DNA from: Acidimicrobiia bacterium
Lineage (GTDB): Bacteria > Actinomycetota > Acidimicrobiia > Acidimicrobiales > Poriferisodalaceae
Assembly (NCBI GenBank): GCA_022820925.1
Contig: JAJEEO010000007.1
Location: forward strand, 149,279-213,278
DNA: 64,000 nucleotides
Direction of reading: 5' to 3'
Shown piece after piece: positions 1 to 64,000 of the stretch (its first letter is position 1; every line of letters starts with the position of its first letter). The translations under genes were made by a program, and so were the position numbers. The notes under the pieces were generated by a model. It had not been told where the DNA came from, searched no databases, and saw nothing but the letters and a program-made list of their open reading frames with translations.

Positions 1-877
1 CGACAAGCGGGCCATGTGGGAAGAAACGGTCCCCGAGATCGCCAAGATGATGGCGCAGTCGCCGTACGAGGGGCACACGGGCAAGTTCTTCTCGATGCCG
101 GCGCGCAACGTGGTGCCCAAGCCGTTGCAGCGCCCTCACCCGCCGATGTGGGTGGCGTGCAGCCAGCGCGACACGATCCTGATGGCGGGCCAGCGCGGCC
201 TCGGAGCGCTGAGCTTTTCGTTCATCGATCCCGACGAGGCTCGCCAGTGGGTGTCGGACTACTACGCCGCCTTCGAGGCCTGCACCGACCCGGCGGGCTT
301 GGCGCCGAATCCCAACATCGCGGTGACGACGGGCTTCATGTGCCACCCCAATGAGCAGACGGCGCTCGACCGGGGCCTCGACGGCTTTCATTTCTTTGCG
401 TACTCGCTGCTGCACTACTACGCGTTCGGCACCCACACGCCAGGCGCGACCGACATCTGGAGCCAGTTCGAGGAGAACCGCGAGGAGATGGGGTTTGCCA
501 AGCTGACCGCCACTGTGCAGGAAGCGGTGGGCTCGGAGGGCGCCGACAACCTGGTGACGGAGGGCGGGCTGGACTCGCTGCGCGGCTGCATCGGCACGCC
601 GGACCAGATCCGCGAGTTCGTGCGGGCCTACGAGGACGCCGGCGTGGACGAGCTGATCTTCGTGAGCCAGGCCGGTCGCAACCGCCACGAGGACATCTGC
701 GAGTCAATGGAGCTGTTCGCCCGCGAGGTCATGGGAGAATTCGCCGAGCGTGCCCCCGAGCGGGAAGCCCGCAAGCGTGAGCGCTACGCGGAAACCATCG
801 AGCGGCTCCAGAACTTCCACAACCTCGACCTGGCGCCCGAGGTCACCACCGCCGTGCAGGCTGCCGCTACCGCCTGA
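1..877 (+). CDS. LLM class flavin-dependent oxidoreductase, 5' truncated by window edge
   Basis: Translation (GKFFSMPARNVVPKPLQRPHPPMWVACSQRDT...) is clearly paralogous to the complete LLM protein at 16339..17571 (FKFPARNVVPKPYQKPHPPLWVACSQLDT). Confidence 0.85.
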   Translation, partial: DKRAMWEETVPEIAKMMAQSPYEGHTGKFFSMPARNVVPKPLQRPHPPMWVACSQRDTILMAGQRGLGALSFSFIDPDEARQWVSDYYAAFEACTDPAGLAPNPNIAVTTGFMCHPNEQTALDRGLDGFHFFAYSLLHYYAFGTHTPGATDIWSQFEENREEMGFAKLTATVQEAVGSEGADNLVTEGGLDSLRGCIGTPDQIREFVRAYEDAGVDELIFVSQAGRNRHEDICESMELFAREVMGEFAERAPEREARKRERYAETIERLQNFHNLDLAPEVTTAVQAAATA

Positions 878-881
878 ATCG

Positions 882-2414
882 CTACAGGACGCCGTCCCAG
901 AGGCTGACCTCGTCGTCGGCGGGGCGGTTGGCCAGGCGGCACTCGGCGTCAAGCAGCATCGTCGGACGTGTCTCGGCGTTCCAGCGGGGCCAGTCGGGCA
1001 ATCCGTCGTGGTTCGGGTTGCCCTCGGTGGCGAAGCGCACCCACGCGTCGTGGGTGTTCGTCACGAGGTCGCGCGGCGGGTCGTCGCCCACGAAGCCGCG
1101 TGCCATCTCGTTGTCCACCTGGTCGAAGGTGAACGGCACCTCGAGGAAATGGTGGGCACCCCACTCGCCGTCGCCTGCTGGTGTGCGCCAGTCGAAGCGG
1201 TACATCCAGGTGTCGGGGTTGTGCGCGGCCTGCGCATCGGCGAGGCGGATGGCCGGCACCGTGAAGATCCGGTCGGTCTCGACTGCTGCGGCCAGCTCGT
1301 GCGGTGCCGCACCCGGCCGGTTCGAGGTGTAGAGCTCCAGGGCCGCGTCGCCGTCCTTGCCGGCCATGCCGAAGACCGCACCGACGCTGGCCCGGACGAG
1401 TTCTTCGTTGAACATCTCCTTGAGATCCACGACGAAGATCAGCGCCTCTTCCATGGTGGTGCCGATCATCACCTTCACGTCCGACGCTGCGCCCGCAGCG
1501 ATGGCGTCGATCGGCCGCTGAGGCAGCTCCTCGGTGAAGAACGTGGGCTGAAACGCCATGGCCGTTGCTGCGGCTTCGCGGTACTTGACGGGATCGCGGG
1601 TGGCCCCGAGGTCCTCGACCACGCCGATCTGCGCGGCCAGCAGGTCGTCATTGCTGACCGCCGCCAGCCCGGCGGTGTCGCCCGGCTTCACCCCGACGGC
1701 ATCGAGCACATAGCCGCTGATGAGCGACGCAGTCTCGGCGCTGATGCCGTTGTGAGCGGCGCCGCTCTGGGGAACGGCTGCGCGGAACAGGCCCTTGGCC
1801 GCAGGCATCGCCATGAGCGTCGAGCAGCTCATGCCGCCCGCCGACTCGCCGGCGATGGTGACCTTGGACGGGTCGCCGCCGAATGCGCCGATGTTGTCCT
1901 GCACCCACTGCAGCGCGGCGACCTGGTCGAGCATGCCGAGGTTGCCCGAGGCGGAGAGCTCTCCGAAGTGCTCGGCCAGATTCATGAAGCCCTGCACGCC
2001 GAGCCGGTAGTTGATCGTCACGCACACGACGCCGTCGCGGGCGAACGCTGCACCGTTGTATACGTCGTCGATGCCGCTGCCGGCGTAGAAGGCACCGCCG
2101 TGGATCCACACCAGCACCGGCAGGCCGCCCGCGCCCGGGTCCGGCGTCCACACGTTCAGCTGCAGGCAGTCGTCGCCCGCAGGATTGGGCGGCGTGCCGA
2201 GCTCGCCGAAGATGCCGGGCATCGGCTGCTGCAGCGGCACGGCGCCGAAGGCCGACGCATCGCGTACGCCGTCCCAACCGGCCGGGGCTGCCGGCGGCTG
2301 GAACCGCAGATCGCCCACCGGCGGTGCCGCATACGGGATGCCCTTGTAGGCGTGAACGCCCTGGTCGTCGCCCCCGGCCAGCCTTCCTGAGCCAATCGTC
2401 ACTTCTGCAGCCAT
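882..2414 (-). CDS. carboxylesterase type B family protein
   Basis: YKGIPYAAPPVGDLRF, GDDCLQLNVWTP, VWIHGGAF and GGDPSKVTIAGESAGGMS motifs; ATG at 2414 preceded by AGGGGGC RBS. Confidence 0.9.
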   Translation of the reverse strand: MAAEVTIGSGRLAGGDDQGVHAYKGIPYAAPPVGDLRFQPPAAPAGWDGVRDASAFGAVPLQQPMPGIFGELGTPPNPAGDDCLQLNVWTPDPGAGGLPVLVWIHGGAFYAGSGIDDVYNGAAFARDGVVCVTINYRLGVQGFMNLAEHFGELSASGNLGMLDQVAALQWVQDNIGAFGGDPSKVTIAGESAGGMSCSTLMAMPAAKGLFRAAVPQSGAAHNGISAETASLISGYVLDAVGVKPGDTAGLAAVSNDDLLAAQIGVVEDLGATRDPVKYREAAATAMAFQPTFFTEELPQRPIDAIAAGAASDVKVMIGTTMEEALIFVVDLKEMFNEELVRASVGAVFGMAGKDGDAALELYTSNRPGAAPHELAAAVETDRIFTVPAIRLADAQAAHNPDTWMYRFDWRTPAGDGEWGAHHFLEVPFTFDQVDNEMARGFVGDDPPRDLVTNTHDAWVRFATEGNPNHDGLPDWPRWNAETRPTMLLDAECRLANRPADDEVSLWDGVL

Positions 2415-2524
2415 GTCTGCCCCCTGTCGTTGCGCGGCGATGCTACGCGCGAGTCCGAGGGCCATTGGCCGGCTGGAGACCGGCCGGACCGCTGCGGCGG
2501 CTGCGAAGTAGCGTGCGAGGGCTC

Positions 2525-2590
2525 AGAGGCTGAGCCGTGAGGCGAAGCCGTGGCCCGAGCGGCCCGTGAGCGTCAGCGAACAAGAGCGGG
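2525..2590 (+). repeat. dispersed intergenic repeat, copy A
   Basis: AGAGGCTGAGCCGTGAGGCGAAGCCGTGGCCCGAGCGGCCCGTGAGCGTCAGCGAACAAGAGCGGG; near-identical to the reverse complement of 25841..25904, partially similar to the reverse complement of 27870..27936. Confidence 0.85.
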
Positions 2591-2652
2591 AAACGACAGG
2601 TGCGACAACCAGTAGGCGCACTTCTCCGCGCGACTGCTCTCGGGGGACGGCA

Positions 2653-3810
2653 GTGAACGGCGAGTGGCGCCGGGTGCTGCTGTACATCGCCGGTTCGATG
2701 GGGCCGCTCGGCACCTTCGTGATGCTGCCGATGTTCCCCGAGCTGCGCACCGCGTACACGGTCACCACCGGCCAGCTCGGCTGGGCGCTGTGGTGTTACC
2801 TCCTTCCGTTTGCGGGGCTGCTGCTGGTGTCAGGCACGATCGCGGACCGTTGGGGTCGCTCGCGGATATTGCGCCCGGCGATCGCCTTGTACGCCGTCGC
2901 GACAGCGGGGTGCGCCATCGCGCCGTCCTACCTGTGGTTCCTGGTAGCTCGCGTCGCCCAAGGGTCGATGAACGCGTTTATCACGCCGCTGCTTCTGGCA
3001 GCGCTGACCGAGTCCGTAGCCGCATCTGGCGTCGGTCGGATCGTGGGGCGCTATGCGGCCGGTCAGGCGCTGGGCCAGCTGATGGCGCCGATTCTGGGAG
3101 GCCTGAGTGCCGATGTGAACTGGCGCCTGGCATTTCTGGGGACGGCCGTCATCGGTGCCGTCATCGCCCTGCTGATGCCGAAGCCCGCCGACGCGGGCAC
3201 CGGCGCTGGCACCCCGGCTCGGACGTTAGGTGCGCCACCTCGAATGCGGACCTTGCTGCGCCGCCCGATGCTGCTGCTCGCTGCCACCGCGCTGCTGAGC
3301 GCTCTCGGCCCCATCGGGGCGCGTGTGCTCGTGGGCCTGAGCAGCCGTGATGTCATCGGGCTGACGGGATTCGGCGCCGGTCTGCTGCTGTTCGCGGGCG
3401 GCGCGGCGGGCATGGCGGCCGCACCGCTGTGGGGGATCGTGCTGGATCGCTGGGGAGGGCGGCAGGCAGCCACTGTGGCGATCGCCGTTTGTTCGGGACT
3501 CGTGGCGATGTTGCCGGCAGCTCGATCGACGTGGACACTCGCCGTCATCTGGTTCGTCGCAGGCGCCGCGACGCAGACTGTCGTGGTCAGCTTTCAATCG
3601 CTCGCCTCGGTGGCTGCACCTGACAACCGGGCGGGCGCTCTCTCGTTCACCTTGTCGCATCGTTTCGCGGGTCACGCCGTCGGCTCGGTTGTCTGGCTGC
3701 CCGTGTTCACGGTCAGCCCGACGTTCGCCTATCTCGCCTCGGCCGCGATCGGCGTGCTGGCCCTTGTCACGGTGCTGGCGAGCGGGCTCAACACGCGCGA
3801 ACTGAGATGA
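2653..3810 (+). CDS. MFS transporter
   Basis: Multiple hydrophobic helices, loop motif SGTIADRWGRSRIL; GTG start at 2653 with GGGGGA RBS is more likely than the ORF-track start (which lies inside the repeat). Confidence 0.85.
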   Translation: MNGEWRRVLLYIAGSMGPLGTFVMLPMFPELRTAYTVTTGQLGWALWCYLLPFAGLLLVSGTIADRWGRSRILRPAIALYAVATAGCAIAPSYLWFLVARVAQGSMNAFITPLLLAALTESVAASGVGRIVGRYAAGQALGQLMAPILGGLSADVNWRLAFLGTAVIGAVIALLMPKPADAGTGAGTPARTLGAPPRMRTLLRRPMLLLAATALLSALGPIGARVLVGLSSRDVIGLTGFGAGLLLFAGGAAGMAAAPLWGIVLDRWGGRQAATVAIAVCSGLVAMLPAARSTWTLAVIWFVAGAATQTVVVSFQSLASVAAPDNRAGALSFTLSHRFAGHAVGSVVWLPVFTVSPTFAYLASAAIGVLALVTVLASGLNTRELR

Positions 3811-3846
3811 GTCCGCCGTCGATGCCGATGTGATGCGGGGCGGTTG

Positions 3847-6111
3847 CTAGCTCGCGTGAAGGTGCTGCCAGACGCGCTCGGCAGTGCAGGGCAGCTCGAT
3901 GTGGCGCACCCCGAGATGCGACAGCGCATCGATCACGGCGTTCTGCACGGCCGGCGTGGCGCCGATGGTGCCCGACTCGCCGATGCCCTTCACGCCGAGG
4001 GGGTTGCGATCGGTCGGAGTCTCCATGGGAATCCGCTCGATGCTCGGCAGCTCGGCGGCCGACGCAATGGCGTAGTCCATGAAGTTGGCGGTCAGCGGGT
4101 TGCCGTCGTCGTCGTAGACGAACACCTCGCCGAGCGCGTGGGCGATGCCGGAGGCCACGCCGCCGTGCACCTGGCCTTCGACGATCATCGGGTTCACGAT
4201 GACGCCGGCGTCGTCGCACGTCACGTGGCGCAGCGCGGTGACCTGGCCGGTGTCGCGGTCCACTTCCACGACTGAGAGCTGAACCCCGAAGGGAAAGGTG
4301 GCACCCGGCGGCTGGAAATCGCTCTCGGCCTGAAGCTCACGGCCCTCGGACTCGTTGACGTGCGCCGCGACCTGGGCCCAGTCGAGCGAGCGGGCCGGCG
4401 TGCCCGCAACGGCGAACGTGCCCGCATCGGCGTCGAGCACAATGTCGGCAGGATCGGCTTCGAGCATCGCGGCTGCCGCCTGCTTGGCCGATTCGATCAC
4501 AGCTTCGGCCGCCTCGAAGACAGCAACCCCGCCCGACTGGAGCGAGCGGGAGCCGCCGGTGCCGCCGCCACGTTTCACCTCGTCGGTGTCGCCATGGCGG
4601 ACCTCGATCCGATCGAATGGAATGCCGGTGGCATCGCTGGCGATCTGCGCATAGGCCGTGTGGTGCCCCTGGCCGTGGTTCGACGATCCCGTCAGCACCA
4701 GCGCCGAGCCATCGGGGCGGACCTCCATGCTGCCGAACTCCGGGCCGACGACGGGGTTGGAGATCTCCACGTACGCGCACCAGCCGAGGCCGAGCAGCTT
4801 CGTGTCTCCCCGCGCGAGCCGCCGCTGCTGCTCGGCCCGCAATGCCGGGTAGTCAGCGGCCTCGATGACCGCGTCGAGGGCTTTGGCGTACTCGCCGGAG
4901 TCCATCTCGCTGCCGGTGGGTGTCGTGAACGGGAACGACTCGGGCGGGATGAAGTTGCGGCGGCGCAGCTCGCTGGGGTCCATCCCGATCTCGGCCGCGA
5001 ACACGTCCATCATCCGTTCGATCGCCAGCGTCGCCTCGGGGCGCCCAGCGCCGCGGTACGCGCCGATGGGTGCGGTGTTGGTCGTGACCGAGTTGGTGTT
5101 GACCGACACCTTGTCGATGTCGTACACGCCGCTCGCCACCATCCGCACGAACATCGGCAGCAGTGCGCCGATCATCGGGTAGGCGCCCGAGTCCTGCAGC
5201 GCGTCCACCGAGTACGCCGTGATGTTGCCGTCGCGGCTGCCGCCGAGTCGGGCCACATACGAGATGGCCCTTCCGTGAGCGAGGCCGAGCATGCTCTCCG
5301 AACGCGTCTCGGTCCAGCGGACCGGCCGTTCGAGGCGGCAGGTGAGCCGGGCGACGACGAAGTCCTCGACGTAGTTGGCGTTCTTGGTGCCGAAGCCGCC
5401 GCCGACATCGGGCGTGATCACGTGCACCTGGTCTTGCTCCAAGCCGCAGAATCCGGCGAGGACGTCTCGTGAGCGGTGCGGGAATTGGGTGCATGCCCAG
5501 TAGGTGAGGCGCTGCTCGGCGGGGTCCCACGAGGCGAGGGCGGCACGCGGTTCGATCGGGGCGCCGCTCAGGCGGGGATTGTCGAACGCCAGCTCGACGG
5601 TGACCTCGCAGTCGTCGAACAGGCCGTCCTCGTCGCCGCGGGGTATGGCGAAGACCGTGTTGGTGCCCGCCTCGGGGAACAGCAGCTTGTCGTTGCCGGC
5701 GGCTTCGGCGGTATCGATGACGGCGTCGAGCGGTTCGTAGTCGGCATACACCAGCTCGGCCGCGTCAGTGGCTGCGTGACGCGACTCCGCGACCACCACG
5801 GCGAAGGGATCGCCTACATAGCGCACCCGGTCCGTCGCCAGCGGCGAGCGCAGCATCTGCTGGTTCAGCACCGGCATCGAGGGCGGGTCGGCGCTGAGAT
5901 CGAGATCGGCCGCGGTGTACACGCCGACCACGCCTGGCATCCCGGCGGCGTCTGCAGTGTGGATGGCAGTGATGTCTGCGTGGGCCATCACCGAGCGGAC
6001 AAACACCGCGTGCAGCGCGCCCGGGCAGTCCACGTCGTCGACGTAGGTGCCGCCGACGGTCAGGTAGGCAGGGTCTTCCTTGCGCACGACGCGCGTGCCG
6101 ATCATGCTCAT
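3847..6111 (-). CDS. xanthine dehydrogenase family molybdopterin-binding subunit (CoxL-like, AYRGAGR type)
   Basis: GTRVVRKEDPAYLTVGGTYVDDV, PDVGGGFGTKN, GAYRGAGRPEA, GQGHHTAYAQIASDATG, GVKGIGESGTIGATPAVQNAV motifs. Confidence 0.93.
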   Translation of the reverse strand: MSMIGTRVVRKEDPAYLTVGGTYVDDVDCPGALHAVFVRSVMAHADITAIHTADAAGMPGVVGVYTAADLDLSADPPSMPVLNQQMLRSPLATDRVRYVGDPFAVVVAESRHAATDAAELVYADYEPLDAVIDTAEAAGNDKLLFPEAGTNTVFAIPRGDEDGLFDDCEVTVELAFDNPRLSGAPIEPRAALASWDPAEQRLTYWACTQFPHRSRDVLAGFCGLEQDQVHVITPDVGGGFGTKNANYVEDFVVARLTCRLERPVRWTETRSESMLGLAHGRAISYVARLGGSRDGNITAYSVDALQDSGAYPMIGALLPMFVRMVASGVYDIDKVSVNTNSVTTNTAPIGAYRGAGRPEATLAIERMMDVFAAEIGMDPSELRRRNFIPPESFPFTTPTGSEMDSGEYAKALDAVIEAADYPALRAEQQRRLARGDTKLLGLGWCAYVEISNPVVGPEFGSMEVRPDGSALVLTGSSNHGQGHHTAYAQIASDATGIPFDRIEVRHGDTDEVKRGGGTGGSRSLQSGGVAVFEAAEAVIESAKQAAAAMLEADPADIVLDADAGTFAVAGTPARSLDWAQVAAHVNESEGRELQAESDFQPPGATFPFGVQLSVVEVDRDTGQVTALRHVTCDDAGVIVNPMIVEGQVHGGVASGIAHALGEVFVYDDDGNPLTANFMDYAIASAAELPSIERIPMETPTDRNPLGVKGIGESGTIGATPAVQNAVIDALSHLGVRHIELPCTAERVWQHLHAS

Positions 6112-6271
6112 GGGACGGGTGATCCTCCGATTGCGGCGCTAGGGGTGAGTGATGATTCGGGCCGCAGCTCTGGTGTGCAACGGCCGGAGAGTAGCCACCA
6201 ACTGCCCCTGAGACCACACCCGTCCGGCGTCCGCGGCGCCTCAGGGCCGCTGCAGCTGATCGAACGCAGCG

Positions 6272-7969
6272 CTACGAGGTGGCTGCCAGCTCCCGCTCGG
6301 TGCTGAAGGCGATTTCCTGGTAGTCGCCGTCGGCGACCTCGTCGATGCGGCGCTTGTACTTGGGGGCGCCGCCGTTGTACACGAAGTACCGGATCGTGCC
6401 CGCTTCGTGACCGTCGATGTTCGAGTTGTACCCGGTGAACCAACCCTGCGCCTTGCGCATCAGCATCATGCTGTACATCTCGATGACGTGGTTGGTCCAC
6501 TCCCGCTCGGCATCGGCGTCAGCCTCGAAGCGGGTGTAGCCGTTCTCCCAGACGAAGTCCATCAGGCCGGTGATCCACTCGACGCCGATCTCGATGCCCC
6601 GCGGGTAGTTGGTGGAGGCTGAGCCGCTCTGCGGGCCGGCGATCGTGAGCAGGTTCGGGAAGCCGTTGACCATCATGCCCAGGAAGGTGACCGGGCCGTC
6701 GGACCACTTGTCAGCCAGCCGCTGACCGCCGCTGCCCCGGAAGTCGATGCGGTCGAACGCGCCGGTCATGGCGTCGAAGCCGGTGGCGTAGACGATCAAG
6801 TCGAATTCGTAGTGCTGATCGGAGGTCTGGATGCCGGTGGGGGTGATGCGCTCGATCGGGGTCTCCTGCAGGTCGACCAGCGAGACGTTCGGCCGGTTGT
6901 ACGTCTCGTAGTAGTGCGTCTCGAGCGGGACCCGCTGCACGCCGAATCCGTGGTCCTTGGGGATGAGCTTCTCGGCGATGACCGGGTCGTCGACCCGCTC
7001 GCGGATCTTGTCGGCGATGAACGCAGACAGCTCGGCGTTGGCCTCCTCGTCGAAGAAGATCTCTCGGTAGTTGGCCATCCAGATCCCGAATCCGGGCTCG
7101 CCGTAGAGCTTCTCCCACATCGCGCGGCGCTCCTCGGCAGAGACGTTGTGGAAGCCGGTACGGATCGGCTCGTGCTCGAAGCCGCCCGGCGTGCGAGCGC
7201 ACTGGGCGAAGATGTCGTCGTAGCGATCGCGAATGCCCTCCATCTCCTCGGGGGAGATCTCGCTGTTGTGCAGCGGGGCGCACCAGTTGGGGCGCCGCTG
7301 GAAGACCGTCAGGTGCTCGGCCTGCTCGCCGATGGCCGCAATGGCCTGCACGCCGGTGGCACCGGTGCCGATGACTGCCACTCGCTTGCCCTTGATCTCG
7401 ACCGGCTCGGCGGGCCAGTGGTAGGTGTGGAACGACGGTCCTTCGAACACGTCGGTGCCGTCGAAGTTGACGCCCTCGATGCGGGGATAGGTGGGCGCAG
7501 ACAGCAGGCCCAGCGCGGTCAGCAGGAAGCGGCAGCTCAGGTCGCGGCCGTCGCCGAGGTGCAGGCGCCACTTGCCTGCCTCGTCGTCGAAGTGGGCCGA
7601 CTCGACCGTGCAGTTGAACTGCATGTACTTGCGCAGGTCGAACTTCTCGGCCACATAGTTGAGGTAGCGCAGGTTCTCGGGCTGGCCCGAGAAGCGCTCC
7701 TTCCAGTGCCACTCCTCGAGCAGTTCGTCGGAGAACGAGTAGCCGTAGGTGTAGCTCTCGGAGTCGAAGCGGCAGCCGGGGTAGCGGTTCCAGAACCAGG
7801 TGCCGCCGAGGTCGCTGCCCATCTCGAGCACGGTCGCGTGGACGCCGCGCTCGGCCAGCCGGTACATCTGGTAGATGCCCGCGACGCCGGCGCCGATGAT
7901 GATGACCTCGTAGTCGTTGGTGCTGTCGGCGCTGCCGTTCGAGGTTCCGTTGGTCGCTGCTGCTGCCAT
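6272..7969 (-). CDS. flavin-containing (Baeyer-Villiger-type) monooxygenase
   Basis: IIIGAGVAGIYQMYRLAERG (FAD), VAVIGTGATGVQAIAAIGEQAEHLTVFQRRPNW (NADPH), DLIVYATGFDAMTGAF; GGGGGAGACCAGAC RBS before ATG 7969. Confidence 0.92.
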   Translation of the reverse strand: MAAAATNGTSNGSADSTNDYEVIIIGAGVAGIYQMYRLAERGVHATVLEMGSDLGGTWFWNRYPGCRFDSESYTYGYSFSDELLEEWHWKERFSGQPENLRYLNYVAEKFDLRKYMQFNCTVESAHFDDEAGKWRLHLGDGRDLSCRFLLTALGLLSAPTYPRIEGVNFDGTDVFEGPSFHTYHWPAEPVEIKGKRVAVIGTGATGVQAIAAIGEQAEHLTVFQRRPNWCAPLHNSEISPEEMEGIRDRYDDIFAQCARTPGGFEHEPIRTGFHNVSAEERRAMWEKLYGEPGFGIWMANYREIFFDEEANAELSAFIADKIRERVDDPVIAEKLIPKDHGFGVQRVPLETHYYETYNRPNVSLVDLQETPIERITPTGIQTSDQHYEFDLIVYATGFDAMTGAFDRIDFRGSGGQRLADKWSDGPVTFLGMMVNGFPNLLTIAGPQSGSASTNYPRGIEIGVEWITGLMDFVWENGYTRFEADADAEREWTNHVIEMYSMMLMRKAQGWFTGYNSNIDGHEAGTIRYFVYNGGAPKYKRRIDEVADGDYQEIAFSTERELAATS

Positions 7970-8122
7970 GTCTGGTCTCCCCCAATTGAGATCGTACGGC
8001 GCATCGCCGGATCGAGCGGCTGCGAATTCGCGGGTGTCGTCGCCAGCTCTCCGGACCTGTCTCCTCACAATAGTCGAACGCGCATTAGGAAATTTTGTGG
8101 CCGCTCTGGGTCGACTGGTGAG

Positions 8123-8145
8123 CCAGGCCGGCCCGGCCGGCCTGG
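8123..8145. promoter_or_regulatory. perfect inverted repeat upstream of LLM gene (operator candidate)
   Basis: CCAGGCCGGC-CCG-GCCGGCCTGG, 10-bp perfect arms, ending 15 bp before the ATG at 8161. Confidence 0.55.
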
Positions 8146-8148
8146 CCC

Positions 8149-8154
8149 TAGTCT
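8149..8154 (+). promoter_or_regulatory. putative -10 (TAGTCT) of leaderless transcript
   Basis: Hexamer occupies -12 to -7 relative to ATG 8161, matching actinobacterial TANNNT leaderless spacing. Confidence 0.5.
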
Positions 8155-8160
8155 CCGACC

Positions 8161-9183
8161 ATGGCTCAACCTCTGCGATTCGGCGTCGTCCACGATCTGC
8201 GCAGCCCGCCCGGCAGCGAGGTGACGCTGCCCGAGATGTACGCGCAGGCGCTCGACCAGCTCGAAATGGCGGATGAGCTGGGATTCGAGCTGGCGTGGTT
8301 CACCGAGCACCATTTCCTCGACGACGGCCACCTGCCCAATTTCGTCCCGATGGCGGGAGCGGTGGCGGCGCGCACGTCCCGCCTTCGCATCTCCACCGAC
8401 ATTCTGCTGGCGCCGTTCGTCCACCCAGTCCGGTTGGCTGAGGATCTCGCCGTGCTCGACAACATCTCGGGCGGGCGTATCGAGCTCGGCATCGGCATGG
8501 GTTACGCGGCGCACGAATTCCGCGGCTTCGGCATACCGCAGTCGCGCCGGGTGTCGCTCACCGAGGAGCTGGTGCAGATCCTGCGGTTGGCATGGCAAGG
8601 CGAGCCGTTCAGCTTCGAGGGCAAGCGCTGGCGCTTCGACGATCTGCTGGTGACCCCGGCGCCGGTGCAGCCAGGCGGCCCGCCGCTGTGGATTGCCGGG
8701 ATGAGCAGCAATGCGGCCGTGCGGGCCGCCCGCTTCGACACCCACCTGCTGCCGCAGGGTGCTCCCGAGGTCGTGTTGGAGCCGTGGAAGGACGAGCTGC
8801 GGGCCTCGGGCCGTGATCCTGACGACTACCGCGTGGGCATCATCCGCTCGGTTTTCGTGACCGATGATCGTGAGGGCGCCTGGCAGCAGATCAGGGAGGC
8901 GGAGCGCTACCGGGCGGGCGTGTACGCCCGGTTCTTTGCCGAGACACCCGACACGTTCACCGCGTTCGATGCGTCGAAGGGTGCGATTCCCCAAGGCTGG
9001 ATCGTCGGTGACGAGGACCACTGCACGGCCGAGCTGGTCGAGTTCATCGGGCAGTACGGCTTCACCGACGTGTGCACCTGGGGCGGACCGCCCGGCCTGC
9101 CGCCCTCGGTCATGAACGACTCGCTCGAGCGTCTCGGGCGCACCGTGATCCCGCGGGTGCGCGCCGCAGTCGAGGGCGGCTGA
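8161..9183 (+). CDS. LLM class flavin-dependent oxidoreductase
   Basis: LGFELAWFTEHHFLDDG, RISTDILLAPFVHPVRLAEDLAVLDNISGGRIELGIGMGY typical of bacterial luciferase-like family. Confidence 0.92.
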   Translation: MAQPLRFGVVHDLRSPPGSEVTLPEMYAQALDQLEMADELGFELAWFTEHHFLDDGHLPNFVPMAGAVAARTSRLRISTDILLAPFVHPVRLAEDLAVLDNISGGRIELGIGMGYAAHEFRGFGIPQSRRVSLTEELVQILRLAWQGEPFSFEGKRWRFDDLLVTPAPVQPGGPPLWIAGMSSNAAVRAARFDTHLLPQGAPEVVLEPWKDELRASGRDPDDYRVGIIRSVFVTDDREGAWQQIREAERYRAGVYARFFAETPDTFTAFDASKGAIPQGWIVGDEDHCTAELVEFIGQYGFTDVCTWGGPPGLPPSVMNDSLERLGRTVIPRVRAAVEGG

Positions 9184-9208
9184 GACTGCGGCTGATGGGC
9201 TCTGCGCC

Positions 9209-9976
9209 TCAGCGGCTGGCGTGCTCGATCAGCCAGTCGAAGCAGGGATCCGACAGTGCGCCGGTCATCAGCTCGGGATGCCATTGCACGGCGACGACGG
9301 GCAGATCAACATGCTCGAACCCCTCGATGATGCCGTCGGGGGAGTGGGCGGTGGCGACGTAACCCTCGCCGAGCCGGTCGGCGGCTTGGTGGTGCAGCGA
9401 GTTCACGGCCAGCTCGGGTCCGTACATCCGGCGCAGCTCGCTGCCGGGGGCAGTGGTGACGAGGTGGGGCGTGGCATCAGCGGGTACGTCGGTGCGTGCG
9501 TGGTCCGGCAGGTCGAGGTGCAGCGTGCCGCCGGCAGCAATCGTCAACAGCTGTGCACCTCGGCAGATGCCCAGCACCGGATGATCGGCGGCGAGGGAAG
9601 CGTCGAGCATCGCCAGCTCGAATGCGTCGCGCAGCGGGATCTCCTCGCCTCCATTCAGCGCATCGGCAGGGGTGTCGAACGCGCTGCCGGGGATGCCGGC
9701 CGAGGGGTCGATTGATCCGGGTTCCAGCCGGTCGGCGTACAGGCACGTGGCGATGTCCTCGCCTCCGGTGAGCAGCAGGCCGTCGAGGTGCGCCGCCAGC
9801 TCCTCCGGATCGGCGTCGAGCGGCAGGAACACGGGAATGCCGCCGGCTGCTGCCACGTCTCGGGCGTACGCGCTGATGTAGATGTCGACGTCGATCTCGG
9901 CGAAGACCGGCGGGAAGCCGCCGATGCGTGAGCCCTTGCGTCGTCGGCCCACGACTCCGATCAGCGGTTTCGGCAC
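9209..9976 (-). CDS. gamma-glutamyl-gamma-aminobutyrate hydrolase family (peptidase C26, PuuD-like)
   Basis: GLLLTGGEDI, PVLGICRGAQLL (nucleophile Cys), VAVQWHPE motifs; GTG start at 9976. Confidence 0.88.
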   Translation of the reverse strand: MPKPLIGVVGRRRKGSRIGGFPPVFAEIDVDIYISAYARDVAAAGGIPVFLPLDADPEELAAHLDGLLLTGGEDIATCLYADRLEPGSIDPSAGIPGSAFDTPADALNGGEEIPLRDAFELAMLDASLAADHPVLGICRGAQLLTIAAGGTLHLDLPDHARTDVPADATPHLVTTAPGSELRRMYGPELAVNSLHHQAADRLGEGYVATAHSPDGIIEGFEHVDLPVVAVQWHPELMTGALSDPCFDWLIEHASR

Positions 9977-9984
9977 CCGACCAC

Positions 9985-10002
9985 CCTAGGTGGGCACCTA
10001 GG
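9985..10002. promoter_or_regulatory. palindrome overlapping the candidate -10 of the C26 peptidase
   Basis: CCTAGGTG-GG-CACCTAGG; minus-strand TAGGGT (9988..9983) is at -12 to -7 of the GTG start. Confidence 0.5.
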
Positions 10003-10119
10003 GGCGTCCTCTGCTGATCGACGGGCAGGTGTACGCAAGTACCGTCGGATCCGTGGTGGCACAGTGCTCAGATCGGCGGACCGCCGTGCGCCGGGGCACG
10101 GCACCTGAACGGTCGCGTT

Positions 10120-11808
10120 GTGCCTGCTGAGCGCAGCGACGGTGTGGTGGTCGTGCCCTTGGAGACTCTGGACAGCGGACCGGCGGCTGGCGGGGACCCG
10201 CCCCCTGCCGGCCGATCCCAGAGGCGTTGGTGGCTTGCGGCAGCGGTCGTTGTTCTGCTCGTTGCCGCTGTGGCGGTCGGATCTCAGTTGGGTTCAGATA
10301 CGTCCAGCGACGACGCCGAGACGGCCGACGACGTTTCGGAACCGGACGCCGACGGAGCGTCGCCTGATCAAGCAGACATGGCGGAAGTGCCGGCCGCGGA
10401 TTCGGTGCCAGCATCCCAACCCGATCCCGACCCCGCAGACAACGAACCGGCAGATCCAGGTACGGGTGGGGAACTGTCAGAGGCGTTCGGCGAGCCCGAG
10501 CACCCGGTGTCCGGTGTCGAGCCCTACATCCCGAGCCGAGTGCGGCCCGCCGATCTCGGCCCGCCTGCGGAGGTGTGCCTGGGAACGCTGCCCGCCTATC
10601 GCATCCAGCTTCCGCTGCGATTCGCGAGCAGCAAGCCCGACGCCATCGATCACGTGTCGTGGTCGCCGGACTGCCGGCGCATGGTGTTCCGGGTCGGCGC
10701 CGCGTTGTGGACAGCCGACGGCGACGGCACCGGGGACATGCCGTTCCTGACGGCACAGCACGGGCTCAGCGATCCGGCATGGTCGCCCGACGGCGAGTGG
10801 ATCGCGTTCTCCCAAGACGCAATTGTCGAGGCGGAACGGACAAGTCACATTCTCATCGTCCGGCCCGATGCGCTCGGCCTCACCCAGATCACCGATGGTG
10901 TGGTGCTTGACCGCGACCCGGCCTGGTCACCTGACGGCGAGCGGCTGGTGTTCTCCCGGCGGGCACGGGTGTCGGGGGACGATGGTGACGGCGAGTTCGA
11001 CCACTACATCGTCGCAGTGGACATCGCGACCGGCGACGAGCAGGTGCTTGCTTCCGGCGTCGGGCCCGACTCGCGACCGTCGTGGTCGCCCGACGGCGAG
11101 CTGCTCACCTATGGCTCGGGCATCACGCTGACGGCGCTGCGCTTGCGAGACGGCTCGGCGCGGGTCATGCTGGCCGATGCGGCCGGGCAGGGTGCAGCGT
11201 GGTCGCCCGATGGCTCACGGGTCGCAGCGTTCCGCCACTGGCACGACGACCGGACGATGATCGTGGTCAGCGACCTGCCGGGGCTGTATCCGGGCGACGA
11301 GCACGTGATCGAAGTGGAGGGACTCAAGCCCTTCTCGCCGAGTGCGGCGCCGAGTTTGCAGTGGAGCGCTGACAGCCGACGCGTCTTCTTCTACGCCGCG
11401 AACCCGCCCGGCAGCCACTGGGCGTACTCGATCGTGGTGCCTGAACCGGCGCGCCCGCCCGAGTACTGGGCAGCGCTGGTCACCGTCGAGGACATGCTGG
11501 GAGAAGCCGGGTACAGCGAGGTCAGCGCACAGCACTCAGTCGACGTCGAAGCTGAGTTCGTGGTGAGGGGCCGCACCGCCACGACGACGGTCGAGGCATG
11601 GGTCGCATTCGAACGCACCGAACCACGAGGCTTCTTCGACGCCATCGACAACCCCCACTCAGACATGCCCGCCATCACTCGCGGCGATGACCACAACGGC
11701 GTCTGGTTCACCTGCAACAACCTCTACGGCGAAGTGCTCGCCCGGTCGCTGCAACAGGCCGACGCCCTGGCCACCACCCTGAAACCAGCCCTCTGCCCCG
11801 CCAGTTAG
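10120..11808 (+). CDS. membrane-anchored TolB/PD40-type beta-propeller protein
   Basis: N-terminal RRWWLAAAVVVLLVAAVAVG helix, acidic linker, then repeated (A/S)WSPDGE/SWSPDG motifs. Confidence 0.8.
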   Translation: MPAERSDGVVVVPLETLDSGPAAGGDPPPAGRSQRRWWLAAAVVVLLVAAVAVGSQLGSDTSSDDAETADDVSEPDADGASPDQADMAEVPAADSVPASQPDPDPADNEPADPGTGGELSEAFGEPEHPVSGVEPYIPSRVRPADLGPPAEVCLGTLPAYRIQLPLRFASSKPDAIDHVSWSPDCRRMVFRVGAALWTADGDGTGDMPFLTAQHGLSDPAWSPDGEWIAFSQDAIVEAERTSHILIVRPDALGLTQITDGVVLDRDPAWSPDGERLVFSRRARVSGDDGDGEFDHYIVAVDIATGDEQVLASGVGPDSRPSWSPDGELLTYGSGITLTALRLRDGSARVMLADAAGQGAAWSPDGSRVAAFRHWHDDRTMIVVSDLPGLYPGDEHVIEVEGLKPFSPSAAPSLQWSADSRRVFFYAANPPGSHWAYSIVVPEPARPPEYWAALVTVEDMLGEAGYSEVSAQHSVDVEAEFVVRGRTATTTVEAWVAFERTEPRGFFDAIDNPHSDMPAITRGDDHNGVWFTCNNLYGEVLARSLQQADALATTLKPALCPAS

Positions 11809-11944
11809 CGCAACGGGTCGCTGGGACCGGTCGCGGACGCCAGACTGCCGCGCCCTCGGCCCGGCCGGGTTGCCGACTGTTGGGGGTTGCGGCGCGGTAT
11901 ACCCGAGGTTGCTGGCATTTGGACTGACAGGGGCCGCTGCGCGC

Positions 11945-12952
11945 ATGACGAACCGATTTGTTGCCGTTGTGGCGTTCTCGGCGCTTGTGCTGTCGGCGCT
12001 GTCGCTGTTCGTCGCGTTGGGTGCAGTAGACGACGAGACACCGGCGGCATCAACGGCTCCGGCGGAGACCCCGGTTCGGACTGATGCCGACGACGGCCGC
12101 GATGCGGAAGTGCCCACAGCGACCGAAGCCACTGGCGCGGTCTCCACCACTCCAGCAACCGCGCCGCTGGTGACGGCAGCCCCGGCGGTGACCGCCGCCG
12201 AACCCGCCTGGCCGACCGCTTCGACCGTGCCTGACGACTCGTTGCCGGGCACGCCGGCAGCGTTCGGCCCAGCGAAGGGCACTCGGCTCGGCGTCATCGG
12301 CGTCAACCACGACGATTGGCTCAACCTGCGCGAGGTGCCCAACGGGACCGTCGTGGCGACCCTGTTGATCCGCATCGGCAACTCTGCGGCGGAAGGCCCG
12401 TCGCTGCTGGTGCAGGAGCCCGACGCCGTGGGCCACGTCGCAACGCTCGACATAGCGGGGCTGATCGCGACCGGTCGTACACGCGATCTGGCGACGTCCA
12501 CCTGGCACGAGATCCAAGCCGGTCCGGTAGTCGGCTGGGCGAGCAGCAACTTCCTGGCGCCGCTGGCACCGCAGGCGGCGCGAGACGTCACCGAACAGGT
12601 CGTCGACGCTGCGGGAGAGGTGCTCGAGACCGACACGCTGACCGAGCTCGCCGGCCTCGTCGTCGCCCAGTTCGCATCCACCGCCGACCCGCAGTCGCGC
12701 GTCCGGACCGTCGCGCCGCCCAGCGTGTTCGAAGGCGTGGCGGAGGTGACGATCGACGTCGTCGGGCAGCCGGACGATTCGGTGCGCGGCTTCCGGCTGG
12801 CCATCGCCGCGGACGCCGCCGGTGACTGGTCGGCTGCTGCGGCTGACGGAGACATCGCGGCCGACGCGGGGCCGTACACCCTGCGCAGCGTCTCGGTCAC
12901 GCCGCTGTGCTACAGCCATCGGGGCGTCAGCGACGACGGCCGCTGCAACTGA
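11945..12952 (+). CDS. secreted/anchored protein with SH3b-like segment
   Basis: MTNRFVAVVAFSALVLSALSLFVALG signal/anchor, low-complexity linker, then WLNLREVPNGTVVATL...VVGWASSNFLAP. Confidence 0.6.
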   Translation: MTNRFVAVVAFSALVLSALSLFVALGAVDDETPAASTAPAETPVRTDADDGRDAEVPTATEATGAVSTTPATAPLVTAAPAVTAAEPAWPTASTVPDDSLPGTPAAFGPAKGTRLGVIGVNHDDWLNLREVPNGTVVATLLIRIGNSAAEGPSLLVQEPDAVGHVATLDIAGLIATGRTRDLATSTWHEIQAGPVVGWASSNFLAPLAPQAARDVTEQVVDAAGEVLETDTLTELAGLVVAQFASTADPQSRVRTVAPPSVFEGVAEVTIDVVGQPDDSVRGFRLAIAADAAGDWSAAAADGDIAADAGPYTLRSVSVTPLCYSHRGVSDDGRCN

Positions 12953-13025
12953 CGCCGGGGCGCGGCGCAGGCCGTGGGAGAATCGGGCCGCGCCGCCAGC
13001 ACGGCGGGATCTCGGGGGTGCCGCG

Positions 13026-13463
13026 ATGAGTGATTCGGCCGGGACTGCAGCGGGGCCAGAGGCCTCGGGTCACTGCCTGTGCGGCGCCGTGCGCTACGAG
13101 GTGCACGGACCGATCCGGCAGGTGTGGAACTGCCACTGCTGGCGATGCCGGCGCTGGACAGGCCACTTCATGGCGGCGTCGGGATGCAGGCGCGCCGATC
13201 TGCGGCTGATCTCGGATGCCTCCCTGGCGTGGCACCACCCGGCCGACGATCCCAACGTGGCCTATGGCTTCTGCAGCGAGTGCGGCGGGTCGCTCTTCTG
13301 GAAGGTGATCGAGGGCCCGGCGGATCAGACCGACGACATCGCCATCTGCGCTGGCACGCTCGACCTGCCCTCGGGGCTGCGCACCGAGCGGGCGCTATTC
13401 GTCGACGACGCTGCCGACTATCACGTGCTCGACTCCGCAGTGCCCGGCTGGAGCCGCGAGTAA
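13026..13463 (+). CDS. GFA family (CENP-V/GFA domain) protein
   Basis: GHCLCGAVRYEVHGP, NCHCWRCRRWTG, FCSECGGSLFW Cys motifs. Confidence 0.9.
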   Translation: MSDSAGTAAGPEASGHCLCGAVRYEVHGPIRQVWNCHCWRCRRWTGHFMAASGCRRADLRLISDASLAWHHPADDPNVAYGFCSECGGSLFWKVIEGPADQTDDIAICAGTLDLPSGLRTERALFVDDAADYHVLDSAVPGWSRE

Positions 13464-13559
13464 GCGGGCGGCGGACGATCCTGCGAAGCCGTAGACGACG
13501 CCGTCGATCTCGCCTGGCTCAGCGCTCAATCCCTCCGGCCCGAAGCCGGCCACGGTTCT

Positions 13560-14279
13560 TCAAGGATCAACGGCGGCCCTCGACGCGTCGAGCCGGGAGT
13601 CGGGCGTGCGGTGGGCGAGATTCGCGACGGCAGTGGGCGTGGGGATGCCCTCGGTGAGATCGGCGGCGGGGGTGGGCAGCTCGAAGCGTGTCGTCAGCGG
13701 TACCACGCCCGCCCACCAGTTGCCGGCCATGTCCTCGGCGTCGTCGACGGGGTCGCCGGCGCGGACCTTGGCCGACGCCTCGGCCAGCGGCAGCTCCAGC
13801 ACCAGCGTTGCTCGCAGGTCCTCGGCACTTGGCGGTCGGGAGGCGTCCCAGTTGGCCACGATGTGGTCGGTCACCAGCTTGAGGGCCCGTTCCTTGGCAG
13901 CGGCGTCGGTGATCCGGCGGGCGAGGCCGCGCACCACCACGCAGCGGAAGTTCATCGAGTTGTGGAACGGTGTGCGGGCCATCACCAGACCGTCGAGGTG
14001 CGTGACGGTCACGCAGATCTCGGTCCCCTCGCCCGAATTCAGCAGGTGGTTGGCCAGCGCACCGTGCAGGTAGAGGTTCTCGTCGTCGCGGCCGTAGGCC
14101 ATCGGCAGCACCAGCGGCCCGTCGGGCGTGTCCACGCCGACATGGGCGATGAGTCCGGCGTCCAGGATCTCCCGCACGTCGTCGCTGCCGTAACGGCCCC
14201 GCTCGGCCATCCGCCGCAATCGCGTTCGGTCCGACGGTGCCTGCGAACTGTTCTGTGATGTCTCCGTTGCTGTGCTCAC
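13560..14279 (-). CDS. pyridoxamine 5'-phosphate oxidase family / flavin-nucleotide-binding protein
   Basis: RYGSDDVREILDAGLIAHVGVDTPDGPLVLPMAYGRDDENLYLHGA...MNFRCVVVRGLARR; GTG at 14279 has TACCGT at -12 to -7. Confidence 0.8.
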   Translation of the reverse strand: MSTATETSQNSSQAPSDRTRLRRMAERGRYGSDDVREILDAGLIAHVGVDTPDGPLVLPMAYGRDDENLYLHGALANHLLNSGEGTEICVTVTHLDGLVMARTPFHNSMNFRCVVVRGLARRITDAAAKERALKLVTDHIVANWDASRPPSAEDLRATLVLELPLAEASAKVRAGDPVDDAEDMAGNWWAGVVPLTTRFELPTPAADLTEGIPTPTAVANLAHRTPDSRLDASRAAVDP

Positions 14280-14364
14280 GCCCGCACGGTACGCCGAACG
14301 ACACGGCACATCACGCTGATTTTGCGAACCTGCGGCGAAGCGGCGTGACTGGCGCCGGCGGCGA

Positions 14365-15282
14365 TCAGTCGAGCAAATCGTCCTCGCGGACACGGCGACG
14401 CTCGGCTTCCTCATGCTCGGGCAGGATCCGTCCGAAGAGCTGCCGGGTGCGCACGACCCGTCCGATCACGCCCGGCTGATGGGTGTAGGCGAAGATGGCG
14501 GCGTGGCGGGGCTGCGACGCCGCCGCCACCCGGGTCACGCGGTGCAGCGAGTAGCGCCCGCGGAAGATCTGCAAGTCGCCTGGTTGCAGATCAAGGGTGT
14601 GCACGCCTTCGCGGCCGCCCCGAAGCAGGTTCCCGACCGCCTCGAAGCCCTCGTCGTCGGCGGACCGCACTGCAGGCGCGTACTCGAACAGTCCGCCATC
14701 GTCGGCCGGCTGCACCAGCACGGTCACGGCGAAGTCGTTGGTGTCGAAGTGCCACGGGAACTGCTGACCCGGATCCAAGATGTTGGCCGTCAATCCCGCC
14801 AGCGGATCGTCGTAGCAATGCAGTTCGTCGATCTCGAGGCAATCGGCAAGCAGGCGGCACACCGAAGGGGCTCGAAACAGCGTGTCCATCGCGCAGACCG
14901 CCGGCCAGGCGTCTCCGGGGATGAAGCCGCTCGAACGCTCGGTGAAGGTGTTCACCGCATGGTCGTCGCTGAAATCGGGATTGACTTCGGTGTGGAAGTA
15001 CGGGTTGATGACCTGCGACGAGAAGTGCGTTCTCGGCTTCGCAGCAGTGATCTCGTCGTTGAGCAGGCGCACCGCAGCCGGGGTGACGAATTCCTTCAGC
15101 AGCGCGCAGCCGTCCGAGCGCAGACCCATGCGAGCTGTCTCGACTGCTCGCCAGTAGGCAGCGTGGCGCGCATCGCCCGGGTGCAGGTCTCGCCCACTCA
15201 GCGGGTAGCGCTCGGAGTCGACGAGGCCGTCCACGGTGATCGGCTCGTCAGAACGGGGCGGGCTCTCGCTGGTCATGCTCAT
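14365..15282 (-). CDS. 2-oxoglutarate/Fe(II)-dependent dioxygenase family protein
   Basis: FPWHFDTNDFAVTVLVQP (HxD) ... LQIFRGRYSLHRVTRV (distal His) facial-triad pattern. Confidence 0.75.
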   Translation of the reverse strand: MSMTSESPPRSDEPITVDGLVDSERYPLSGRDLHPGDARHAAYWRAVETARMGLRSDGCALLKEFVTPAAVRLLNDEITAAKPRTHFSSQVINPYFHTEVNPDFSDDHAVNTFTERSSGFIPGDAWPAVCAMDTLFRAPSVCRLLADCLEIDELHCYDDPLAGLTANILDPGQQFPWHFDTNDFAVTVLVQPADDGGLFEYAPAVRSADDEGFEAVGNLLRGGREGVHTLDLQPGDLQIFRGRYSLHRVTRVAAASQPRHAAIFAYTHQPGVIGRVVRTRQLFGRILPEHEEAERRRVREDDLLD

Positions 15283-15286
15283 CTCG

Positions 15287-16195
15287 CTACGCCTCCCAGT
15301 GCGGGACCCAGTCGCCGTCGAGCCGCAGCGACAGGTCCGCGTCGTCTTCGATGCGGCGCGCCACGCTCAGTTCGGGTGCGTCCATCCCGTAGCGCTCGGC
15401 TGCTCGCTCGAAGGCGCGCCGCGCCGCTGCGGTCATCGGCAGGTCAGCCCCGACGGTGGTCTCCAGCTCGGCCACCAGCGCGAGATCCTTCACGCACAAT
15501 TCCAGTGAGAACGACGGGTCGTAGTGCCCGGCGAAGATGCTGGGCGCGTCATGGCGGGCCACGAAGCTGTCGCCCACGCTGGCCTTGATGGCCTCCCAGA
15601 GGTCGCCAAGTTCGACGCCGTTGCGCACCCCGACGGCGAGGCCTTCTGCCAGTGCAGCGGCGCCGACGAACCACAACTGGTTGGTCACCAGTTTCGTCAC
15701 GCAGCCCGTGCCAAGCTCGCCGCAACCGATCACGCGCCCGAGTCGTTCCAGCACCGGGCGCACACGCTCGACTGCTTCGGGCTCGCCGCCTGCGAAGAGG
15801 GTCAGCGTGCCGTTGCGGGCCCCGTCCACGGCGCCCGTGACCGGCGAGTCCATCACCGCGACTCCCTCAGGAGCCTCGCCCGCCAGCCGCCGGATCAGCT
15901 CGGGGCGGCTGGTGGTGAGGTCGACCCACGTCGATCCTGGCGGCAGCGCCGCGAGCGCACCGGCGTCGCACATCACCGCCTCGACATGGGACGGCGCGGG
16001 AAGCGACGTCAACAGCACATCCACGCCAGCAGCTGCGTCGGCGGCCGATCCCGTGGCGGCAGCACCAGCACCTACGGCAGCCTCGAGCGCGTCGGGGTTC
16101 ACGTCGAAGGCCTTGACCGGGTGGCCGGCACCCGACAGGCGAGCGCACATCGGCCCGCCCATCGTGCCCAATCCGATGAATCCGACCGTCTCCAT
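15287..16195 (-). CDS. NAD(P)-dependent oxidoreductase, 3-hydroxyisobutyrate dehydrogenase family
   Basis: METVGFIGLGTMGGPMCARLSGAGHPVKAFDVN, VMDSPVTGAVDGARNGTLTLFAGG; GAGGA RBS before ATG 16195. Confidence 0.9.
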   Translation of the reverse strand: METVGFIGLGTMGGPMCARLSGAGHPVKAFDVNPDALEAAVGAGAAATGSAADAAAGVDVLLTSLPAPSHVEAVMCDAGALAALPPGSTWVDLTTSRPELIRRLAGEAPEGVAVMDSPVTGAVDGARNGTLTLFAGGEPEAVERVRPVLERLGRVIGCGELGTGCVTKLVTNQLWFVGAAALAEGLAVGVRNGVELGDLWEAIKASVGDSFVARHDAPSIFAGHYDPSFSLELCVKDLALVAELETTVGADLPMTAAARRAFERAAERYGMDAPELSVARRIEDDADLSLRLDGDWVPHWEA

Positions 16196-16227
16196 CGCCG
16201 CCACATCCTCGCTGCCGCGCCTTGCTC

Positions 16228-16243
16228 CAAACACTAGTGTTTG
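16228..16243. promoter_or_regulatory. 16-bp perfect palindrome, TetR-type operator candidate
   Basis: CAAACACTAGTGTTTG between divergent starts 16195 (-) and 16339 (+). Confidence 0.65.
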
Positions 16244-16338
16244 TTCGGTTGCCGAGTGAGCCCCGTTGAGGCTCCCCGGAACGACCAGACACCCCCCCAC
16301 CTAGGATGACCGGCGGCCAGTCGACGAGGGGGAGTGCC

Positions 16339-17571
16339 ATGAAGTTCGGGATCTTCTACGAGCTGCAGCTGCCGAGGCCGTGGAACGACGACTCCGAGTT
16401 CGTCCTGTTCCAGCAGGCGCTCGACCAGATCGAGCTCGCCGACAAGCTCGGCTACGACTACGCATGGGAAGTCGAGCACCACTTTCTGGAGGAGTACAGC
16501 CACAGCTCGGCGCCCGAGGTGTTCCTGGCGGCGGCCAGCCAGCGCACCAAGAACATCCGGCTCGGGCACGGCATCGTGCAGCTGCCCACCAACCACCCCG
16601 CCCGCGTCGCCGAGCGGGTCTCCACGCTCGACATCGTCAGCGGCGGCCGGGTCGAGCTGGGCATCGGCGAGGGGTCCTCGGTGACCGAGCTGCACCCCTT
16701 CGACCGCCGATTCCGCGACAAGCGCGTCGTGTGGGAAGACGCCGTGCGCTGCCTCATGCCGATGTTCCAAGAGGTCAACCACAGCTACGACGGCGAGATC
16801 TTCAAGTTCCCCGCCCGAAACGTGGTGCCGAAGCCGTACCAGAAGCCGCACCCACCCCTGTGGGTGGCGTGCAGCCAGCTCGACACGATCGTCATGGCAG
16901 CCCAGCGAGGCATGGGCGCGCTGGGCTTCTCATTCGTGTCCGCCGACGCTGCCCGAGCCTGGGTGAACGCCTACTACAACAACTACCTCAACCACCTCGA
17001 CCTGCTGTGCGACTACCAGACCAACCCCGGCGTGGCAGTCGTGAGCCCGTTCATGTGCGCCGAGACCGACGAGGAGGCCCAGGCCAAGGCCGAGGGCTGG
17101 ACGTTCTTCCAGTTCTCGCTCGTCTTCTACAACTCCCACGGGCCGGTCGAGCCGGGCTCGGTCAACCTGTGGGACGAGTACCAGGAATGGAAGAAGTCGC
17201 CGAAGGGCCAGAAGGCCAGCAACAACGTCGGCCTCGTGGGCTCACCAGACACCATCCGCCGCAAGCTCGAGATGTACGAGGACGCCCACGTCGATCAGCT
17301 CATCCTGCTGAACCAGGCCGGCAAGAACACTCACGAGGACATCTGCTCCAGCCTCGAGCTGTTCGCCGCCGAGGTCATGCCGGAGTTCCACGAGCGCGAC
17401 GCCGAGCACCAGGACTGGAAGTCAGCAGTGCTGGCCGGCGACATCGTCCTCGACGACATCGACACCGACCTGTTCCAGGTGATCACCAACCAGACGCCGG
17501 TGGAGAAGCGCGAAGAGATCGAGCGCAAACAGCGCGAGGCCCGAGCCCGCCAAGCGGTCGGGCTCAGCTAG
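16339..17571 (+). CDS. LLM class flavin-dependent oxidoreductase
   Basis: MKFGIFYELQLPRPW...YDYAWEVEHHFLEEYSHSSAPEVFLAAASQRTKNIRLGHGI; GAGGGGGAG RBS; TAGGAT -10-like at 16302. Confidence 0.94.
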   Translation: MKFGIFYELQLPRPWNDDSEFVLFQQALDQIELADKLGYDYAWEVEHHFLEEYSHSSAPEVFLAAASQRTKNIRLGHGIVQLPTNHPARVAERVSTLDIVSGGRVELGIGEGSSVTELHPFDRRFRDKRVVWEDAVRCLMPMFQEVNHSYDGEIFKFPARNVVPKPYQKPHPPLWVACSQLDTIVMAAQRGMGALGFSFVSADAARAWVNAYYNNYLNHLDLLCDYQTNPGVAVVSPFMCAETDEEAQAKAEGWTFFQFSLVFYNSHGPVEPGSVNLWDEYQEWKKSPKGQKASNNVGLVGSPDTIRRKLEMYEDAHVDQLILLNQAGKNTHEDICSSLELFAAEVMPEFHERDAEHQDWKSAVLAGDIVLDDIDTDLFQVITNQTPVEKREEIERKQREARARQAVGLS

Positions 17572-17598
17572 CCGCCGGCTCAGCGACGGTGCTGGACC

Positions 17599-17617
17599 AA
17601 CCGCTGGCTCAGCGGTT
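17599..17617. terminator. hairpin spanning the stop codon of the haloalkane dehalogenase
   Basis: AACCGCTG-GCT-CAGCGGTT, 8-bp perfect arms; minus-strand stop (17609..17611) lies at the loop. Confidence 0.5.
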
Positions 17618-18487
17618 CTGGAGCCAGTCGGCGATCGCTTGGCCGATCTCGTCGGGGCTGTCTTCCTGGCAGAAGTGATTGCCCGCGACGGTCACCTCGG
17701 TCTGGTTCGGCCAGGTGCGGCAGTACTCGAGCTGCGGGCCGTTGAGAATCGCGCCCGGATCGGCGTTGACCAGCAGCTTCGGCACGTCTGAGCCCGACAG
17801 CCACTCGCCGTAGTCGGTCACGATCTGAGTGACGTCGGCCGGCTCGCCCTCGATCGGGATCTGGCGGGGCCACGTGAGGGTGGGACGCCGGTGTTCGGGC
17901 TCGACGAACGGGCGCCTGTACTCGTTCATTTCCTCGTCGGACAGCTTGCGTATGATCGATCCGGGCAGCACCGCTTCGACGAACAGGTTCTTGGTGATGA
18001 CCATCTCCTCGCCTGCGGGCGAGCGGAAGCCCTGGAAGATGCCGGCTGCCGCTTCAGGCCACTCCGCCCAGCTCATCGGCCGCACGATGGCCTCCATGTA
18101 GCAGAGGCCGCCGACACGATCGCGGTGCCGGTTGGCCCAGTCGAACCCGAGCGCCGATCCCCAGTCGTGGATCACGAACGTGATGTTGTCGCCGAGATCG
18201 AGCTGGTCGAGCAGCCCGTCGAGGTACTCGCGGTGCTCGACGAAGCGGTACGAGTCGGGTCCGGTGTCGTCGAGCTTGTCCGAGTCGCCCTGGCCGATCA
18301 GGTCCGGCACGATGCAGCGTGCGTGCGGCGAGACATGGGGCACGATGTTGCGCCACAGGTACGACGAGGTCGGGTTGCCGTGCAGGAACACCACCGCGTC
18401 GCCCGAGCCGGACTCGTGGTACGCCATGCGCTTGCCGTTGACGGTGGCGTAGGACTTGGACAGCGGTTCTGCAGAGATGGGGGCCAT
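17609..18487 (-). CDS. dhaA: haloalkane dehalogenase (LinB/DhaA type)
   Basis: [18 protein letters not shown] (halide-binding Asn), [18 protein letters not shown] (nucleophile Asp), [15 protein letters not shown] (catalytic Glu), [14 protein letters not shown] (catalytic His). Confidence 0.95.
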
Positions 18488-18591
18488 CGGTGTTCCTCAG
18501 TGCTGTAGGGGTTCAGCCAGGTCGGCGCCTCATCATGCCCGCGCCGTCACGGCGATGCACAGACGCTGAAGCACGGCGCAGGGTCTGATGC

Positions 18592-18615
18592 TTCAGACGC
18601 CTAACGGCGTCTGAA
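18592..18615. terminator. hairpin spanning the stop codon of the YceI protein
   Basis: TTCAGACGCC-TAAC-GGCGTCTGAA, 10-bp perfect arms; minus-strand TAG stop at 18601..18603. Confidence 0.6.
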
Positions 18616-19524
18616 CAACAGAAGGAACTCCATGATCCCGTGGTCCTCTGCGGACAGGACGATCGGGACCTGCGGCACCGTCACGTCGAAGTCGGCGAAG
18701 GTGATCTCGACCGAGCCGACGACAGCGATGACGCTGCCGACCAGCCGGGCTTCGATGTTGATGGTCACCGGCTGGGTGATGCCCTTCACCGTCAGGTCAC
18801 CCGGCGCCGCGAGGCTGATGGGTTCACCGCTCTCTACGGCACCTCCGATGTCCAGTTCACCGGTGAGCGTGAACGTGGCCGTCGGGTGCTGTGAGGTGCC
18901 CAAGGCACGTTGCACGGCCCCGTCACGGCGGCTGTCGTCGGTCCGGAGCGTGGTCAGGTCGACCTCGATTTCCACCGAGGTCACCTGCTCGTCGGCAATC
19001 TCCAAGGTGCCGCTGACATCGCCGGTGCGGCCCACGGCAGTGAATGCGCCGATGCTCGCCAGCTCCTCATCGACGCGGAAGCCTGCGTAGGAGCCGGTGG
19101 CGTCCTCCAGCGTGAACTCCCCGGTCTCGGCATCGACGGCCCAGGTGCCATCGAGCTCGGCGGTCGAGGCCACCGTCGCGTCGGGCGCCGCAGTCTCTTC
19201 GGGGTCGCTGCCACCCCCTGTCGACTCGGCAAGGGCGTCTCCGTCGCCCGCGGCGCCGCCGCCGTCGTCCGCAGCGCTGGCACCACCGCTGTCACCCGAT
19301 TCAGGCGCGGCGCTGTCGTCCTGGGCAGCATCGCTGCCGGTGTCCGGCTCGGCTGGTTCCGCCACGGCATCCTGCTGCAGCTGCTCGGCAAGCTCCTCCG
19401 CCTCTTCCAGGCTGACCTCGTCGGGAGCGTCGCCCAGCACTCGCCAGACGCCGAGAACCGCTGCCGCAGCGACGATCACCAGCAGCACCACCACCGTCAG
19501 GACAGTCCGGCGACGGGTGCTCAT
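18601..19524 (-). CDS. membrane-anchored YceI family protein
   Basis: N-terminal TM (TVLTVVVLLVIVAAAAVLGVW), Glu/Asp/Ala/Gly linker, then GTWAVDAETGEFTLEDATGSYAGFRVDEEL...ATFTLTGELDIGG YceI-like domain. Confidence 0.85.
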   Translation of the reverse strand: MSTRRRTVLTVVVLLVIVAAAAVLGVWRVLGDAPDEVSLEEAEELAEQLQQDAVAEPAEPDTGSDAAQDDSAAPESGDSGGASAADDGGGAAGDGDALAESTGGGSDPEETAAPDATVASTAELDGTWAVDAETGEFTLEDATGSYAGFRVDEELASIGAFTAVGRTGDVSGTLEIADEQVTSVEIEVDLTTLRTDDSRRDGAVQRALGTSQHPTATFTLTGELDIGGAVESGEPISLAAPGDLTVKGITQPVTINIEARLVGSVIAVVGSVEITFADFDVTVPQVPIVLSAEDHGIMEFLLLFRRR

Positions 19525-19532
19525 GGCGGGTC

Positions 19533-19542
19533 ACGGTAGCTT
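19533..19542. promoter_or_regulatory. overlapping bidirectional -10 candidates (ACGGTAGCTT)
   Basis: TAGCTT on + (19537..19542) and TACCGT on - (19538..19533) within the 28-bp gap between starts 19524 (-) and 19553 (+). Confidence 0.45.
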
Positions 19543-19552
19543 GGGGCCGCTC

Positions 19553-20632
19553 ATGAAACTGCGCGACCTGCGAACCGGGCTGACCTTCGACGACGTGCTG
19601 ATCGTGCCTCAACGATCGTCGATACGCAGCCGCAGCCACGTGTCGGTCCGCACCCGCCTGTCACGCAACATCGAGCTGGATCTGCCGGTCATTGCGGCCA
19701 ACATGGACACGGTCTGCGAGCACGAAATGGCGATCGCCATGGGACGTCTCGGCGGTGCCGGCATCGTGCACCGTTTCATGCCCATCGGAGCCCAGGCAGC
19801 TCAGATCGCTGCCGTCAAGGACGTCGACGGCGGGGTGCTGGTGGCCGGCGGCGCCGTCGGTACCGACCACGACATGGGGGACCGGGCCAAGGCGCTCGTC
19901 GCCGCAGGGGCCGATGTGCTCGTGCTGGACATCGCGCACGGTCACGCCGATCATGCCATCGACGGCGTGCGCCGGCTCAAGGACCACTTCGCCGATGTCG
20001 ACGTCATCGCGGGAAACGTCGCCACTCCTGACGGGGCGATCGACATGGCCGAGGCCGGCGCGGACGCGATCAAGGTCGGCGTCGGACCCGGCGGTGTGTG
20101 CACCACGCGGCTGGTGGCCGGTGTCGGCGTTCCGCAGCTCAGCGCCACCGACGACGTCGTCATCGCCTTGGCGGAAGCGGGTCTCGACATCCCGGTCATC
20201 GCCGACGGAGGCATCAAGAACTCCGGCGACATCGCCAAGGCGCTTGCCGTCGGCGCCGAGACCGTGATGATCGGCAGCATGCTGGCGGGCACCAAGGAGA
20301 GCCCCGGCGAGGTCGAGCAGGGTCCCCAGGGGCTGCGCAAGCGAATCCGGGGCATGGCGAGCTTCGAGGCCATCGAGGCCCGGGCCGAGCGCCATGGCGA
20401 AGAGATCGACGACGAATACTTCGAGCAGCGGGCGCCTGAGGGCGTCGAAGGCACCGTGCCGTACCGGGGCGAGGCGGGCAAGCTGATCGGCGAGCTGATG
20501 GCTGGGCTGCGCAGCGCGATGAGCTACACCAACGCCCGCACGCTGGCCGAATTCACCGAGCGGGCGTCCTTCGTGGCCGTGACGCCGCTGGGGTTGGCGG
20601 AGAACACTCCGCACGCCACCCTGTCGTACTGA
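19553..20632 (+). CDS. CBS-less IMP dehydrogenase/GMP reductase family protein
   Basis: [109 protein letters not shown]; no CBS insert (about 360 aa). Confidence 0.92.
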
Positions 20633-20652
20633 CGGGCACCCTGCCCGCCAGT
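20628..20652 (+). terminator. hairpin spanning the stop codon of the IMPDH/GMPR-like gene
   Basis: ACTGACGGGCA-CCC-TGCCCGCCAGT, 11-bp stem with one mismatch, includes TGA 20630..20632. Confidence 0.45.
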
Positions 20653-20666
20653 CGAGGAGATCCGAC

Positions 20667-21035
20667 ATGGGAAGCGAACCGTCACGAGAGCTGATCGCGC
20701 TCGACGACCCGTACCCCGACCGCGACTACGAAGTGCGCTGCACCACCCCTGAGCTGACCTGCGTCTGCCCGGTGACCGGCCAGCCCGACTACGCCACCGT
20801 GGAGATCGCCTACATCCCCGACCGCCGCATCGTCGAGCTGAAGTCGCTAAAGCTCTACCTCTGGAATTACCGGGACGAGCCCGTCCACCACGAGGCCATC
20901 ACCAACCGGATCCTCGACGACCTCGTCGCGGCCGTCGCACCAAAGAAGGCAACAGTCGAGACGCGCTGGCTGGTGCGCGGCGGCATCACCACGACCGTGA
21001 CGGCCCGACATCCCGCCGAGGACTCGCTGCGCTGA
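20667..21035 (+). CDS. queF: NADPH-dependent 7-cyano-7-deazaguanine reductase (preQ0 reductase)
   Basis: TCVCPVTGQPDYATVEIAYIPDRRIVELKSLKLYLWNYRDEPVHHEAITNRI signature; GAGGAG RBS. Confidence 0.95.
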   Translation: MGSEPSRELIALDDPYPDRDYEVRCTTPELTCVCPVTGQPDYATVEIAYIPDRRIVELKSLKLYLWNYRDEPVHHEAITNRILDDLVAAVAPKKATVETRWLVRGGITTTVTARHPAEDSLR

Positions 21036-21126
21036 GTTGCTGACCTGAGCGGTCGGCGCAGTACGCCGCATTCCTGCGCACAGTTCTGACTGAAGCTCGC
21101 AGAGCGGCCTCAATACACTCGGTCCG

Positions 21127-23115
21127 ATGCCGTTGCTGGCGCCGGCCGACAGGCGCATTCTGCGGGAGCTGCTCACTCGCGGCGGCGCTGCCGAGATCGG
21201 CGAGATCAGCGCGGCCACAGCCTTGGACGGCGAGGCAGTGCAGATGTCGCTGGACACCCTGCATCAATCGGGCATCGTGGCGCCTGTCGGGTCAGTGCCG
21301 GGCTTGCGGGGCGCCCGGTGGTCGCTCACCCAGCACGGCCACGAGGTGGGGCCGTCGCTGATCGGCAACGACCTCGCTCAGCAGCACGCCGGCGACGCAA
21401 CGGCGCAGGCCGCCGACCCGGCCGAGGGCTGGGGCTTCCCGTGGCGACCGCCGAAGCCCGAAGCACCCCTCTATGCGACCGGCCTGAGCCGCCGCGCTCG
21501 ACGCGTCGCTGATCGAGCCGTTCTCAGCACGGCGGGACCACGGCGTCAACGCCGGCGCGGCGGCCGGCTGCTGGTCGTGCTGCTGCTGGTGGCCGCGACG
21601 ATCGGGGTGGGCATCGTGGCCTTCGGTGCGCTGCGTGTCACCGAGATCACCGTCAGCGGGATCAGCGAGAGCGCGATCCTGCGCCCTGATCAAGTGCAGG
21701 GAACTGTGCTGGAGTTCACCGTGGACGGTGGCGACCTCGCTTCGGCGCAGCTGCTGCTCGACGGCCTGCCCGTCAGCGGCGTGCAGCGCTACGACAACTC
21801 GATCGTGTGGCCGGTGCCCGGATTGACCGAGGGCACTCACGTCGTGACGCTCGATGTCGACCGGCGCTTCTTCGGCACCGCCCAGGCGGCGGTGAGCTTC
21901 ACCGTCGACGGGACCCCACCGGTCGTGGACCTGCCGCAGGTGTTCGATCCGGTGCCGCTGGGCGAGCCGGTCGTGCTCGCCGGGCCTGTCGAGGCAGGCG
22001 TGTCGCTGCAGATCGGCGATCAGCGGGTCGATACTTCCACTGGCTCATTCAGCCTCACGCTGGACAGCCCCCCGGGCAGGCCATTGCCCGTCGTCGCGAC
22101 CGATGCGGCGGGCAACCGGACCGAATTCGACATCATCCTGCCGATCGGCTACCCGCACACCACGGGCGTGCACGTCAGTGCCGCTGCGTGGGACCACGAC
22201 GGCTTGCGCTCGGGCATCGTCGAGCTCATCGAGCAAGGTCGCATCAATACCGTGCAGCTCGACCTCAAGGACGAGAGCGGTCGCATCGGCTACACGTCGG
22301 ACGTCCCGCTCGCCCGGCTCTCGGGGGCAGCACTGGACCTGTTCGACCTCAGGACAGCGATCGACGAACTGCACGGCATGGGCGTGCGGGTGATCGGCCG
22401 GATCGTGGCGTTCCGCGACCCGGTCATGACTCGCTACGCGGTGTCCAACGGCGACCTCGACTGGGTGCTGCAAACGCCCGACGGCCGTGCGCTCTCGGCA
22501 TACGGCGGCTTCACGAACTTCAACCACCCGGTCATCCGGCAGTACAACCTCGACATCGCGGCGGAGGCAGCGGCGGCGGGCATCGACGACATCATGTGGG
22601 ACTACATGCGTCGGCCCGAGGGCAACCTCAACAGCATGAGGATTCCCGGCTGGAACGGCGATGATCCGTCGCCCGTGATCGTCAGCTTCCTCGCTGAAGC
22701 AGGCGAGATGCTGCGCGACGCCGAGGTGTTCCATGGCGTTGCGGTGTTCGGTATCTCCTCGGACCGCGGCGAGTACATCGCCCAGGACATCGGCGCCATG
22801 TCCGATCACGTCGACTACGTCGCCCCGATGGTCTACCCGTCGCACTGGGGACGCGGCGAGCACGGCGTCGTCCACCCCGAGGCGCAGCCCTACGACATCA
22901 CTCGGGCTTCCTTGGCGGACTTCCAGCGAGTGCTCGCCGGTACCAATACCGCGGTCGTGCCGTGGTTGCAGGACTTCACCATCCGCATCGACTACGGACC
23001 CGACGAGGTGCGCGCCCAGATCGACGCTGCGAACGATCTCGGCATCACCGACTGGCTGCTGTGGGACGCCGAGGTGACCTACACGAACGAGGGCATCCCG
23101 GTCTCGTACCGCTGA
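21127..23115 (+). CDS. winged-HTH / TM / DUF4015-like glycoside hydrolase fusion protein
   Basis: N-term RRILRELLTRGGAAEIGEISAATALDGEAVQMSLDTLHQSGIV...RWSLTQHG (wHTH-like); TM LLVVLLLVAATIGVGIVAFGAL; C-term GVHVSAAAW...INTVQLDLKDESGRIGYTSDVPLA...IMWDYMRRPEG...VDYVAPMVYPSHW GH-like. Confidence 0.75.
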   Translation: MPLLAPADRRILRELLTRGGAAEIGEISAATALDGEAVQMSLDTLHQSGIVAPVGSVPGLRGARWSLTQHGHEVGPSLIGNDLAQQHAGDATAQAADPAEGWGFPWRPPKPEAPLYATGLSRRARRVADRAVLSTAGPRRQRRRGGRLLVVLLLVAATIGVGIVAFGALRVTEITVSGISESAILRPDQVQGTVLEFTVDGGDLASAQLLLDGLPVSGVQRYDNSIVWPVPGLTEGTHVVTLDVDRRFFGTAQAAVSFTVDGTPPVVDLPQVFDPVPLGEPVVLAGPVEAGVSLQIGDQRVDTSTGSFSLTLDSPPGRPLPVVATDAAGNRTEFDIILPIGYPHTTGVHVSAAAWDHDGLRSGIVELIEQGRINTVQLDLKDESGRIGYTSDVPLARLSGAALDLFDLRTAIDELHGMGVRVIGRIVAFRDPVMTRYAVSNGDLDWVLQTPDGRALSAYGGFTNFNHPVIRQYNLDIAAEAAAAGIDDIMWDYMRRPEGNLNSMRIPGWNGDDPSPVIVSFLAEAGEMLRDAEVFHGVAVFGISSDRGEYIAQDIGAMSDHVDYVAPMVYPSHWGRGEHGVVHPEAQPYDITRASLADFQRVLAGTNTAVVPWLQDFTIRIDYGPDEVRAQIDAANDLGITDWLLWDAEVTYTNEGIPVSYR

Positions 23116-23131
23116 GCACAGCGGGCTGTGC
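23116..23131. terminator. hairpin immediately 3' of the GH-fusion stop
   Basis: GCACAG-CGGG-CTGTGC directly after TGA, in a convergent intergenic gap. Confidence 0.4.
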
Positions 23132-23146
23132 CCGAACGGCACCGGC

Positions 23147-24841
23147 TCAGGCGAAGTGCTCGCGCAGCCGGTACTTCTGGATCTTGCCGCTGGGGGTCAT
23201 CGGAAACTCGTCCACGATGACCAGGTCCTCAGGCCAGAACTGGCGCGTCACGTTTTGGGCGTCGAGAAACTCCGCGAGCTCTGCCAGCGTCGGCGCCTCG
23301 CCGACGGGCTGAACGAACGCGCAGCCGATCTCGCCGAGGCGCTCGTGAGGCTTGGCGACGATCGCGGCAACACCGACGGCGGGATGCCGCAGCAGCACAT
23401 CTTCGACTTCCTTGACCGGGACGTTCTCGCCGCCGCGGATCACCAAATCCTTCGTGCGGCCCGCAATGCTGATGTAGCCATCGCTGTTCATCACCGCCCG
23501 GTCGCCGGTGTCGAACCAGCCGTCGGTCCAGAACTGCTCGGTGAAGTCCCGCCCGGCCATGTAGCCGGCGAACAGCGCCGAGCCACGGCACTGCAGGTCG
23601 CCCTCGACGTCGGTCACGGCCTGGCCGGACTCGTCGATCACCCGAACCTCGTTGTCGTCCACTGCCCGGCCGTCGGTGAGCCGGTGCTCGAACGGATCGC
23701 TGGGCCGGCCCACGGTCAGCAGGCCGGTCTCGGTCATGCCCCAGCCCGGCATCACCACGCAATCGGGCAACAACTCGAGCGCTCGTTCGAGCACCGGGCG
23801 AGGGATTGCCGCACCTGCACACAGGAATCGCTGCCACGTGGAGAGGTCGTAGCCCGCCAGGTCGTCCACATTGAGAACATCAGCCAGGAACGGCGTCGCA
23901 CCCATCGACAGCTGGATGCGGTGCTTGCCGATGAGCCTTACGAACTCGGTCGGGTCCCACACGTCCTGCATGACGACGTGGCCGCCCGTGTACAGCGGCA
24001 ACCGCACACCGCACAGGTAGCCGGTCTGGTGGCCCAGGGTGGAGGCCATGTGGGTGACGTACGCCTGCGGCGCGCCGGCGCCGGGGTGCGGCTCGAGCCC
24101 CTCGCCGACCGTGTCGAGGAAGGCATCGACAGCCACCGCCAGGATGTTGTGGGTGTGCATGACACCCTTGGGCACGCCGGTGGTGCCCGAGGTGAACATC
24201 ATCTCGCACACGTCGTTGGGCCCCGGCCGGCACAGATCCACTGCGGCGCGGTCGTACGACGAGAACCGGCCTTCCTCGATCAGGTCCTCCCAGGTGATCG
24301 CGCCCTCCGGCAGCCACGACTCGTCCCCGTCGGCATCCGACTGCTGGGTCTCGGGCGCGGGCACAACCACCAGCTCGGTGACCCAATCGCAACGCTCGCG
24401 CAGCTCGGCGTGCATCTCGGCGAGCTGGAAGCCCCGGTAGCTGTCGGCAGTCACCACCACCATCGGCCGGGCGAGTTCGCTCATCACCGTGAGCTCGTTG
24501 TGCCGGAAGATCGGAGCCACCGGGTTCACCACCGCTCCGATGCGGTCGCACGCCACTGCTGTCACCACGAAATGTCGCCAATTGGGCAGCTGCAGCTGGA
24601 CGACGGTGCCGGGCCGGACCCCGATCTCGAGCAGGCCCTTGCTGGCGGCGTCCACGTCAGCGCCGAGCTCGCCCCAGGTCATGGTGCCGAAGCGATCAGT
24701 GATGACCGGCTCGCCGGCCCGCTCGGCTGTCCACTTGTCGATCTGCTCGTCGAGCAGCCGGTTCGGCCACGCTCCCGAAGCGGTCAGCTCGTCGATGCGC
24801 TCCGCTTCGAGCGTGGTCTCGAAGAAGCGCTTGGCGGGCAT
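23147..24841 (-). CDS. AMP-dependent acyl-CoA synthetase/ligase
   Basis: EMMFTSGTTGVPKGVMHTH, GWGMTETGLLT, WFDTGDRAVMNSDGYISIAGRTKDLVIRGGENV, PSGKIQKYRLRE. Confidence 0.95.
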   Translation of the reverse strand: MPAKRFFETTLEAERIDELTASGAWPNRLLDEQIDKWTAERAGEPVITDRFGTMTWGELGADVDAASKGLLEIGVRPGTVVQLQLPNWRHFVVTAVACDRIGAVVNPVAPIFRHNELTVMSELARPMVVVTADSYRGFQLAEMHAELRERCDWVTELVVVPAPETQQSDADGDESWLPEGAITWEDLIEEGRFSSYDRAAVDLCRPGPNDVCEMMFTSGTTGVPKGVMHTHNILAVAVDAFLDTVGEGLEPHPGAGAPQAYVTHMASTLGHQTGYLCGVRLPLYTGGHVVMQDVWDPTEFVRLIGKHRIQLSMGATPFLADVLNVDDLAGYDLSTWQRFLCAGAAIPRPVLERALELLPDCVVMPGWGMTETGLLTVGRPSDPFEHRLTDGRAVDDNEVRVIDESGQAVTDVEGDLQCRGSALFAGYMAGRDFTEQFWTDGWFDTGDRAVMNSDGYISIAGRTKDLVIRGGENVPVKEVEDVLLRHPAVGVAAIVAKPHERLGEIGCAFVQPVGEAPTLAELAEFLDAQNVTRQFWPEDLVIVDEFPMTPSGKIQKYRLREHFA

Positions 24842-24883
24842 GGGTTCCTTCCCTGGGCCGGCTGACAGTCTCGCCGCAGGTCC

Positions 24884-25822
24884 TCAGTCTTGTGCCTCGC
24901 GGAAGCGCGGAAGCACCTCCGCTGCCCAGAACCGTTCGCTTTCCTCGATGTAGCTCATGGGCGAGGCGGCGCTGAGCACGACAGTGCGGGCACCGGCGTC
25001 GATGTACTCCCGCAGCCGCGCTTCGCAGCGGTCGGGATCGCCAGCGATGGCGAACTTGTGGACGAGCTGGGAGAAGTCCTGCGCGTACTGCTTGGACAGT
25101 CGCTCGGCGGCGTACTGGACGGCCGTGTCGTTGTCCTCGTGACAGCAGAAGAACACGAACATGCCGGGCTCCACGGGCGTCGGGTTGCCCTCGTCTTCCC
25201 GGTAGCCGGCGATCGCCTCGATGGACTGCGCGAGCCGCTCGGGCGTGTACATGTACGGCAGCCAGCCGTCGCCGTAGCGGGCCGCGCGCCGCCAGGCTGC
25301 GTCCTGCCGCCCCGAGACCCACACCGGCGGGGGAGTCGCCGGCCTGGGCGCGAGTGTGACGTCGTTCAGAGTGTTGAAGCGGCCCTCGAAGGTCACGTTG
25401 TCCTCGGTCCACAGCCGCTGCATGATCTCGAGCGCCTCGTTGGTGCGGGCGCCGCGTTCGCGCACCGGCACGCCGCAGGCCTCGAACTCCGATGGCATCT
25501 CGCCGCCCACGCCGACGCCGAGGTGGAAGCGGCCGCCCGAGGCCACGTCGAGCGCTGCGCTCAGCTTGGCGCACAGCGCCGCCGGGTACAGCGGGATCAG
25601 CGTGATCGACGTCATCAGCTTGAGCGTGGTGGTGGCGCCCGCGGCCACTGCCAGCGAGATGAAGCCGTTCGAAGTGGGCACATGGAAGAAGACGTGCTCG
25701 CCGGTGGTGGCGTAGTCGTAGCCGAGTGCTTCGATCTCCCGGGCCTGCCCGGCGATGTCGTCGCTGCGGCGGATCGCCAGCCCGAACTCGATCTTGCCGT
25801 TGGCCGTTGTGCCGTCGCTCAT
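24884..25822 (-). CDS. LLM class F420-dependent oxidoreductase
   Basis: IEFGLAIRRSDDIAGQAREIEALGYDYATTGEHVFFH...FHLGVGVGGEMPSEFEACGVPVRERGARTNEALEIM; ATG 25822 with GGGGGA RBS. The longer ORF-track start runs into a dispersed repeat. Confidence 0.93.
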   Translation of the reverse strand: MSDGTTANGKIEFGLAIRRSDDIAGQAREIEALGYDYATTGEHVFFHVPTSNGFISLAVAAGATTTLKLMTSITLIPLYPAALCAKLSAALDVASGGRFHLGVGVGGEMPSEFEACGVPVRERGARTNEALEIMQRLWTEDNVTFEGRFNTLNDVTLAPRPATPPPVWVSGRQDAAWRRAARYGDGWLPYMYTPERLAQSIEAIAGYREDEGNPTPVEPGMFVFFCCHEDNDTAVQYAAERLSKQYAQDFSQLVHKFAIAGDPDRCEARLREYIDAGARTVVLSAASPMSYIEESERFWAAEVLPRFREAQD

Positions 25823-25840
25823 TGCGTCCCCCTGTACTTG

Positions 25841-25904
25841 CCCGCTCTTGTTCGCTTCGCTCACGGGCCGCTCGGGCCACGGCTTCGCCATCGGCTCAGC
25901 CTCT
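25841..25904 (-). repeat. dispersed intergenic repeat, copy B
   Basis: Reverse complement AGAGGCTGAGCCGATGGCGAAGCCGTGGCCCGAGCGGCCCGTGAGCGAAGCGAACAAGAGCGGG, nearly identical to copy A. Confidence 0.85.
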
Positions 25905-25947
25905 TGCCCGCCAGCGAGAACGTAGTCGCGGGTGCTAGGCCAAGGCC

Positions 25948-27087
25948 GTGAGCACAACAACTGACGCCCCGTCCACTGTCCAACCATCCCGCATCGACGC
26001 GCTGCTCGACCGCTGCAAGCGCGAGGTCGAATCGGGGCTCCTGCCGAGCTGTCAGGTTGCGGTCGGCTTCGAAGGCGAGATCGTCGCGCAGGCCACCTAC
26101 GGCGATGCCACCGACGAGACCCGCTATTGCATCTTCTCGGCTACCAAGCCGTTCGTGGCCTCGGTGATGTGGCAGCTCATCAGCGAGGGATTGGTGGAGC
26201 TCGACGCCACCGCCGCGAGCTACGTGCCGGCGTTCGGCGAGAACGGCAAGGACCAGATCACGGTGGAGCAGGTGATGCTGCACACGTCGGGCTTCCCGCA
26301 TGCGCCGCTGAAGCCGCCGGAGTGGGACACGTCGGAGTCGCGGCTGGTGGCCATGGCGAACTGGCGGCTCAACTGGGAACCCGGCACCCGCTACGAGTAC
26401 CACCCGACCTCAGCGCACTGGGTGTTGGCAGAGATCATCAACGCGGTCACCGGCAACGACTTCCGCGACGAGGTGCACGACCGGGTCACCGGCCCGCTGG
26501 GGCTGGGTCGCCTGCTGGGCCTGGCGCCCGACGATCAGGACGGCATCGCGGAGCTGATCCTGGTGGGCGAGCCGGCCACGCCCGACGAGCTCGAGGCGAC
26601 GTTCGGCGTGCGGGAACTGCCCATGACCGAGGTCACCAACGAGGCAATCCTGCGGTTCAACGAGCCGACCGTGCGCGAGGTGGGCGTGCCCGGCGGCGGC
26701 GGGTTCGGCACCGCGGTCGATCTGGCGCTCTTCTACCAGGGCCTGCTCCACAACCCCGACGAACTGTGGGACCCCGGCATGCTGGCCACTGGCACGGGCG
26801 AGGTCCGCAACACGATGCCCGACCCGATGGGCATGCCCGCCAACCGCTCGATCGGGCTGTTCCTGGCGGGCGACGACGGTATGTCGAACATGCGGGGGCT
26901 GGGACGCACCGTGTCGCCGATGGCGTTCGGCCACAACGGCGCCGGCGGGCAGCTCGCCTGGGGCGACCCAGCCACGGGCCTGTCGCTCGGCTACACCACC
27001 AACGGCTACGACGAGCACGAGGTGCGCCAGCCCCGCCGCGACACGGCGATCGGCAGCCTCGCCGGGCTCTGCACCACCCCCGGCTGA
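25948..27087 (+). CDS. serine hydrolase, beta-lactamase (class C-like) family
   Basis: YCIFSATKPFVASVMWQLISEGLVELDATAASYVPAFG (SxxK), VMLHTSGF, FGHNGAGGQLAW. Confidence 0.88.
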   Translation: MSTTTDAPSTVQPSRIDALLDRCKREVESGLLPSCQVAVGFEGEIVAQATYGDATDETRYCIFSATKPFVASVMWQLISEGLVELDATAASYVPAFGENGKDQITVEQVMLHTSGFPHAPLKPPEWDTSESRLVAMANWRLNWEPGTRYEYHPTSAHWVLAEIINAVTGNDFRDEVHDRVTGPLGLGRLLGLAPDDQDGIAELILVGEPATPDELEATFGVRELPMTEVTNEAILRFNEPTVREVGVPGGGGFGTAVDLALFYQGLLHNPDELWDPGMLATGTGEVRNTMPDPMGMPANRSIGLFLAGDDGMSNMRGLGRTVSPMAFGHNGAGGQLAWGDPATGLSLGYTTNGYDEHEVRQPRRDTAIGSLAGLCTTPG

Positions 27088-27133
27088 GCACCCCTGACCG
27101 ACCGCTGTCGCCAACGTGGTAGCAACGGGGGCG

Positions 27134-27850
27134 ATGCGGCTTCTCGTTCTCCAGCACATCGACTGCGAGCATCCCGGCCGGCTGCGCGACTTCCTGCAGG
27201 CCGACGGCGTGGAGTGGACTGCGGTGGAGCTCGACGACGGCGAGCCCATCCCGCCGCTGGAGGACTACGACGCCATGTGGGTGATGGGCGGCCCGATGGA
27301 CGTGTGGGACGTGGAGGAGTGCCCGTGGCTGGTGCCCGAGAAACGCGCCATCCGCCGCTGGGTGCGTGAGCTGCAGCGACCCTTCCTGGGGCTGTGCTTG
27401 GGGCACCAGCTGCTGGCTGATGCGCTCGGCGGTACCTGCGGCCCCCAGCGCCCGCCCGAGATCGGCGTGCTGGCTGTGGATCTCACGCCGGAGGGCCGCA
27501 GCGATCCGATCTTCCGCCAGATGGGCGATCGCCAGCACGCCCTGCAATGGCACTCGGTGCAGGTGGCGCAGCCGCCCGACGATGCAGTCGTGCTGGCCAG
27601 CTCCCCGGAGTGCCGGGTGCAGGCGATGCGGGTCGGCCCCCGGGCGTGGTCGATGCAGTACCACGTCGAGGTGGAGGACGACACCGTGCGCAACTGGGGC
27701 GCCATCGACGCCTACCGCGAGGCCTTGGAGTCGACGCTCGGCCCCGGCTCGCTCGATGCCCTCGGCGCCGACGCCGACCGCGCGATGGAGAGCTTCGCCG
27801 CCGACGCCGAGCAGCTCTACCGCAACTTCATGGCCGCAGCGTTCGACTAA
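27134..27850 (+). CDS. type 1 glutamine amidotransferase
   Basis: DAMWVMGGPMDVWD, PFLGLCLGHQLLADALGG nucleophile elbow, MQYHVEVEDDTV. Confidence 0.88.
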   Translation: MRLLVLQHIDCEHPGRLRDFLQADGVEWTAVELDDGEPIPPLEDYDAMWVMGGPMDVWDVEECPWLVPEKRAIRRWVRELQRPFLGLCLGHQLLADALGGTCGPQRPPEIGVLAVDLTPEGRSDPIFRQMGDRQHALQWHSVQVAQPPDDAVVLASSPECRVQAMRVGPRAWSMQYHVEVEDDTVRNWGAIDAYREALESTLGPGSLDALGADADRAMESFAADAEQLYRNFMAAAFD

Positions 27851-27869
27851 CCCACCTTCGCCTTCACTT

Positions 27870-27936
27870 CCCGCTCTTGTTCCCGTACTTCATGCGATTG
27901 GGCTCACGGGCCGCTCGGGCCCGGGCCCAGCCTCTT
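27870..27936 (-). repeat. dispersed intergenic repeat, divergent copy C
   Basis: Reverse complement AAGAGGCTGGGCCCGGGCCCGAGCGGCCCGTGAGCCCAATCGCATGAAGTACGGGAACAAGAGCGGG shares GGCCCGAGCGGCCCGTGAGC and GAACAAGAGCGGG blocks with copies A and B. Confidence 0.75.
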
Positions 27937-27993
27937 GGCAGGGGCCCTCTCACCATCGTGTGCTGCGATAGTCGGGGCTAGCTTCGGGCTGTC

Positions 27994-30507
27994 ATGAACC
28001 AGCCGGTCAACCCTCATGGTCGCGACTCCTCGACCGTCCACGGGGCGCTGTCGGGATTGCGTGTGGTCGACCTGACCGGGGACGCAGGCCGGTTCGCGAC
28101 AAAGCTGCTGACCGAGATGGGCGCCGACGTGGTGAGGGTCGGCACCGGGCCGTCGGGCCTGCCGCTGGCAGATCCGGCTGCAGCAGCGCTGGGCGGCGTC
28201 GCCGACTGGTGGTACGACGGCGGCAAGCGCCGATGCCGTGTGGACCTGGGCACTGCTGAAGGCCAAGACGCCTACCGCCGGTTGGCTGCTGCGGCCGACG
28301 TCGTCGTGGAGACCGAGCGCCCCGGCCGGCTGGCCGACGCGGGCCTCGACTACCCCGACATCAGCGCCGACAACCCGGCGCTCGTGCAGGTGTCGATCAC
28401 GCCGTTCGGGCGCACGGGACCGCGGGCGCAATGGCTCGGCTCGGACCTCGTGGCCGCCGCGATGGGCGGGATGATGGCGCTCACGGGCCTCGCCGACCGC
28501 CCGCTCAACGTGTGGGGCCGCCAGGCGCACAACTACGCGGGCTTCGTGGCGGCCACTTCGGGCGTTGCGGCAGCGTTGTCGGCCCGTGCCACAGGCCAGG
28601 GTGCGCACCTGGATCTGTCCGTGCACGAGACGGTCACGGGTTCGATCGAGAACCTATTCATGCAGTACTTCTTCGACGACCTGCTGCCGCTGCCCAAGGT
28701 GGCCCCGCGCCAGGGCGCCCTGCACTGGCTGCGCGCCTACGACTTGGCCGAGTGTGTGGGCGGCGACGGCGGCTACGTCATGATCACGCCGACGCCGACC
28801 CCCGACCTGCTGCTGGAGTGGATGGCCTCCACGGGGGCCGACGAGGTCGACAAGTGGATCGGCCTCGACCCGGGCGAGCTGCTGCTCAGCGTCGATGAGG
28901 TCATGGATGCCGTCCGGCGCTGGATCGCCCCGCAGGATGCGCGCGAGGTCTGGTGGGAAGCGCAGGAGCGGCACGTGGCCTTCGGCGGGGTGCTCGACAT
29001 CGCTGAGGTCTGCGCGAACCCGCAGTTCGCGCACCGTGAGTTCTTCGCCGACGTCGTCCCACCCGGCAGGACCGCTGCGAACGGATCACTGGTATCGGAT
29101 GGATCGATGGACGCGGGAGCCCGCAGCACTGCCGGCGCTGTGACGTTGCCGGCTCGCTTGGTGCGGTGGAGCGATTCGGGTCGATCCGGATCCGTGCCGC
29201 CCCGCCCCCCGGCTGCTGAGGACACATCGCTCGAAGAGATCCTGGCGTCGTGGGCGGCGCCCGCAGGCGAGGCTCGCAACGGCGACGTCGGCAGCCTGGC
29301 CGGAGCAGCGTCGTCGGGGAACGACGGCGATCGGCGTCCGCTGGACGGCATCCGTGTGGCCGATTTCACCTGGGTGTTGGCGGGGCCGTCGGCCACGAAG
29401 CTGCTCGGCGACTTGGGCGCCGACGTGATTCGCATCCAGAGCGAGGAGCGCTCCACCATCGTCAACTCGCCGGACTTCCCCTACTACTTCGTGTGGAACC
29501 GGTCCAAGCGCAGCGCCACGCTCGACATGAAGCATCCCGACGCCCTGGCGGCAGCCCGGCGGCTGATCGAGACGTGCGACGTGCTCATCGAGAACTTCAG
29601 CGCCGGTGTGCTCGACTCGTGGGGCCTCGACTGGGAGACCGTGCACGAGTGGAACCCGCGGCTCGTGTACGTGACGATGTCGGGCTGCGGCCATGACGGA
29701 CCGTGGCGCCACGTCATCTCGTACGCGCCGACCGTGCATGCCGTGAGCGGCATCACCCATCTGACCAACTTCGCCGACCGCGGCGACGTGGGCCCGGGCT
29801 TCTCGCTCAACGATCACCTGGCCGGCTTCGCGGCGGCGGTCTCGACCGTGGGTGCGCTATACGCCCGCGAGCGCACCGGCGAGGGGCAGCGCATCGACAT
29901 GGCCCAGCTCGAAGTGGGCACCTACGCAATCGGCGCCGCGATCATCCGCCAATCGGCCGGGGTGTTGTCGCCGCGTCCCGAGGGCAATCGCGACGGCCTT
30001 GCCGACCATGTGCCCAACGAGGTGTACGCGACGGGCGACGGCTTCGTGGCCGTGACGGTGGCCGAGCCGGCGCAGTGGCTCGGGCTTGTCGGCCTGCTCG
30101 CTGATCCGCGGCTGGACGATCCGTCGCTCGTCACCGAGGCGGCCCGCCGCGACCGCAGGTCGATGATCGATGCCGTGCTGGGGGGATGGGCCGCCGGTCG
30201 CACCGCAGCCGAAGCAGCCGATGCGTTGCAGTCTGCCGGTGTGCCGGCGGGCCCTGTGCAGAGCTCACACCAGCTGTACGCCGACGATCCCCAGCACGCC
30301 GAGCGGGGCTTCTGGCAGCCCGTCGAGCACGCGGTCTTCGGCGAGCGGACCGTTGACGCGTTCGCGGGGCTGTGGAACGGCAGGCGCTGGACGCCCCGCC
30401 ATCTCAGCCCCGCGTACTTGGGCGAGCACAACTTCGAGGTCTGGGCCGATGCCGGCTACTCGCCAGAGGAGATTGCCGAGGGCATCGGCGACGGCCTGTT
30501 CCGCTGA
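27994..30507 (+). CDS. CaiB/BaiF family CoA-transferase, tandem two-domain fusion
   Basis: Two family III-like halves: LSGLRVVDLTGDAGRFATKLLTEMGADVVRV and LDGIRVADFTWVLAGPSATKLLGDLGADVIRI...YVTMSGCGHDGPW. Confidence 0.92.
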   Translation: MNQPVNPHGRDSSTVHGALSGLRVVDLTGDAGRFATKLLTEMGADVVRVGTGPSGLPLADPAAAALGGVADWWYDGGKRRCRVDLGTAEGQDAYRRLAAAADVVVETERPGRLADAGLDYPDISADNPALVQVSITPFGRTGPRAQWLGSDLVAAAMGGMMALTGLADRPLNVWGRQAHNYAGFVAATSGVAAALSARATGQGAHLDLSVHETVTGSIENLFMQYFFDDLLPLPKVAPRQGALHWLRAYDLAECVGGDGGYVMITPTPTPDLLLEWMASTGADEVDKWIGLDPGELLLSVDEVMDAVRRWIAPQDAREVWWEAQERHVAFGGVLDIAEVCANPQFAHREFFADVVPPGRTAANGSLVSDGSMDAGARSTAGAVTLPARLVRWSDSGRSGSVPPRPPAAEDTSLEEILASWAAPAGEARNGDVGSLAGAASSGNDGDRRPLDGIRVADFTWVLAGPSATKLLGDLGADVIRIQSEERSTIVNSPDFPYYFVWNRSKRSATLDMKHPDALAAARRLIETCDVLIENFSAGVLDSWGLDWETVHEWNPRLVYVTMSGCGHDGPWRHVISYAPTVHAVSGITHLTNFADRGDVGPGFSLNDHLAGFAAAVSTVGALYARERTGEGQRIDMAQLEVGTYAIGAAIIRQSAGVLSPRPEGNRDGLADHVPNEVYATGDGFVAVTVAEPAQWLGLVGLLADPRLDDPSLVTEAARRDRRSMIDAVLGGWAAGRTAAEAADALQSAGVPAGPVQSSHQLYADDPQHAERGFWQPVEHAVFGERTVDAFAGLWNGRRWTPRHLSPAYLGEHNFEVWADAGYSPEEIAEGIGDGLFR

Positions 30508-30564
30508 GCCGCCGCGCCGGCAGGCGGGTCACCAAGCAGCCGTCGAAGCTGATCGAGCCGGCCG

Positions 30565-31065
30565 TCAGCCTGCGGCGATCTCCGCGATCAGCGAGAGGAT
30601 CGCGTCCGAGGTCTCGCGGTCCTGTTCGATCCGGTCGTCGGTCTCGTAGGTGATCTTGCGGGCGATGCGCGTGCCCGAGTCGCTGACGGCCGCGATGTGC
30701 GCCCGGTCCTCGCCCCGACGGGGCGGATCGGTTACCAGCGCGGCCGTGCACGAGATGCCCGCCAGGGGCCACGGCTCCGTGCCCGGCTTGGGCGTCGAGA
30801 CGAGGTACTGCGCCCGGGCCAGGCAGCCGTCGGCCATCGCGAGCGCGGCCTCATCGGACACGTGCGGCTCCAGCTCCGAGCCCATCACTTCGTAGAGCGA
30901 CTTCACCGAGTACGGCACGCCGGCCTCGAGGATCGTGCGCGAGCCGCCCGGCACCGTCAGCAGATCGCTGAGTGCCAGCATCCCGCCCCCAGTCACCGAC
31001 AGCACGATTCGCAGCGGCGAGTCATGGATCGCCCGGATCGTTGCCAAGCGCTCGTCAGCGTTCAT
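30565..31065 (-). CDS. CinA C-terminal-like domain protein
   Basis: LSVTGGGMLALSDLLTVPGGSRTILEAGVPYS...AMADGCLARAQYL...GISCTAALVTDPPRRGEDRAHIA resembles CinA-type amidohydrolase domain. Confidence 0.5.
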   Translation of the reverse strand: MNADERLATIRAIHDSPLRIVLSVTGGGMLALSDLLTVPGGSRTILEAGVPYSVKSLYEVMGSELEPHVSDEAALAMADGCLARAQYLVSTPKPGTEPWPLAGISCTAALVTDPPRRGEDRAHIAAVSDSGTRIARKITYETDDRIEQDRETSDAILSLIAEIAAG

Positions 31066-31089
31066 GTGCCGGTTCCTTTCGCAATGCAG

Positions 31090-31106
31090 ATCGGCGTTCA
31101 GCCGAT
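31090..31106. terminator. hairpin with stop codon in loop (3' end of 31098..33557)
   Basis: ATCGGC-GTTCA-GCCGAT; minus-strand TGA 31100..31098 lies in the loop. Confidence 0.35.
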
Positions 31107-33557
31107 GGCGCCGGCTATGGCGAGCTCGACAACGCGGTCGTCGTCGTAGCCGAGGATGTCCCGCAGGACCAAGTCGTTGTGCTCGCCCAGGCTCGGGCCT
31201 GACCTGGTGACGGCGTGGGGCGTGCTGGCGAGCTGCAGGCGGGGGGCTTCCACGACCATGCGCTCATGCACCGGATGCTGCACGTCCATCCAGTGGCCGC
31301 GGTGGATGAGCTGCGGATCGGCGAAGCAGCCGAGACTGTTCTGGCTGGCGTGCGCGGGCACGCCAGCGGCCTGCAGCACGGCTTCGGCTTCAGCCGGTGT
31401 GCGCCCGGCGGCCCAGGCCGCGACGGCAGCGTCGACTTCTGCGCTGCGCGCGAGTCGTCCAGCTGCGTCGAGGCCAGCCAACTCAGCCGGCACGGGCTGG
31501 CAGTCGCGGTCGAGCACTCCGCACAGCGACTCCCACTGGTGCTCGGTTTCGCACACCACGGCGACCCACGCCTCTGGCGGCTCGAGCGGGTTGTCTGCGT
31601 CGGCGTCGCCTGGGTCGCAGGGGTACATCGCGTGGGGGCACATGTGTTCATCGGCGTTGCCCATCCGCGTCGCAGCGGCGCCGTTGACGGTGTGGGAGAG
31701 CACTTCGGTCGCGAGGAAGTGGATCGCTGCTTCGGCTTGGGCGAAGTCGAGATGCTGCCCACGTCCGTCGGGATCGGCGTCACGGGCGTCGAGGGCTGCG
31801 AGCAGCAGGGGCACCATGTACTGCGGGGTGACGTAGTCGGTGTAGGCGAGGAACGGTCCCGCCGGTGCCCGGTCCGGCCAGCCGGTCATCTCGTAGTAGC
31901 CGGTGATGGCGCCGGCCAGGTTGCCGAAGCCGGCGAACGTGGCGAGCGGTCCGGTCTGGCCCATCAGGCTGGTGCTCAGCAGAATCAGTCCCGGGTTGCG
32001 GGCCGCCAGCGTCTCGTAGCCGATGCCCCAGTCGTCGAGCGTGCCAGGCGTATACGACTCGACGTAGATGTCGGCCCACTCCGCCAGGTCGCACAGCACG
32101 TCGCGGCCCTCGGCGGTGTTGAGATCGATGGTCACGCCGAGCTTGCCCGCGTTGAGCGTGCCGTACTGGATCGAGGCATCGGGCCCCATGTCGCCCCTCA
32201 GGCCGCCGCCGCTGCCGCGTGCGGCGTCGAACCGTGCCGGTCCTTCCACCTTGATGACGGTGGCGCCGAAGTCGGCGAGCACCCGCGTCGTGAACGGCCC
32301 GGCGTACACCCAGGTGGTGTCGAGCACCTTGATCCCCTCGAGAGGCCTCGGGCTCGACGGATCGCCGGCGCCGTTGCGCAGCTGCTCGGCGGCGTCCAGC
32401 AGCGCCGAGCGCGGCTTCGCTTTGGCCGCCGCGGTGTGAGCGCCGAGTTCGGGCGGCGCGCCGAGGGCGCGCAGCGGCGTACGGCTGGGAATGCACCAAG
32501 CGCCGGGGGTGATCACGCTGCCCCAGGCAGGATCATCGACGGCATCCCAGTAACCGCGCTCGGCGAAGTGCTCCACCTCGGTCAGCTCGGCTGGGGTGTA
32601 CACGGGTGCCAGCAGCAGTTCGCGGCGCTGCGCTTCTGCGAAGAGCTCGGCGCGGGTCCGTGTGCTCGTCAAGCGGGTGATGGCGGCCTTGGTCTGTTCG
32701 AGCTGGCCCGGCGCAACCTCGGGATCGGTGAACAGGCGCATCCCGAACTCGACCCAGTCGAGTGCGGCGAGCTCGTCGTCGCAGCAGCCGTTCTCGTGCA
32801 CCCAGTCCATCAGCCGCTTGGTGAAACGACCGATGGTGTCGCCGAACAGCAGCGTGATCGAGACGTAGCCGTCCGACGCCGGATACACGAACTGCAGGTG
32901 GAAGTTGAGAATGAGGATCCCGCCTGAGGTTCGCCGGGCCGACGGGTATTCGTTGGGGGCGTGGATGATGCCGGGGAAGGCCGTCTGCATCATCGCCTGC
33001 TGTGCGGAGATGTCGACGTGCTGGCCGTAGCCGCTGCGGTCGCGCTGGCGCAGAGCGAGCGCGGTGCCGACTGCGGCATGGGATCCGGCGTGCAGCCAGC
33101 TTTGCGGGGCCGTGATGCGCAGCGGCGCTCGGTCTGCGTCGCCGGTGATGGCCGCGCTGCAGGCAGCCGCCGCGATGGTGAGGTCAGACGCCGCCCAGCC
33201 GGCCTTGGGTCCCGTGCTGCCGAAGGGTGTGACGGTGGTGTGCACGAGTCCCGGGTTGACGGCCCGCAGGTCGTCATAGCTGAGGCCGAGTCCGGGGTCG
33301 GGCGATTCGATGAGCGCGTCAGCACCGGCCACGAGTTCCATCAGCTCGTTGCGGTCGTCGATGACGCAGCTCTGGGCGCCCCGCCGCAGGTTCCACCAGC
33401 TCAGCGAGGTGCCGTCGGGTCCCGTCTCCCGATGGTCCCTGCCACGCCCGTCGGGACCTTCGACGAGGATCACCTCGGCGCCCAATGAGCCGAGGATCGA
33501 GGTGCACATCGCGCCCCGGTGGTCGGTGAGGTCCAGCACTCGGTATGGCTTCAGCAT
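31098..33557 (-). CDS. CaiB/BaiF family CoA-transferase, tandem two-domain fusion
   Basis: MLKPYRVLDLTDHRGAMCTSILGSLGAEVILVEGPDGRGRDHR and LEGIKVLDTTWVYAGPFTTRVLADFGATVIKVEGPARFD; TAGCTT 7 nt before ATG 33557. Confidence 0.92.
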   Translation of the reverse strand: MLKPYRVLDLTDHRGAMCTSILGSLGAEVILVEGPDGRGRDHRETGPDGTSLSWWNLRRGAQSCVIDDRNELMELVAGADALIESPDPGLGLSYDDLRAVNPGLVHTTVTPFGSTGPKAGWAASDLTIAAAACSAAITGDADRAPLRITAPQSWLHAGSHAAVGTALALRQRDRSGYGQHVDISAQQAMMQTAFPGIIHAPNEYPSARRTSGGILILNFHLQFVYPASDGYVSITLLFGDTIGRFTKRLMDWVHENGCCDDELAALDWVEFGMRLFTDPEVAPGQLEQTKAAITRLTSTRTRAELFAEAQRRELLLAPVYTPAELTEVEHFAERGYWDAVDDPAWGSVITPGAWCIPSRTPLRALGAPPELGAHTAAAKAKPRSALLDAAEQLRNGAGDPSSPRPLEGIKVLDTTWVYAGPFTTRVLADFGATVIKVEGPARFDAARGSGGGLRGDMGPDASIQYGTLNAGKLGVTIDLNTAEGRDVLCDLAEWADIYVESYTPGTLDDWGIGYETLAARNPGLILLSTSLMGQTGPLATFAGFGNLAGAITGYYEMTGWPDRAPAGPFLAYTDYVTPQYMVPLLLAALDARDADPDGRGQHLDFAQAEAAIHFLATEVLSHTVNGAAATRMGNADEHMCPHAMYPCDPGDADADNPLEPPEAWVAVVCETEHQWESLCGVLDRDCQPVPAELAGLDAAGRLARSAEVDAAVAAWAAGRTPAEAEAVLQAAGVPAHASQNSLGCFADPQLIHRGHWMDVQHPVHERMVVEAPRLQLASTPHAVTRSGPSLGEHNDLVLRDILGYDDDRVVELAIAGAIG

Positions 33558-33651
33558 CGCCGCGAAGCTAACGCCCGCTTCCGACGCCGACAGACGACCG
33601 GCGCCGCATTCCGCGGGCACCGCGTCGGGGGCGGCGGCTAGCGTGCCGCCG

Positions 33652-34818
33652 ATGACGATTCGAGGCAAGGCACTCATCGCCGGGGTGTACGAGCATCCCG
33701 GCCGCGAGCTGCCTGACCGAACGCTGCCGCAGATCCACGCGGAGGTGGCTGCGGGTGCGCTGGCCGACGCCGGGCTGACGCTGGCCGACGTCGACGCCTA
33801 CTACTCCGCTGGCGATGCGCCCGGCTTCGGTGCGTTGTCGATGGTGGAGTACCTGGGTCTCGACTGCAGCTACATCGACGACACCGAGACGGGCGGTTCT
33901 GCCTACCTGGTGCATGTGCAGCACGCGGCGGCAGCCATCGCTGCCGGCCAGGTGAACGTCGCCCTGATCACCCTGGCCGGCAAGCCCCGCACCGGCGGTG
34001 CGGGACCGGGCGGCAGCGCCCGATTCAGCTCGGCGCCAGAGGCGTCGTTCGAGAACCAGTTCGGCATGTCGGTGCCCGGCGGGTACGCGCTGGCCGCGGC
34101 ACGGCACATGCACGAATTCGGCACCACCTCCGAGCAGCTGGCCGAGGTCAAGGTGGCGGCTTCGACCCATGCCCAGCACAATCCCGATGCGTTCCTCCGA
34201 GATGTCGTGACGGTGGACGAAGTGGTGTCCTCGCCGGTGATCTCCGACCCGCTGCACCGGTTGGACTGCTGTGTCATCACTGACGGCGGGGGCGCCCTCG
34301 TGCTGGTCAGCGAAGCGGTGGCGGCGTCGCTCGACCGTCACTGCGCACCGGTGCTGGGAACGGGCACCTCGATCAAACACACCTCGGGCGGCCGCATCGA
34401 CCTGACCCACACCGGCGCCACGCGCTCAGGCCCGCTGGCGTTCGCCGAAGCCGGCGTGACGCCTGCCGACATCGACTACGTGTCGATCTACGACAGCTTC
34501 ACCATCACGGTGCTGATGACGCTGGAGGACCTCGGCTTCTGCGCAAAGGGCGACGGGGGACGCTTCGTGTCGGATGGCGCGCTTCAGTCGCCCGGCGGCG
34601 CGCTGCCGTTCAACACCGACGGCGGCGGCCTGTGCAACAACCACCCGGCCAACCGCGGCGGCATGACCAAGGTGGTCGAGGCCGTGCGGCAGCTGCGCGG
34701 CGAGGCGCACGCGGCCGTGCAGGTGCCCGACTGCGAGCTGGCCCTGGCGCACGGCACCGGCGGCAGCCTCGCCACGCGCATGGGCAGCGCCACGCTCATC
34801 CTGGGCAGGTCGACATGA
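33652..34818 (+). CDS. thiolase family protein (acetyl-CoA acetyltransferase / SCP-x-like)
   Basis: GALADAGLTLADVDAYYSAGDAPGFG...GGSAYLVHVQHAAAAIAAGQVNVALI...NTDGGGLCNNHPANRGGMTKVVEAVRQLRGEA...ALAHGTGG. Confidence 0.9.
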   Translation: MTIRGKALIAGVYEHPGRELPDRTLPQIHAEVAAGALADAGLTLADVDAYYSAGDAPGFGALSMVEYLGLDCSYIDDTETGGSAYLVHVQHAAAAIAAGQVNVALITLAGKPRTGGAGPGGSARFSSAPEASFENQFGMSVPGGYALAAARHMHEFGTTSEQLAEVKVAASTHAQHNPDAFLRDVVTVDEVVSSPVISDPLHRLDCCVITDGGGALVLVSEAVAASLDRHCAPVLGTGTSIKHTSGGRIDLTHTGATRSGPLAFAEAGVTPADIDYVSIYDSFTITVLMTLEDLGFCAKGDGGRFVSDGALQSPGGALPFNTDGGGLCNNHPANRGGMTKVVEAVRQLRGEAHAAVQVPDCELALAHGTGGSLATRMGSATLILGRST

Positions 34819-35234
34819 GCGATCTGGGCCCATCGGGGCTGCCCGTCCCGCCGCCGAACCCCAACCTCGAGACGCAGCGGTTCTGGGACGCCACCGCAGA
34901 GGGCCGCCTGGAGCTGCCCCGCTGCGACAACTGCGGCCACGTCGTGTGGTACCCGCGGCAACGCTGCGACCAGTGCGGCAGCACCTCGGTGACCTGGTTC
35001 GAGGCCTCAGGCCGCGGCACCGTGTACAGCTGCACCGTCACCAGACGCATCCCGGGCTCCTGGCGGGCCGCAGCGCCGTTCGTGCTGGCCTACGTCGAGC
35101 TCGACGAGGGCCCCCGGGTGGTCACCAACATCGTCGGCTGCGACCCCGAGACGGTCCATATCGGCCAATCCGTGCAAGCCGTCTTCGACCCCACACCAGA
35201 CGGCCCCGCACTGCTCCGCTTCACCCTCGCCTGA
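34815..35234 (+). CDS. Zn-ribbon/OB-fold (DUF35) protein, thiolase partner
   Basis: LPRCDNCGHVVWYPRQRCDQCGSTSVTWFEASGRGTVYSCTVTRR; 4-bp ATGA overlap with the upstream thiolase. Confidence 0.93.
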   Translation: MSDLGPSGLPVPPPNPNLETQRFWDATAEGRLELPRCDNCGHVVWYPRQRCDQCGSTSVTWFEASGRGTVYSCTVTRRIPGSWRAAAPFVLAYVELDEGPRVVTNIVGCDPETVHIGQSVQAVFDPTPDGPALLRFTLA

Positions 35235-35262
35235 CCGCATCCGCCCGATAGAGCGGCGCGGC

Positions 35263-35700
35263 TCAGACTTCGAGCATCAGGGTCACGGGGCCGTCATTGG
35301 TCAGCTCGACGGCCATCTCAGCCCCGAACGAGCCGGTGGCCACGGTGGCGCCGAGTCGACGCAGCTCGGCAACCAGCTCGTCGATCAGCTCAGTGGCCTG
35401 ATCGGGCGTTGCTGCGGCCACAAACGATGGCCGGCGACCCTTGCGGGTGTCGCCGTACAGCGTGAACTGGCTGACCACCAGCACTTCGCCGCTGGTTTCT
35501 GCCACTGACCGGTTCATCTGGCCGTTCTCGTCAGCGAAGATGCGCAGGTTCCAGATCTTGCCGGCCAGCTTGCGCGCCGCGTCGGAGTCATCGTCGTGTG
35601 TCGCGCCCACCAGGCAGCACAGACCAGTGCCGATCTCGCCGATCACCTCGCCGCCGACTCGCACCCGCGCCTCGGCGGCCCGCTGCACCAGTGCTCGCAC
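35263..35700 (-). CDS. dtd: D-aminoacyl-tRNA deacylase
   Basis: MRALVQRAAEARVRVGGEVIGEIGTGLCCLVGATHDD...SQFTLYGDTRKGRRPSF...MAVELTNDGPVT. Confidence 0.97.
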   Translation of the reverse strand: MRALVQRAAEARVRVGGEVIGEIGTGLCCLVGATHDDDSDAARKLAGKIWNLRIFADENGQMNRSVAETSGEVLVVSQFTLYGDTRKGRRPSFVAAATPDQATELIDELVAELRRLGATVATGSFGAEMAVELTNDGPVTLMLEV

Positions 35701-35704
35701 GCGC

Positions 35705-36091
35705 TCAGGAGATGATCGCGTCGACTTCGATCTCGATGACCAGGTCCGGGTGGATCAGCGCCGACACCTCGACGAGCGTCGAAGCGGGCCGGATGTCGCC
35801 GAACGCCTCGCCATGAGCCTGGACGAAGCCGTCGATCATGCCGATGTCGGTGATGAAGGTGCGCACCCGCACGACATCGGTCATCTGGGCTCCGGCCTCC
35901 GCCAGCGCCCGCTCGATGACGCCAAGCGTGTACTTCGCTTGCCCGTAGCAGTCACCCGGATGTGCGACCCCGTCCGGGCCCAGCGATGTGCTGCCCGATA
36001 CAGCGACCCAGTCCCCGATTCGGACCGCCCGGGAGTAGCCGGCCACAGATTCCATGGGCCCGCCGCTCGAGATGTTCTGTCGTTCACTCAT
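35705..36091 (-). CDS. RidA family protein
   Basis: SRAVRIGDWVAVSGSTSLG...ERALAEAGAQMTDVVRVRTFITDI...RPASTLVEVSALIHPDLVIEIEVDAI. Confidence 0.9.
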   Translation of the reverse strand: MSERQNISSGGPMESVAGYSRAVRIGDWVAVSGSTSLGPDGVAHPGDCYGQAKYTLGVIERALAEAGAQMTDVVRVRTFITDIGMIDGFVQAHGEAFGDIRPASTLVEVSALIHPDLVIEIEVDAIIS

Positions 36092-36130
36092 GCGCACATT
36101 GTGGGCCGCGGCAACGAGCGGTGCAGCCGC

Positions 36131-38695
36131 TCAGGTGAGGACGCCGGCGATGACGAGTTCGGCGATCTTGTCGGCGTCGTAGCCGAGGATGCCTTCGAGC
36201 ACCTCCATGTTGTGCTCACCGAACATCGGGCCGCCCCACAGCGGCCGGCCGGGCGTGCGTGACAGATCGAAGTTGCTGTCCTCAACCCAGGTGTGGCCGT
36301 GCTTGGCGTGCGGCACCGACACAAAGTGCTCGCGGGCCACGATCTGCGGGTCGGCCATCAGATCTGCCGCGTCGTTCACACGGTGGGCCGGCACGCCGCA
36401 CGCTTGAAGTGCTGCTTCGATGGCGGCTGCTTCCTGCGGCTCCGACCACGCAGTGATTGCGGCGTCGATGGCCCCGGCGTGGGCTCTACGGCTCTCTGCA
36501 CCGAGGGCTGCAAGACCCCCGTCTGCGCTGGCTCTCAGTGTGCCGAGCGCTCGGTCCAGATCGGCGTTGCCCGTCGCAGCCTCAGCCAGCAGTGCCGCCA
36601 GGGCGCCCCAGTGTGCGTCCGTCTCGCAGGCGATCGCCACCCAGCGATCGTCGCCGGCAGCGGGGTACACGCCGTGGGGGCACATGTGGCGATCGCCATT
36701 GCCGTTCCGGCCGGCAGTGCGGCCGTTGATCTCCTCGTCCGCGAACTCAGTCGCCAGGAAGTGCAGAGCGCCTTCCATCTGGGCGAAGTCGATGTGCTGG
36801 CCCCGTCCGGTGCGGTCGCGCTCGGCCAGCGCGGACAGGATCAGCATCACGCCCAGCTTCGGCGAGATGTAGTCGGTGTAGGCGGTGAAGGGCCCCGCCG
36901 GGATGCGGTCGGGCCATCCGGTCACCGGGTAGAAGCCGGCGATGGCCGCCGCCATCGTGCCGAATCCCGCATACAGGCGCATCGGCCCGGTCTGGCCCAT
37001 CAGGCAGCTCGAGAACATGACCAGCTCGGGGTTCACCTCGCGCAGCACGTCGTAGGTGAGGCCCCAGTTCTCCATCGCCTTCGGCGAGAACGACTCGGTC
37101 AGCACGTCGCACCACGCCACGAGATCGAGGATCACCTCACGGGCCTCGGGCAGGGACAGGTCGAGCGTCAGATCCATCTTCCCGGCGTTGATCGAGTGGA
37201 ACTGCAGCGCGTTCTCCTGCCCGCCCTCCTCGCCGATGAACGGGTGGACGCCGCGCAGCACGTCGGGCTTCAGCTCGCTCTCGACCTTCACCACGGTGGC
37301 GCCGTAGTCGGCCAGCGTGCGGGTGGCGCCGGGGCCGGCCAGCGCCCACATGAAGTCCAGGATCTTGACGTCGTCGAGCGGACGCTCCAGCGAGCGACCG
37401 GTGGCGGCGATCTCGGCGCGAGGGCGAGCGGTGATGGCGGTGCCCGCAGCGCCGTTGCCGCCGATGTAGTGCTCGGTGTGCTCGCCCAGCTTCGGCGCGA
37501 CGGGCAGGACCGGCATCGGATCTGCCGTGGTCTTCGCCAGCGATCCGCACAGGCGCACCGATGCGAGACCGGCATCCCGGGGCACTTCGATGTGCTCCCA
37601 GTAGTCGCGAACCTCGAGTTGCTCGAGGGCGAGCACATCTGCGGTCGTGGTGATGGGCGCGATCAGCAGGTTGTCGGCCAACGCCCGTTCCAGCAGCTCG
37701 GCCTTGGTCTTGGTGGCCACGAATGCCGTCAGGGCCTTGATGGCCTGATCGAAGGTGTCCATCGACTCGCGGCCCTCCAAGATGGCCATGCCGAAGTCCA
37801 CCCAGTCCTTGTCACGCAATTCGGGCTCGCAGAACCCCTCCTCGCAGGCCCACGAGAGAATCCGGCTGGTGAAGGGGGCGATCATCGGGCCGAACAGGAA
37901 CGTGACGGTCACGTGCCCGTCTGCACACTCGTACACCCACGGGATCAGGAAGCCCCCGAGGTCGACCGCTCCAGGGAGCCGAACCGGCACGTCCCCGCCG
38001 GTCAGCACCGTCATCATCTGGAATTGGGTGCAGTCCACGAAGGACTGCTGGGCCGAGGTGTCCACGTGCTGGCCCAGGCCCGAGTGCTGCCGTTCGTGCA
38101 GCGCCATGAGGATCGCGCCGGCCGTGTCGACCGCGGCGTTGTGCCACGTCTGGGGCGAACCGATGCGGACGGGAGCCCGGTCACGGTCGCCGGTCAGCGA
38201 CATCGTGCCGCTGGATGCTGCGATGGTCAGATCGGTCGCAGCCCAGCCGGTCTTGGGACCGGTCTCCCCGAAGGGCGTGATCGACGCGGTCACCAACTCG
38301 GGGTTGTCAGCGCGCAGCGCTTCGAGGTCGACATCGAAGACACCGCACGAGATGACGGCATCGCAGCGGGCGGCGAGTTCCGCGATCTGCGCCGGATCGT
38401 CGATGACCACCGAGTGCTTGCCCCGGTTGTAGACGAAGAACTCGATGGAGCGCTCCGGATCGGCCACGTCGTCGATATAGGGGCCCCGGTGACGGGTGCG
38501 GTGCCCGCCGGGCGGCTCGCAGAGCACCACCTCGGCGCCGAGCTGGGCCAGCAGCAAGCCGGCGAGATGGCCCCGGTCGTCGGTCAGATCAAGTATCCGG
38601 CAGCCGTCCAGCACCCTGATTCGCCTCCAGGCGTCGATGTAGTGCCGGCGCAGCCGGCCGAATCCCGCAAACTCTGCCAGAACCGCTCGCCGCAC
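36131..38695 (-). CDS. CaiB/BaiF family CoA-transferase, tandem two-domain fusion (start uncertain)
   Basis: CRILDLTDDRGHLAGLLLAQLGAEVVLCEPPGG and VKILDFMWALAGPGATRTLADYGATVVKVES; paralogous to 31098..33557. Confidence 0.9.
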   Translation of the reverse strand: MRRAVLAEFAGFGRLRRHYIDAWRRIRVLDGCRILDLTDDRGHLAGLLLAQLGAEVVLCEPPGGHRTRHRGPYIDDVADPERSIEFFVYNRGKHSVVIDDPAQIAELAARCDAVISCGVFDVDLEALRADNPELVTASITPFGETGPKTGWAATDLTIAASSGTMSLTGDRDRAPVRIGSPQTWHNAAVDTAGAILMALHERQHSGLGQHVDTSAQQSFVDCTQFQMMTVLTGGDVPVRLPGAVDLGGFLIPWVYECADGHVTVTFLFGPMIAPFTSRILSWACEEGFCEPELRDKDWVDFGMAILEGRESMDTFDQAIKALTAFVATKTKAELLERALADNLLIAPITTTADVLALEQLEVRDYWEHIEVPRDAGLASVRLCGSLAKTTADPMPVLPVAPKLGEHTEHYIGGNGAAGTAITARPRAEIAATGRSLERPLDDVKILDFMWALAGPGATRTLADYGATVVKVESELKPDVLRGVHPFIGEEGGQENALQFHSINAGKMDLTLDLSLPEAREVILDLVAWCDVLTESFSPKAMENWGLTYDVLREVNPELVMFSSCLMGQTGPMRLYAGFGTMAAAIAGFYPVTGWPDRIPAGPFTAYTDYISPKLGVMLILSALAERDRTGRGQHIDFAQMEGALHFLATEFADEEINGRTAGRNGNGDRHMCPHGVYPAAGDDRWVAIACETDAHWGALAALLAEAATGNADLDRALGTLRASADGGLAALGAESRRAHAGAIDAAITAWSEPQEAAAIEAALQACGVPAHRVNDAADLMADPQIVAREHFVSVPHAKHGHTWVEDSNFDLSRTPGRPLWGGPMFGEHNMEVLEGILGYDADKIAELVIAGVLT

Positions 38696-38732
38696 GCGTG
38701 CACTGCGTTCGCTGTCGGGTCAGCGGAACGGC

Positions 38733-38746
38733 CTCTCGGCCGAGAG
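38733..38746. promoter_or_regulatory. 14-bp palindrome at the -35 region of the ABC transporter operon
   Basis: CTCTCGGCCGAGAG upstream of TACCTT (38756..38761) and ATG 38768. Confidence 0.45.
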
Positions 38747-38767
38747 CCTGAGCGTTACCTTGCTGGC

Positions 38768-40561
38768 ATGACCATGCTCCAGGCACAAGGGCGCCCGAAG
38801 GGTTCGTCGGACTCGCCGAGCCGGCGGAGGCCCCGCGGTCGACGCATCGGAATCGCTGTGATCGCCCTCGTGTTGCTCGTAGCGGCGTGCGGCAGCGACA
38901 CGCCAGTTGACGATTCGGCACCCGAGACCACGGCCAGCGCCGCCGACGACACCGGCGCGCCCGACACTGAAGACAGCTCCAGCGGCGGCACGCTCGTGCT
39001 GGCCGTCGAGCAGTGGCCCGAGTGCATCAACCCGGTCACGTCGTGTGCCAACGCCACCTGGACGATCTGGTCGGTGCTGATCCACTACTTGCCGCGGCTC
39101 ATGGAGCTCGACCAGAGCAACACCTATGTGGCGTCGTCGTTGCTGGTCGAGGAGCCGACAGTTGCCAACGGCGGCCTTGTCACCGCAGACGACGGCACAT
39201 TCACGCTCACATACCGACTCAACCCCGAAGCGACGTGGAGCGACGGCACGCCCATCACCAGCACCGATGTCTGGTTCACCTGGCGCGCTGGGCTCGACAC
39301 CACCGGCACTCTCAGCACCATCGGTCTCATTCTCATCACCGAGATCGACCATTCCGATCCCCACACGGCCGTTATCACCTTCAGCGAGCCATACGCGCCG
39401 TGGCCGACCCTGTTCAGCGGTTTGCTGCCGGCGCATGAGCTGGGCCCGGACACCGATATCGCTGACAAGTGGAACGATGAGATCACTGTCTCGGGCGGGC
39501 CATGGATCCAAGAGGAATGGAATCAGGAGCAGCACATCCTGGTGCCCAACAGCACGTACTGGGACGCCGATCGCATCCCGCTGGTGGACCGTGTGGTGAT
39601 GGTGCCCCGCGAGGACACCGATTCGGAGCTGCTGGCCCTGCAGACCGGAGAAGCCATGGCCGCCTTCCCCCAGCCCTTCCCCGGGGCCCGAGAGCGGATC
39701 ACCGGCGATCTGACCTATGAGGTCGCCGAGGGCACCTATATGGAGGGCCTGTGGATCAACCAGGACGCGCCCGATCGCCGATTCGACATGACGCGCCACC
39801 TCCGCCAAGCCGTCGCCTACGCACTCGACCGCGAACGCGTAGCAGAAGTCGCGCTGGGCACGATCGTCGCTGACCCGCCAGTCCTGCAATGCGCCGGATG
39901 GAATCCCGGGTTCGGCCCCTGGTGTCAAGACGACTTCGCCCGCTACACCCAGGATGCGGCCAAGGTCGCAGAACTGCTCGAGGCCGAAGGATGGAGCCGT
40001 CCGGACCCCGAAGGGTTGTGGATGAATGCCGAGGGCGAGGAGTTGGTGTTGGCATGGAACACCGTCGCCGGCAACAAGCGACGCGAGGACGTGCAAGCAC
40101 TAGTGGTGGAGATGACTGCGCCGCTGGGCATCGGCTGGGAGATCATCAACTATGACCCGGGCGAGCTGTTCCAGAATCGGCTGCCGGCGCTGAACTTCGG
40201 CCCGGTTGCACTGTTCGCGAACAGCACCAACCCTGACCCCTCGGTGGCGAATCTGTACGACATCGACGGCGTGCCCACCGAAGAGAACGAGCGGACGGGA
40301 CAGAACTTCACTGCCTACCGCAGCCAAACGGCCAGTGACTTGGCCTTCGCGATCGATGCCGAGGTCGATCCGGCCGCGCGCCTCGAACTGGTGCACCAGC
40401 TCAGCGAGATTCTGGCCGCCGACGTGCCGTGGATCCCGCTGTACATGCTGCCCAACATGATCATCTGGGATGCGACCGCGGTGTCGGGTCCGGGCGCGTA
40501 TGTGTCGAGTCCCTACGGCGGGTTCTTCGACATGTTCGACTGGACGGTGCACGCCGAATGA
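38768..40561 (+). CDS. ABC transporter substrate-binding protein, family 5 (peptide/nickel type), lipoprotein
   Basis: RIGIAVIALVLLVAACGSD lipobox; GGTLVLAVEQWPECINPVTSC; YRLNPEATWSDGTPITSTDVWFTW; RHLRQAVAYALDRERVAEVALG. Confidence 0.93.
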   Translation: MTMLQAQGRPKGSSDSPSRRRPRGRRIGIAVIALVLLVAACGSDTPVDDSAPETTASAADDTGAPDTEDSSSGGTLVLAVEQWPECINPVTSCANATWTIWSVLIHYLPRLMELDQSNTYVASSLLVEEPTVANGGLVTADDGTFTLTYRLNPEATWSDGTPITSTDVWFTWRAGLDTTGTLSTIGLILITEIDHSDPHTAVITFSEPYAPWPTLFSGLLPAHELGPDTDIADKWNDEITVSGGPWIQEEWNQEQHILVPNSTYWDADRIPLVDRVVMVPREDTDSELLALQTGEAMAAFPQPFPGARERITGDLTYEVAEGTYMEGLWINQDAPDRRFDMTRHLRQAVAYALDRERVAEVALGTIVADPPVLQCAGWNPGFGPWCQDDFARYTQDAAKVAELLEAEGWSRPDPEGLWMNAEGEELVLAWNTVAGNKRREDVQALVVEMTAPLGIGWEIINYDPGELFQNRLPALNFGPVALFANSTNPDPSVANLYDIDGVPTEENERTGQNFTAYRSQTASDLAFAIDAEVDPAARLELVHQLSEILAADVPWIPLYMLPNMIIWDATAVSGPGAYVSSPYGGFFDMFDWTVHAE

Positions 40562-40598
40562 ACCGGTAGCCCGGGCGCAGACTGGCAGGCTCAGCATC

Positions 40599-41585
40599 GT
40601 GGCGCGCTATGTGCTGACACGGCTCGCGACGACGATCCCGATCCTGCTGGCGATTTCGATTGCCGTGTTCTGGGGCGCCAATCACGTCGCTGATCCCACG
40701 GTCAGCCTTACGTTGAATCCTCGGATCGCCCCAGAAGACCTGGCGGCCTACCGGGAGCACCTAGGGCTCGGCGAACCGCTCATCGGCCGGTACTGGCAAT
40801 GGCTCGGCAACTTTGTCCAAGGTGACTTAGGCACGTCCCTGGTCCAGAACGGCGCGGAGGTGTGGCCGATCGTTCGGACTGCGATGGCCAACACGCTTGT
40901 CCTGATCGTCATCGCCGCCATCGGCTCGCTTGCGTTGGGCATCGCCATTGGAACCGTGTCGGCAGTGCGGCGCGGATCATTCCTCGAGAACGCCGCTACG
41001 ACGGGATCGTTCCTCGGGATCTCGATCCCGCCCTTCTGGCTGGGTCTCATGCTGCAGCTGTTCCTCGGGCTGTACCTGGCGAACTGGCTGGGCGTGACGC
41101 CGCCCTTGCTGCCCACGGCCGGCCTGTACTCGCCCGGCCAGCAGGGTTTCGATTTGGTGGACCGGCTGCGCCACCTGGTGCTCCCGGCGATGGCGCTTTC
41201 GCTCCAGCTCGTGGCGGTCTACAGCCGCTACATGAGGGCGAGCCTGCTTGACGTCATGAGTTCAGACCACATCCGTGCCGCTCGTGGGCGGGGCCTGCCC
41301 GAGCGCACGGTGGTGGTGCGCCACGGTGTGCGCAACGCGCTCATCCCCGTGTCAACGCAAGCCGCCACAGATGCCGGGCAGCTCGTCGGCGGGCTCATCG
41401 TGACTGAGCAGGTGTTCCAATACCCGGGCATGGGCCGGCTGTTCGTGGACGCCATGCTCGGTGGTGACTATCCCGTTCTGCTGGCCGCGGTGATGATCAC
41501 CGCCGCAGCCGTCTTTCTCGTCAACCTTGCCGCCGACGTGTCCTACGGCGTGCTTGATCCCAGGATTCGACGTGGCACGGGCTGA
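40599..41585 (+). CDS. ABC transporter permease (DppB-like)
   Basis: VARYVLTRLATTIPILLAISIAVFW...GDLGTSLVQNGAEVWPIVRTAMANTLVL...SDHIRAARGRGLPERTVVVRHGVRNALIPV. Confidence 0.94.
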   Translation: MARYVLTRLATTIPILLAISIAVFWGANHVADPTVSLTLNPRIAPEDLAAYREHLGLGEPLIGRYWQWLGNFVQGDLGTSLVQNGAEVWPIVRTAMANTLVLIVIAAIGSLALGIAIGTVSAVRRGSFLENAATTGSFLGISIPPFWLGLMLQLFLGLYLANWLGVTPPLLPTAGLYSPGQQGFDLVDRLRHLVLPAMALSLQLVAVYSRYMRASLLDVMSSDHIRAARGRGLPERTVVVRHGVRNALIPVSTQAATDAGQLVGGLIVTEQVFQYPGMGRLFVDAMLGGDYPVLLAAVMITAAAVFLVNLAADVSYGVLDPRIRRGTG

Positions 41586-42498
41586 GGCTGCACTCGCAGA
41601 ACGGCCCGTGGTTGTGGTTTGGCGGCGGTTCGCCAGCCGCCGCCTGTCTGTTGTTGCCTTCATGGTCCTGTTGATCACCGCCGCGGTGGTGGCCGGAGCG
41701 GACGTGATCGCTCCCTATGCATCAGGGCAGCAGAACCTCGATCACGTTCTCGCGCCGCCCGGAGACGACTTCCTGCTCGGCACCGACACGTTGGGCCGCG
41801 ACACCCTCAGTCAAGTGCTGTTCGCCGGTCGAATATCGCTTGCCATCGGCGTCTCGGTGGCCCTGATTGCCGCAGTGCTCGGAACGACCGTCGGACTCGT
41901 CGCCGGTTATCTGGGCGGACGCATCGATGCCGTGCTGATGCGGTTCACCGACACGCTGCTCGCGCTGCCGCTCCTCATGATGATCATCCTGCTGGCTCGA
42001 ATCCTCGGCGACAGCGTCACCGATGTCATATTGGTCCTCTCGCTGCTCGGATGGATGGCGCTTGCACGGATCATCCGTGCGAAGGCGCTCGCACTGCGCG
42101 AGGAGGAATTCATCGCGGCTGCACGCGCCATGGGTGCCAGCAGTGGGCGCATCATGTTTCGGCACCTGCTGCCGAATCTGGTGGGCGAGATCTCCGTGGC
42201 GGTCTCGCTGGCAGTCGCCGGTGCCATCCTCGCGGAGTCGACGCTCAGCTTCCTGGGCTTCGGTGTCAGCGCAGCCCATACACCCACGTGGGGCAACATG
42301 ATCGGGGGCAACGAGGGATTCATGACGGTCGAGCCGTGGCTGGTATGGGCACCCGGACTGGCCATCGTCGTGACCGTCCTGGCCGTGAATTATGTGGGCG
42401 ACGGACTGCGCGATGCCTTCGACGTGCGCAGCGACGGACGCGAACGCGAGCCGCATCGAGGCCGCTCCAAGGGTGGCACCGCGAGCCGGCGCCGGTAG
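41572..42498 (+). CDS. ABC transporter permease (DppC-like)
   Basis: FLLGTDTLGRDTLSQVLFAGRISLAIGVSVALIA...EEFIAAARAMGASSGRIMFRHLLPNL...TLSFLGFGV. Confidence 0.94.
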   Translation: MARAEAALAERPVVVVWRRFASRRLSVVAFMVLLITAAVVAGADVIAPYASGQQNLDHVLAPPGDDFLLGTDTLGRDTLSQVLFAGRISLAIGVSVALIAAVLGTTVGLVAGYLGGRIDAVLMRFTDTLLALPLLMMIILLARILGDSVTDVILVLSLLGWMALARIIRAKALALREEEFIAAARAMGASSGRIMFRHLLPNLVGEISVAVSLAVAGAILAESTLSFLGFGVSAAHTPTWGNMIGGNEGFMTVEPWLVWAPGLAIVVTVLAVNYVGDGLRDAFDVRSDGREREPHRGRSKGGTASRRR

Positions 42499-42580
42499 AC
42501 AGCGGGCCGCAATTCCACCACTTGGGGTCTCATCTGTGCTGATGTGTATCCCCAATTCACTTCAGGAGAGGAATCAGATC

Positions 42581-42859
42581 GTGGCGAACAAGGCAGAGAC
42601 CATCAAGGCGGTAGCCGCTCAGGCGGGCGTGACAGCGGGCGACGCGGAGCGGTCGCTCTCAGCGTTCTTCGATCTCGTGGCGGCGGAAGTCAAGGCCGGC
42701 GGCAAGGTGACGTGGCCCGGATTCGGCTCCTTTTCCATGTCCGAGCGTGGCGCACGCATGGGCCGCAACCCCCAGACCGGCGAGTCCATCGAGATCGGTC
42801 CGAGCCGTTCGCTGAAGCTCACCACCGCAGCTGCCATGAAGAAGCAGCTGATGAGCTGA
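42581..42859 (+). CDS. HU-family DNA-binding protein
   Basis: VANKAETIKAVAAQAGVTAGDAERSLSAFFDLVAAEVKAGGKVTWPGFGSFSMSERGARMGRNPQTGESIEI; RBS AGGAGAGG. Confidence 0.93.
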   Translation: MANKAETIKAVAAQAGVTAGDAERSLSAFFDLVAAEVKAGGKVTWPGFGSFSMSERGARMGRNPQTGESIEIGPSRSLKLTTAAAMKKQLMS

Positions 42860-42867
42860 GCTGAGGC

Positions 42868-44205
42868 TCACACAACCGGCGAATCCTGCGGTACCTCCGG
42901 TCGAGGTCGCCGCTTCGTTGCCATACAGAGACACGCCGTCAGGGCCAACGCAGTGATGGTCAGATAGGTCGCGCTGAAGCTGCCGGTGCGGTCCGCAAGC
43001 CAGCCGCTGGCGGCCGGGCCGACGACTGAAGCCGGACCGTAGAACATCGTCATCGTCCCGAGCACGGCCGCGAAGGTGCGATCGGAAACGTGGTCGTTGA
43101 CGAAGGTGGCGACCAGCGACGGATAGGAGAACGACGCTGCGCCGAAGATGATCACGGCAATCACGATCACTTCGCCGGGAGCACGAGTCGACATGACGGC
43201 TCCGGTGCCAGCGCTGAGAGCCATGACCGTTGCCATTGTCGCGGGCCGGCCGATCCGATCGCTGAGACGGCCGAACGCCAGGGCTCCCACCATCGAGCCT
43301 GCTCCCATGCCGGAGAACACCAGCGTCGCGGCCGTCCGGCTGAAGTCGTGATCGCCCTCGAGGGCGCGTCCCAAGAAGTTCGCGAACGACGATGTCATGT
43401 AGGCGAACCCCATATACGCCACGACGGCGCGCTTCCAACCGTGGATCTTGCGCAGCGCGCCGAGGCCGCCCGTCGCAGCGACACGCTCGGTGCGTCGAGC
43501 CCGAACGAAGACCGTCAGCGCCAACAACAGCAAGACCGACAGTGCGGCCTGGGCCAGCCAGATCGGCCGCCAGACGGCATCGTCGGCCGCAATACTGCGC
43601 AGGGCCGTCGTTGCGAGTGGCACACCGATGAAGGCGGCGCCCATCGTGGCCGTGAGCGTGCCCAGTGCGGCTCCTCGACGAGACGCGGGCACGCCGTCGC
43701 TGGCGATGACGGGAGCGGTGAGCCAGATGCCGCCGCCGCCCAGCCCGGCAAGTGCGGTCCCGATCACCACGGCGAGGGCGGTCGTCGCCGTGCCGATGAC
43801 TGCGATCCCCACCGTTGTGGTGATGATGCCCGCGCGCAGCAACGTGAACGGCTCGATGCGTCCCGCAGTGAACGTCACGATGATCACGCCGGCGAAGTAG
43901 GCGCCCATGTTGGCTGAGCCGAGCGCGCCGATCAGGGTGTCGCTGAGGTCGAGATCGTCGGCCATGGCGGGCACGAGCACGCCGACGGTGGCCCGCCCGA
44001 AGACGTGCGACACCACGCCCGACAAAGCCACCAGCACCACCCGTCCCCAGCGGACGCGCTCGCGTGATGCGCCCCCGACGTCTCCGGGCGCAGCGCCATC
44101 GGGCGGCGCGGTGCCTCGATGCGTCGCCTCCGCAGTAGCCGGCCCGCCCGAGCTTGATGGGGCCGGGCCACGAATGACGGCGAAGACGTCGGGCAGGCGG
44201 CCCAT
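42868..44205 (-). CDS. MFS transporter
   Basis: 12-TM-like hydrophobicity, ALAFGRLSDRIGRPATM motif. Confidence 0.85.
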   Translation of the reverse strand: MGRLPDVFAVIRGPAPSSSGGPATAEATHRGTAPPDGAAPGDVGGASRERVRWGRVVLVALSGVVSHVFGRATVGVLVPAMADDLDLSDTLIGALGSANMGAYFAGVIIVTFTAGRIEPFTLLRAGIITTTVGIAVIGTATTALAVVIGTALAGLGGGGIWLTAPVIASDGVPASRRGAALGTLTATMGAAFIGVPLATTALRSIAADDAVWRPIWLAQAALSVLLLLALTVFVRARRTERVAATGGLGALRKIHGWKRAVVAYMGFAYMTSSFANFLGRALEGDHDFSRTAATLVFSGMGAGSMVGALAFGRLSDRIGRPATMATVMALSAGTGAVMSTRAPGEVIVIAVIIFGAASFSYPSLVATFVNDHVSDRTFAAVLGTMTMFYGPASVVGPAASGWLADRTGSFSATYLTITALALTACLCMATKRRPRPEVPQDSPVV

Positions 44206-44223
44206 CAGCGTGGTGGCGGGGGT

Positions 44224-45441
44224 TCAGTGCCCCGGCGTGAACCTGATCGGCAATGTCGACGGTCCCCAGATGCCGTTGGACACCGGCTTCCATTCCACGT
44301 CGCCGTCGAGGCGCAGGTCCGGCATCCGATTCGCGACGGCCTTGAGCGCCTCCTGCAGCTCCGCCCGTGCCAGGAACGCGCCGAGGCAGTAGTGGATGCC
44401 GCTGCCAAACGTCATGTGCGGCGCGCTCGACCGGCGCGTGATGTCGAAGCGCATCGGCTGGTCGAACTGCGTCTCGTCGTGGTTGGCGGCGGTGAAGCTG
44501 GGAAAGATCAGCGTGCTGGCCGGGAACTCGATGTCGCGGTAGGTGAGCGTCTCGCTGGCGTAGCGGGCGGTGCCCCGGATGGCTCCGAAGTGCCGCATGA
44601 CCTCTTCGGCAGCCAGGGGTGCGAGCGACGGCTCGTCGCGCAGCAGCCGGAGCTGGTCGGGACAGCGGGCGAACAGCTCCACAGCGCAGGCGAGCTGATT
44701 GCGCGTGGTGTCGGTGCCGGCGAGCAGTACGGCGTTGGCCAGCGACTGCATCTCCTCAGTGCTCAGCCGGTCGCCTGCTTCTTCGGCAGCGATCAGGTCC
44801 GAGAGCAGATCGTCGCGAGGCTCGGCGCGCCGTTCCGCGATGAGCTTGGACATGTAGGCGCCCATCTCGTCCTGCGCGTTCATGATCGTGTGCAGGTCAC
44901 GTGCCAAGTTGCCGTTGAACACCCGGAAGATGTCGGTTGCGAGGCGGCTGAACAGCTCCCAGTCGTCGCGGGGTGCGCCTAGCAACTCGCAGATGATCGG
45001 GATCGGGTACGGCTCGCAGACCTCGGTGACGAAATCACCGTGACCGCGGGCACACAGCGGGTCGAGCAGATCATTGATGACCTCGGCCATGAACGGGCGC
45101 AGCCGCTCGGCCGCCTTGGGTGTGAACGCCGGCCCGACGAGCCGGCGCAGCCGCTGATGCTCATCGCCTTCCATGCCCAGGATGTTCTGCCCGCTGCGGC
45201 GGTTCCATTCGGCGTCGTCGACGCCTTGCATCTGGGCGATGAGGCCGATGGCACTGAACCAGCGCTTGTCCCGCAGCATGGCGGTCACGTCCGCGTGGCG
45301 GGTGATGACGTATCCCAGCGGAGTGCGTGCGATCCAGGTCCGCGTCGCCAGATCGGTCAGCGCAGCCCGGCGCTCATCCTCGCTGCCGTCGGCGTCGAGG
45401 CCGACCTCGGGCATCTCCACGTCGGCGACCGGCACTGCCAT
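44224..45441 (-). CDS. cytochrome P450
   Basis: VLLAGTDTTRNQLA (I-helix), EEVMRHFG (ExxR-like region), MTFGSGIHYCLGAFLARAEL (heme Cys). TAGGGT at -12 to -7 of ATG. Confidence 0.96.
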   Translation of the reverse strand: MAVPVADVEMPEVGLDADGSEDERRAALTDLATRTWIARTPLGYVITRHADVTAMLRDKRWFSAIGLIAQMQGVDDAEWNRRSGQNILGMEGDEHQRLRRLVGPAFTPKAAERLRPFMAEVINDLLDPLCARGHGDFVTEVCEPYPIPIICELLGAPRDDWELFSRLATDIFRVFNGNLARDLHTIMNAQDEMGAYMSKLIAERRAEPRDDLLSDLIAAEEAGDRLSTEEMQSLANAVLLAGTDTTRNQLACAVELFARCPDQLRLLRDEPSLAPLAAEEVMRHFGAIRGTARYASETLTYRDIEFPASTLIFPSFTAANHDETQFDQPMRFDITRRSSAPHMTFGSGIHYCLGAFLARAELQEALKAVANRMPDLRLDGDVEWKPVSNGIWGPSTLPIRFTPGH

Positions 45442-45520
45442 GGGCGCACCCTAACCAGCGTTGCTGCGGCGCCCGCCGCGGCCCGGGCACGCCCGCAGGT
45501 GCAGCCGTAGCATTCGGGCA

Positions 45521-46273
45521 ATGAGCGCTTCCGCAGATTCGAACGCCCAAGAATCGAATGCCGATTCCACGGCTGACAGCTCTGTCTCAGCAGAGCTGCG
45601 CGGCGACGTGCTGCTGGTGCGGGTGGACGACGGCAAGGCCAACGCCTTCTCGGTGCCGATGCTCGCCGCGCTCGACGCCCAGATCGATGCTGCCGAGGCA
45701 GACGGTGGGATCAAGGCGGTGGTCATCGCCGGCAATGATCGGGCGTTCTTCGCGGGATTCGATCTGAACGTGATTCGCAGCGGTGACGCTGCCGCGATCG
45801 GCGAACTGGTGTCAGCCGGCGGTGCGATGGTGCGGCGGGCCTATGGCGCATCGGTGCCGGTGGTAGCGGCCTGCACCGGCCACGCGGTCGCCGCCGGTGC
45901 CCTGCTGCTGCTGGGCTGCGACCACCGTGTCGGACCCGACGCCCCCGTCAAGATCGGCTTGAACGAGGTCGCGATCGCGCTGACGCTGCCCGGCTGGGCG
46001 ATGACGATCGCCAAGGAACGCCTGTCGCGCCGCCACCTGCAGCGCTGCGTGGCCAACGCCCGCCTGCTGGACGGCAACGGAGCGGTCGAGGCCGGCTACC
46101 TGGACGAAGCCGTCAGCCCCGACGCAGTGGTGGACCGAGCGCTGGAGGTTGCTGCAGAGCTGGCGGAGACGCTTGACGCCCGCGCCTACGCCGGCACGGT
46201 GCGGGCGCTGCGCGGCGATGTGCTCGCAGCAATGGATGCATCGGTCGAGCGGGATCGGGCCGCCGCGGCGTGA
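45521..46273 (+). CDS. enoyl-CoA hydratase/isomerase family protein
   Basis: KAVVIAGNDRAFFAGFDLNVI, AACTGHAVAAGALLLLGCDHRVG. Confidence 0.9.
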   Translation: MSASADSNAQESNADSTADSSVSAELRGDVLLVRVDDGKANAFSVPMLAALDAQIDAAEADGGIKAVVIAGNDRAFFAGFDLNVIRSGDAAAIGELVSAGGAMVRRAYGASVPVVAACTGHAVAAGALLLLGCDHRVGPDAPVKIGLNEVAIALTLPGWAMTIAKERLSRRHLQRCVANARLLDGNGAVEAGYLDEAVSPDAVVDRALEVAAELAETLDARAYAGTVRALRGDVLAAMDASVERDRAAAA

Positions 46274-46322
46274 GGGTGCGCTTTGGCACAGTGATGCGGG
46301 TCAGCGACATGGGAGCTCCGCG

Positions 46323-47342
46323 ATGAAAGCAATCGTCTTCGACGAGCACGGCGATATCGACGTCCTGTCCTACCGCGACATCGAGACGCCTGACCTGCAG
46401 CCTGGCGAAGTTCGGATAGCGGTGCGGGCCTGCTCGCTCAACTACCACGATGTGTTTACCCGCCGGGGCATGCCGGGCATCAAGGTGCCGCTGCCGGGCA
46501 TCCCCGGCTGCGACGCGGCCGGTCAGGTAGCCGAGGTGGGGCCCGATGTCGAGGGCTGGTCGGTAGGGGACCGCGTGCTCGCGGACCCGGTCCACTGGGA
46601 TCGTGACACCGGCAAGATTTTCATGATCGGCGACACCCTGTGGGGCGCATATGCCGAGTACGTCACGGTGCGCGACAGCCAGCTGATCCCGCTGCCCGAC
46701 GACGTCTCCTACGCCGATGCTGCGTGCCTGCCGGTGGCATACGGCACCGCACACCGGATGATGATCACCCGCGGCGAGGTCGGCCCCGACGACTCGGTGC
46801 TGATCCTGGGCGCCAGCGGGGGAGTGGGCACCAGCGCGCTGCTGATCTCGAAGATGCGCGGCGCGAAGGTGATTGCGGCGGCGGGAACCGACGAGAAGTG
46901 CCGACAGCTTGCCGAGCTGGGCGCGGATGAGACCATCAATTATTCCGAGGTCGATATCGCCAGGTACTGCCGTGAGCAGACGGGGGGCCTGTTCGCCGGG
47001 GGCGGTTACGACGTCGTGGTGAACTTCACCGGCGGCGACACGTGGGCCCGCTCGCTGCGATGCGTGCGCCAGCGCGGGCGAGTGCTGACCTGCGGCGCCA
47101 CGGCTGGCTACGACCCGCCCACCGACCTGCGGTTCATCTGGACTGCCGAGATGGACATCCGGGGCTCCAACGGCTGGCAGCGCAGCGACCTTGACGAACT
47201 GCTGCGTCTGGTGCAGACCCGCGAGCTGGTGCCGGTCATCGATTCGCTGGTGCCCCTGCCTGATGGCGTGGAAGCGCACCGAGCCATGGAGGAGCGCCGC
47301 TTCTTCGGCAAGATCGTCATCACCGCTGACGCTGCGGTCTGA
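46323..47342 (+). CDS. zinc-binding/quinone oxidoreductase family alcohol dehydrogenase (MDR)
   Basis: MKAIVFDEHGDIDVLSYRDIETPDLQPGEVRIAVRACSLNYHD, GCDAAGQVAEVGPDVEGWSVGDRV, VLILGASGGVGTSALLI. Confidence 0.93.
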   Translation: MKAIVFDEHGDIDVLSYRDIETPDLQPGEVRIAVRACSLNYHDVFTRRGMPGIKVPLPGIPGCDAAGQVAEVGPDVEGWSVGDRVLADPVHWDRDTGKIFMIGDTLWGAYAEYVTVRDSQLIPLPDDVSYADAACLPVAYGTAHRMMITRGEVGPDDSVLILGASGGVGTSALLISKMRGAKVIAAAGTDEKCRQLAELGADETINYSEVDIARYCREQTGGLFAGGGYDVVVNFTGGDTWARSLRCVRQRGRVLTCGATAGYDPPTDLRFIWTAEMDIRGSNGWQRSDLDELLRLVQTRELVPVIDSLVPLPDGVEAHRAMEERRFFGKIVITADAAV

Positions 47343-47353
47343 GCACAGTTGCC

Positions 47354-48235
47354 GTGCCCGACGACGGGAGTCCTGCGGCCGAGGGTGGCGACAGCGACGA
47401 GATAGGCGTCATCGACTTCCGGTTCCGGCCCATCGGGACGCGCAGCTGGACGCCTGACACCACCTACCACTACCTCGAGCGGATGGGCCTCGAGCCGTGC
47501 CCCAGTTTCGAGGCACAGTCACGCAAGCTGATGTTCGCCGAGATGGATGAGGCCGGCATCGCGCTGGGCGTCATCGGCGTGCCCGGGCCGACCGGAATAC
47601 GCGGACTGGACCCCACCGGCTCCGACGAGATCCGCCAGATCGTCTCGGAGCATCCGGATCGGTTCGTGGGGTTCGGCTCGGTCGAGCCCAGCGACGTCGA
47701 GGCCGCAGTGACGGCGGTCGGCGAGCTGGCACGCCAGGGCATGCGCGGCGTCACGGTCGACCCGTCCACCGCACAGGTCAGTCGCCGGTTCAACGACCGC
47801 GAGCTCTACCCGATCTACGAGGAGGCTCAGCGACTCGGTCTCATCGTGTCCACCACCATGAGTTGCTTGCTGGGGCCGTACCAGGACGACTGCCGCCCTG
47901 AGTACGCCGACCATGTGGCGACCGACTTCCCCGGATTGACGGTGTCGATCCAGCACGGGGGCTGGCCCTACGTCCGCGAAGCGCTGGGCGTGGCCTACAA
48001 GCAGCCCAACGTGGTGATCGTGCCGGGCCAGTACGTCCACTACGGCTTCCCCGGCTCCGAGGACTACGTGACGGCGCTGGCCCGCCAGCTTCCCGATCAG
48101 ATCCTGTTCGGCAGCGTGTACCCGAACTGCGGCCCGCTCACCGATCTGCGCGACACCGTCGCGAGCTGGCAGCTACCGCCGCACATCGAGCGCAAGTACC
48201 TGCGCGACAACGCTGCCCGTGTCCTCGGCTTCTGA
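47354..48235 (+). CDS. amidohydrolase family protein
   Basis: VIDFRFRPIGTRSW..., GFGSVEPSDVEAAVTAVGELARQGMRGVTVDPS, SIQHGGWPYVREAL, LFGSVYPNCGPLTD. Confidence 0.85.
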   Translation: MPDDGSPAAEGGDSDEIGVIDFRFRPIGTRSWTPDTTYHYLERMGLEPCPSFEAQSRKLMFAEMDEAGIALGVIGVPGPTGIRGLDPTGSDEIRQIVSEHPDRFVGFGSVEPSDVEAAVTAVGELARQGMRGVTVDPSTAQVSRRFNDRELYPIYEEAQRLGLIVSTTMSCLLGPYQDDCRPEYADHVATDFPGLTVSIQHGGWPYVREALGVAYKQPNVVIVPGQYVHYGFPGSEDYVTALARQLPDQILFGSVYPNCGPLTDLRDTVASWQLPPHIERKYLRDNAARVLGF

Positions 48236-48253
48236 ACGATCAACGAATTCGCC

Positions 48254-49639
48254 ATGAGCACAGCCGCCGCTACACCGAGTTCGACGGCGGGCCGGACGCT
48301 GTTTGTCACCTCGCTGGTTGGCTTCATGGTGGCGCTGGAGATCACCGTCATCGCCTTGGCCCGCGACGAGATCGCTCAGGCCTTTCCTGACGCCTCCGCG
48401 GCGATGTTGTCGTGGGTCATCACCGCATACAACATCGGCGTTGCATCGGTGCTGCTGCCAGCAGGATGGCTGGCCGACCGGTTCGGCCGCCGCAGGGTGT
48501 TCCTGTGGGGGCTGGCGATATTCGCGGTTGGATCCCTGCTGGCAGGACTTGCGCTGTCGGCCGAACTGCTCATCGCAGCGCGCGTCGTGCAGTCGCTGGG
48601 CGGGGCGCTGCAGTTTCCCGCAGGCCTGGCGCTGCTGCTGACAGCGTTTCCCATCGAACGGCGCCAGATGGCTATCGGCGTCTGGGGTGGCATGGGCGGT
48701 CTGGCGGCGGCACTGGGCCCGTCGGTGGGCGGGCTCCTGGTCGATGCGTTGGGCTGGCGCTCGGTCTTCCTGATCAACGTGCCGGTAGCCGCGCTGGCCC
48801 TGTTGCTCGGCCCGACCTGGCTGGCCGAGAGCAGGGGCGACGGCGTGGCGCGCCGGGTGGACCTCGTCGGCGTGCCGCTCGCCTCCATAGGCGTCGGAGC
48901 GTTCGTGCTGGCGATCGTGCAGGTGTCCGACTGGGGCTGGAACTCGCCGTGGACGATCATCGCCTCGGTGACAGGCATCGTGCTGGTGGGCCTCTTCGTC
49001 GCCCGCTCCCACCGTCACCCGGCGCCGCTCTTCGACCTCGGCTTGTTCCGGCTGCGCAGCTATCTCGTCGGCAATCTGGGAGCGGTCGTCTTCGCGACCG
49101 GCTTCTTCTCCTGGCTGATCGTGCTGCCCGAGTTCTTGCAGCGGGCCTGGGGCTGGTCGGTGCTCAAGTCGGGATTCGCGATGGCCCCCGGGCCGATGGT
49201 GTCCTCGTTGCTCGCGCCGATAGCCGGCCGGCTGGCAGACCGGTTCGGGACACGCCCGCTGCTGGTCACGGGTGGGCTGCTTGGCGCGGCAGCCACCGCG
49301 ATGCACCTGGCGTGGACCGGTACCGAGCCCGACTACGTCGTGGGCCTGTTGATTCCCGGCCTCGTCGTCGGCCTGTGCGCTGCGTGCGGCTTCGCGCCCC
49401 TCGTCGGCGCCGCGATGCGTGACGTCCCGCCTCCTCGCTACGCGATGGCCGGGGCCGGTCGCACCACCATCTTCCAGCTGTCCATCGCGCTCGGCGTCGC
49501 TGCGGCCATCGGCATCGTCGGCCGCCCCACGTCGCCCAACGATTTCCTCGATGGGATGCGCTGGGTGTGGGTGCTGTCGCTCGCCCTGTTCGCCGCCCAA
49601 GCCCTGCTGTTCGCGACCGTCTACCCCCGCCGCGACTGA
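48254..49639 (+). CDS. MFS transporter, DHA2/EmrB-like
   Basis: VTSLVGFMVALEITVIALARDEI...WVITAYNIGVASVLLPAGWLADRFGRRRVFLWGLAIFAVGSLLAGLA. Confidence 0.92.
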   Translation: MSTAAATPSSTAGRTLFVTSLVGFMVALEITVIALARDEIAQAFPDASAAMLSWVITAYNIGVASVLLPAGWLADRFGRRRVFLWGLAIFAVGSLLAGLALSAELLIAARVVQSLGGALQFPAGLALLLTAFPIERRQMAIGVWGGMGGLAAALGPSVGGLLVDALGWRSVFLINVPVAALALLLGPTWLAESRGDGVARRVDLVGVPLASIGVGAFVLAIVQVSDWGWNSPWTIIASVTGIVLVGLFVARSHRHPAPLFDLGLFRLRSYLVGNLGAVVFATGFFSWLIVLPEFLQRAWGWSVLKSGFAMAPGPMVSSLLAPIAGRLADRFGTRPLLVTGGLLGAAATAMHLAWTGTEPDYVVGLLIPGLVVGLCAACGFAPLVGAAMRDVPPPRYAMAGAGRTTIFQLSIALGVAAAIGIVGRPTSPNDFLDGMRWVWVLSLALFAAQALLFATVYPRRD

Positions 49640-49657
49640 GTGCTCTCGACCTCAGTT

Positions 49658-51598
49658 TCAGGGCAGTGCGAATGCGACGAGCGCGGCGTCGGCGCCGCGA
49701 CCGGTGGCGATGACGACATATTGCTGCCCTGATTCGGTGATGTACGTCATCGGGTTGGCGCTTGTCGGGAACGGCGTTGCGCCGCGCCAGAGCTCGTCCC
49801 CCGTCGCGCTGTCAAATGCGTAGAGGTACGGTTCGCCGCCACCCACGAAGACCAGCCCGGCGCCGGTCGCGAGCGGCCCGGGATTGCCGACCGTGCCCAG
49901 GCGCGCCGGCAGCTCAACACCGCGCAGCAGCGGATGGTTGCGAATCTCGTCGCGGCCTTCGCCGAAGGGCACCTTCCACGCGATCTCGCCCTCGTTGAGG
50001 TCGATGGCCACCAGATGCGCCCACGGCGGCTTGGTGAGCGGGATCGGGCCGAGTTCGCTCTCGGGCGACTCCACGGCGCCCGGTCCGCCGGCCTCGGCGA
50101 ACATGACGCGAATCGCGCCATAGGGGCAGTTGTTGCTGTAGGCGACGTCGACGCGCGGGTCGTCGCCTCGGTTCTCGCAGATCTGGTTGGTGTCGGCGTC
50201 CTCGGATGTCCGCACGTACAGCATCCCGGTCTCTGGGTCGAACGCCGCGCCGCCCCAGTTGGCGCCGCCGCTGCCTCCCGGCCGCTGCAGCGTTCCCTGC
50301 AGGCTCGGCGGTGTGAAGAGCGGGCCCAGCCGGAATCGCTGCATCTCTGCCACCGCGAGTGCATGGATCTCCGGTGTCAGATCGTTCGCGTCGTCCAGCG
50401 TTACGCCCTGCTGGGCGAACGGCGGAGGCTTCGACGGGAACGGCTGGGTCGGGTATAGCTCTTCGCCCGGGACGTCGGTGAAAGTGTCGACCGCGCGCTC
50501 GGTGATCGGCCACACGGGCTCGCCGGTCACCCGATCGAAGACGTAGGCGAAGCCCTGCTTGGAGACCTGTGCCACCGCATCGATCTTCCGCCCGTCCACG
50601 GTGATCGTCACCAGGTTCGGTGCGGCAGACAGGTCGTAGTCCCACACGCCGTGATGCACCGCCTGGAAGTGCCACTGCCGCTCGCCGGTGCGTGCATCGA
50701 GCGCCACCAGCGATTCCGCAAACAGGTTTGCTCCCTTGCGCCGCCCGCCCCAGTAGTCGCTGCTCGGCGTGCTCGTCGGCACGTAGAGCAGTCCTCGCTC
50801 GGCATCGAGCGACATCAGCCCCCAGACATTGGCGTGACCGGTGTAGCGCCAAGACTCGTCTTCCCAGGTGTCCGCCCCGAATTCGTCGCTCGCTTGCGGG
50901 ACGGTGAAGAACACCCAGCGCCGCTCGCCCGTCCGGATGTCGAACGCCTGCACCGTGCCGGGCGGGTCGAACTCGCGCTGCACCCCGTCGGGCACCCGAC
51001 TCCCGACGATCACCAAGTCCTCGAACACCACCGGAGGGGAGGTTTGGTCGAACTCGAAGCGGGTGACCTCGCGGCCGTGCCCCTCGGTCAGTAGTACCTC
51101 CCCGAAATTCGGATCCAGTTCGCCGGTCGCGGCATCGATCGAGTACAGCCGGTCGCGGCTGTTGAGGAAAACGCGCTTGTCGTCGCCGTCGCTCCAGTAG
51201 GCGATGCCCCGGTGCTTGAAGCCGGTCGGCCCCGCACCCACCGGCCCGCCCTCGTAGGCCTTCGGGTCGAACACCCACAGCTCAGTGCCTGTTTCAGCGT
51301 CGAGCGCAACCACCCGCGTGTACATGGTGGACAGATACAGGATGCCGTCGACCATGACGGGAGTGGCCTGGAACGGACCCGGCTGCGTGTCGTATTCGGG
51401 AAGAAACCTCTCATTGGGCTCCCACCTCCAGACGATCTCCAAGTCGTCGACGTTGGCGACCGTGATCTGATCGGCAGTGGCGTACTTGGTGTGCGCCTGA
51501 TCCGAACCCACGAATGGCCACTCAATCGCGGCGTCGGTTTGCTGGGTGCACGCGGCTGCCGCGAATGCCAAGGCGGCGGAGACCAGAAGGGTCTTCAT
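49658..51598 (-). CDS. PQQ-dependent dehydrogenase-like beta-propeller lipoprotein
   Basis: LAFAAAACTQQ lipobox; EIVWRW, VVALDAETGTELWVFDP, LVALDARTGERQWHFQAVHHGVWDYD, GGANWGGAAFDPETGMLYV. Confidence 0.9.
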   Translation of the reverse strand: MKTLLVSAALAFAAAACTQQTDAAIEWPFVGSDQAHTKYATADQITVANVDDLEIVWRWEPNERFLPEYDTQPGPFQATPVMVDGILYLSTMYTRVVALDAETGTELWVFDPKAYEGGPVGAGPTGFKHRGIAYWSDGDDKRVFLNSRDRLYSIDAATGELDPNFGEVLLTEGHGREVTRFEFDQTSPPVVFEDLVIVGSRVPDGVQREFDPPGTVQAFDIRTGERRWVFFTVPQASDEFGADTWEDESWRYTGHANVWGLMSLDAERGLLYVPTSTPSSDYWGGRRKGANLFAESLVALDARTGERQWHFQAVHHGVWDYDLSAAPNLVTITVDGRKIDAVAQVSKQGFAYVFDRVTGEPVWPITERAVDTFTDVPGEELYPTQPFPSKPPPFAQQGVTLDDANDLTPEIHALAVAEMQRFRLGPLFTPPSLQGTLQRPGGSGGANWGGAAFDPETGMLYVRTSEDADTNQICENRGDDPRVDVAYSNNCPYGAIRVMFAEAGGPGAVESPESELGPIPLTKPPWAHLVAIDLNEGEIAWKVPFGEGRDEIRNHPLLRGVELPARLGTVGNPGPLATGAGLVFVGGGEPYLYAFDSATGDELWRGATPFPTSANPMTYITESGQQYVVIATGRGADAALVAFALP

Positions 51599-53337
51599 GA
51601 AGGCGTCCGCTCCACCTCGACGGTCACGATGTCGATGCCTGAGTACTTCCGGTGGCGCACCGTCGAAGCGAAGTGACGCAGCAGACGGAGCGAAATGGTG
51701 TGTTCCTCGGATGCCGGGGCACGTTCGCTCACAAAGGTGATCCGGTCTTCGAGATTCTGCGCTTCCGCTGACGTCCGCAGCTCCAGTTCGATGCTCGTTG
51801 CCGAGGGCCGCGCGGTGACGACGACGCGTGAGGGGGACGGATCCTCGCCAGACTCGCTTTCCTCCATGAGACTCAGCAGCGATTCCTCGCCGACGAGCCT
51901 GAGCCGATTCGACTCAGCCTCTGCCCAGCCGGAACGTGCTGCGATCTCCACCAAGAACTCGTCGATCCGAGGCAGTGCCTCTGCATTCAATGCCGTCTCG
52001 AGGCGGCGGCGCTTCCGGCCGCCCGACTCGATGTAGGCCGTCAGCAAGATCGCGATCAGTGTGCCGACCATCATGCCGTTGCCGAGCAGTGTCCCCCAGG
52101 CGCCGCCGATGATGGTGCTGAGCAGGTCGGAGCCCTGCAGCCCCACGCCGACCGCAACGGCGACACCGATCACCACGGCTTTCTGGGATGGCAGGCCATC
52201 CTGCAGCACAGAGCGGAGCCCCTCCACGAACAGCAGCCCCATGATGATGAGCAAGTAGCCCGAGGCCACCGCGCTGGGAACTGTGAGCAGGATTGTTGTC
52301 AGTTTCGGTGTCAGCACCAGCGCGATGAGGATGGTGCCGATGCAGTACCCGACCCTGCGCGAGGTCACGCCCGTGAACTGTGCGAGGGAGATCGACGTCG
52401 CATCCATGGTTCCGACGTTCAATGTTCCCGCGAGCCCGCCGAGTAGCGAGCCCACGCCCACGGTGTTGACTGTGCCCTGCACGAGGCGGTAGTCGGCCGC
52501 CCCCGGATCCCGTCGTGATACCCGCTGTATCACGACGCTCGTAGTCATCGCCTTGATGGTGACGGCTAGCGAGACCATGAGAAAAAGCGGCAGCAGTGCC
52601 CAGAATTCGGCCCCTGGGGTCAGGTCGAGCCCGGGAAGCTCCGGCTTCGGCACGGCGAGCCAGGCAGCGCCGCCGACGCCCGCGGGGTCATACAGTCCGA
52701 ACAGGCCGGCTGCGATGGTCGCGACGACAATTGCGATGATCGGCGACCACAGCCGGAGGAGTCCCCGGGCTCGCAATGCCAGCAGTGCCGCTACCAATAC
52801 GGTGATGAGTGCGACAGCGGGCGCCGCGACGCTCGGAACGTCCTCCGATGTCGTTTCGACACTCTTGACGACCGCCTGCATGACGCCGATCGCGATCAGC
52901 ATGATGACGATGCCCGAGACCGTCGGCGTAATGATCCGGCTCAGGCGATGCAGCCACCTGGCCAAGGCGATCTGGAACAGGGCAGTCGCAACGACCAAGG
53001 ACGCCAGCGTTTGTGGCCCGGCACTGTCGACGGCCAGGATCGCCACAGCCAAGTAGCTCGGCGAGATGGCCATCAGCACGTTGTGGCCCCCGCCGACCGG
53101 TCCGAGGCGGGCTGCTGAGATGACGGTCGCGATGCCGCAGACCATGATCGCCGCCATCACCGACCAAGTGGCTTGGCGTTCGCTCAGATTCGTCGACTGC
53201 ACGAACAGCGACATGGTCAGCACCGTCGGCGCCAGGGCGATGACGACGCCCTGAATGCCCATCCCCAACGCCAGCGCAAATGAGCACTTCTCGTCCGGTT
53301 CGTAGGTGATGCCCTCGCCCGGTGCTACTGCGGCCAC
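51595..53337 (-). CDS. NCS2 (solute carrier family 23) permease with C-terminal HATPase/anti-sigma-like domain
   Basis: GGGHNVLMAISPSYLAVAIL, VGSLLGGLAGTLNVGTMDATSISLAQFTGVTSRRVGY; C-term LPRIDEFLVEIAARSGWAEAESNRLRLVGEESLLSLMEE...SLRLLRHFASTVRHRKYSGIDIVTVEV; ATGA overlap with the PQQ gene. Confidence 0.85.
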   Translation of the reverse strand: MAAVAPGEGITYEPDEKCSFALALGMGIQGVVIALAPTVLTMSLFVQSTNLSERQATWSVMAAIMVCGIATVISAARLGPVGGGHNVLMAISPSYLAVAILAVDSAGPQTLASLVVATALFQIALARWLHRLSRIITPTVSGIVIMLIAIGVMQAVVKSVETTSEDVPSVAAPAVALITVLVAALLALRARGLLRLWSPIIAIVVATIAAGLFGLYDPAGVGGAAWLAVPKPELPGLDLTPGAEFWALLPLFLMVSLAVTIKAMTTSVVIQRVSRRDPGAADYRLVQGTVNTVGVGSLLGGLAGTLNVGTMDATSISLAQFTGVTSRRVGYCIGTILIALVLTPKLTTILLTVPSAVASGYLLIIMGLLFVEGLRSVLQDGLPSQKAVVIGVAVAVGVGLQGSDLLSTIIGGAWGTLLGNGMMVGTLIAILLTAYIESGGRKRRRLETALNAEALPRIDEFLVEIAARSGWAEAESNRLRLVGEESLLSLMEESESGEDPSPSRVVVTARPSATSIELELRTSAEAQNLEDRITFVSERAPASEEHTISLRLLRHFASTVRHRKYSGIDIVTVEVERTPS

Positions 53338-53354
53338 GGAGGTCGAGTCGTCTG

Positions 53355-54428
53355 CTACACCGAGTAGGCGAAGTCGCGCAGTGCGGCAGCGGTCGCCGCG
53401 TACACCTCGGGCATGGCGCCGCGGAAGATCACGTCGCCGGCGTGGCAGGTGCCGTTGACCGTGCGGGCTTGCACGCTGTTGCCCGCCGCTGCCAGCTTGC
53501 GGTAGTAGGCGAGGCCTTCGTCACGAAGGGGATCCAGCTCGTTCACCGAGATGACGTGCGGAGGCAGGCCGGTGAGGTCGTCCGCGGTAGCGTGGAGCGG
53601 CCATGCCAGCGGGTTGGTGCGGTCTGGTCCGCCCAGGTCGTACACCTTGGCTATGCCACCCATGTTCTCGCAGTCGAGGAAGTACTGGTTGTTCTCATGC
53701 AGCGACGGCAGGTCGGCGGGCGGGTCCGCATACGCCCCTGATATATACGGGCACTGCGCAAACACGCCGTCGATCATGTCGAGATAGCCGTCGCGCTTCG
53801 CCTTCAGCGCTGTGGCAAGCGTCAGGTTCCCGCCGCCCGACTCACCCGAGACGGTGACGGTCGACACTCCCAGGGCGTCCTTGTTGGCTGCAATCCACTG
53901 CAGGCCCGAAGCGCAGTCGTTCAGGCCGGCGGGGAACGGGTGGTTGCCCAGTTCGCCGCCGCCGTTGCGGAACTCGACGCCGATGGCGACCAATCCGAGC
54001 GCCGCCAGCTCGTCCCGCCAGCGCACATAGGACAGCCCCGATGCCTTCAGCAGCACCATGCCGCCGCCATGGATGTGGTAGATGCACGGCTGCGGGCCCG
54101 CAGCGTCGGTCTGGTTGTGGATGTAGAGGTTGATGTCGTTGCCGTCGACTCCGCTGATCACCTCGGTTCGCGACTCCACGCCTTCGACCGGCGGCAAGCT
54201 TCCGAAGAGGGCGTCGAACAGCATCTCGAAGCCGGGCTCGGCCTCGTTGACCCAGGCGTACAGATCTTCCATCGACGTCTCTGCTGTCGCGGGCGACGGC
54301 TCTCCGTGGCCGCCCATGCCGACCATCTCCAGCACGGCGATCATGCGCGGGTCTGCCCGCGGATCGTCGGCGATGGTCATGTCCGGATCGCCTAACCGTC
54401 CGGGTCGATGTACTGCCGTAGTGCTCAT
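53355..54428 (-). CDS. alpha/beta hydrolase, HSL/lipase-like
   Basis: CIYHIHGGGMVLL (HGGG), TVTVSGESGGGNLTLATALKAK, catalytic His in NGTCHAGDVIF. Confidence 0.88.
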   Translation of the reverse strand: MSTTAVHRPGRLGDPDMTIADDPRADPRMIAVLEMVGMGGHGEPSPATAETSMEDLYAWVNEAEPGFEMLFDALFGSLPPVEGVESRTEVISGVDGNDINLYIHNQTDAAGPQPCIYHIHGGGMVLLKASGLSYVRWRDELAALGLVAIGVEFRNGGGELGNHPFPAGLNDCASGLQWIAANKDALGVSTVTVSGESGGGNLTLATALKAKRDGYLDMIDGVFAQCPYISGAYADPPADLPSLHENNQYFLDCENMGGIAKVYDLGGPDRTNPLAWPLHATADDLTGLPPHVISVNELDPLRDEGLAYYRKLAAAGNSVQARTVNGTCHAGDVIFRGAMPEVYAATAAALRDFAYSV

Positions 54429-54546
54429 GGGAGATCCCCCGTCCGCCCGGCGGCCCCGTGCCCCCGGATGTGGCGATGACAGTAGCCCCGCCCAGCGCTG
54501 CCCCAGTTGCGTCGTGCAGGGCAGGTCGACTGGTGCGTCGATACGT

Positions 54547-56226
54547 CTAGAGGTCTGGTGAGTCTGGACCGGTCAAGCGGCGGGGGGAAGAGGGACCGCC
54601 TTCGGGTTCGTCGACGAGCAGACGACGGGCGATGTGTTGGGCTTCATCAAGCGAGCCGACCATGTGCTCGGGCGGGATGCGACGCAGGGCGTTGAGAGAT
54701 TCGAGGGTGGCGGCAGGCGCACCATCGAGACTGAGGACGATGCACGTCGCATCGCCGTCGGCCGCAGTATCGATGAGTTGCTCGATGACCAGTGCGGCGC
54801 TGTCGTCGATGTACTCGGTCTCGGAGAAATCCAGGATCACGACCTCGTGGCCGACGATGTCGTCGCCGATGGTGCGGATGAGCTTGCTGGACGAGGCCAC
54901 GGTGAAGCTGCCGCGCAGCTTGACGATGCCGGTGCGCGCCGAATACGGGCTGATGCCGTGCGACTCGGCGCTGTGCTCGTACAGGAAGATCTGGTCGAGC
55001 AGAGGCACAGACACGACACTGTCGAGCTGGAGGCGTTCGAATTGGCGAGCGCCGATCATGCCGGCCACGATCAGCCCCACCGCAACAGCTGTCACCAGGT
55101 CCACGAACACCGTGATCCCGAGCGTGGTCAGCATGATCAGCAGGTGCTCGCGCTGTATCCGCCGAAGCCGTGCCAAGAAGCGCCAGTCGATGAGCTGCCA
55201 GCCGATCACAGCGAGCATTCCTGCCAACGCAGCGTGCGGCACATAGGCGAACAACGGCGCCAGTCCCAGCACCAGCGCCAGAAGCGTCAGCGAGCGAACG
55301 ATGGGTGAGATTGCGGTACGAGATCCCATTCGCCAAGCCAGAATCGACGAGAGGAAGGTCGGGCTTCCCGGCAGGCCGCCGATCAGGCCGGCTGCGACGT
55401 TGCCGATGCCGGTGCCGAGCAAGCCCTTGTTCGGGTCGAGTTGCGTGCGAGTCTGCGCATCCACCGCCAATGCGCCCAGCAGGCCTCGCACCGTGCTGAG
55501 CAGCGCAATGGTCAGTGCCGGAACCACCGCACCTGCCAGGAAGGTCAGCGAGAGCTCCGGACGCTGCAAGTCGGGCAGCGAGCGCGGAATGCCCTCAAGT
55601 GTCGGCATGTCGCTCAGCCACAGGACGTGGAGAAGGGTCGCGGCCAGCAATGCTGCGATCATTGCGGGCAGGAATCTGCGCAGTCGCTTCGGCCACAGCA
55701 CCGAGACGCCCAGCGCCGCCAAGCCGACGGCGAGGGCACTGGCATTGAGCGTGTCAAACGCTTCAGGCCAGTTGCGAATCGCGTTCAACGGCTTGGTGAT
55801 CTTGACCGGATCGCCCATGAACGCGTTGGACATCGAGATGACTGTCATCACGCCTATTCCCGACGTGAACCCTGCGAACACCGAGTACGGCGTATAGGTG
55901 ACGTAGCTGCCGATGCGCAGCACGCTCAGGATGAGCTGGATTACTCCGGCGAGCATCGCGATCGTGAACGCCTCGGCGGCGGTCTCGGCGTGCGTCGCGA
56001 CGACAGCGGCCATGGCAATGGCCAAGACGGCGCTCACCGACCCCATCTGCGGCCGTGATCGTTCGAAGACGCCCACAAAGAAGCCCACGGCGAGAGCGCC
56101 GTAGATGCCGCTCGCAGCTCCGAGCCCCGACGCGACGCCGTGCGTCACAGCGGGCGTAATCGAGATGACCGCTGCGGTGACACCGCCCGAGACGTCCCCA
56201 CGAAGTGTGTGCAGGTCGTAGCTCAT
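54547..56226 (-). CDS. SulP family transporter with C-terminal STAS domain
   Basis: SVFAGFTSGIGVMTVISMSNAFMG, NVAAGLIGGLPGSPTFLSSILAWRMGSRTAISPIVRSLTLL; STAS: GIVKLRGSFTVASSSKLIRTIGDDIVGHEVVILDFSETEYIDDSAALVIEQLI. Confidence 0.93.
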   Translation of the reverse strand: MSYDLHTLRGDVSGGVTAAVISITPAVTHGVASGLGAASGIYGALAVGFFVGVFERSRPQMGSVSAVLAIAMAAVVATHAETAAEAFTIAMLAGVIQLILSVLRIGSYVTYTPYSVFAGFTSGIGVMTVISMSNAFMGDPVKITKPLNAIRNWPEAFDTLNASALAVGLAALGVSVLWPKRLRRFLPAMIAALLAATLLHVLWLSDMPTLEGIPRSLPDLQRPELSLTFLAGAVVPALTIALLSTVRGLLGALAVDAQTRTQLDPNKGLLGTGIGNVAAGLIGGLPGSPTFLSSILAWRMGSRTAISPIVRSLTLLALVLGLAPLFAYVPHAALAGMLAVIGWQLIDWRFLARLRRIQREHLLIMLTTLGITVFVDLVTAVAVGLIVAGMIGARQFERLQLDSVVSVPLLDQIFLYEHSAESHGISPYSARTGIVKLRGSFTVASSSKLIRTIGDDIVGHEVVILDFSETEYIDDSAALVIEQLIDTAADGDATCIVLSLDGAPAATLESLNALRRIPPEHMVGSLDEAQHIARRLLVDEPEGGPSSPRRLTGPDSPDL

Positions 56227-56308
56227 GCCAGAGAAGCCGGAATCTCTCGTTCGAGGATCGGACAGCCGACGCTATTGCACGGTGGCCGTCAGCACCGTGG
56301 TCGGATCG

Positions 56309-58642
56309 CTAGGTATCCGCGGTGATCACCACCAGCAGCTCGCCGTTGTCGACCTGGTCGCCGACGTGGGCCCGAACCTCGGCCACCTCGCCGGCGGCGG
56401 GCGCGGTGATCTGGTGCTCCATCTTCATGGCCTCCATCACCACCAGTACTTGGCCCTCGCTGACTCGGTCTCCGGCAGCGACGTTGACGATCAGCACCTT
56501 GCCCGGCATCGGCGCCACGAGGCCGCCCTCGACACTCTCCGCGTCGGGGTCGGGGAAGCGGGACCGCTGCACCAAGGTGACCGATCCGCCGACGGGTCCT
56601 GTCGCGTACCAGCGGCTGCCGCGGCGGCTGACCTCCCATGCTCCGCGAAACCCCGCAAGCCCGGGAACCGGCACCTCCACGTCGACGGTTGCGTCCACGT
56701 CGTGCGCGTACACGCCTTCGGCCCCCACGGCGTCGGACGAGGGCGCGTCTGCATTGGTGAGGGGGCGGAGCGTGATGTCGTGGACCCGCACCGACCAATC
56801 GCTGTGCGCCGGAGCATCGGCTGCGTCAGCAGACTCCTCTGCGCCGGAGGTGTCGCCGGTGTCGTCACCGATGCCCGCGTACGGCCCTGTCTGGGGCAGT
56901 GATCCGACTCGCATCTTCCAGGTGCCGTCACGCTGGCGGCGGTACTGCACGCTGGCCTCGATGAGCTCGCTCCCGATCGCAGCCGACAGCGGCAGCACCT
57001 CGTCGGGCATGACGCTGTTGCGGTACCCCGACGACATGAAGTCCAGTCGGATGGCGTCACGCCGGTTGCATTCCTGGGAGACCAGCGCGACTGCGGCAGC
57101 GGCCGTGTGGACGAACATCGGGTGGCGAGCCGGTTCGGTGGCAGCGAGCCCGCCGTCCGCCCCGGTGGCGCCGAAGTACACCCGGTCGATGAAGTCCGTC
57201 GTGGTGTCGCCGGCGAGGAACTCATCGCTGCGCAGCACGGCGCACAGGAAGTCACGATTGGTGACGACGCCGCCCAGACGTGTGCGGTCGAGAGCCGACG
57301 CCAGCCCGAGCGCGGCCTCTGTGCGCGTCGGCGCCGCCACGATCACCTTGGCCAGCATCGGGTCAAACTCGGTGCCGATCACCGACCCCGGCTCGATGCC
57401 CGAGTCGAAGCGCGCCCATGACGACGCCGAGTTCGGGCCGCCCGTGGCGGGCAGACCGTCCGACGTGTCATCGGCGCACTTGCGGGTGCTCCGCGCCACG
57501 CTGTCGGCGAGAGAGCGGAAACCGGTCGCGGGCCGCCACAGATCGATGGTGCCGGTCTGCGGAAGGAAGCCCGACGCAGGATCCTCGGCGTACAGACGCG
57601 CCTCGATGGCGTGGCCGCAGATGCCGATGTCGGCCTGTCCGTAGCCCAGCGGTTCGCCCGCGGCAATGCGGATCTGCTCCCGCACGAGGTCGAGGCCGGT
57701 GATCTCCTCAGTGACCGGGTGCTCCACCTGCAGCCGGGTATTGACTTCGAGGAACCAGAACTCGGCATCGTCGCCGCTGCCCTCGAGCAAGAACTCCACC
57801 GTTCCCGCTGAGCAGTAGCCGATCGTGCTGACTGCGGCCACCGCCGCCGCGCCCATTCGCTCGCGCAGCGCTGGCGTGACGGCGGGAGACGGGGCTTCCT
57901 CGATGACCTTCTGATGCCGCCGCTGGATCGAGCACTCCCGCTCGAAGCAGTGAATGATGTTCCCTCGCGTGTCGCCCAGCACCTGGATCTCGACATGGCG
58001 CGGGGCCGCCAGGTAGCGCTCCAAGAACACGGTGTCATCGCCGAACGCGCCGGCGGCCTCGCGCCGCGCAGCGGCGACAGCATCGGCGAGCGTGCTCGGC
58101 TCGTCGACGATGCGCATGCCCTTGCCGCCCCCGCCCGCTGAGGCCTTCACCAGCACCGGAAAGCCGATGTCGATTGCGGCGGCCGCCAAGCGCTCGCCGT
58201 CCATGTCGTCGGTGACAGCTATCGATGGCAGGGTCGGCACGCCCGCTGCGGTCATGGTCTCCTTGGCAGCCAGCTTGTCGCCCATGGCGGCGATGGCCTC
58301 GGGCGGCGGGCCGACCCAGACGAGTCCGGCGTCGATGACCGCTTGGGCGAACTCGGCGTTCTCCGACAGGAATCCGTAGCCGGGGTGCACCGCGTCGGCA
58401 TCGCTGGCCTCCGCCGCGGCGATGACCTTGTGTGCTGACAGGTAGGTGTCGGTGGCGGTGCGGCCTCCGAGTGGCACCGACAGATCGGCGTCGGTCACGA
58501 AGGGCGCTTCGGCGTCGCCGTCGGCGTACACCGCCACGGTCGAGATGCCCATTGCTCGTGCGGCGCGGAAGATCCGGCGGGCGATCTCGCCGCGGTTCGC
58601 GACCAGCAGGCGTCGTATCGGCCGAATCTCGGATTCGCTCAT
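56309..58642 (-). CDS. acyl-CoA carboxylase alpha subunit (biotin carboxylase + BCCP)
   Basis: LLVANRGEIARRIFRAARAMGI, HPGYGFLSENAEFA, KASAGGGGKGMRIV, FLEVNTRLQVEHPVTEEITGLDLV, VLVVMEAMKMEHQI biotinyl motif. Confidence 0.96.
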   Translation of the reverse strand: MSESEIRPIRRLLVANRGEIARRIFRAARAMGISTVAVYADGDAEAPFVTDADLSVPLGGRTATDTYLSAHKVIAAAEASDADAVHPGYGFLSENAEFAQAVIDAGLVWVGPPPEAIAAMGDKLAAKETMTAAGVPTLPSIAVTDDMDGERLAAAAIDIGFPVLVKASAGGGGKGMRIVDEPSTLADAVAAARREAAGAFGDDTVFLERYLAAPRHVEIQVLGDTRGNIIHCFERECSIQRRHQKVIEEAPSPAVTPALRERMGAAAVAAVSTIGYCSAGTVEFLLEGSGDDAEFWFLEVNTRLQVEHPVTEEITGLDLVREQIRIAAGEPLGYGQADIGICGHAIEARLYAEDPASGFLPQTGTIDLWRPATGFRSLADSVARSTRKCADDTSDGLPATGGPNSASSWARFDSGIEPGSVIGTEFDPMLAKVIVAAPTRTEAALGLASALDRTRLGGVVTNRDFLCAVLRSDEFLAGDTTTDFIDRVYFGATGADGGLAATEPARHPMFVHTAAAAVALVSQECNRRDAIRLDFMSSGYRNSVMPDEVLPLSAAIGSELIEASVQYRRQRDGTWKMRVGSLPQTGPYAGIGDDTGDTSGAEESADAADAPAHSDWSVRVHDITLRPLTNADAPSSDAVGAEGVYAHDVDATVDVEVPVPGLAGFRGAWEVSRRGSRWYATGPVGGSVTLVQRSRFPDPDAESVEGGLVAPMPGKVLIVNVAAGDRVSEGQVLVVMEAMKMEHQITAPAAGEVAEVRAHVGDQVDNGELLVVITADT

Positions 58643-58665
58643 ACCCAGCCGCCCTTACATCCGGA
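58634..58665 (-). repeat. 32-bp direct duplication, copy 1 (start of carboxylase alpha)
   Basis: TTCGCTCATACCCAGCCGCCCTTACATCCGGA, identical to 58699..58730. Confidence 0.95.
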
Positions 58666-58698
58666 GGACCTGTGTTGTTGCGGCGTCTTCGGTCGTGT

Positions 58699-58730
58699 TT
58701 CGCTCATACCCAGCCGCCCTTACATCCGGA
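58699..58730 (-). repeat. 32-bp direct duplication, copy 2 (end of carboxylase beta)
   Basis: Identical 32-mer, offset 65 bp from copy 1. Confidence 0.95.
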
Positions 58731-60345
58731 AGACGCCGAACCCGTCGGCGCCCTTGATCACGTTGTTGTGGCAGGCCGACAGCGACATTGCGATCACGTC
58801 CCGGGTGTCACGAGGGTCGATCACACCGTCGTCGGTGACTCGCCCGGTGGCATATGGAGCCAGCGACTTCAGCTCGTGGTAATGCTCGACCTGCTCGGTG
58901 ATCTTGCGGTCGGCTTCGGTGTCGAATTCGATGCCGCGGCGCATCGCCTGGCCCCGCCGCACGATCGACATTACGCCGGCGATCTGCTTCGGACCCATGA
59001 TGGCGATCTTGGCGGTCGGCCACAGGTAGGTGAAGCGAGTGTTGAACGCCCGCCCCGACATGCCGTAGTTCCCCGCGCCGTAGCTGTTGCCCAGGATGAC
59101 GGTGATGTGGGGCACCATCGAGTTGGACACGGCGTTGATCATCTTGGAGCCGTTCTTGACGATCCCGCCCTGCTCGAAGTCCTTGCCGACCATGTAGCCG
59201 GTGATGTTCTGCAGAAACACCAGCGGGATGTCCTGCTGATTGCAGAGCTGGATGAACTGGGTGGCCTTCTCGGAGCTGTCGCTGAACAGCGGGCCGTTGT
59301 TGCCCAGGATCCCTACGGGGAAGCCGTGCACCGACGCCCAGCCGCAGATGAGCGTGGTGCCGTAGCGGGCCTTGAACTCCTCGAAGCGGGAGCCGTCGGT
59401 GATGCGAGCGATCACCTCGCGGCAGTCGATCATCGCCTGGAGGTCCCGCGGCATCAGCCCGAGCAGCTCTTCGGGATCGTGGATCGGGGGATCGGCCGGC
59501 ATGGTGGGCCCGGGACCCAGCTTGCGCCAGTTCAGATGCGCCACGACCTCCCGGCAGATGCGCAGGGCATCGGCTTCGTCCTCGGCCAGGTAGTCGGCGA
59601 GGCCCGAGATCTCGGCGTGCATCTGCGCCCCGCCGAGCGTCTCGTCGTCGGAGTCCTCGCCGGTGGCCATCTTCACCAGCGGCGGCCCGCCCAAGAAGAC
59701 CTTGGACTGGTTGCGGATGAAGATGTTGTAATCGCTCATCCCCGGCTGGTATGCGCCCCCCGCCGTCGAGCTGCCGAACACCACCGAGATCGAGGGGATC
59801 TTCATCTTCGACAGCTCGGTGACGTCGTAGAAGAGCCGGCCGGACTCGGCGAAGTGGCTCTCCTGTTCGAGCATCTGGCGCTCAGGGTCGTCGTCGCCGC
59901 GCAGGTCGCCTCCCGCCGATTCCACGAATTGGATGTACGGCATGCGGTTGTCGCGGGAGATCTCGATGGCCCGCATGATCTTGCGCCCGGCGAACACCGT
60001 GATCGCCCCACCGAGCACGGTGGGGTCGTTGCCTTCGATCATGCACTCGACGCCGTTCACGACGCCGATGCCCATCACCAGCCCGCCCCCGACGGCGTAG
60101 TTCGAGCAGTAGCCCGCCAGCGAGCTGATCTCGTAGAAGGGCGAGTCGCGGTCGAGCACCATGGCGATGCGTTCGCGCACCGGCATCTTGTCGCGGCTGC
60201 GCATGCGTGCCATGGCCCGCGGCCCGCCGCCGGCTGCGGCTTGTTGCTGCAGCTCGTCAAGCTCGACGAGCTGCTCGCGCATGTCGTCGCAGTTCTTGGT
60301 GAACCACTCGGCGGAGGTGTCGATGTGGGATCGCAGTACCGGCAT
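58720..60345 (-). CDS. acyl-CoA carboxylase beta subunit (methylcrotonyl/geranyl-CoA carboxylase-like)
   Basis: RERIAMVLDRDSPFYEISSLAGY, YIQFVESAGGDL, GSSTAGGAYQPGMSDYNIF, ILGNNGPLFSDSSEKATQFIQLCNQQDIPLVFLQNITGYMVG. Confidence 0.94.
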   Translation of the reverse strand: MPVLRSHIDTSAEWFTKNCDDMREQLVELDELQQQAAAGGGPRAMARMRSRDKMPVRERIAMVLDRDSPFYEISSLAGYCSNYAVGGGLVMGIGVVNGVECMIEGNDPTVLGGAITVFAGRKIMRAIEISRDNRMPYIQFVESAGGDLRGDDDPERQMLEQESHFAESGRLFYDVTELSKMKIPSISVVFGSSTAGGAYQPGMSDYNIFIRNQSKVFLGGPPLVKMATGEDSDDETLGGAQMHAEISGLADYLAEDEADALRICREVVAHLNWRKLGPGPTMPADPPIHDPEELLGLMPRDLQAMIDCREVIARITDGSRFEEFKARYGTTLICGWASVHGFPVGILGNNGPLFSDSSEKATQFIQLCNQQDIPLVFLQNITGYMVGKDFEQGGIVKNGSKMINAVSNSMVPHITVILGNSYGAGNYGMSGRAFNTRFTYLWPTAKIAIMGPKQIAGVMSIVRRGQAMRRGIEFDTEADRKITEQVEHYHELKSLAPYATGRVTDDGVIDPRDTRDVIAMSLSACHNNVIKGADGFGVFRM

Positions 60346-60469
60346 GTAACTCCCGCGGGCTCGCAGCGCTCCCGCCTGTGCCCCACCAGCCGGGCACGCA
60401 GACGCGAACTGCCGAATTCTGCATGACCGAGCCCGCCTTTGCCTACCTAGCTGCCATAACCTCGCCGGG

Positions 60470-60655
60470 GTGTCTCGGGACTCGGCGTTTGTGGAAGAAC
60501 AAGCTGCGCTCTATGCGGCAACGCACTCGCTGCAGCCCACCGAGGTGCAGCGTGAACTGATCGCGGAGACGGCGTCGCTCGGCCGGGTGGCCGGCATGCA
60601 GATCGGCCCGCTGCCTATCGGCGATGGCCTGACGATGATCAGCCCCAAGCGATAG
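60470..60655 (+). pseudogene. truncated N-terminal remnant of a class I O-methyltransferase
   Basis: 61 codons: RDSAFVEEQAALYAATHSLQPTEVQRELIAETASLGRVAGMQIGP resembles the leading segment of Methyltransf_3/COMT-type enzymes, then stops; no SAM-binding core follows. Confidence 0.45.
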
Positions 60656-60678
60656 CCCCCCGCAATAGCATCCCGGCC

Positions 60679-61476
60679 GTGAACGATCAGGCTGCGTGGC
60701 CCATCGAGACGCACATCCTGCACCGGCCCGATGCCGTCCGCAGCTACCAGGTGTGGGTGGCGCTGCCGATGGGCTACCGGCCCGATGCAACCAACCCGTA
60801 CCCGCTCGTCGTCTGCTGTGACGCACCATGGACGTTCGGGACTGCGGTGGACACCACCCGCATCCTGTCCATGTCGCGGGAGACGCCCCGCTGCGTGGTG
60901 GCCGGCATCGCGCACGACACGCCCGACATGCGCGAGATGCTCGACCTGCGGGCCATCGACTACACCGTGACACCTGCTGAGGCGCCTCCGATGACCGGCA
61001 TCCGCGCACCGGCCGCCGAGACCGGTCAGGCAGAGCCATTCCGCCAATGGCTCGCCGACGACGTGATGCCGCTGCTCTACGACCGGTACCACGTCGGCGA
61101 GCCCACCTATGTCGGCCATTCGTTCACGGCACTGTTCGGCCTGCACGTGCTGTTCAACGCACCCGACATGTTCGCCCGCTACCTGCTGGCCAGCCCGTCG
61201 GTGTGGTGGGACCGAGAAGAATCAGGCGAAGGGGTCATGTTCCGCCTCGAGGAAGAGCACCACGCCGCTGGAGGAGACCCCGCCGTGAAGGTGTTCATGT
61301 CGATGGGAGAGCACGAGACCGACGAGTACTCGCCCCAGGCCAGGTTCTGGGACCAGTTCTCGGCCCGCGGCTACCGCAACATCGAGTCGACCTGGCACGT
61401 CTTCCCGGGCGAGAACCACAACACCGTGGTCGGCCCGGCCGTCAGCCGGGGTTTGCGGGTCCTCTACGCCGACTGA
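60679..61476 (+). CDS. putative esterase (alpha/beta hydrolase, esterase D/enterochelin esterase-like)
   Basis: VWVALPMGYRPDATNPYPLVVCCD, PTYVGHSFTALFGLHVLF, LLASPSVWWD; GTG start with TAGCAT 7 nt upstream. Confidence 0.85.
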   Translation: MNDQAAWPIETHILHRPDAVRSYQVWVALPMGYRPDATNPYPLVVCCDAPWTFGTAVDTTRILSMSRETPRCVVAGIAHDTPDMREMLDLRAIDYTVTPAEAPPMTGIRAPAAETGQAEPFRQWLADDVMPLLYDRYHVGEPTYVGHSFTALFGLHVLFNAPDMFARYLLASPSVWWDREESGEGVMFRLEEEHHAAGGDPAVKVFMSMGEHETDEYSPQARFWDQFSARGYRNIESTWHVFPGENHNTVVGPAVSRGLRVLYAD

Positions 61477-61575
61477 GCCTCTCCGGCTTGCCGCGCCCCA
61501 CTGCCATCCGGCTGCGCCGCCGGTGGAGGTGGGGCAGAATGGGCGCGTCGCAAGGGGCAATGGGGAGGCCGTGAC

Positions 61576-62727
61576 ATGGCCATGACTGAGGAACGCAAGA
61601 GCCTGGGGCCGCTGGCAGCCAACGGCAAGGTGCCGGTGTACGACGCCGACGCGCACATCGCCGAGCCGACGTCGGTGTGGGAGTACTACGCCGATCCCAA
61701 GTACCGGGAACTGATCTTGCAGTGCCGGATCATGGACGACGGCACGGATGCGGCCTTCGCCGAGGGCAAGAAGCTGCGCCACGGGATCGCGTCGGCGTGC
61801 ATCCCGGACGCATACGGCACCGACGTCACTTGGGACGACATCGTGCCCGGCAGCTACGACCCAGCCGCACGCCTGTCAGTCATGGACGACGAGGGCCTCG
61901 ACGCGGCGCTGATGTTCCCGTCGCTCATGCTGATCACGGGCGACATCAACGATCCCGATATCGCAGTCGAGAATGCGCGTGCATACAACCGCTGGATGAC
62001 CGACTTCTGCTCGGAGGACCCGAACCGGCTGTTCGGCATGGGCGTCTGCCCGCTGCAATCAGTCGACGGGGCTGTGGCCGTGATCGAAGAGGTCGCCAAC
62101 GCCGGACTGACCGGCATCACCTTCCGACCCGAGCGGTATAACGGGCTCGAGCTGTTCTCCGACGACATGTACCGCGTGTGGTCGGCCGCCGAGCACCACG
62201 ACCTGACCGTGGGCATCCACGGCAGCTTCGGCTCGGGCATGCCGAGCTTCGCCAAGACCCGCTACGAGAACCAGTTCTACGTCCACATGGTCTGCCACCC
62301 GTTCGAGCAGATGGCCTCGGTGATGGAGATGGTGGCCTCCGGCGTGCTCGACGACCACCCCATGCTGCGAGTGGGCTTCTTCGAGTCCGGCCTGGGCTGG
62401 CTGCCGTACTGGCTGGATCGCCTCGATGAGCACAAGGAGGCCATGGGCCACCTCGTGCCCCGGCTGAAGCGCGACCCTACGGAGATCTTCTCCGAGCAGT
62501 GCTTCGTGACCATGGAAGCCGGCGAGGGCGAGGCTTTCGAGCAGGTCGCCGCGATGGGCCTGGCGCACACCGTGGTGTGGGGCTCGGACTACCCCCACTA
62601 CGACTGCACCTTCCCCGGCGCACTCGCTGAGCTCAACGAGACCTTCGAAGGCTTCGACGACGAGGTGAGCGCCCTGCGCGACGAGGTCGTCTACACCAAC
62701 GCCCGCCGCTTCATGGGGCTCTCGTAG
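61576..62727 (+). CDS. amidohydrolase family protein
   Basis: VYDADAHIAEPTSVWEYYADPKYR, ALMFPSLMLITGD, FRPERYNGLELFSDDMYRVWSAAEHHDLTVGIHG, VWGSDYPHYDCTFPG. Confidence 0.92.
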   Translation: MAMTEERKSLGPLAANGKVPVYDADAHIAEPTSVWEYYADPKYRELILQCRIMDDGTDAAFAEGKKLRHGIASACIPDAYGTDVTWDDIVPGSYDPAARLSVMDDEGLDAALMFPSLMLITGDINDPDIAVENARAYNRWMTDFCSEDPNRLFGMGVCPLQSVDGAVAVIEEVANAGLTGITFRPERYNGLELFSDDMYRVWSAAEHHDLTVGIHGSFGSGMPSFAKTRYENQFYVHMVCHPFEQMASVMEMVASGVLDDHPMLRVGFFESGLGWLPYWLDRLDEHKEAMGHLVPRLKRDPTEIFSEQCFVTMEAGEGEAFEQVAAMGLAHTVVWGSDYPHYDCTFPGALAELNETFEGFDDEVSALRDEVVYTNARRFMGLS

Positions 62728-62734
62728 CCCCATG
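62712..62734. terminator. hairpin spanning the amidohydrolase stop codon
   Basis: CATGGGGCT-CTCGT-AGCCCCATG, 9-bp perfect arms; TAG 62725..62727 at the loop boundary. Confidence 0.6.
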
Positions 62735-62748
62735 AGCATCAGGCACAG

Positions 62749-62767
62749 CATGGGGCTCTCGTAGCCC
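62749..62767 (+). repeat. 19-bp direct repeat of the amidohydrolase 3' end (62712..62730)
   Basis: CATGGGGCTCTCGTAGCCC occurs at both positions, period 37 bp. Confidence 0.9.
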
Positions 62768-62844
62768 TAGGTCCGGCGTCTCGAAACGGCGCTGTCTCCG
62801 ATCAGGCGGCGCAAGCCACGGCTTCAACTGCGACGCCGGCGCGG

Positions 62845-63261
62845 TCAGCTGTGGACGGTGAAAGCTTGGCGACGATCTCGGCCAAATCGGTAGACGGAGA
62901 AATCACTGTCGAGCGAGATGGCTTCGTGAATGCCCATCCGCTGCATGATTGACCAGCTCGTGCGATCCACCAAGGAGAAGCGCTGGTCTGCGAATGCTGC
63001 GCCGATGCTGGCGGCGGTCTCGAGATCGGCCACGATCGCTGGCTCGACACGGGCGATGCCCATGCGGATGCCGTTCACCAGGCGCTCGGCCGCTTCCCGA
63101 CCGAGTCGGCGCGTTGCAAGGAACCACGTCTCGATCAGTACGTGATCGCTCGTAAGCAGTTGTCCTTCGAACTCTCGGATTCGACGCGCAGCACGCTCGT
63201 GTCCGGAGTCATCCGCATCCGCTGCTGCGTACCAAGCGGAGGTGTCGACGAAGACGCTCAT
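62845..63261 (-). CDS. PIN-domain toxin (VapC-like)
   Basis: MSVFVDTSAWYAAADADDSGHERAARRI...LLTSDHVLIETWFLATRRLG...FSLVDRTSWSIMQRMGIHEAISLDSDFSVYRF. Confidence 0.93.
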   Translation of the reverse strand: MSVFVDTSAWYAAADADDSGHERAARRIREFEGQLLTSDHVLIETWFLATRRLGREAAERLVNGIRMGIARVEPAIVADLETAASIGAAFADQRFSLVDRTSWSIMQRMGIHEAISLDSDFSVYRFGRDRRQAFTVHS

Positions 63262-63500
63262 CGAGACTCATGAAGCGCTGCCACGGCGTCCGCGGTCGCC
63301 GCGACGCGGTCGGTGGCGATGTCACTGCCTCCGGAGCGGCCGATGCCGATGATGGCCGAAACATCTGCCGTCACAGCGCCTCGCTCCTGGTCACGGTCGA
63401 CGAGCTGCCGGATGTACTCGGCCATCGTGACACCCAGCGCGGCAGCCTTCTGCTTGACCATGGCGTGCTGCTCGGCACTCAGCGAAATTTGTGTACGCAT
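63258..63500 (-). CDS. ribbon-helix-helix antitoxin (VapB-like)
   Basis: MRTQISLSAEQHAMVKQKAAALGVTMAEYIRQLVDRDQE; ATGA overlap with the PIN toxin. Confidence 0.88.
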   Translation of the reverse strand: MRTQISLSAEQHAMVKQKAAALGVTMAEYIRQLVDRDQERGAVTADVSAIIGIGRSGGSDIATDRVAATADAVAALHESR

Positions 63501-63502
63501 GG

Positions 63503-63517
63503 TGTTACATCATAACA
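63503..63517. promoter_or_regulatory. inverted repeat, probable TA autoregulatory operator
   Basis: TGTTA-CATCA-TAACA directly upstream of the antitoxin start, overlapping a TATGAT-like -10 on the minus strand. Confidence 0.5.
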
Positions 63518-63867
63518 TCGTTTCAGTAATCAGGGTTCGGTGGCTGCCTGCCACATCTCGGCATTCAGGAAAATGAACGCCGAGAACACCAGCAGTCTCC
63601 GGAGCGACTTGGCCAGCAGCGTCATCATCTGACCCACCCGGCGCCTCAGTTGGCCTACCGACGACCGCACCCTCGGCCATCGGCGTCAGGTCTTGCGTCG
63701 GCATCTTCTTCAGGGGAAATTCCGCAAAGCGCTGCCGATACTGCGCGGCAGATCGAGCGGAAAAGCCGAGTTCCAACCTTGTGACGGTCGAGATTCGTAC
63801 CAGTCCGCGTTGGATTCTCGAGAACCACTCAGCGGCATCGGATGCGGTATCAAGACGAACTAGTGCT

Positions 63868-64000
63868 GTGGCCGGTTACGTGTGGGGGGTTGGTGTCCGC
63901 GTGGTGGGGTGTGTGGTGTGGTTTGGTCGGGGGTATGAGTGAGCGTGTTCGGGTTCGCCGGCTGACCCATGAAGAGGGCCGGGCGTTGCAGCAGATCGTG
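63868..64000 (+). mobile_element. left end of an IS630-like insertion sequence, truncated by window edge (left boundary approximate)
   Basis: Possible left end near the CTAG at about 63868 followed by a G/T-rich leader, then ATG 63935 encoding MSERVRVRRLTHEEGRALQQIV, typical of IS630-like transposase N-termini. Confidence 0.6.

Follow-up and report, generated by a model that had tools for sequence, protein, structure and literature searches.

An NCS2 permease encoded in the window (the whole 64,000-nucleotide stretch of contig JAJEEO010000007.1 analysed here) appears to represent a widespread NCS2 (SLC23-fold) subfamily with a covalently attached C-terminal domain of the predicted RsbW/SpoIIAB fold, the ATP site of which would be destroyed. 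Such a combination of an NCS2 permease and an RsbW-fold pseudo-ATPase is conserved in many phyla and has apparently not been described; no report of an NCS2-HATPase fusion, nor of one among sponge xanthine/uracil permeases, was found in the literature searched, which is not exhaustive. The best reading, and one that we regard as probable, is that of a divergent NCS2 subfamily whose fixed tail lacks catalytic activity and serves regulation or dimerisation.

The permease gene (51595-53337, minus strand) encodes 580 aa, of which residues 1-400 constitute the NCS2/SLC23-fold permease domain (52138..53337, minus strand; PF00860 E 7.7e-33 over residues 26-400). The final membrane helices extend to about residue 439 and are followed by the C-terminal tail (residues ~443-580; 51598..52011, minus strand), which was delineated by HATPase_c_2, AF2, and hhalign; the tail stretch quoted in an earlier, sequence-only reading of this DNA corresponds to residues 449-580 (51598-51993). 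The same reading had placed the permease one gene away from a SulP transporter, and its coordinates for both are correct. The SulP transporter (54547..56226, minus strand; 559 aa; Sulfate_transp PF00916 E 2e-55) carries a C-terminal STAS domain (PF01740, residues 431-528, E 4.4e-9), and its closest NCBIfam model is BicA, with 337 bits far under the cut-off of 880. The single gene between the two, located 17 bp upstream of NCS2, encodes an alpha/beta hydrolase of the hormone-sensitive-lipase type (53355..54428, minus strand; PF07859 E 1.1e-34). On the other side, a PQQ-type quinoprotein dehydrogenase gene (49658..51598, minus strand; PF01011 E 2.7e-190) is co-directional, with a 4-bp overlap at the NCS2 stop, and all four genes—SulP-STAS, hydrolase, NCS2, and dehydrogenase—form one co-directional run on the minus strand.

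When the whole NCS2 protein was scanned, the tail region matched no Pfam family at E < 1; scanned alone, the window's tail matched HATPase_c_2 (PF13581) with E 0.017, and matches to this family were found in 6 of 18 diverse members, reaching E 3.8e-6 in the best-scoring homologue. Alignment with hhalign to canonical RsbW-like proteins of related genomes gave E 1.3e-4 over 127 columns, at a probability of only 54%. A PDB search by sequence alone with tail profiles returned no match up to E 10, and structure comparison was therefore needed. The best PDB match of the AF2 tail model (mean pLDDT 81, pTM 0.75) was RsbW (6m37; E 4.9e-8, TM 0.86 by target), followed by UsfX and SpoIIAB, with all three ranking over histidine kinases. 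The lid region of the model (residues 526-529 and 534-545), which includes the invariant N528, is of low confidence. As modelled, then, the tail is an RsbW-like alpha/beta sandwich. The sequence-only reading had assigned it to the RsbW/SpoIIAB-type HATPase fold and had named structure prediction as the check, with a model lacking this fold as grounds for abandoning the idea; the HATPase_c_2 matches and the AF2 match to RsbW instead uphold the assignment.

Motif counts from 86 aligned tail members, mapped on canonical members, indicate that the ATP-binding elements have been lost throughout. The N-box Asn was found in 0/86 members, its place being taken by Ser (68), Thr (8), Ile (5), Cys (3), or Val (2), and of the glycine boxes, G2 (GxG) was found in 0/86 and G1 (DxG) in 2/86. 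The caution that the tail looks degenerate was thus well founded, and the Asn is indeed missing, but the residue in its place is not the proposed Leu: the profile alignment puts Ser489 at that position. In Bergerat-fold ATPases, binding of Mg-ATP should require the N-box Asn and the glycine boxes, although pseudo-ATPases can occasionally bind nucleotide by atypical modes. With these elements absent, Mg-ATP binding by the tail is not expected; the tail would be a pseudo-ATPase, and it should not phosphorylate any partner. The N-box Glu, which may be the equivalent of the SpoIIAB catalytic Glu, is kept in 86/86 members. Invariant residues particular to the tail are E484, E485, N528, and H562 (86/86 for the last three), and an RLLRH helix and Y/F565 are retained by the family as well. 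Compared with the RsbW/SpoIIAB/UsfX anti-sigma kinases, the tail has the same fold, element order, and N-box Glu, but it differs in lacking the ATP boxes, in being fused to a permease, in having an invariant motif of its own, and in that no kinase activity is expected of it. The suggestion that it is a binding pseudo-kinase, with the fold kept and the ATP boxes lost, is plausible.

The permease half scored 114 bits against PF00860 (Xan_ur_permease; cut-off 27), and the full-length AF2 model (pLDDT 84.5) gave UapA, SVCT1, and UraA as best fold matches; with a profile score over the cut-off and an SLC23 fold, the protein is an NCS2 permease. The tailed permeases share the transporter fold and PF00860 with these nucleobase and ascorbate permeases (UapA, UraA, and SVCT1) but differ from them in the extra C-terminal domain and in sequence: the canonical NCS2 signature [QEP]NxGxxxxT[RKG] was found in 0/86 aligned tailed members, and the column of the TM8 Glu is occupied by Lys in 62/85. 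Because the canonical substrate motif is lost, the permease probably transports something other than a standard nucleobase.

The same C-terminal domain is encoded by each of the four NCS2 genes in the window's genome, and within the window's genus almost every NCS2 match over the cut-off falls in a frame that could accommodate the tail. A search with the tail profile detected the domain in 10 of the 61 close relatives, every one a member of this genus, and across the class in 31 of 396 genomes, one or more of them through a marginal match. A scan of GTDB contigs with the tail yielded at least 468 loci, of which 80 were retained for study, 75 of them outside the window's genus; the retained loci come from Acidimicrobiia, Chloroflexota (including SAR202), Gemmatimonadota, Latescibacterota, Binatia, Gammaproteobacteria, Acidobacteriota, and Opitutales. 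In most complete members the frame is at least 575 aa, with the permease preceding the tail; shorter tailed frames are found where contigs end and in a small number of assemblies. In one case (L032 / L052, G002:C9), the orthologue of an NCS2 paralogue is a 100-aa frame in which the N-terminus is joined to the tail at a shared TISL stretch, the result of either an internal deletion or an assembly error. To judge from bin names, the tailed permeases often come from sponge-associated genomes.

Two kinds of neighbour recur at these loci. A DUF1330 gene lies beside the tailed NCS2 at 31 of the 75 loci outside the genus, at a distance of 52-357 bp and on the same strand in 28; it is the commonest immediate neighbour (31 loci among L094-L168) and is also found in this position in the window's genus (L050, L051, and L053-L055). 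A monomodular PKS cluster is located near the tailed NCS2 at 15 of the 75 loci, and at several loci of the class, with KS, AT, DH, methyltransferase, ER, KR, and ACP domains (as pieced together from two partial examples) and with accompanying PPTase and hydrolase genes. The coding ends of the tailed NCS2 and the PKS overlap in L221, L224, and L226. Monomodular, methyltransferase-containing type I PKS genes of the sup-like kind, often accompanied by a hydrolase and a PPTase, adjoin the tailed NCS2 in L215, L218, L221, L224, L226, L229, L048, L111, L112, L118, L122, L125, L127, L129, L136, L139, L142, L145, L146, L162, L163, and L168. No PKS lies alongside the window's own NCS2 gene.

The sup-type PKS is among the most abundant PKS types of sponge metagenomes. 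SupE of the sponge sup PKS cluster (ABE03914) is reported with the sup/swf PKS, and the tailed NCS2 adjoins a monomodular PKS with a methyltransferase domain, a PPTase, and a hydrolase, a likeness of gene context. Together, the frequencies of DUF1330 (31/75) and of the monomodular PKS (15/75) suggest, as a lead, that the tailed family may be the SupE permease of sponge-symbiont sup clusters. That sup-type PKS clusters and DUF1330 genes recur beside the tailed NCS2 hints weakly at lipid-related, polyketide-related, or other organic-anion traffic by the permease.

As for what the tail does, a fixed cytosolic regulatory module would fit these features, one that acts without any kinase activity and probably either keeps the two permease subunits of a dimer paired or engages a cytosolic ligand or partner. 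Its putative contact surface would comprise the EE, N-[LI]-E-D, RLLRH, and H-[QR]-[KQ]-Y elements. The role proposed is modelled on the STAS domains of the fold-related SulP/SLC26 carriers: SulP/SLC26 proteins and BicA have, like the tailed NCS2, a related transporter fold and, at a cytosolic C-terminus, a domain drawn from the partner-switch toolkit, the tail being STAS in the former and a HATPase fold in the latter.

A rival, though rather unlikely, reading takes the tail for a pseudo-kinase of an anti-sigma-like or STAS-sequestering type, which would bind a free-standing STAS protein or another soluble regulator and couple transport state to gene expression, as in a transceptor. Its structural matches fall in the anti-sigma group (RsbW, UsfX, and SpoIIAB), and two free STAS proteins are encoded in the window's genome. 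Furthermore, in a published sponge swf fosmid (Della Sala et al., 2013; PMC3908369) a SupE-like permease adjoins a PKS and is flanked by two anti-anti-sigma ORFs, which would bear on the tailed family if its candidate identity as SupE holds. However, no free STAS gene was found among the recurrent neighbour clusters of the 75 tailed loci.

The sequence-only reading had gone further in proposing that the NCS2 tail and the SulP STAS domain are the two halves of a membrane-tethered partner switch through which the transporters cross-regulate. This we consider highly improbable, even though an RsbW-fold domain does lie close to a STAS protein here and the SulP-hydrolase-NCS2 block is conserved in the window's genome and seven congeners. 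In two congeners a divergent dioxygenase-like gene parts SulP from the hydrolase-NCS2 pair, and no SulP lies close to any of the further NCS2 copies examined in the genus. (In L042, G003:C94, SulP is duplicated within the conserved block, the tandem copies sharing 62% and 87% identity with the window's SulP.) A looser arrangement, with SulP 1.1-3 kb upstream of the tailed NCS2, occurs in genus g46 of another family. Elsewhere the proximity disappears: SulP is near the tailed NCS2 in 5 of the 80 retained GTDB loci, all five of the window's genus, and in none of the 75 outside it (flanks of up to 8 kb, some contigs being shorter), nor at any examined tailed locus of families f32, f52, and f63. 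At the genome level the genes do co-occur, with SulP in 28/31 tail-bearing versus 180/365 untailed genomes of the class (Fisher p 6e-6, phylogeny not corrected for and few clades involved), but the conserved HATPase-STAS linkage across genomes that would mark a partner switch was not observed, SulP being nearby only in the window's genus (g1) and g46. Two near-complete genomes, G372 (a single contig with four tailed NCS2 genes) and G234, encode no SulP at all.

The window's genome also contains a canonical partner-switch module elsewhere (G000:C16:60163-62163; L169, L175), consisting of STAS, a response-regulator PP2C phosphatase, and a canonical HATPase. Since SulP lies near the tailed NCS2 only in g1 and g46, is absent from two tailed genomes, and coexists with this separate module, its proximity in the window is best seen as a matter of genus-level operon history, and SulP as an operon neighbour within the window's genus rather than an obligate partner of the tailed NCS2. 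With the ATP site lost in all 86 tails as well, the pairing of the two proteins as partner-switch halves is not borne out. The proposed phosphorylation target is also insecure: the DFSETEYIDDSAALVIEQLI stretch is present in the SulP STAS domain, but equating its Ser with the SpoIIAA phosphosite hinges on the alignment register. In an alignment of an RsbV-like STAS, a C10 STAS, and the window's SulP, Asp falls at the phosphosite position when the SulP sequence is paired without gaps to the RsbV-like STAS of the genome (YISSAGL), a shift by one residue puts Ser there, and alignment with BicA gives a third register, so that the position appears ambiguous.

A view of the tail as a decayed fusion that has lost all function is hardly credible: the catalytic motifs are gone, but the nine invariant columns among 18 diverse members (mean column identity 50%) and the ten among 56 members across phyla would not survive drift, and simple decay was rejected on account of this strong conservation.

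The preferred reading therefore remains that of a fixed, non-catalytic tail on a divergent NCS2 permease. Whether it can be extended to transceptor-like permeases found across phyla that took up an anti-sigma-factor fold as a permanent regulatory tail independent of ATP, paralleling the STAS tails of SulP carriers, and that serve the sup polyketide/lipid pathway of sponge symbionts, is doubtful enough that we put this forward tentatively. More broadly, the findings suggest that both halves of the partner switch, STAS and HATPase, came independently of each other to serve as the cytosolic tails of transporters related in fold, and the tailed family may offer a way into the study of the uncharacterised permease encoded at sup-type PKS loci.
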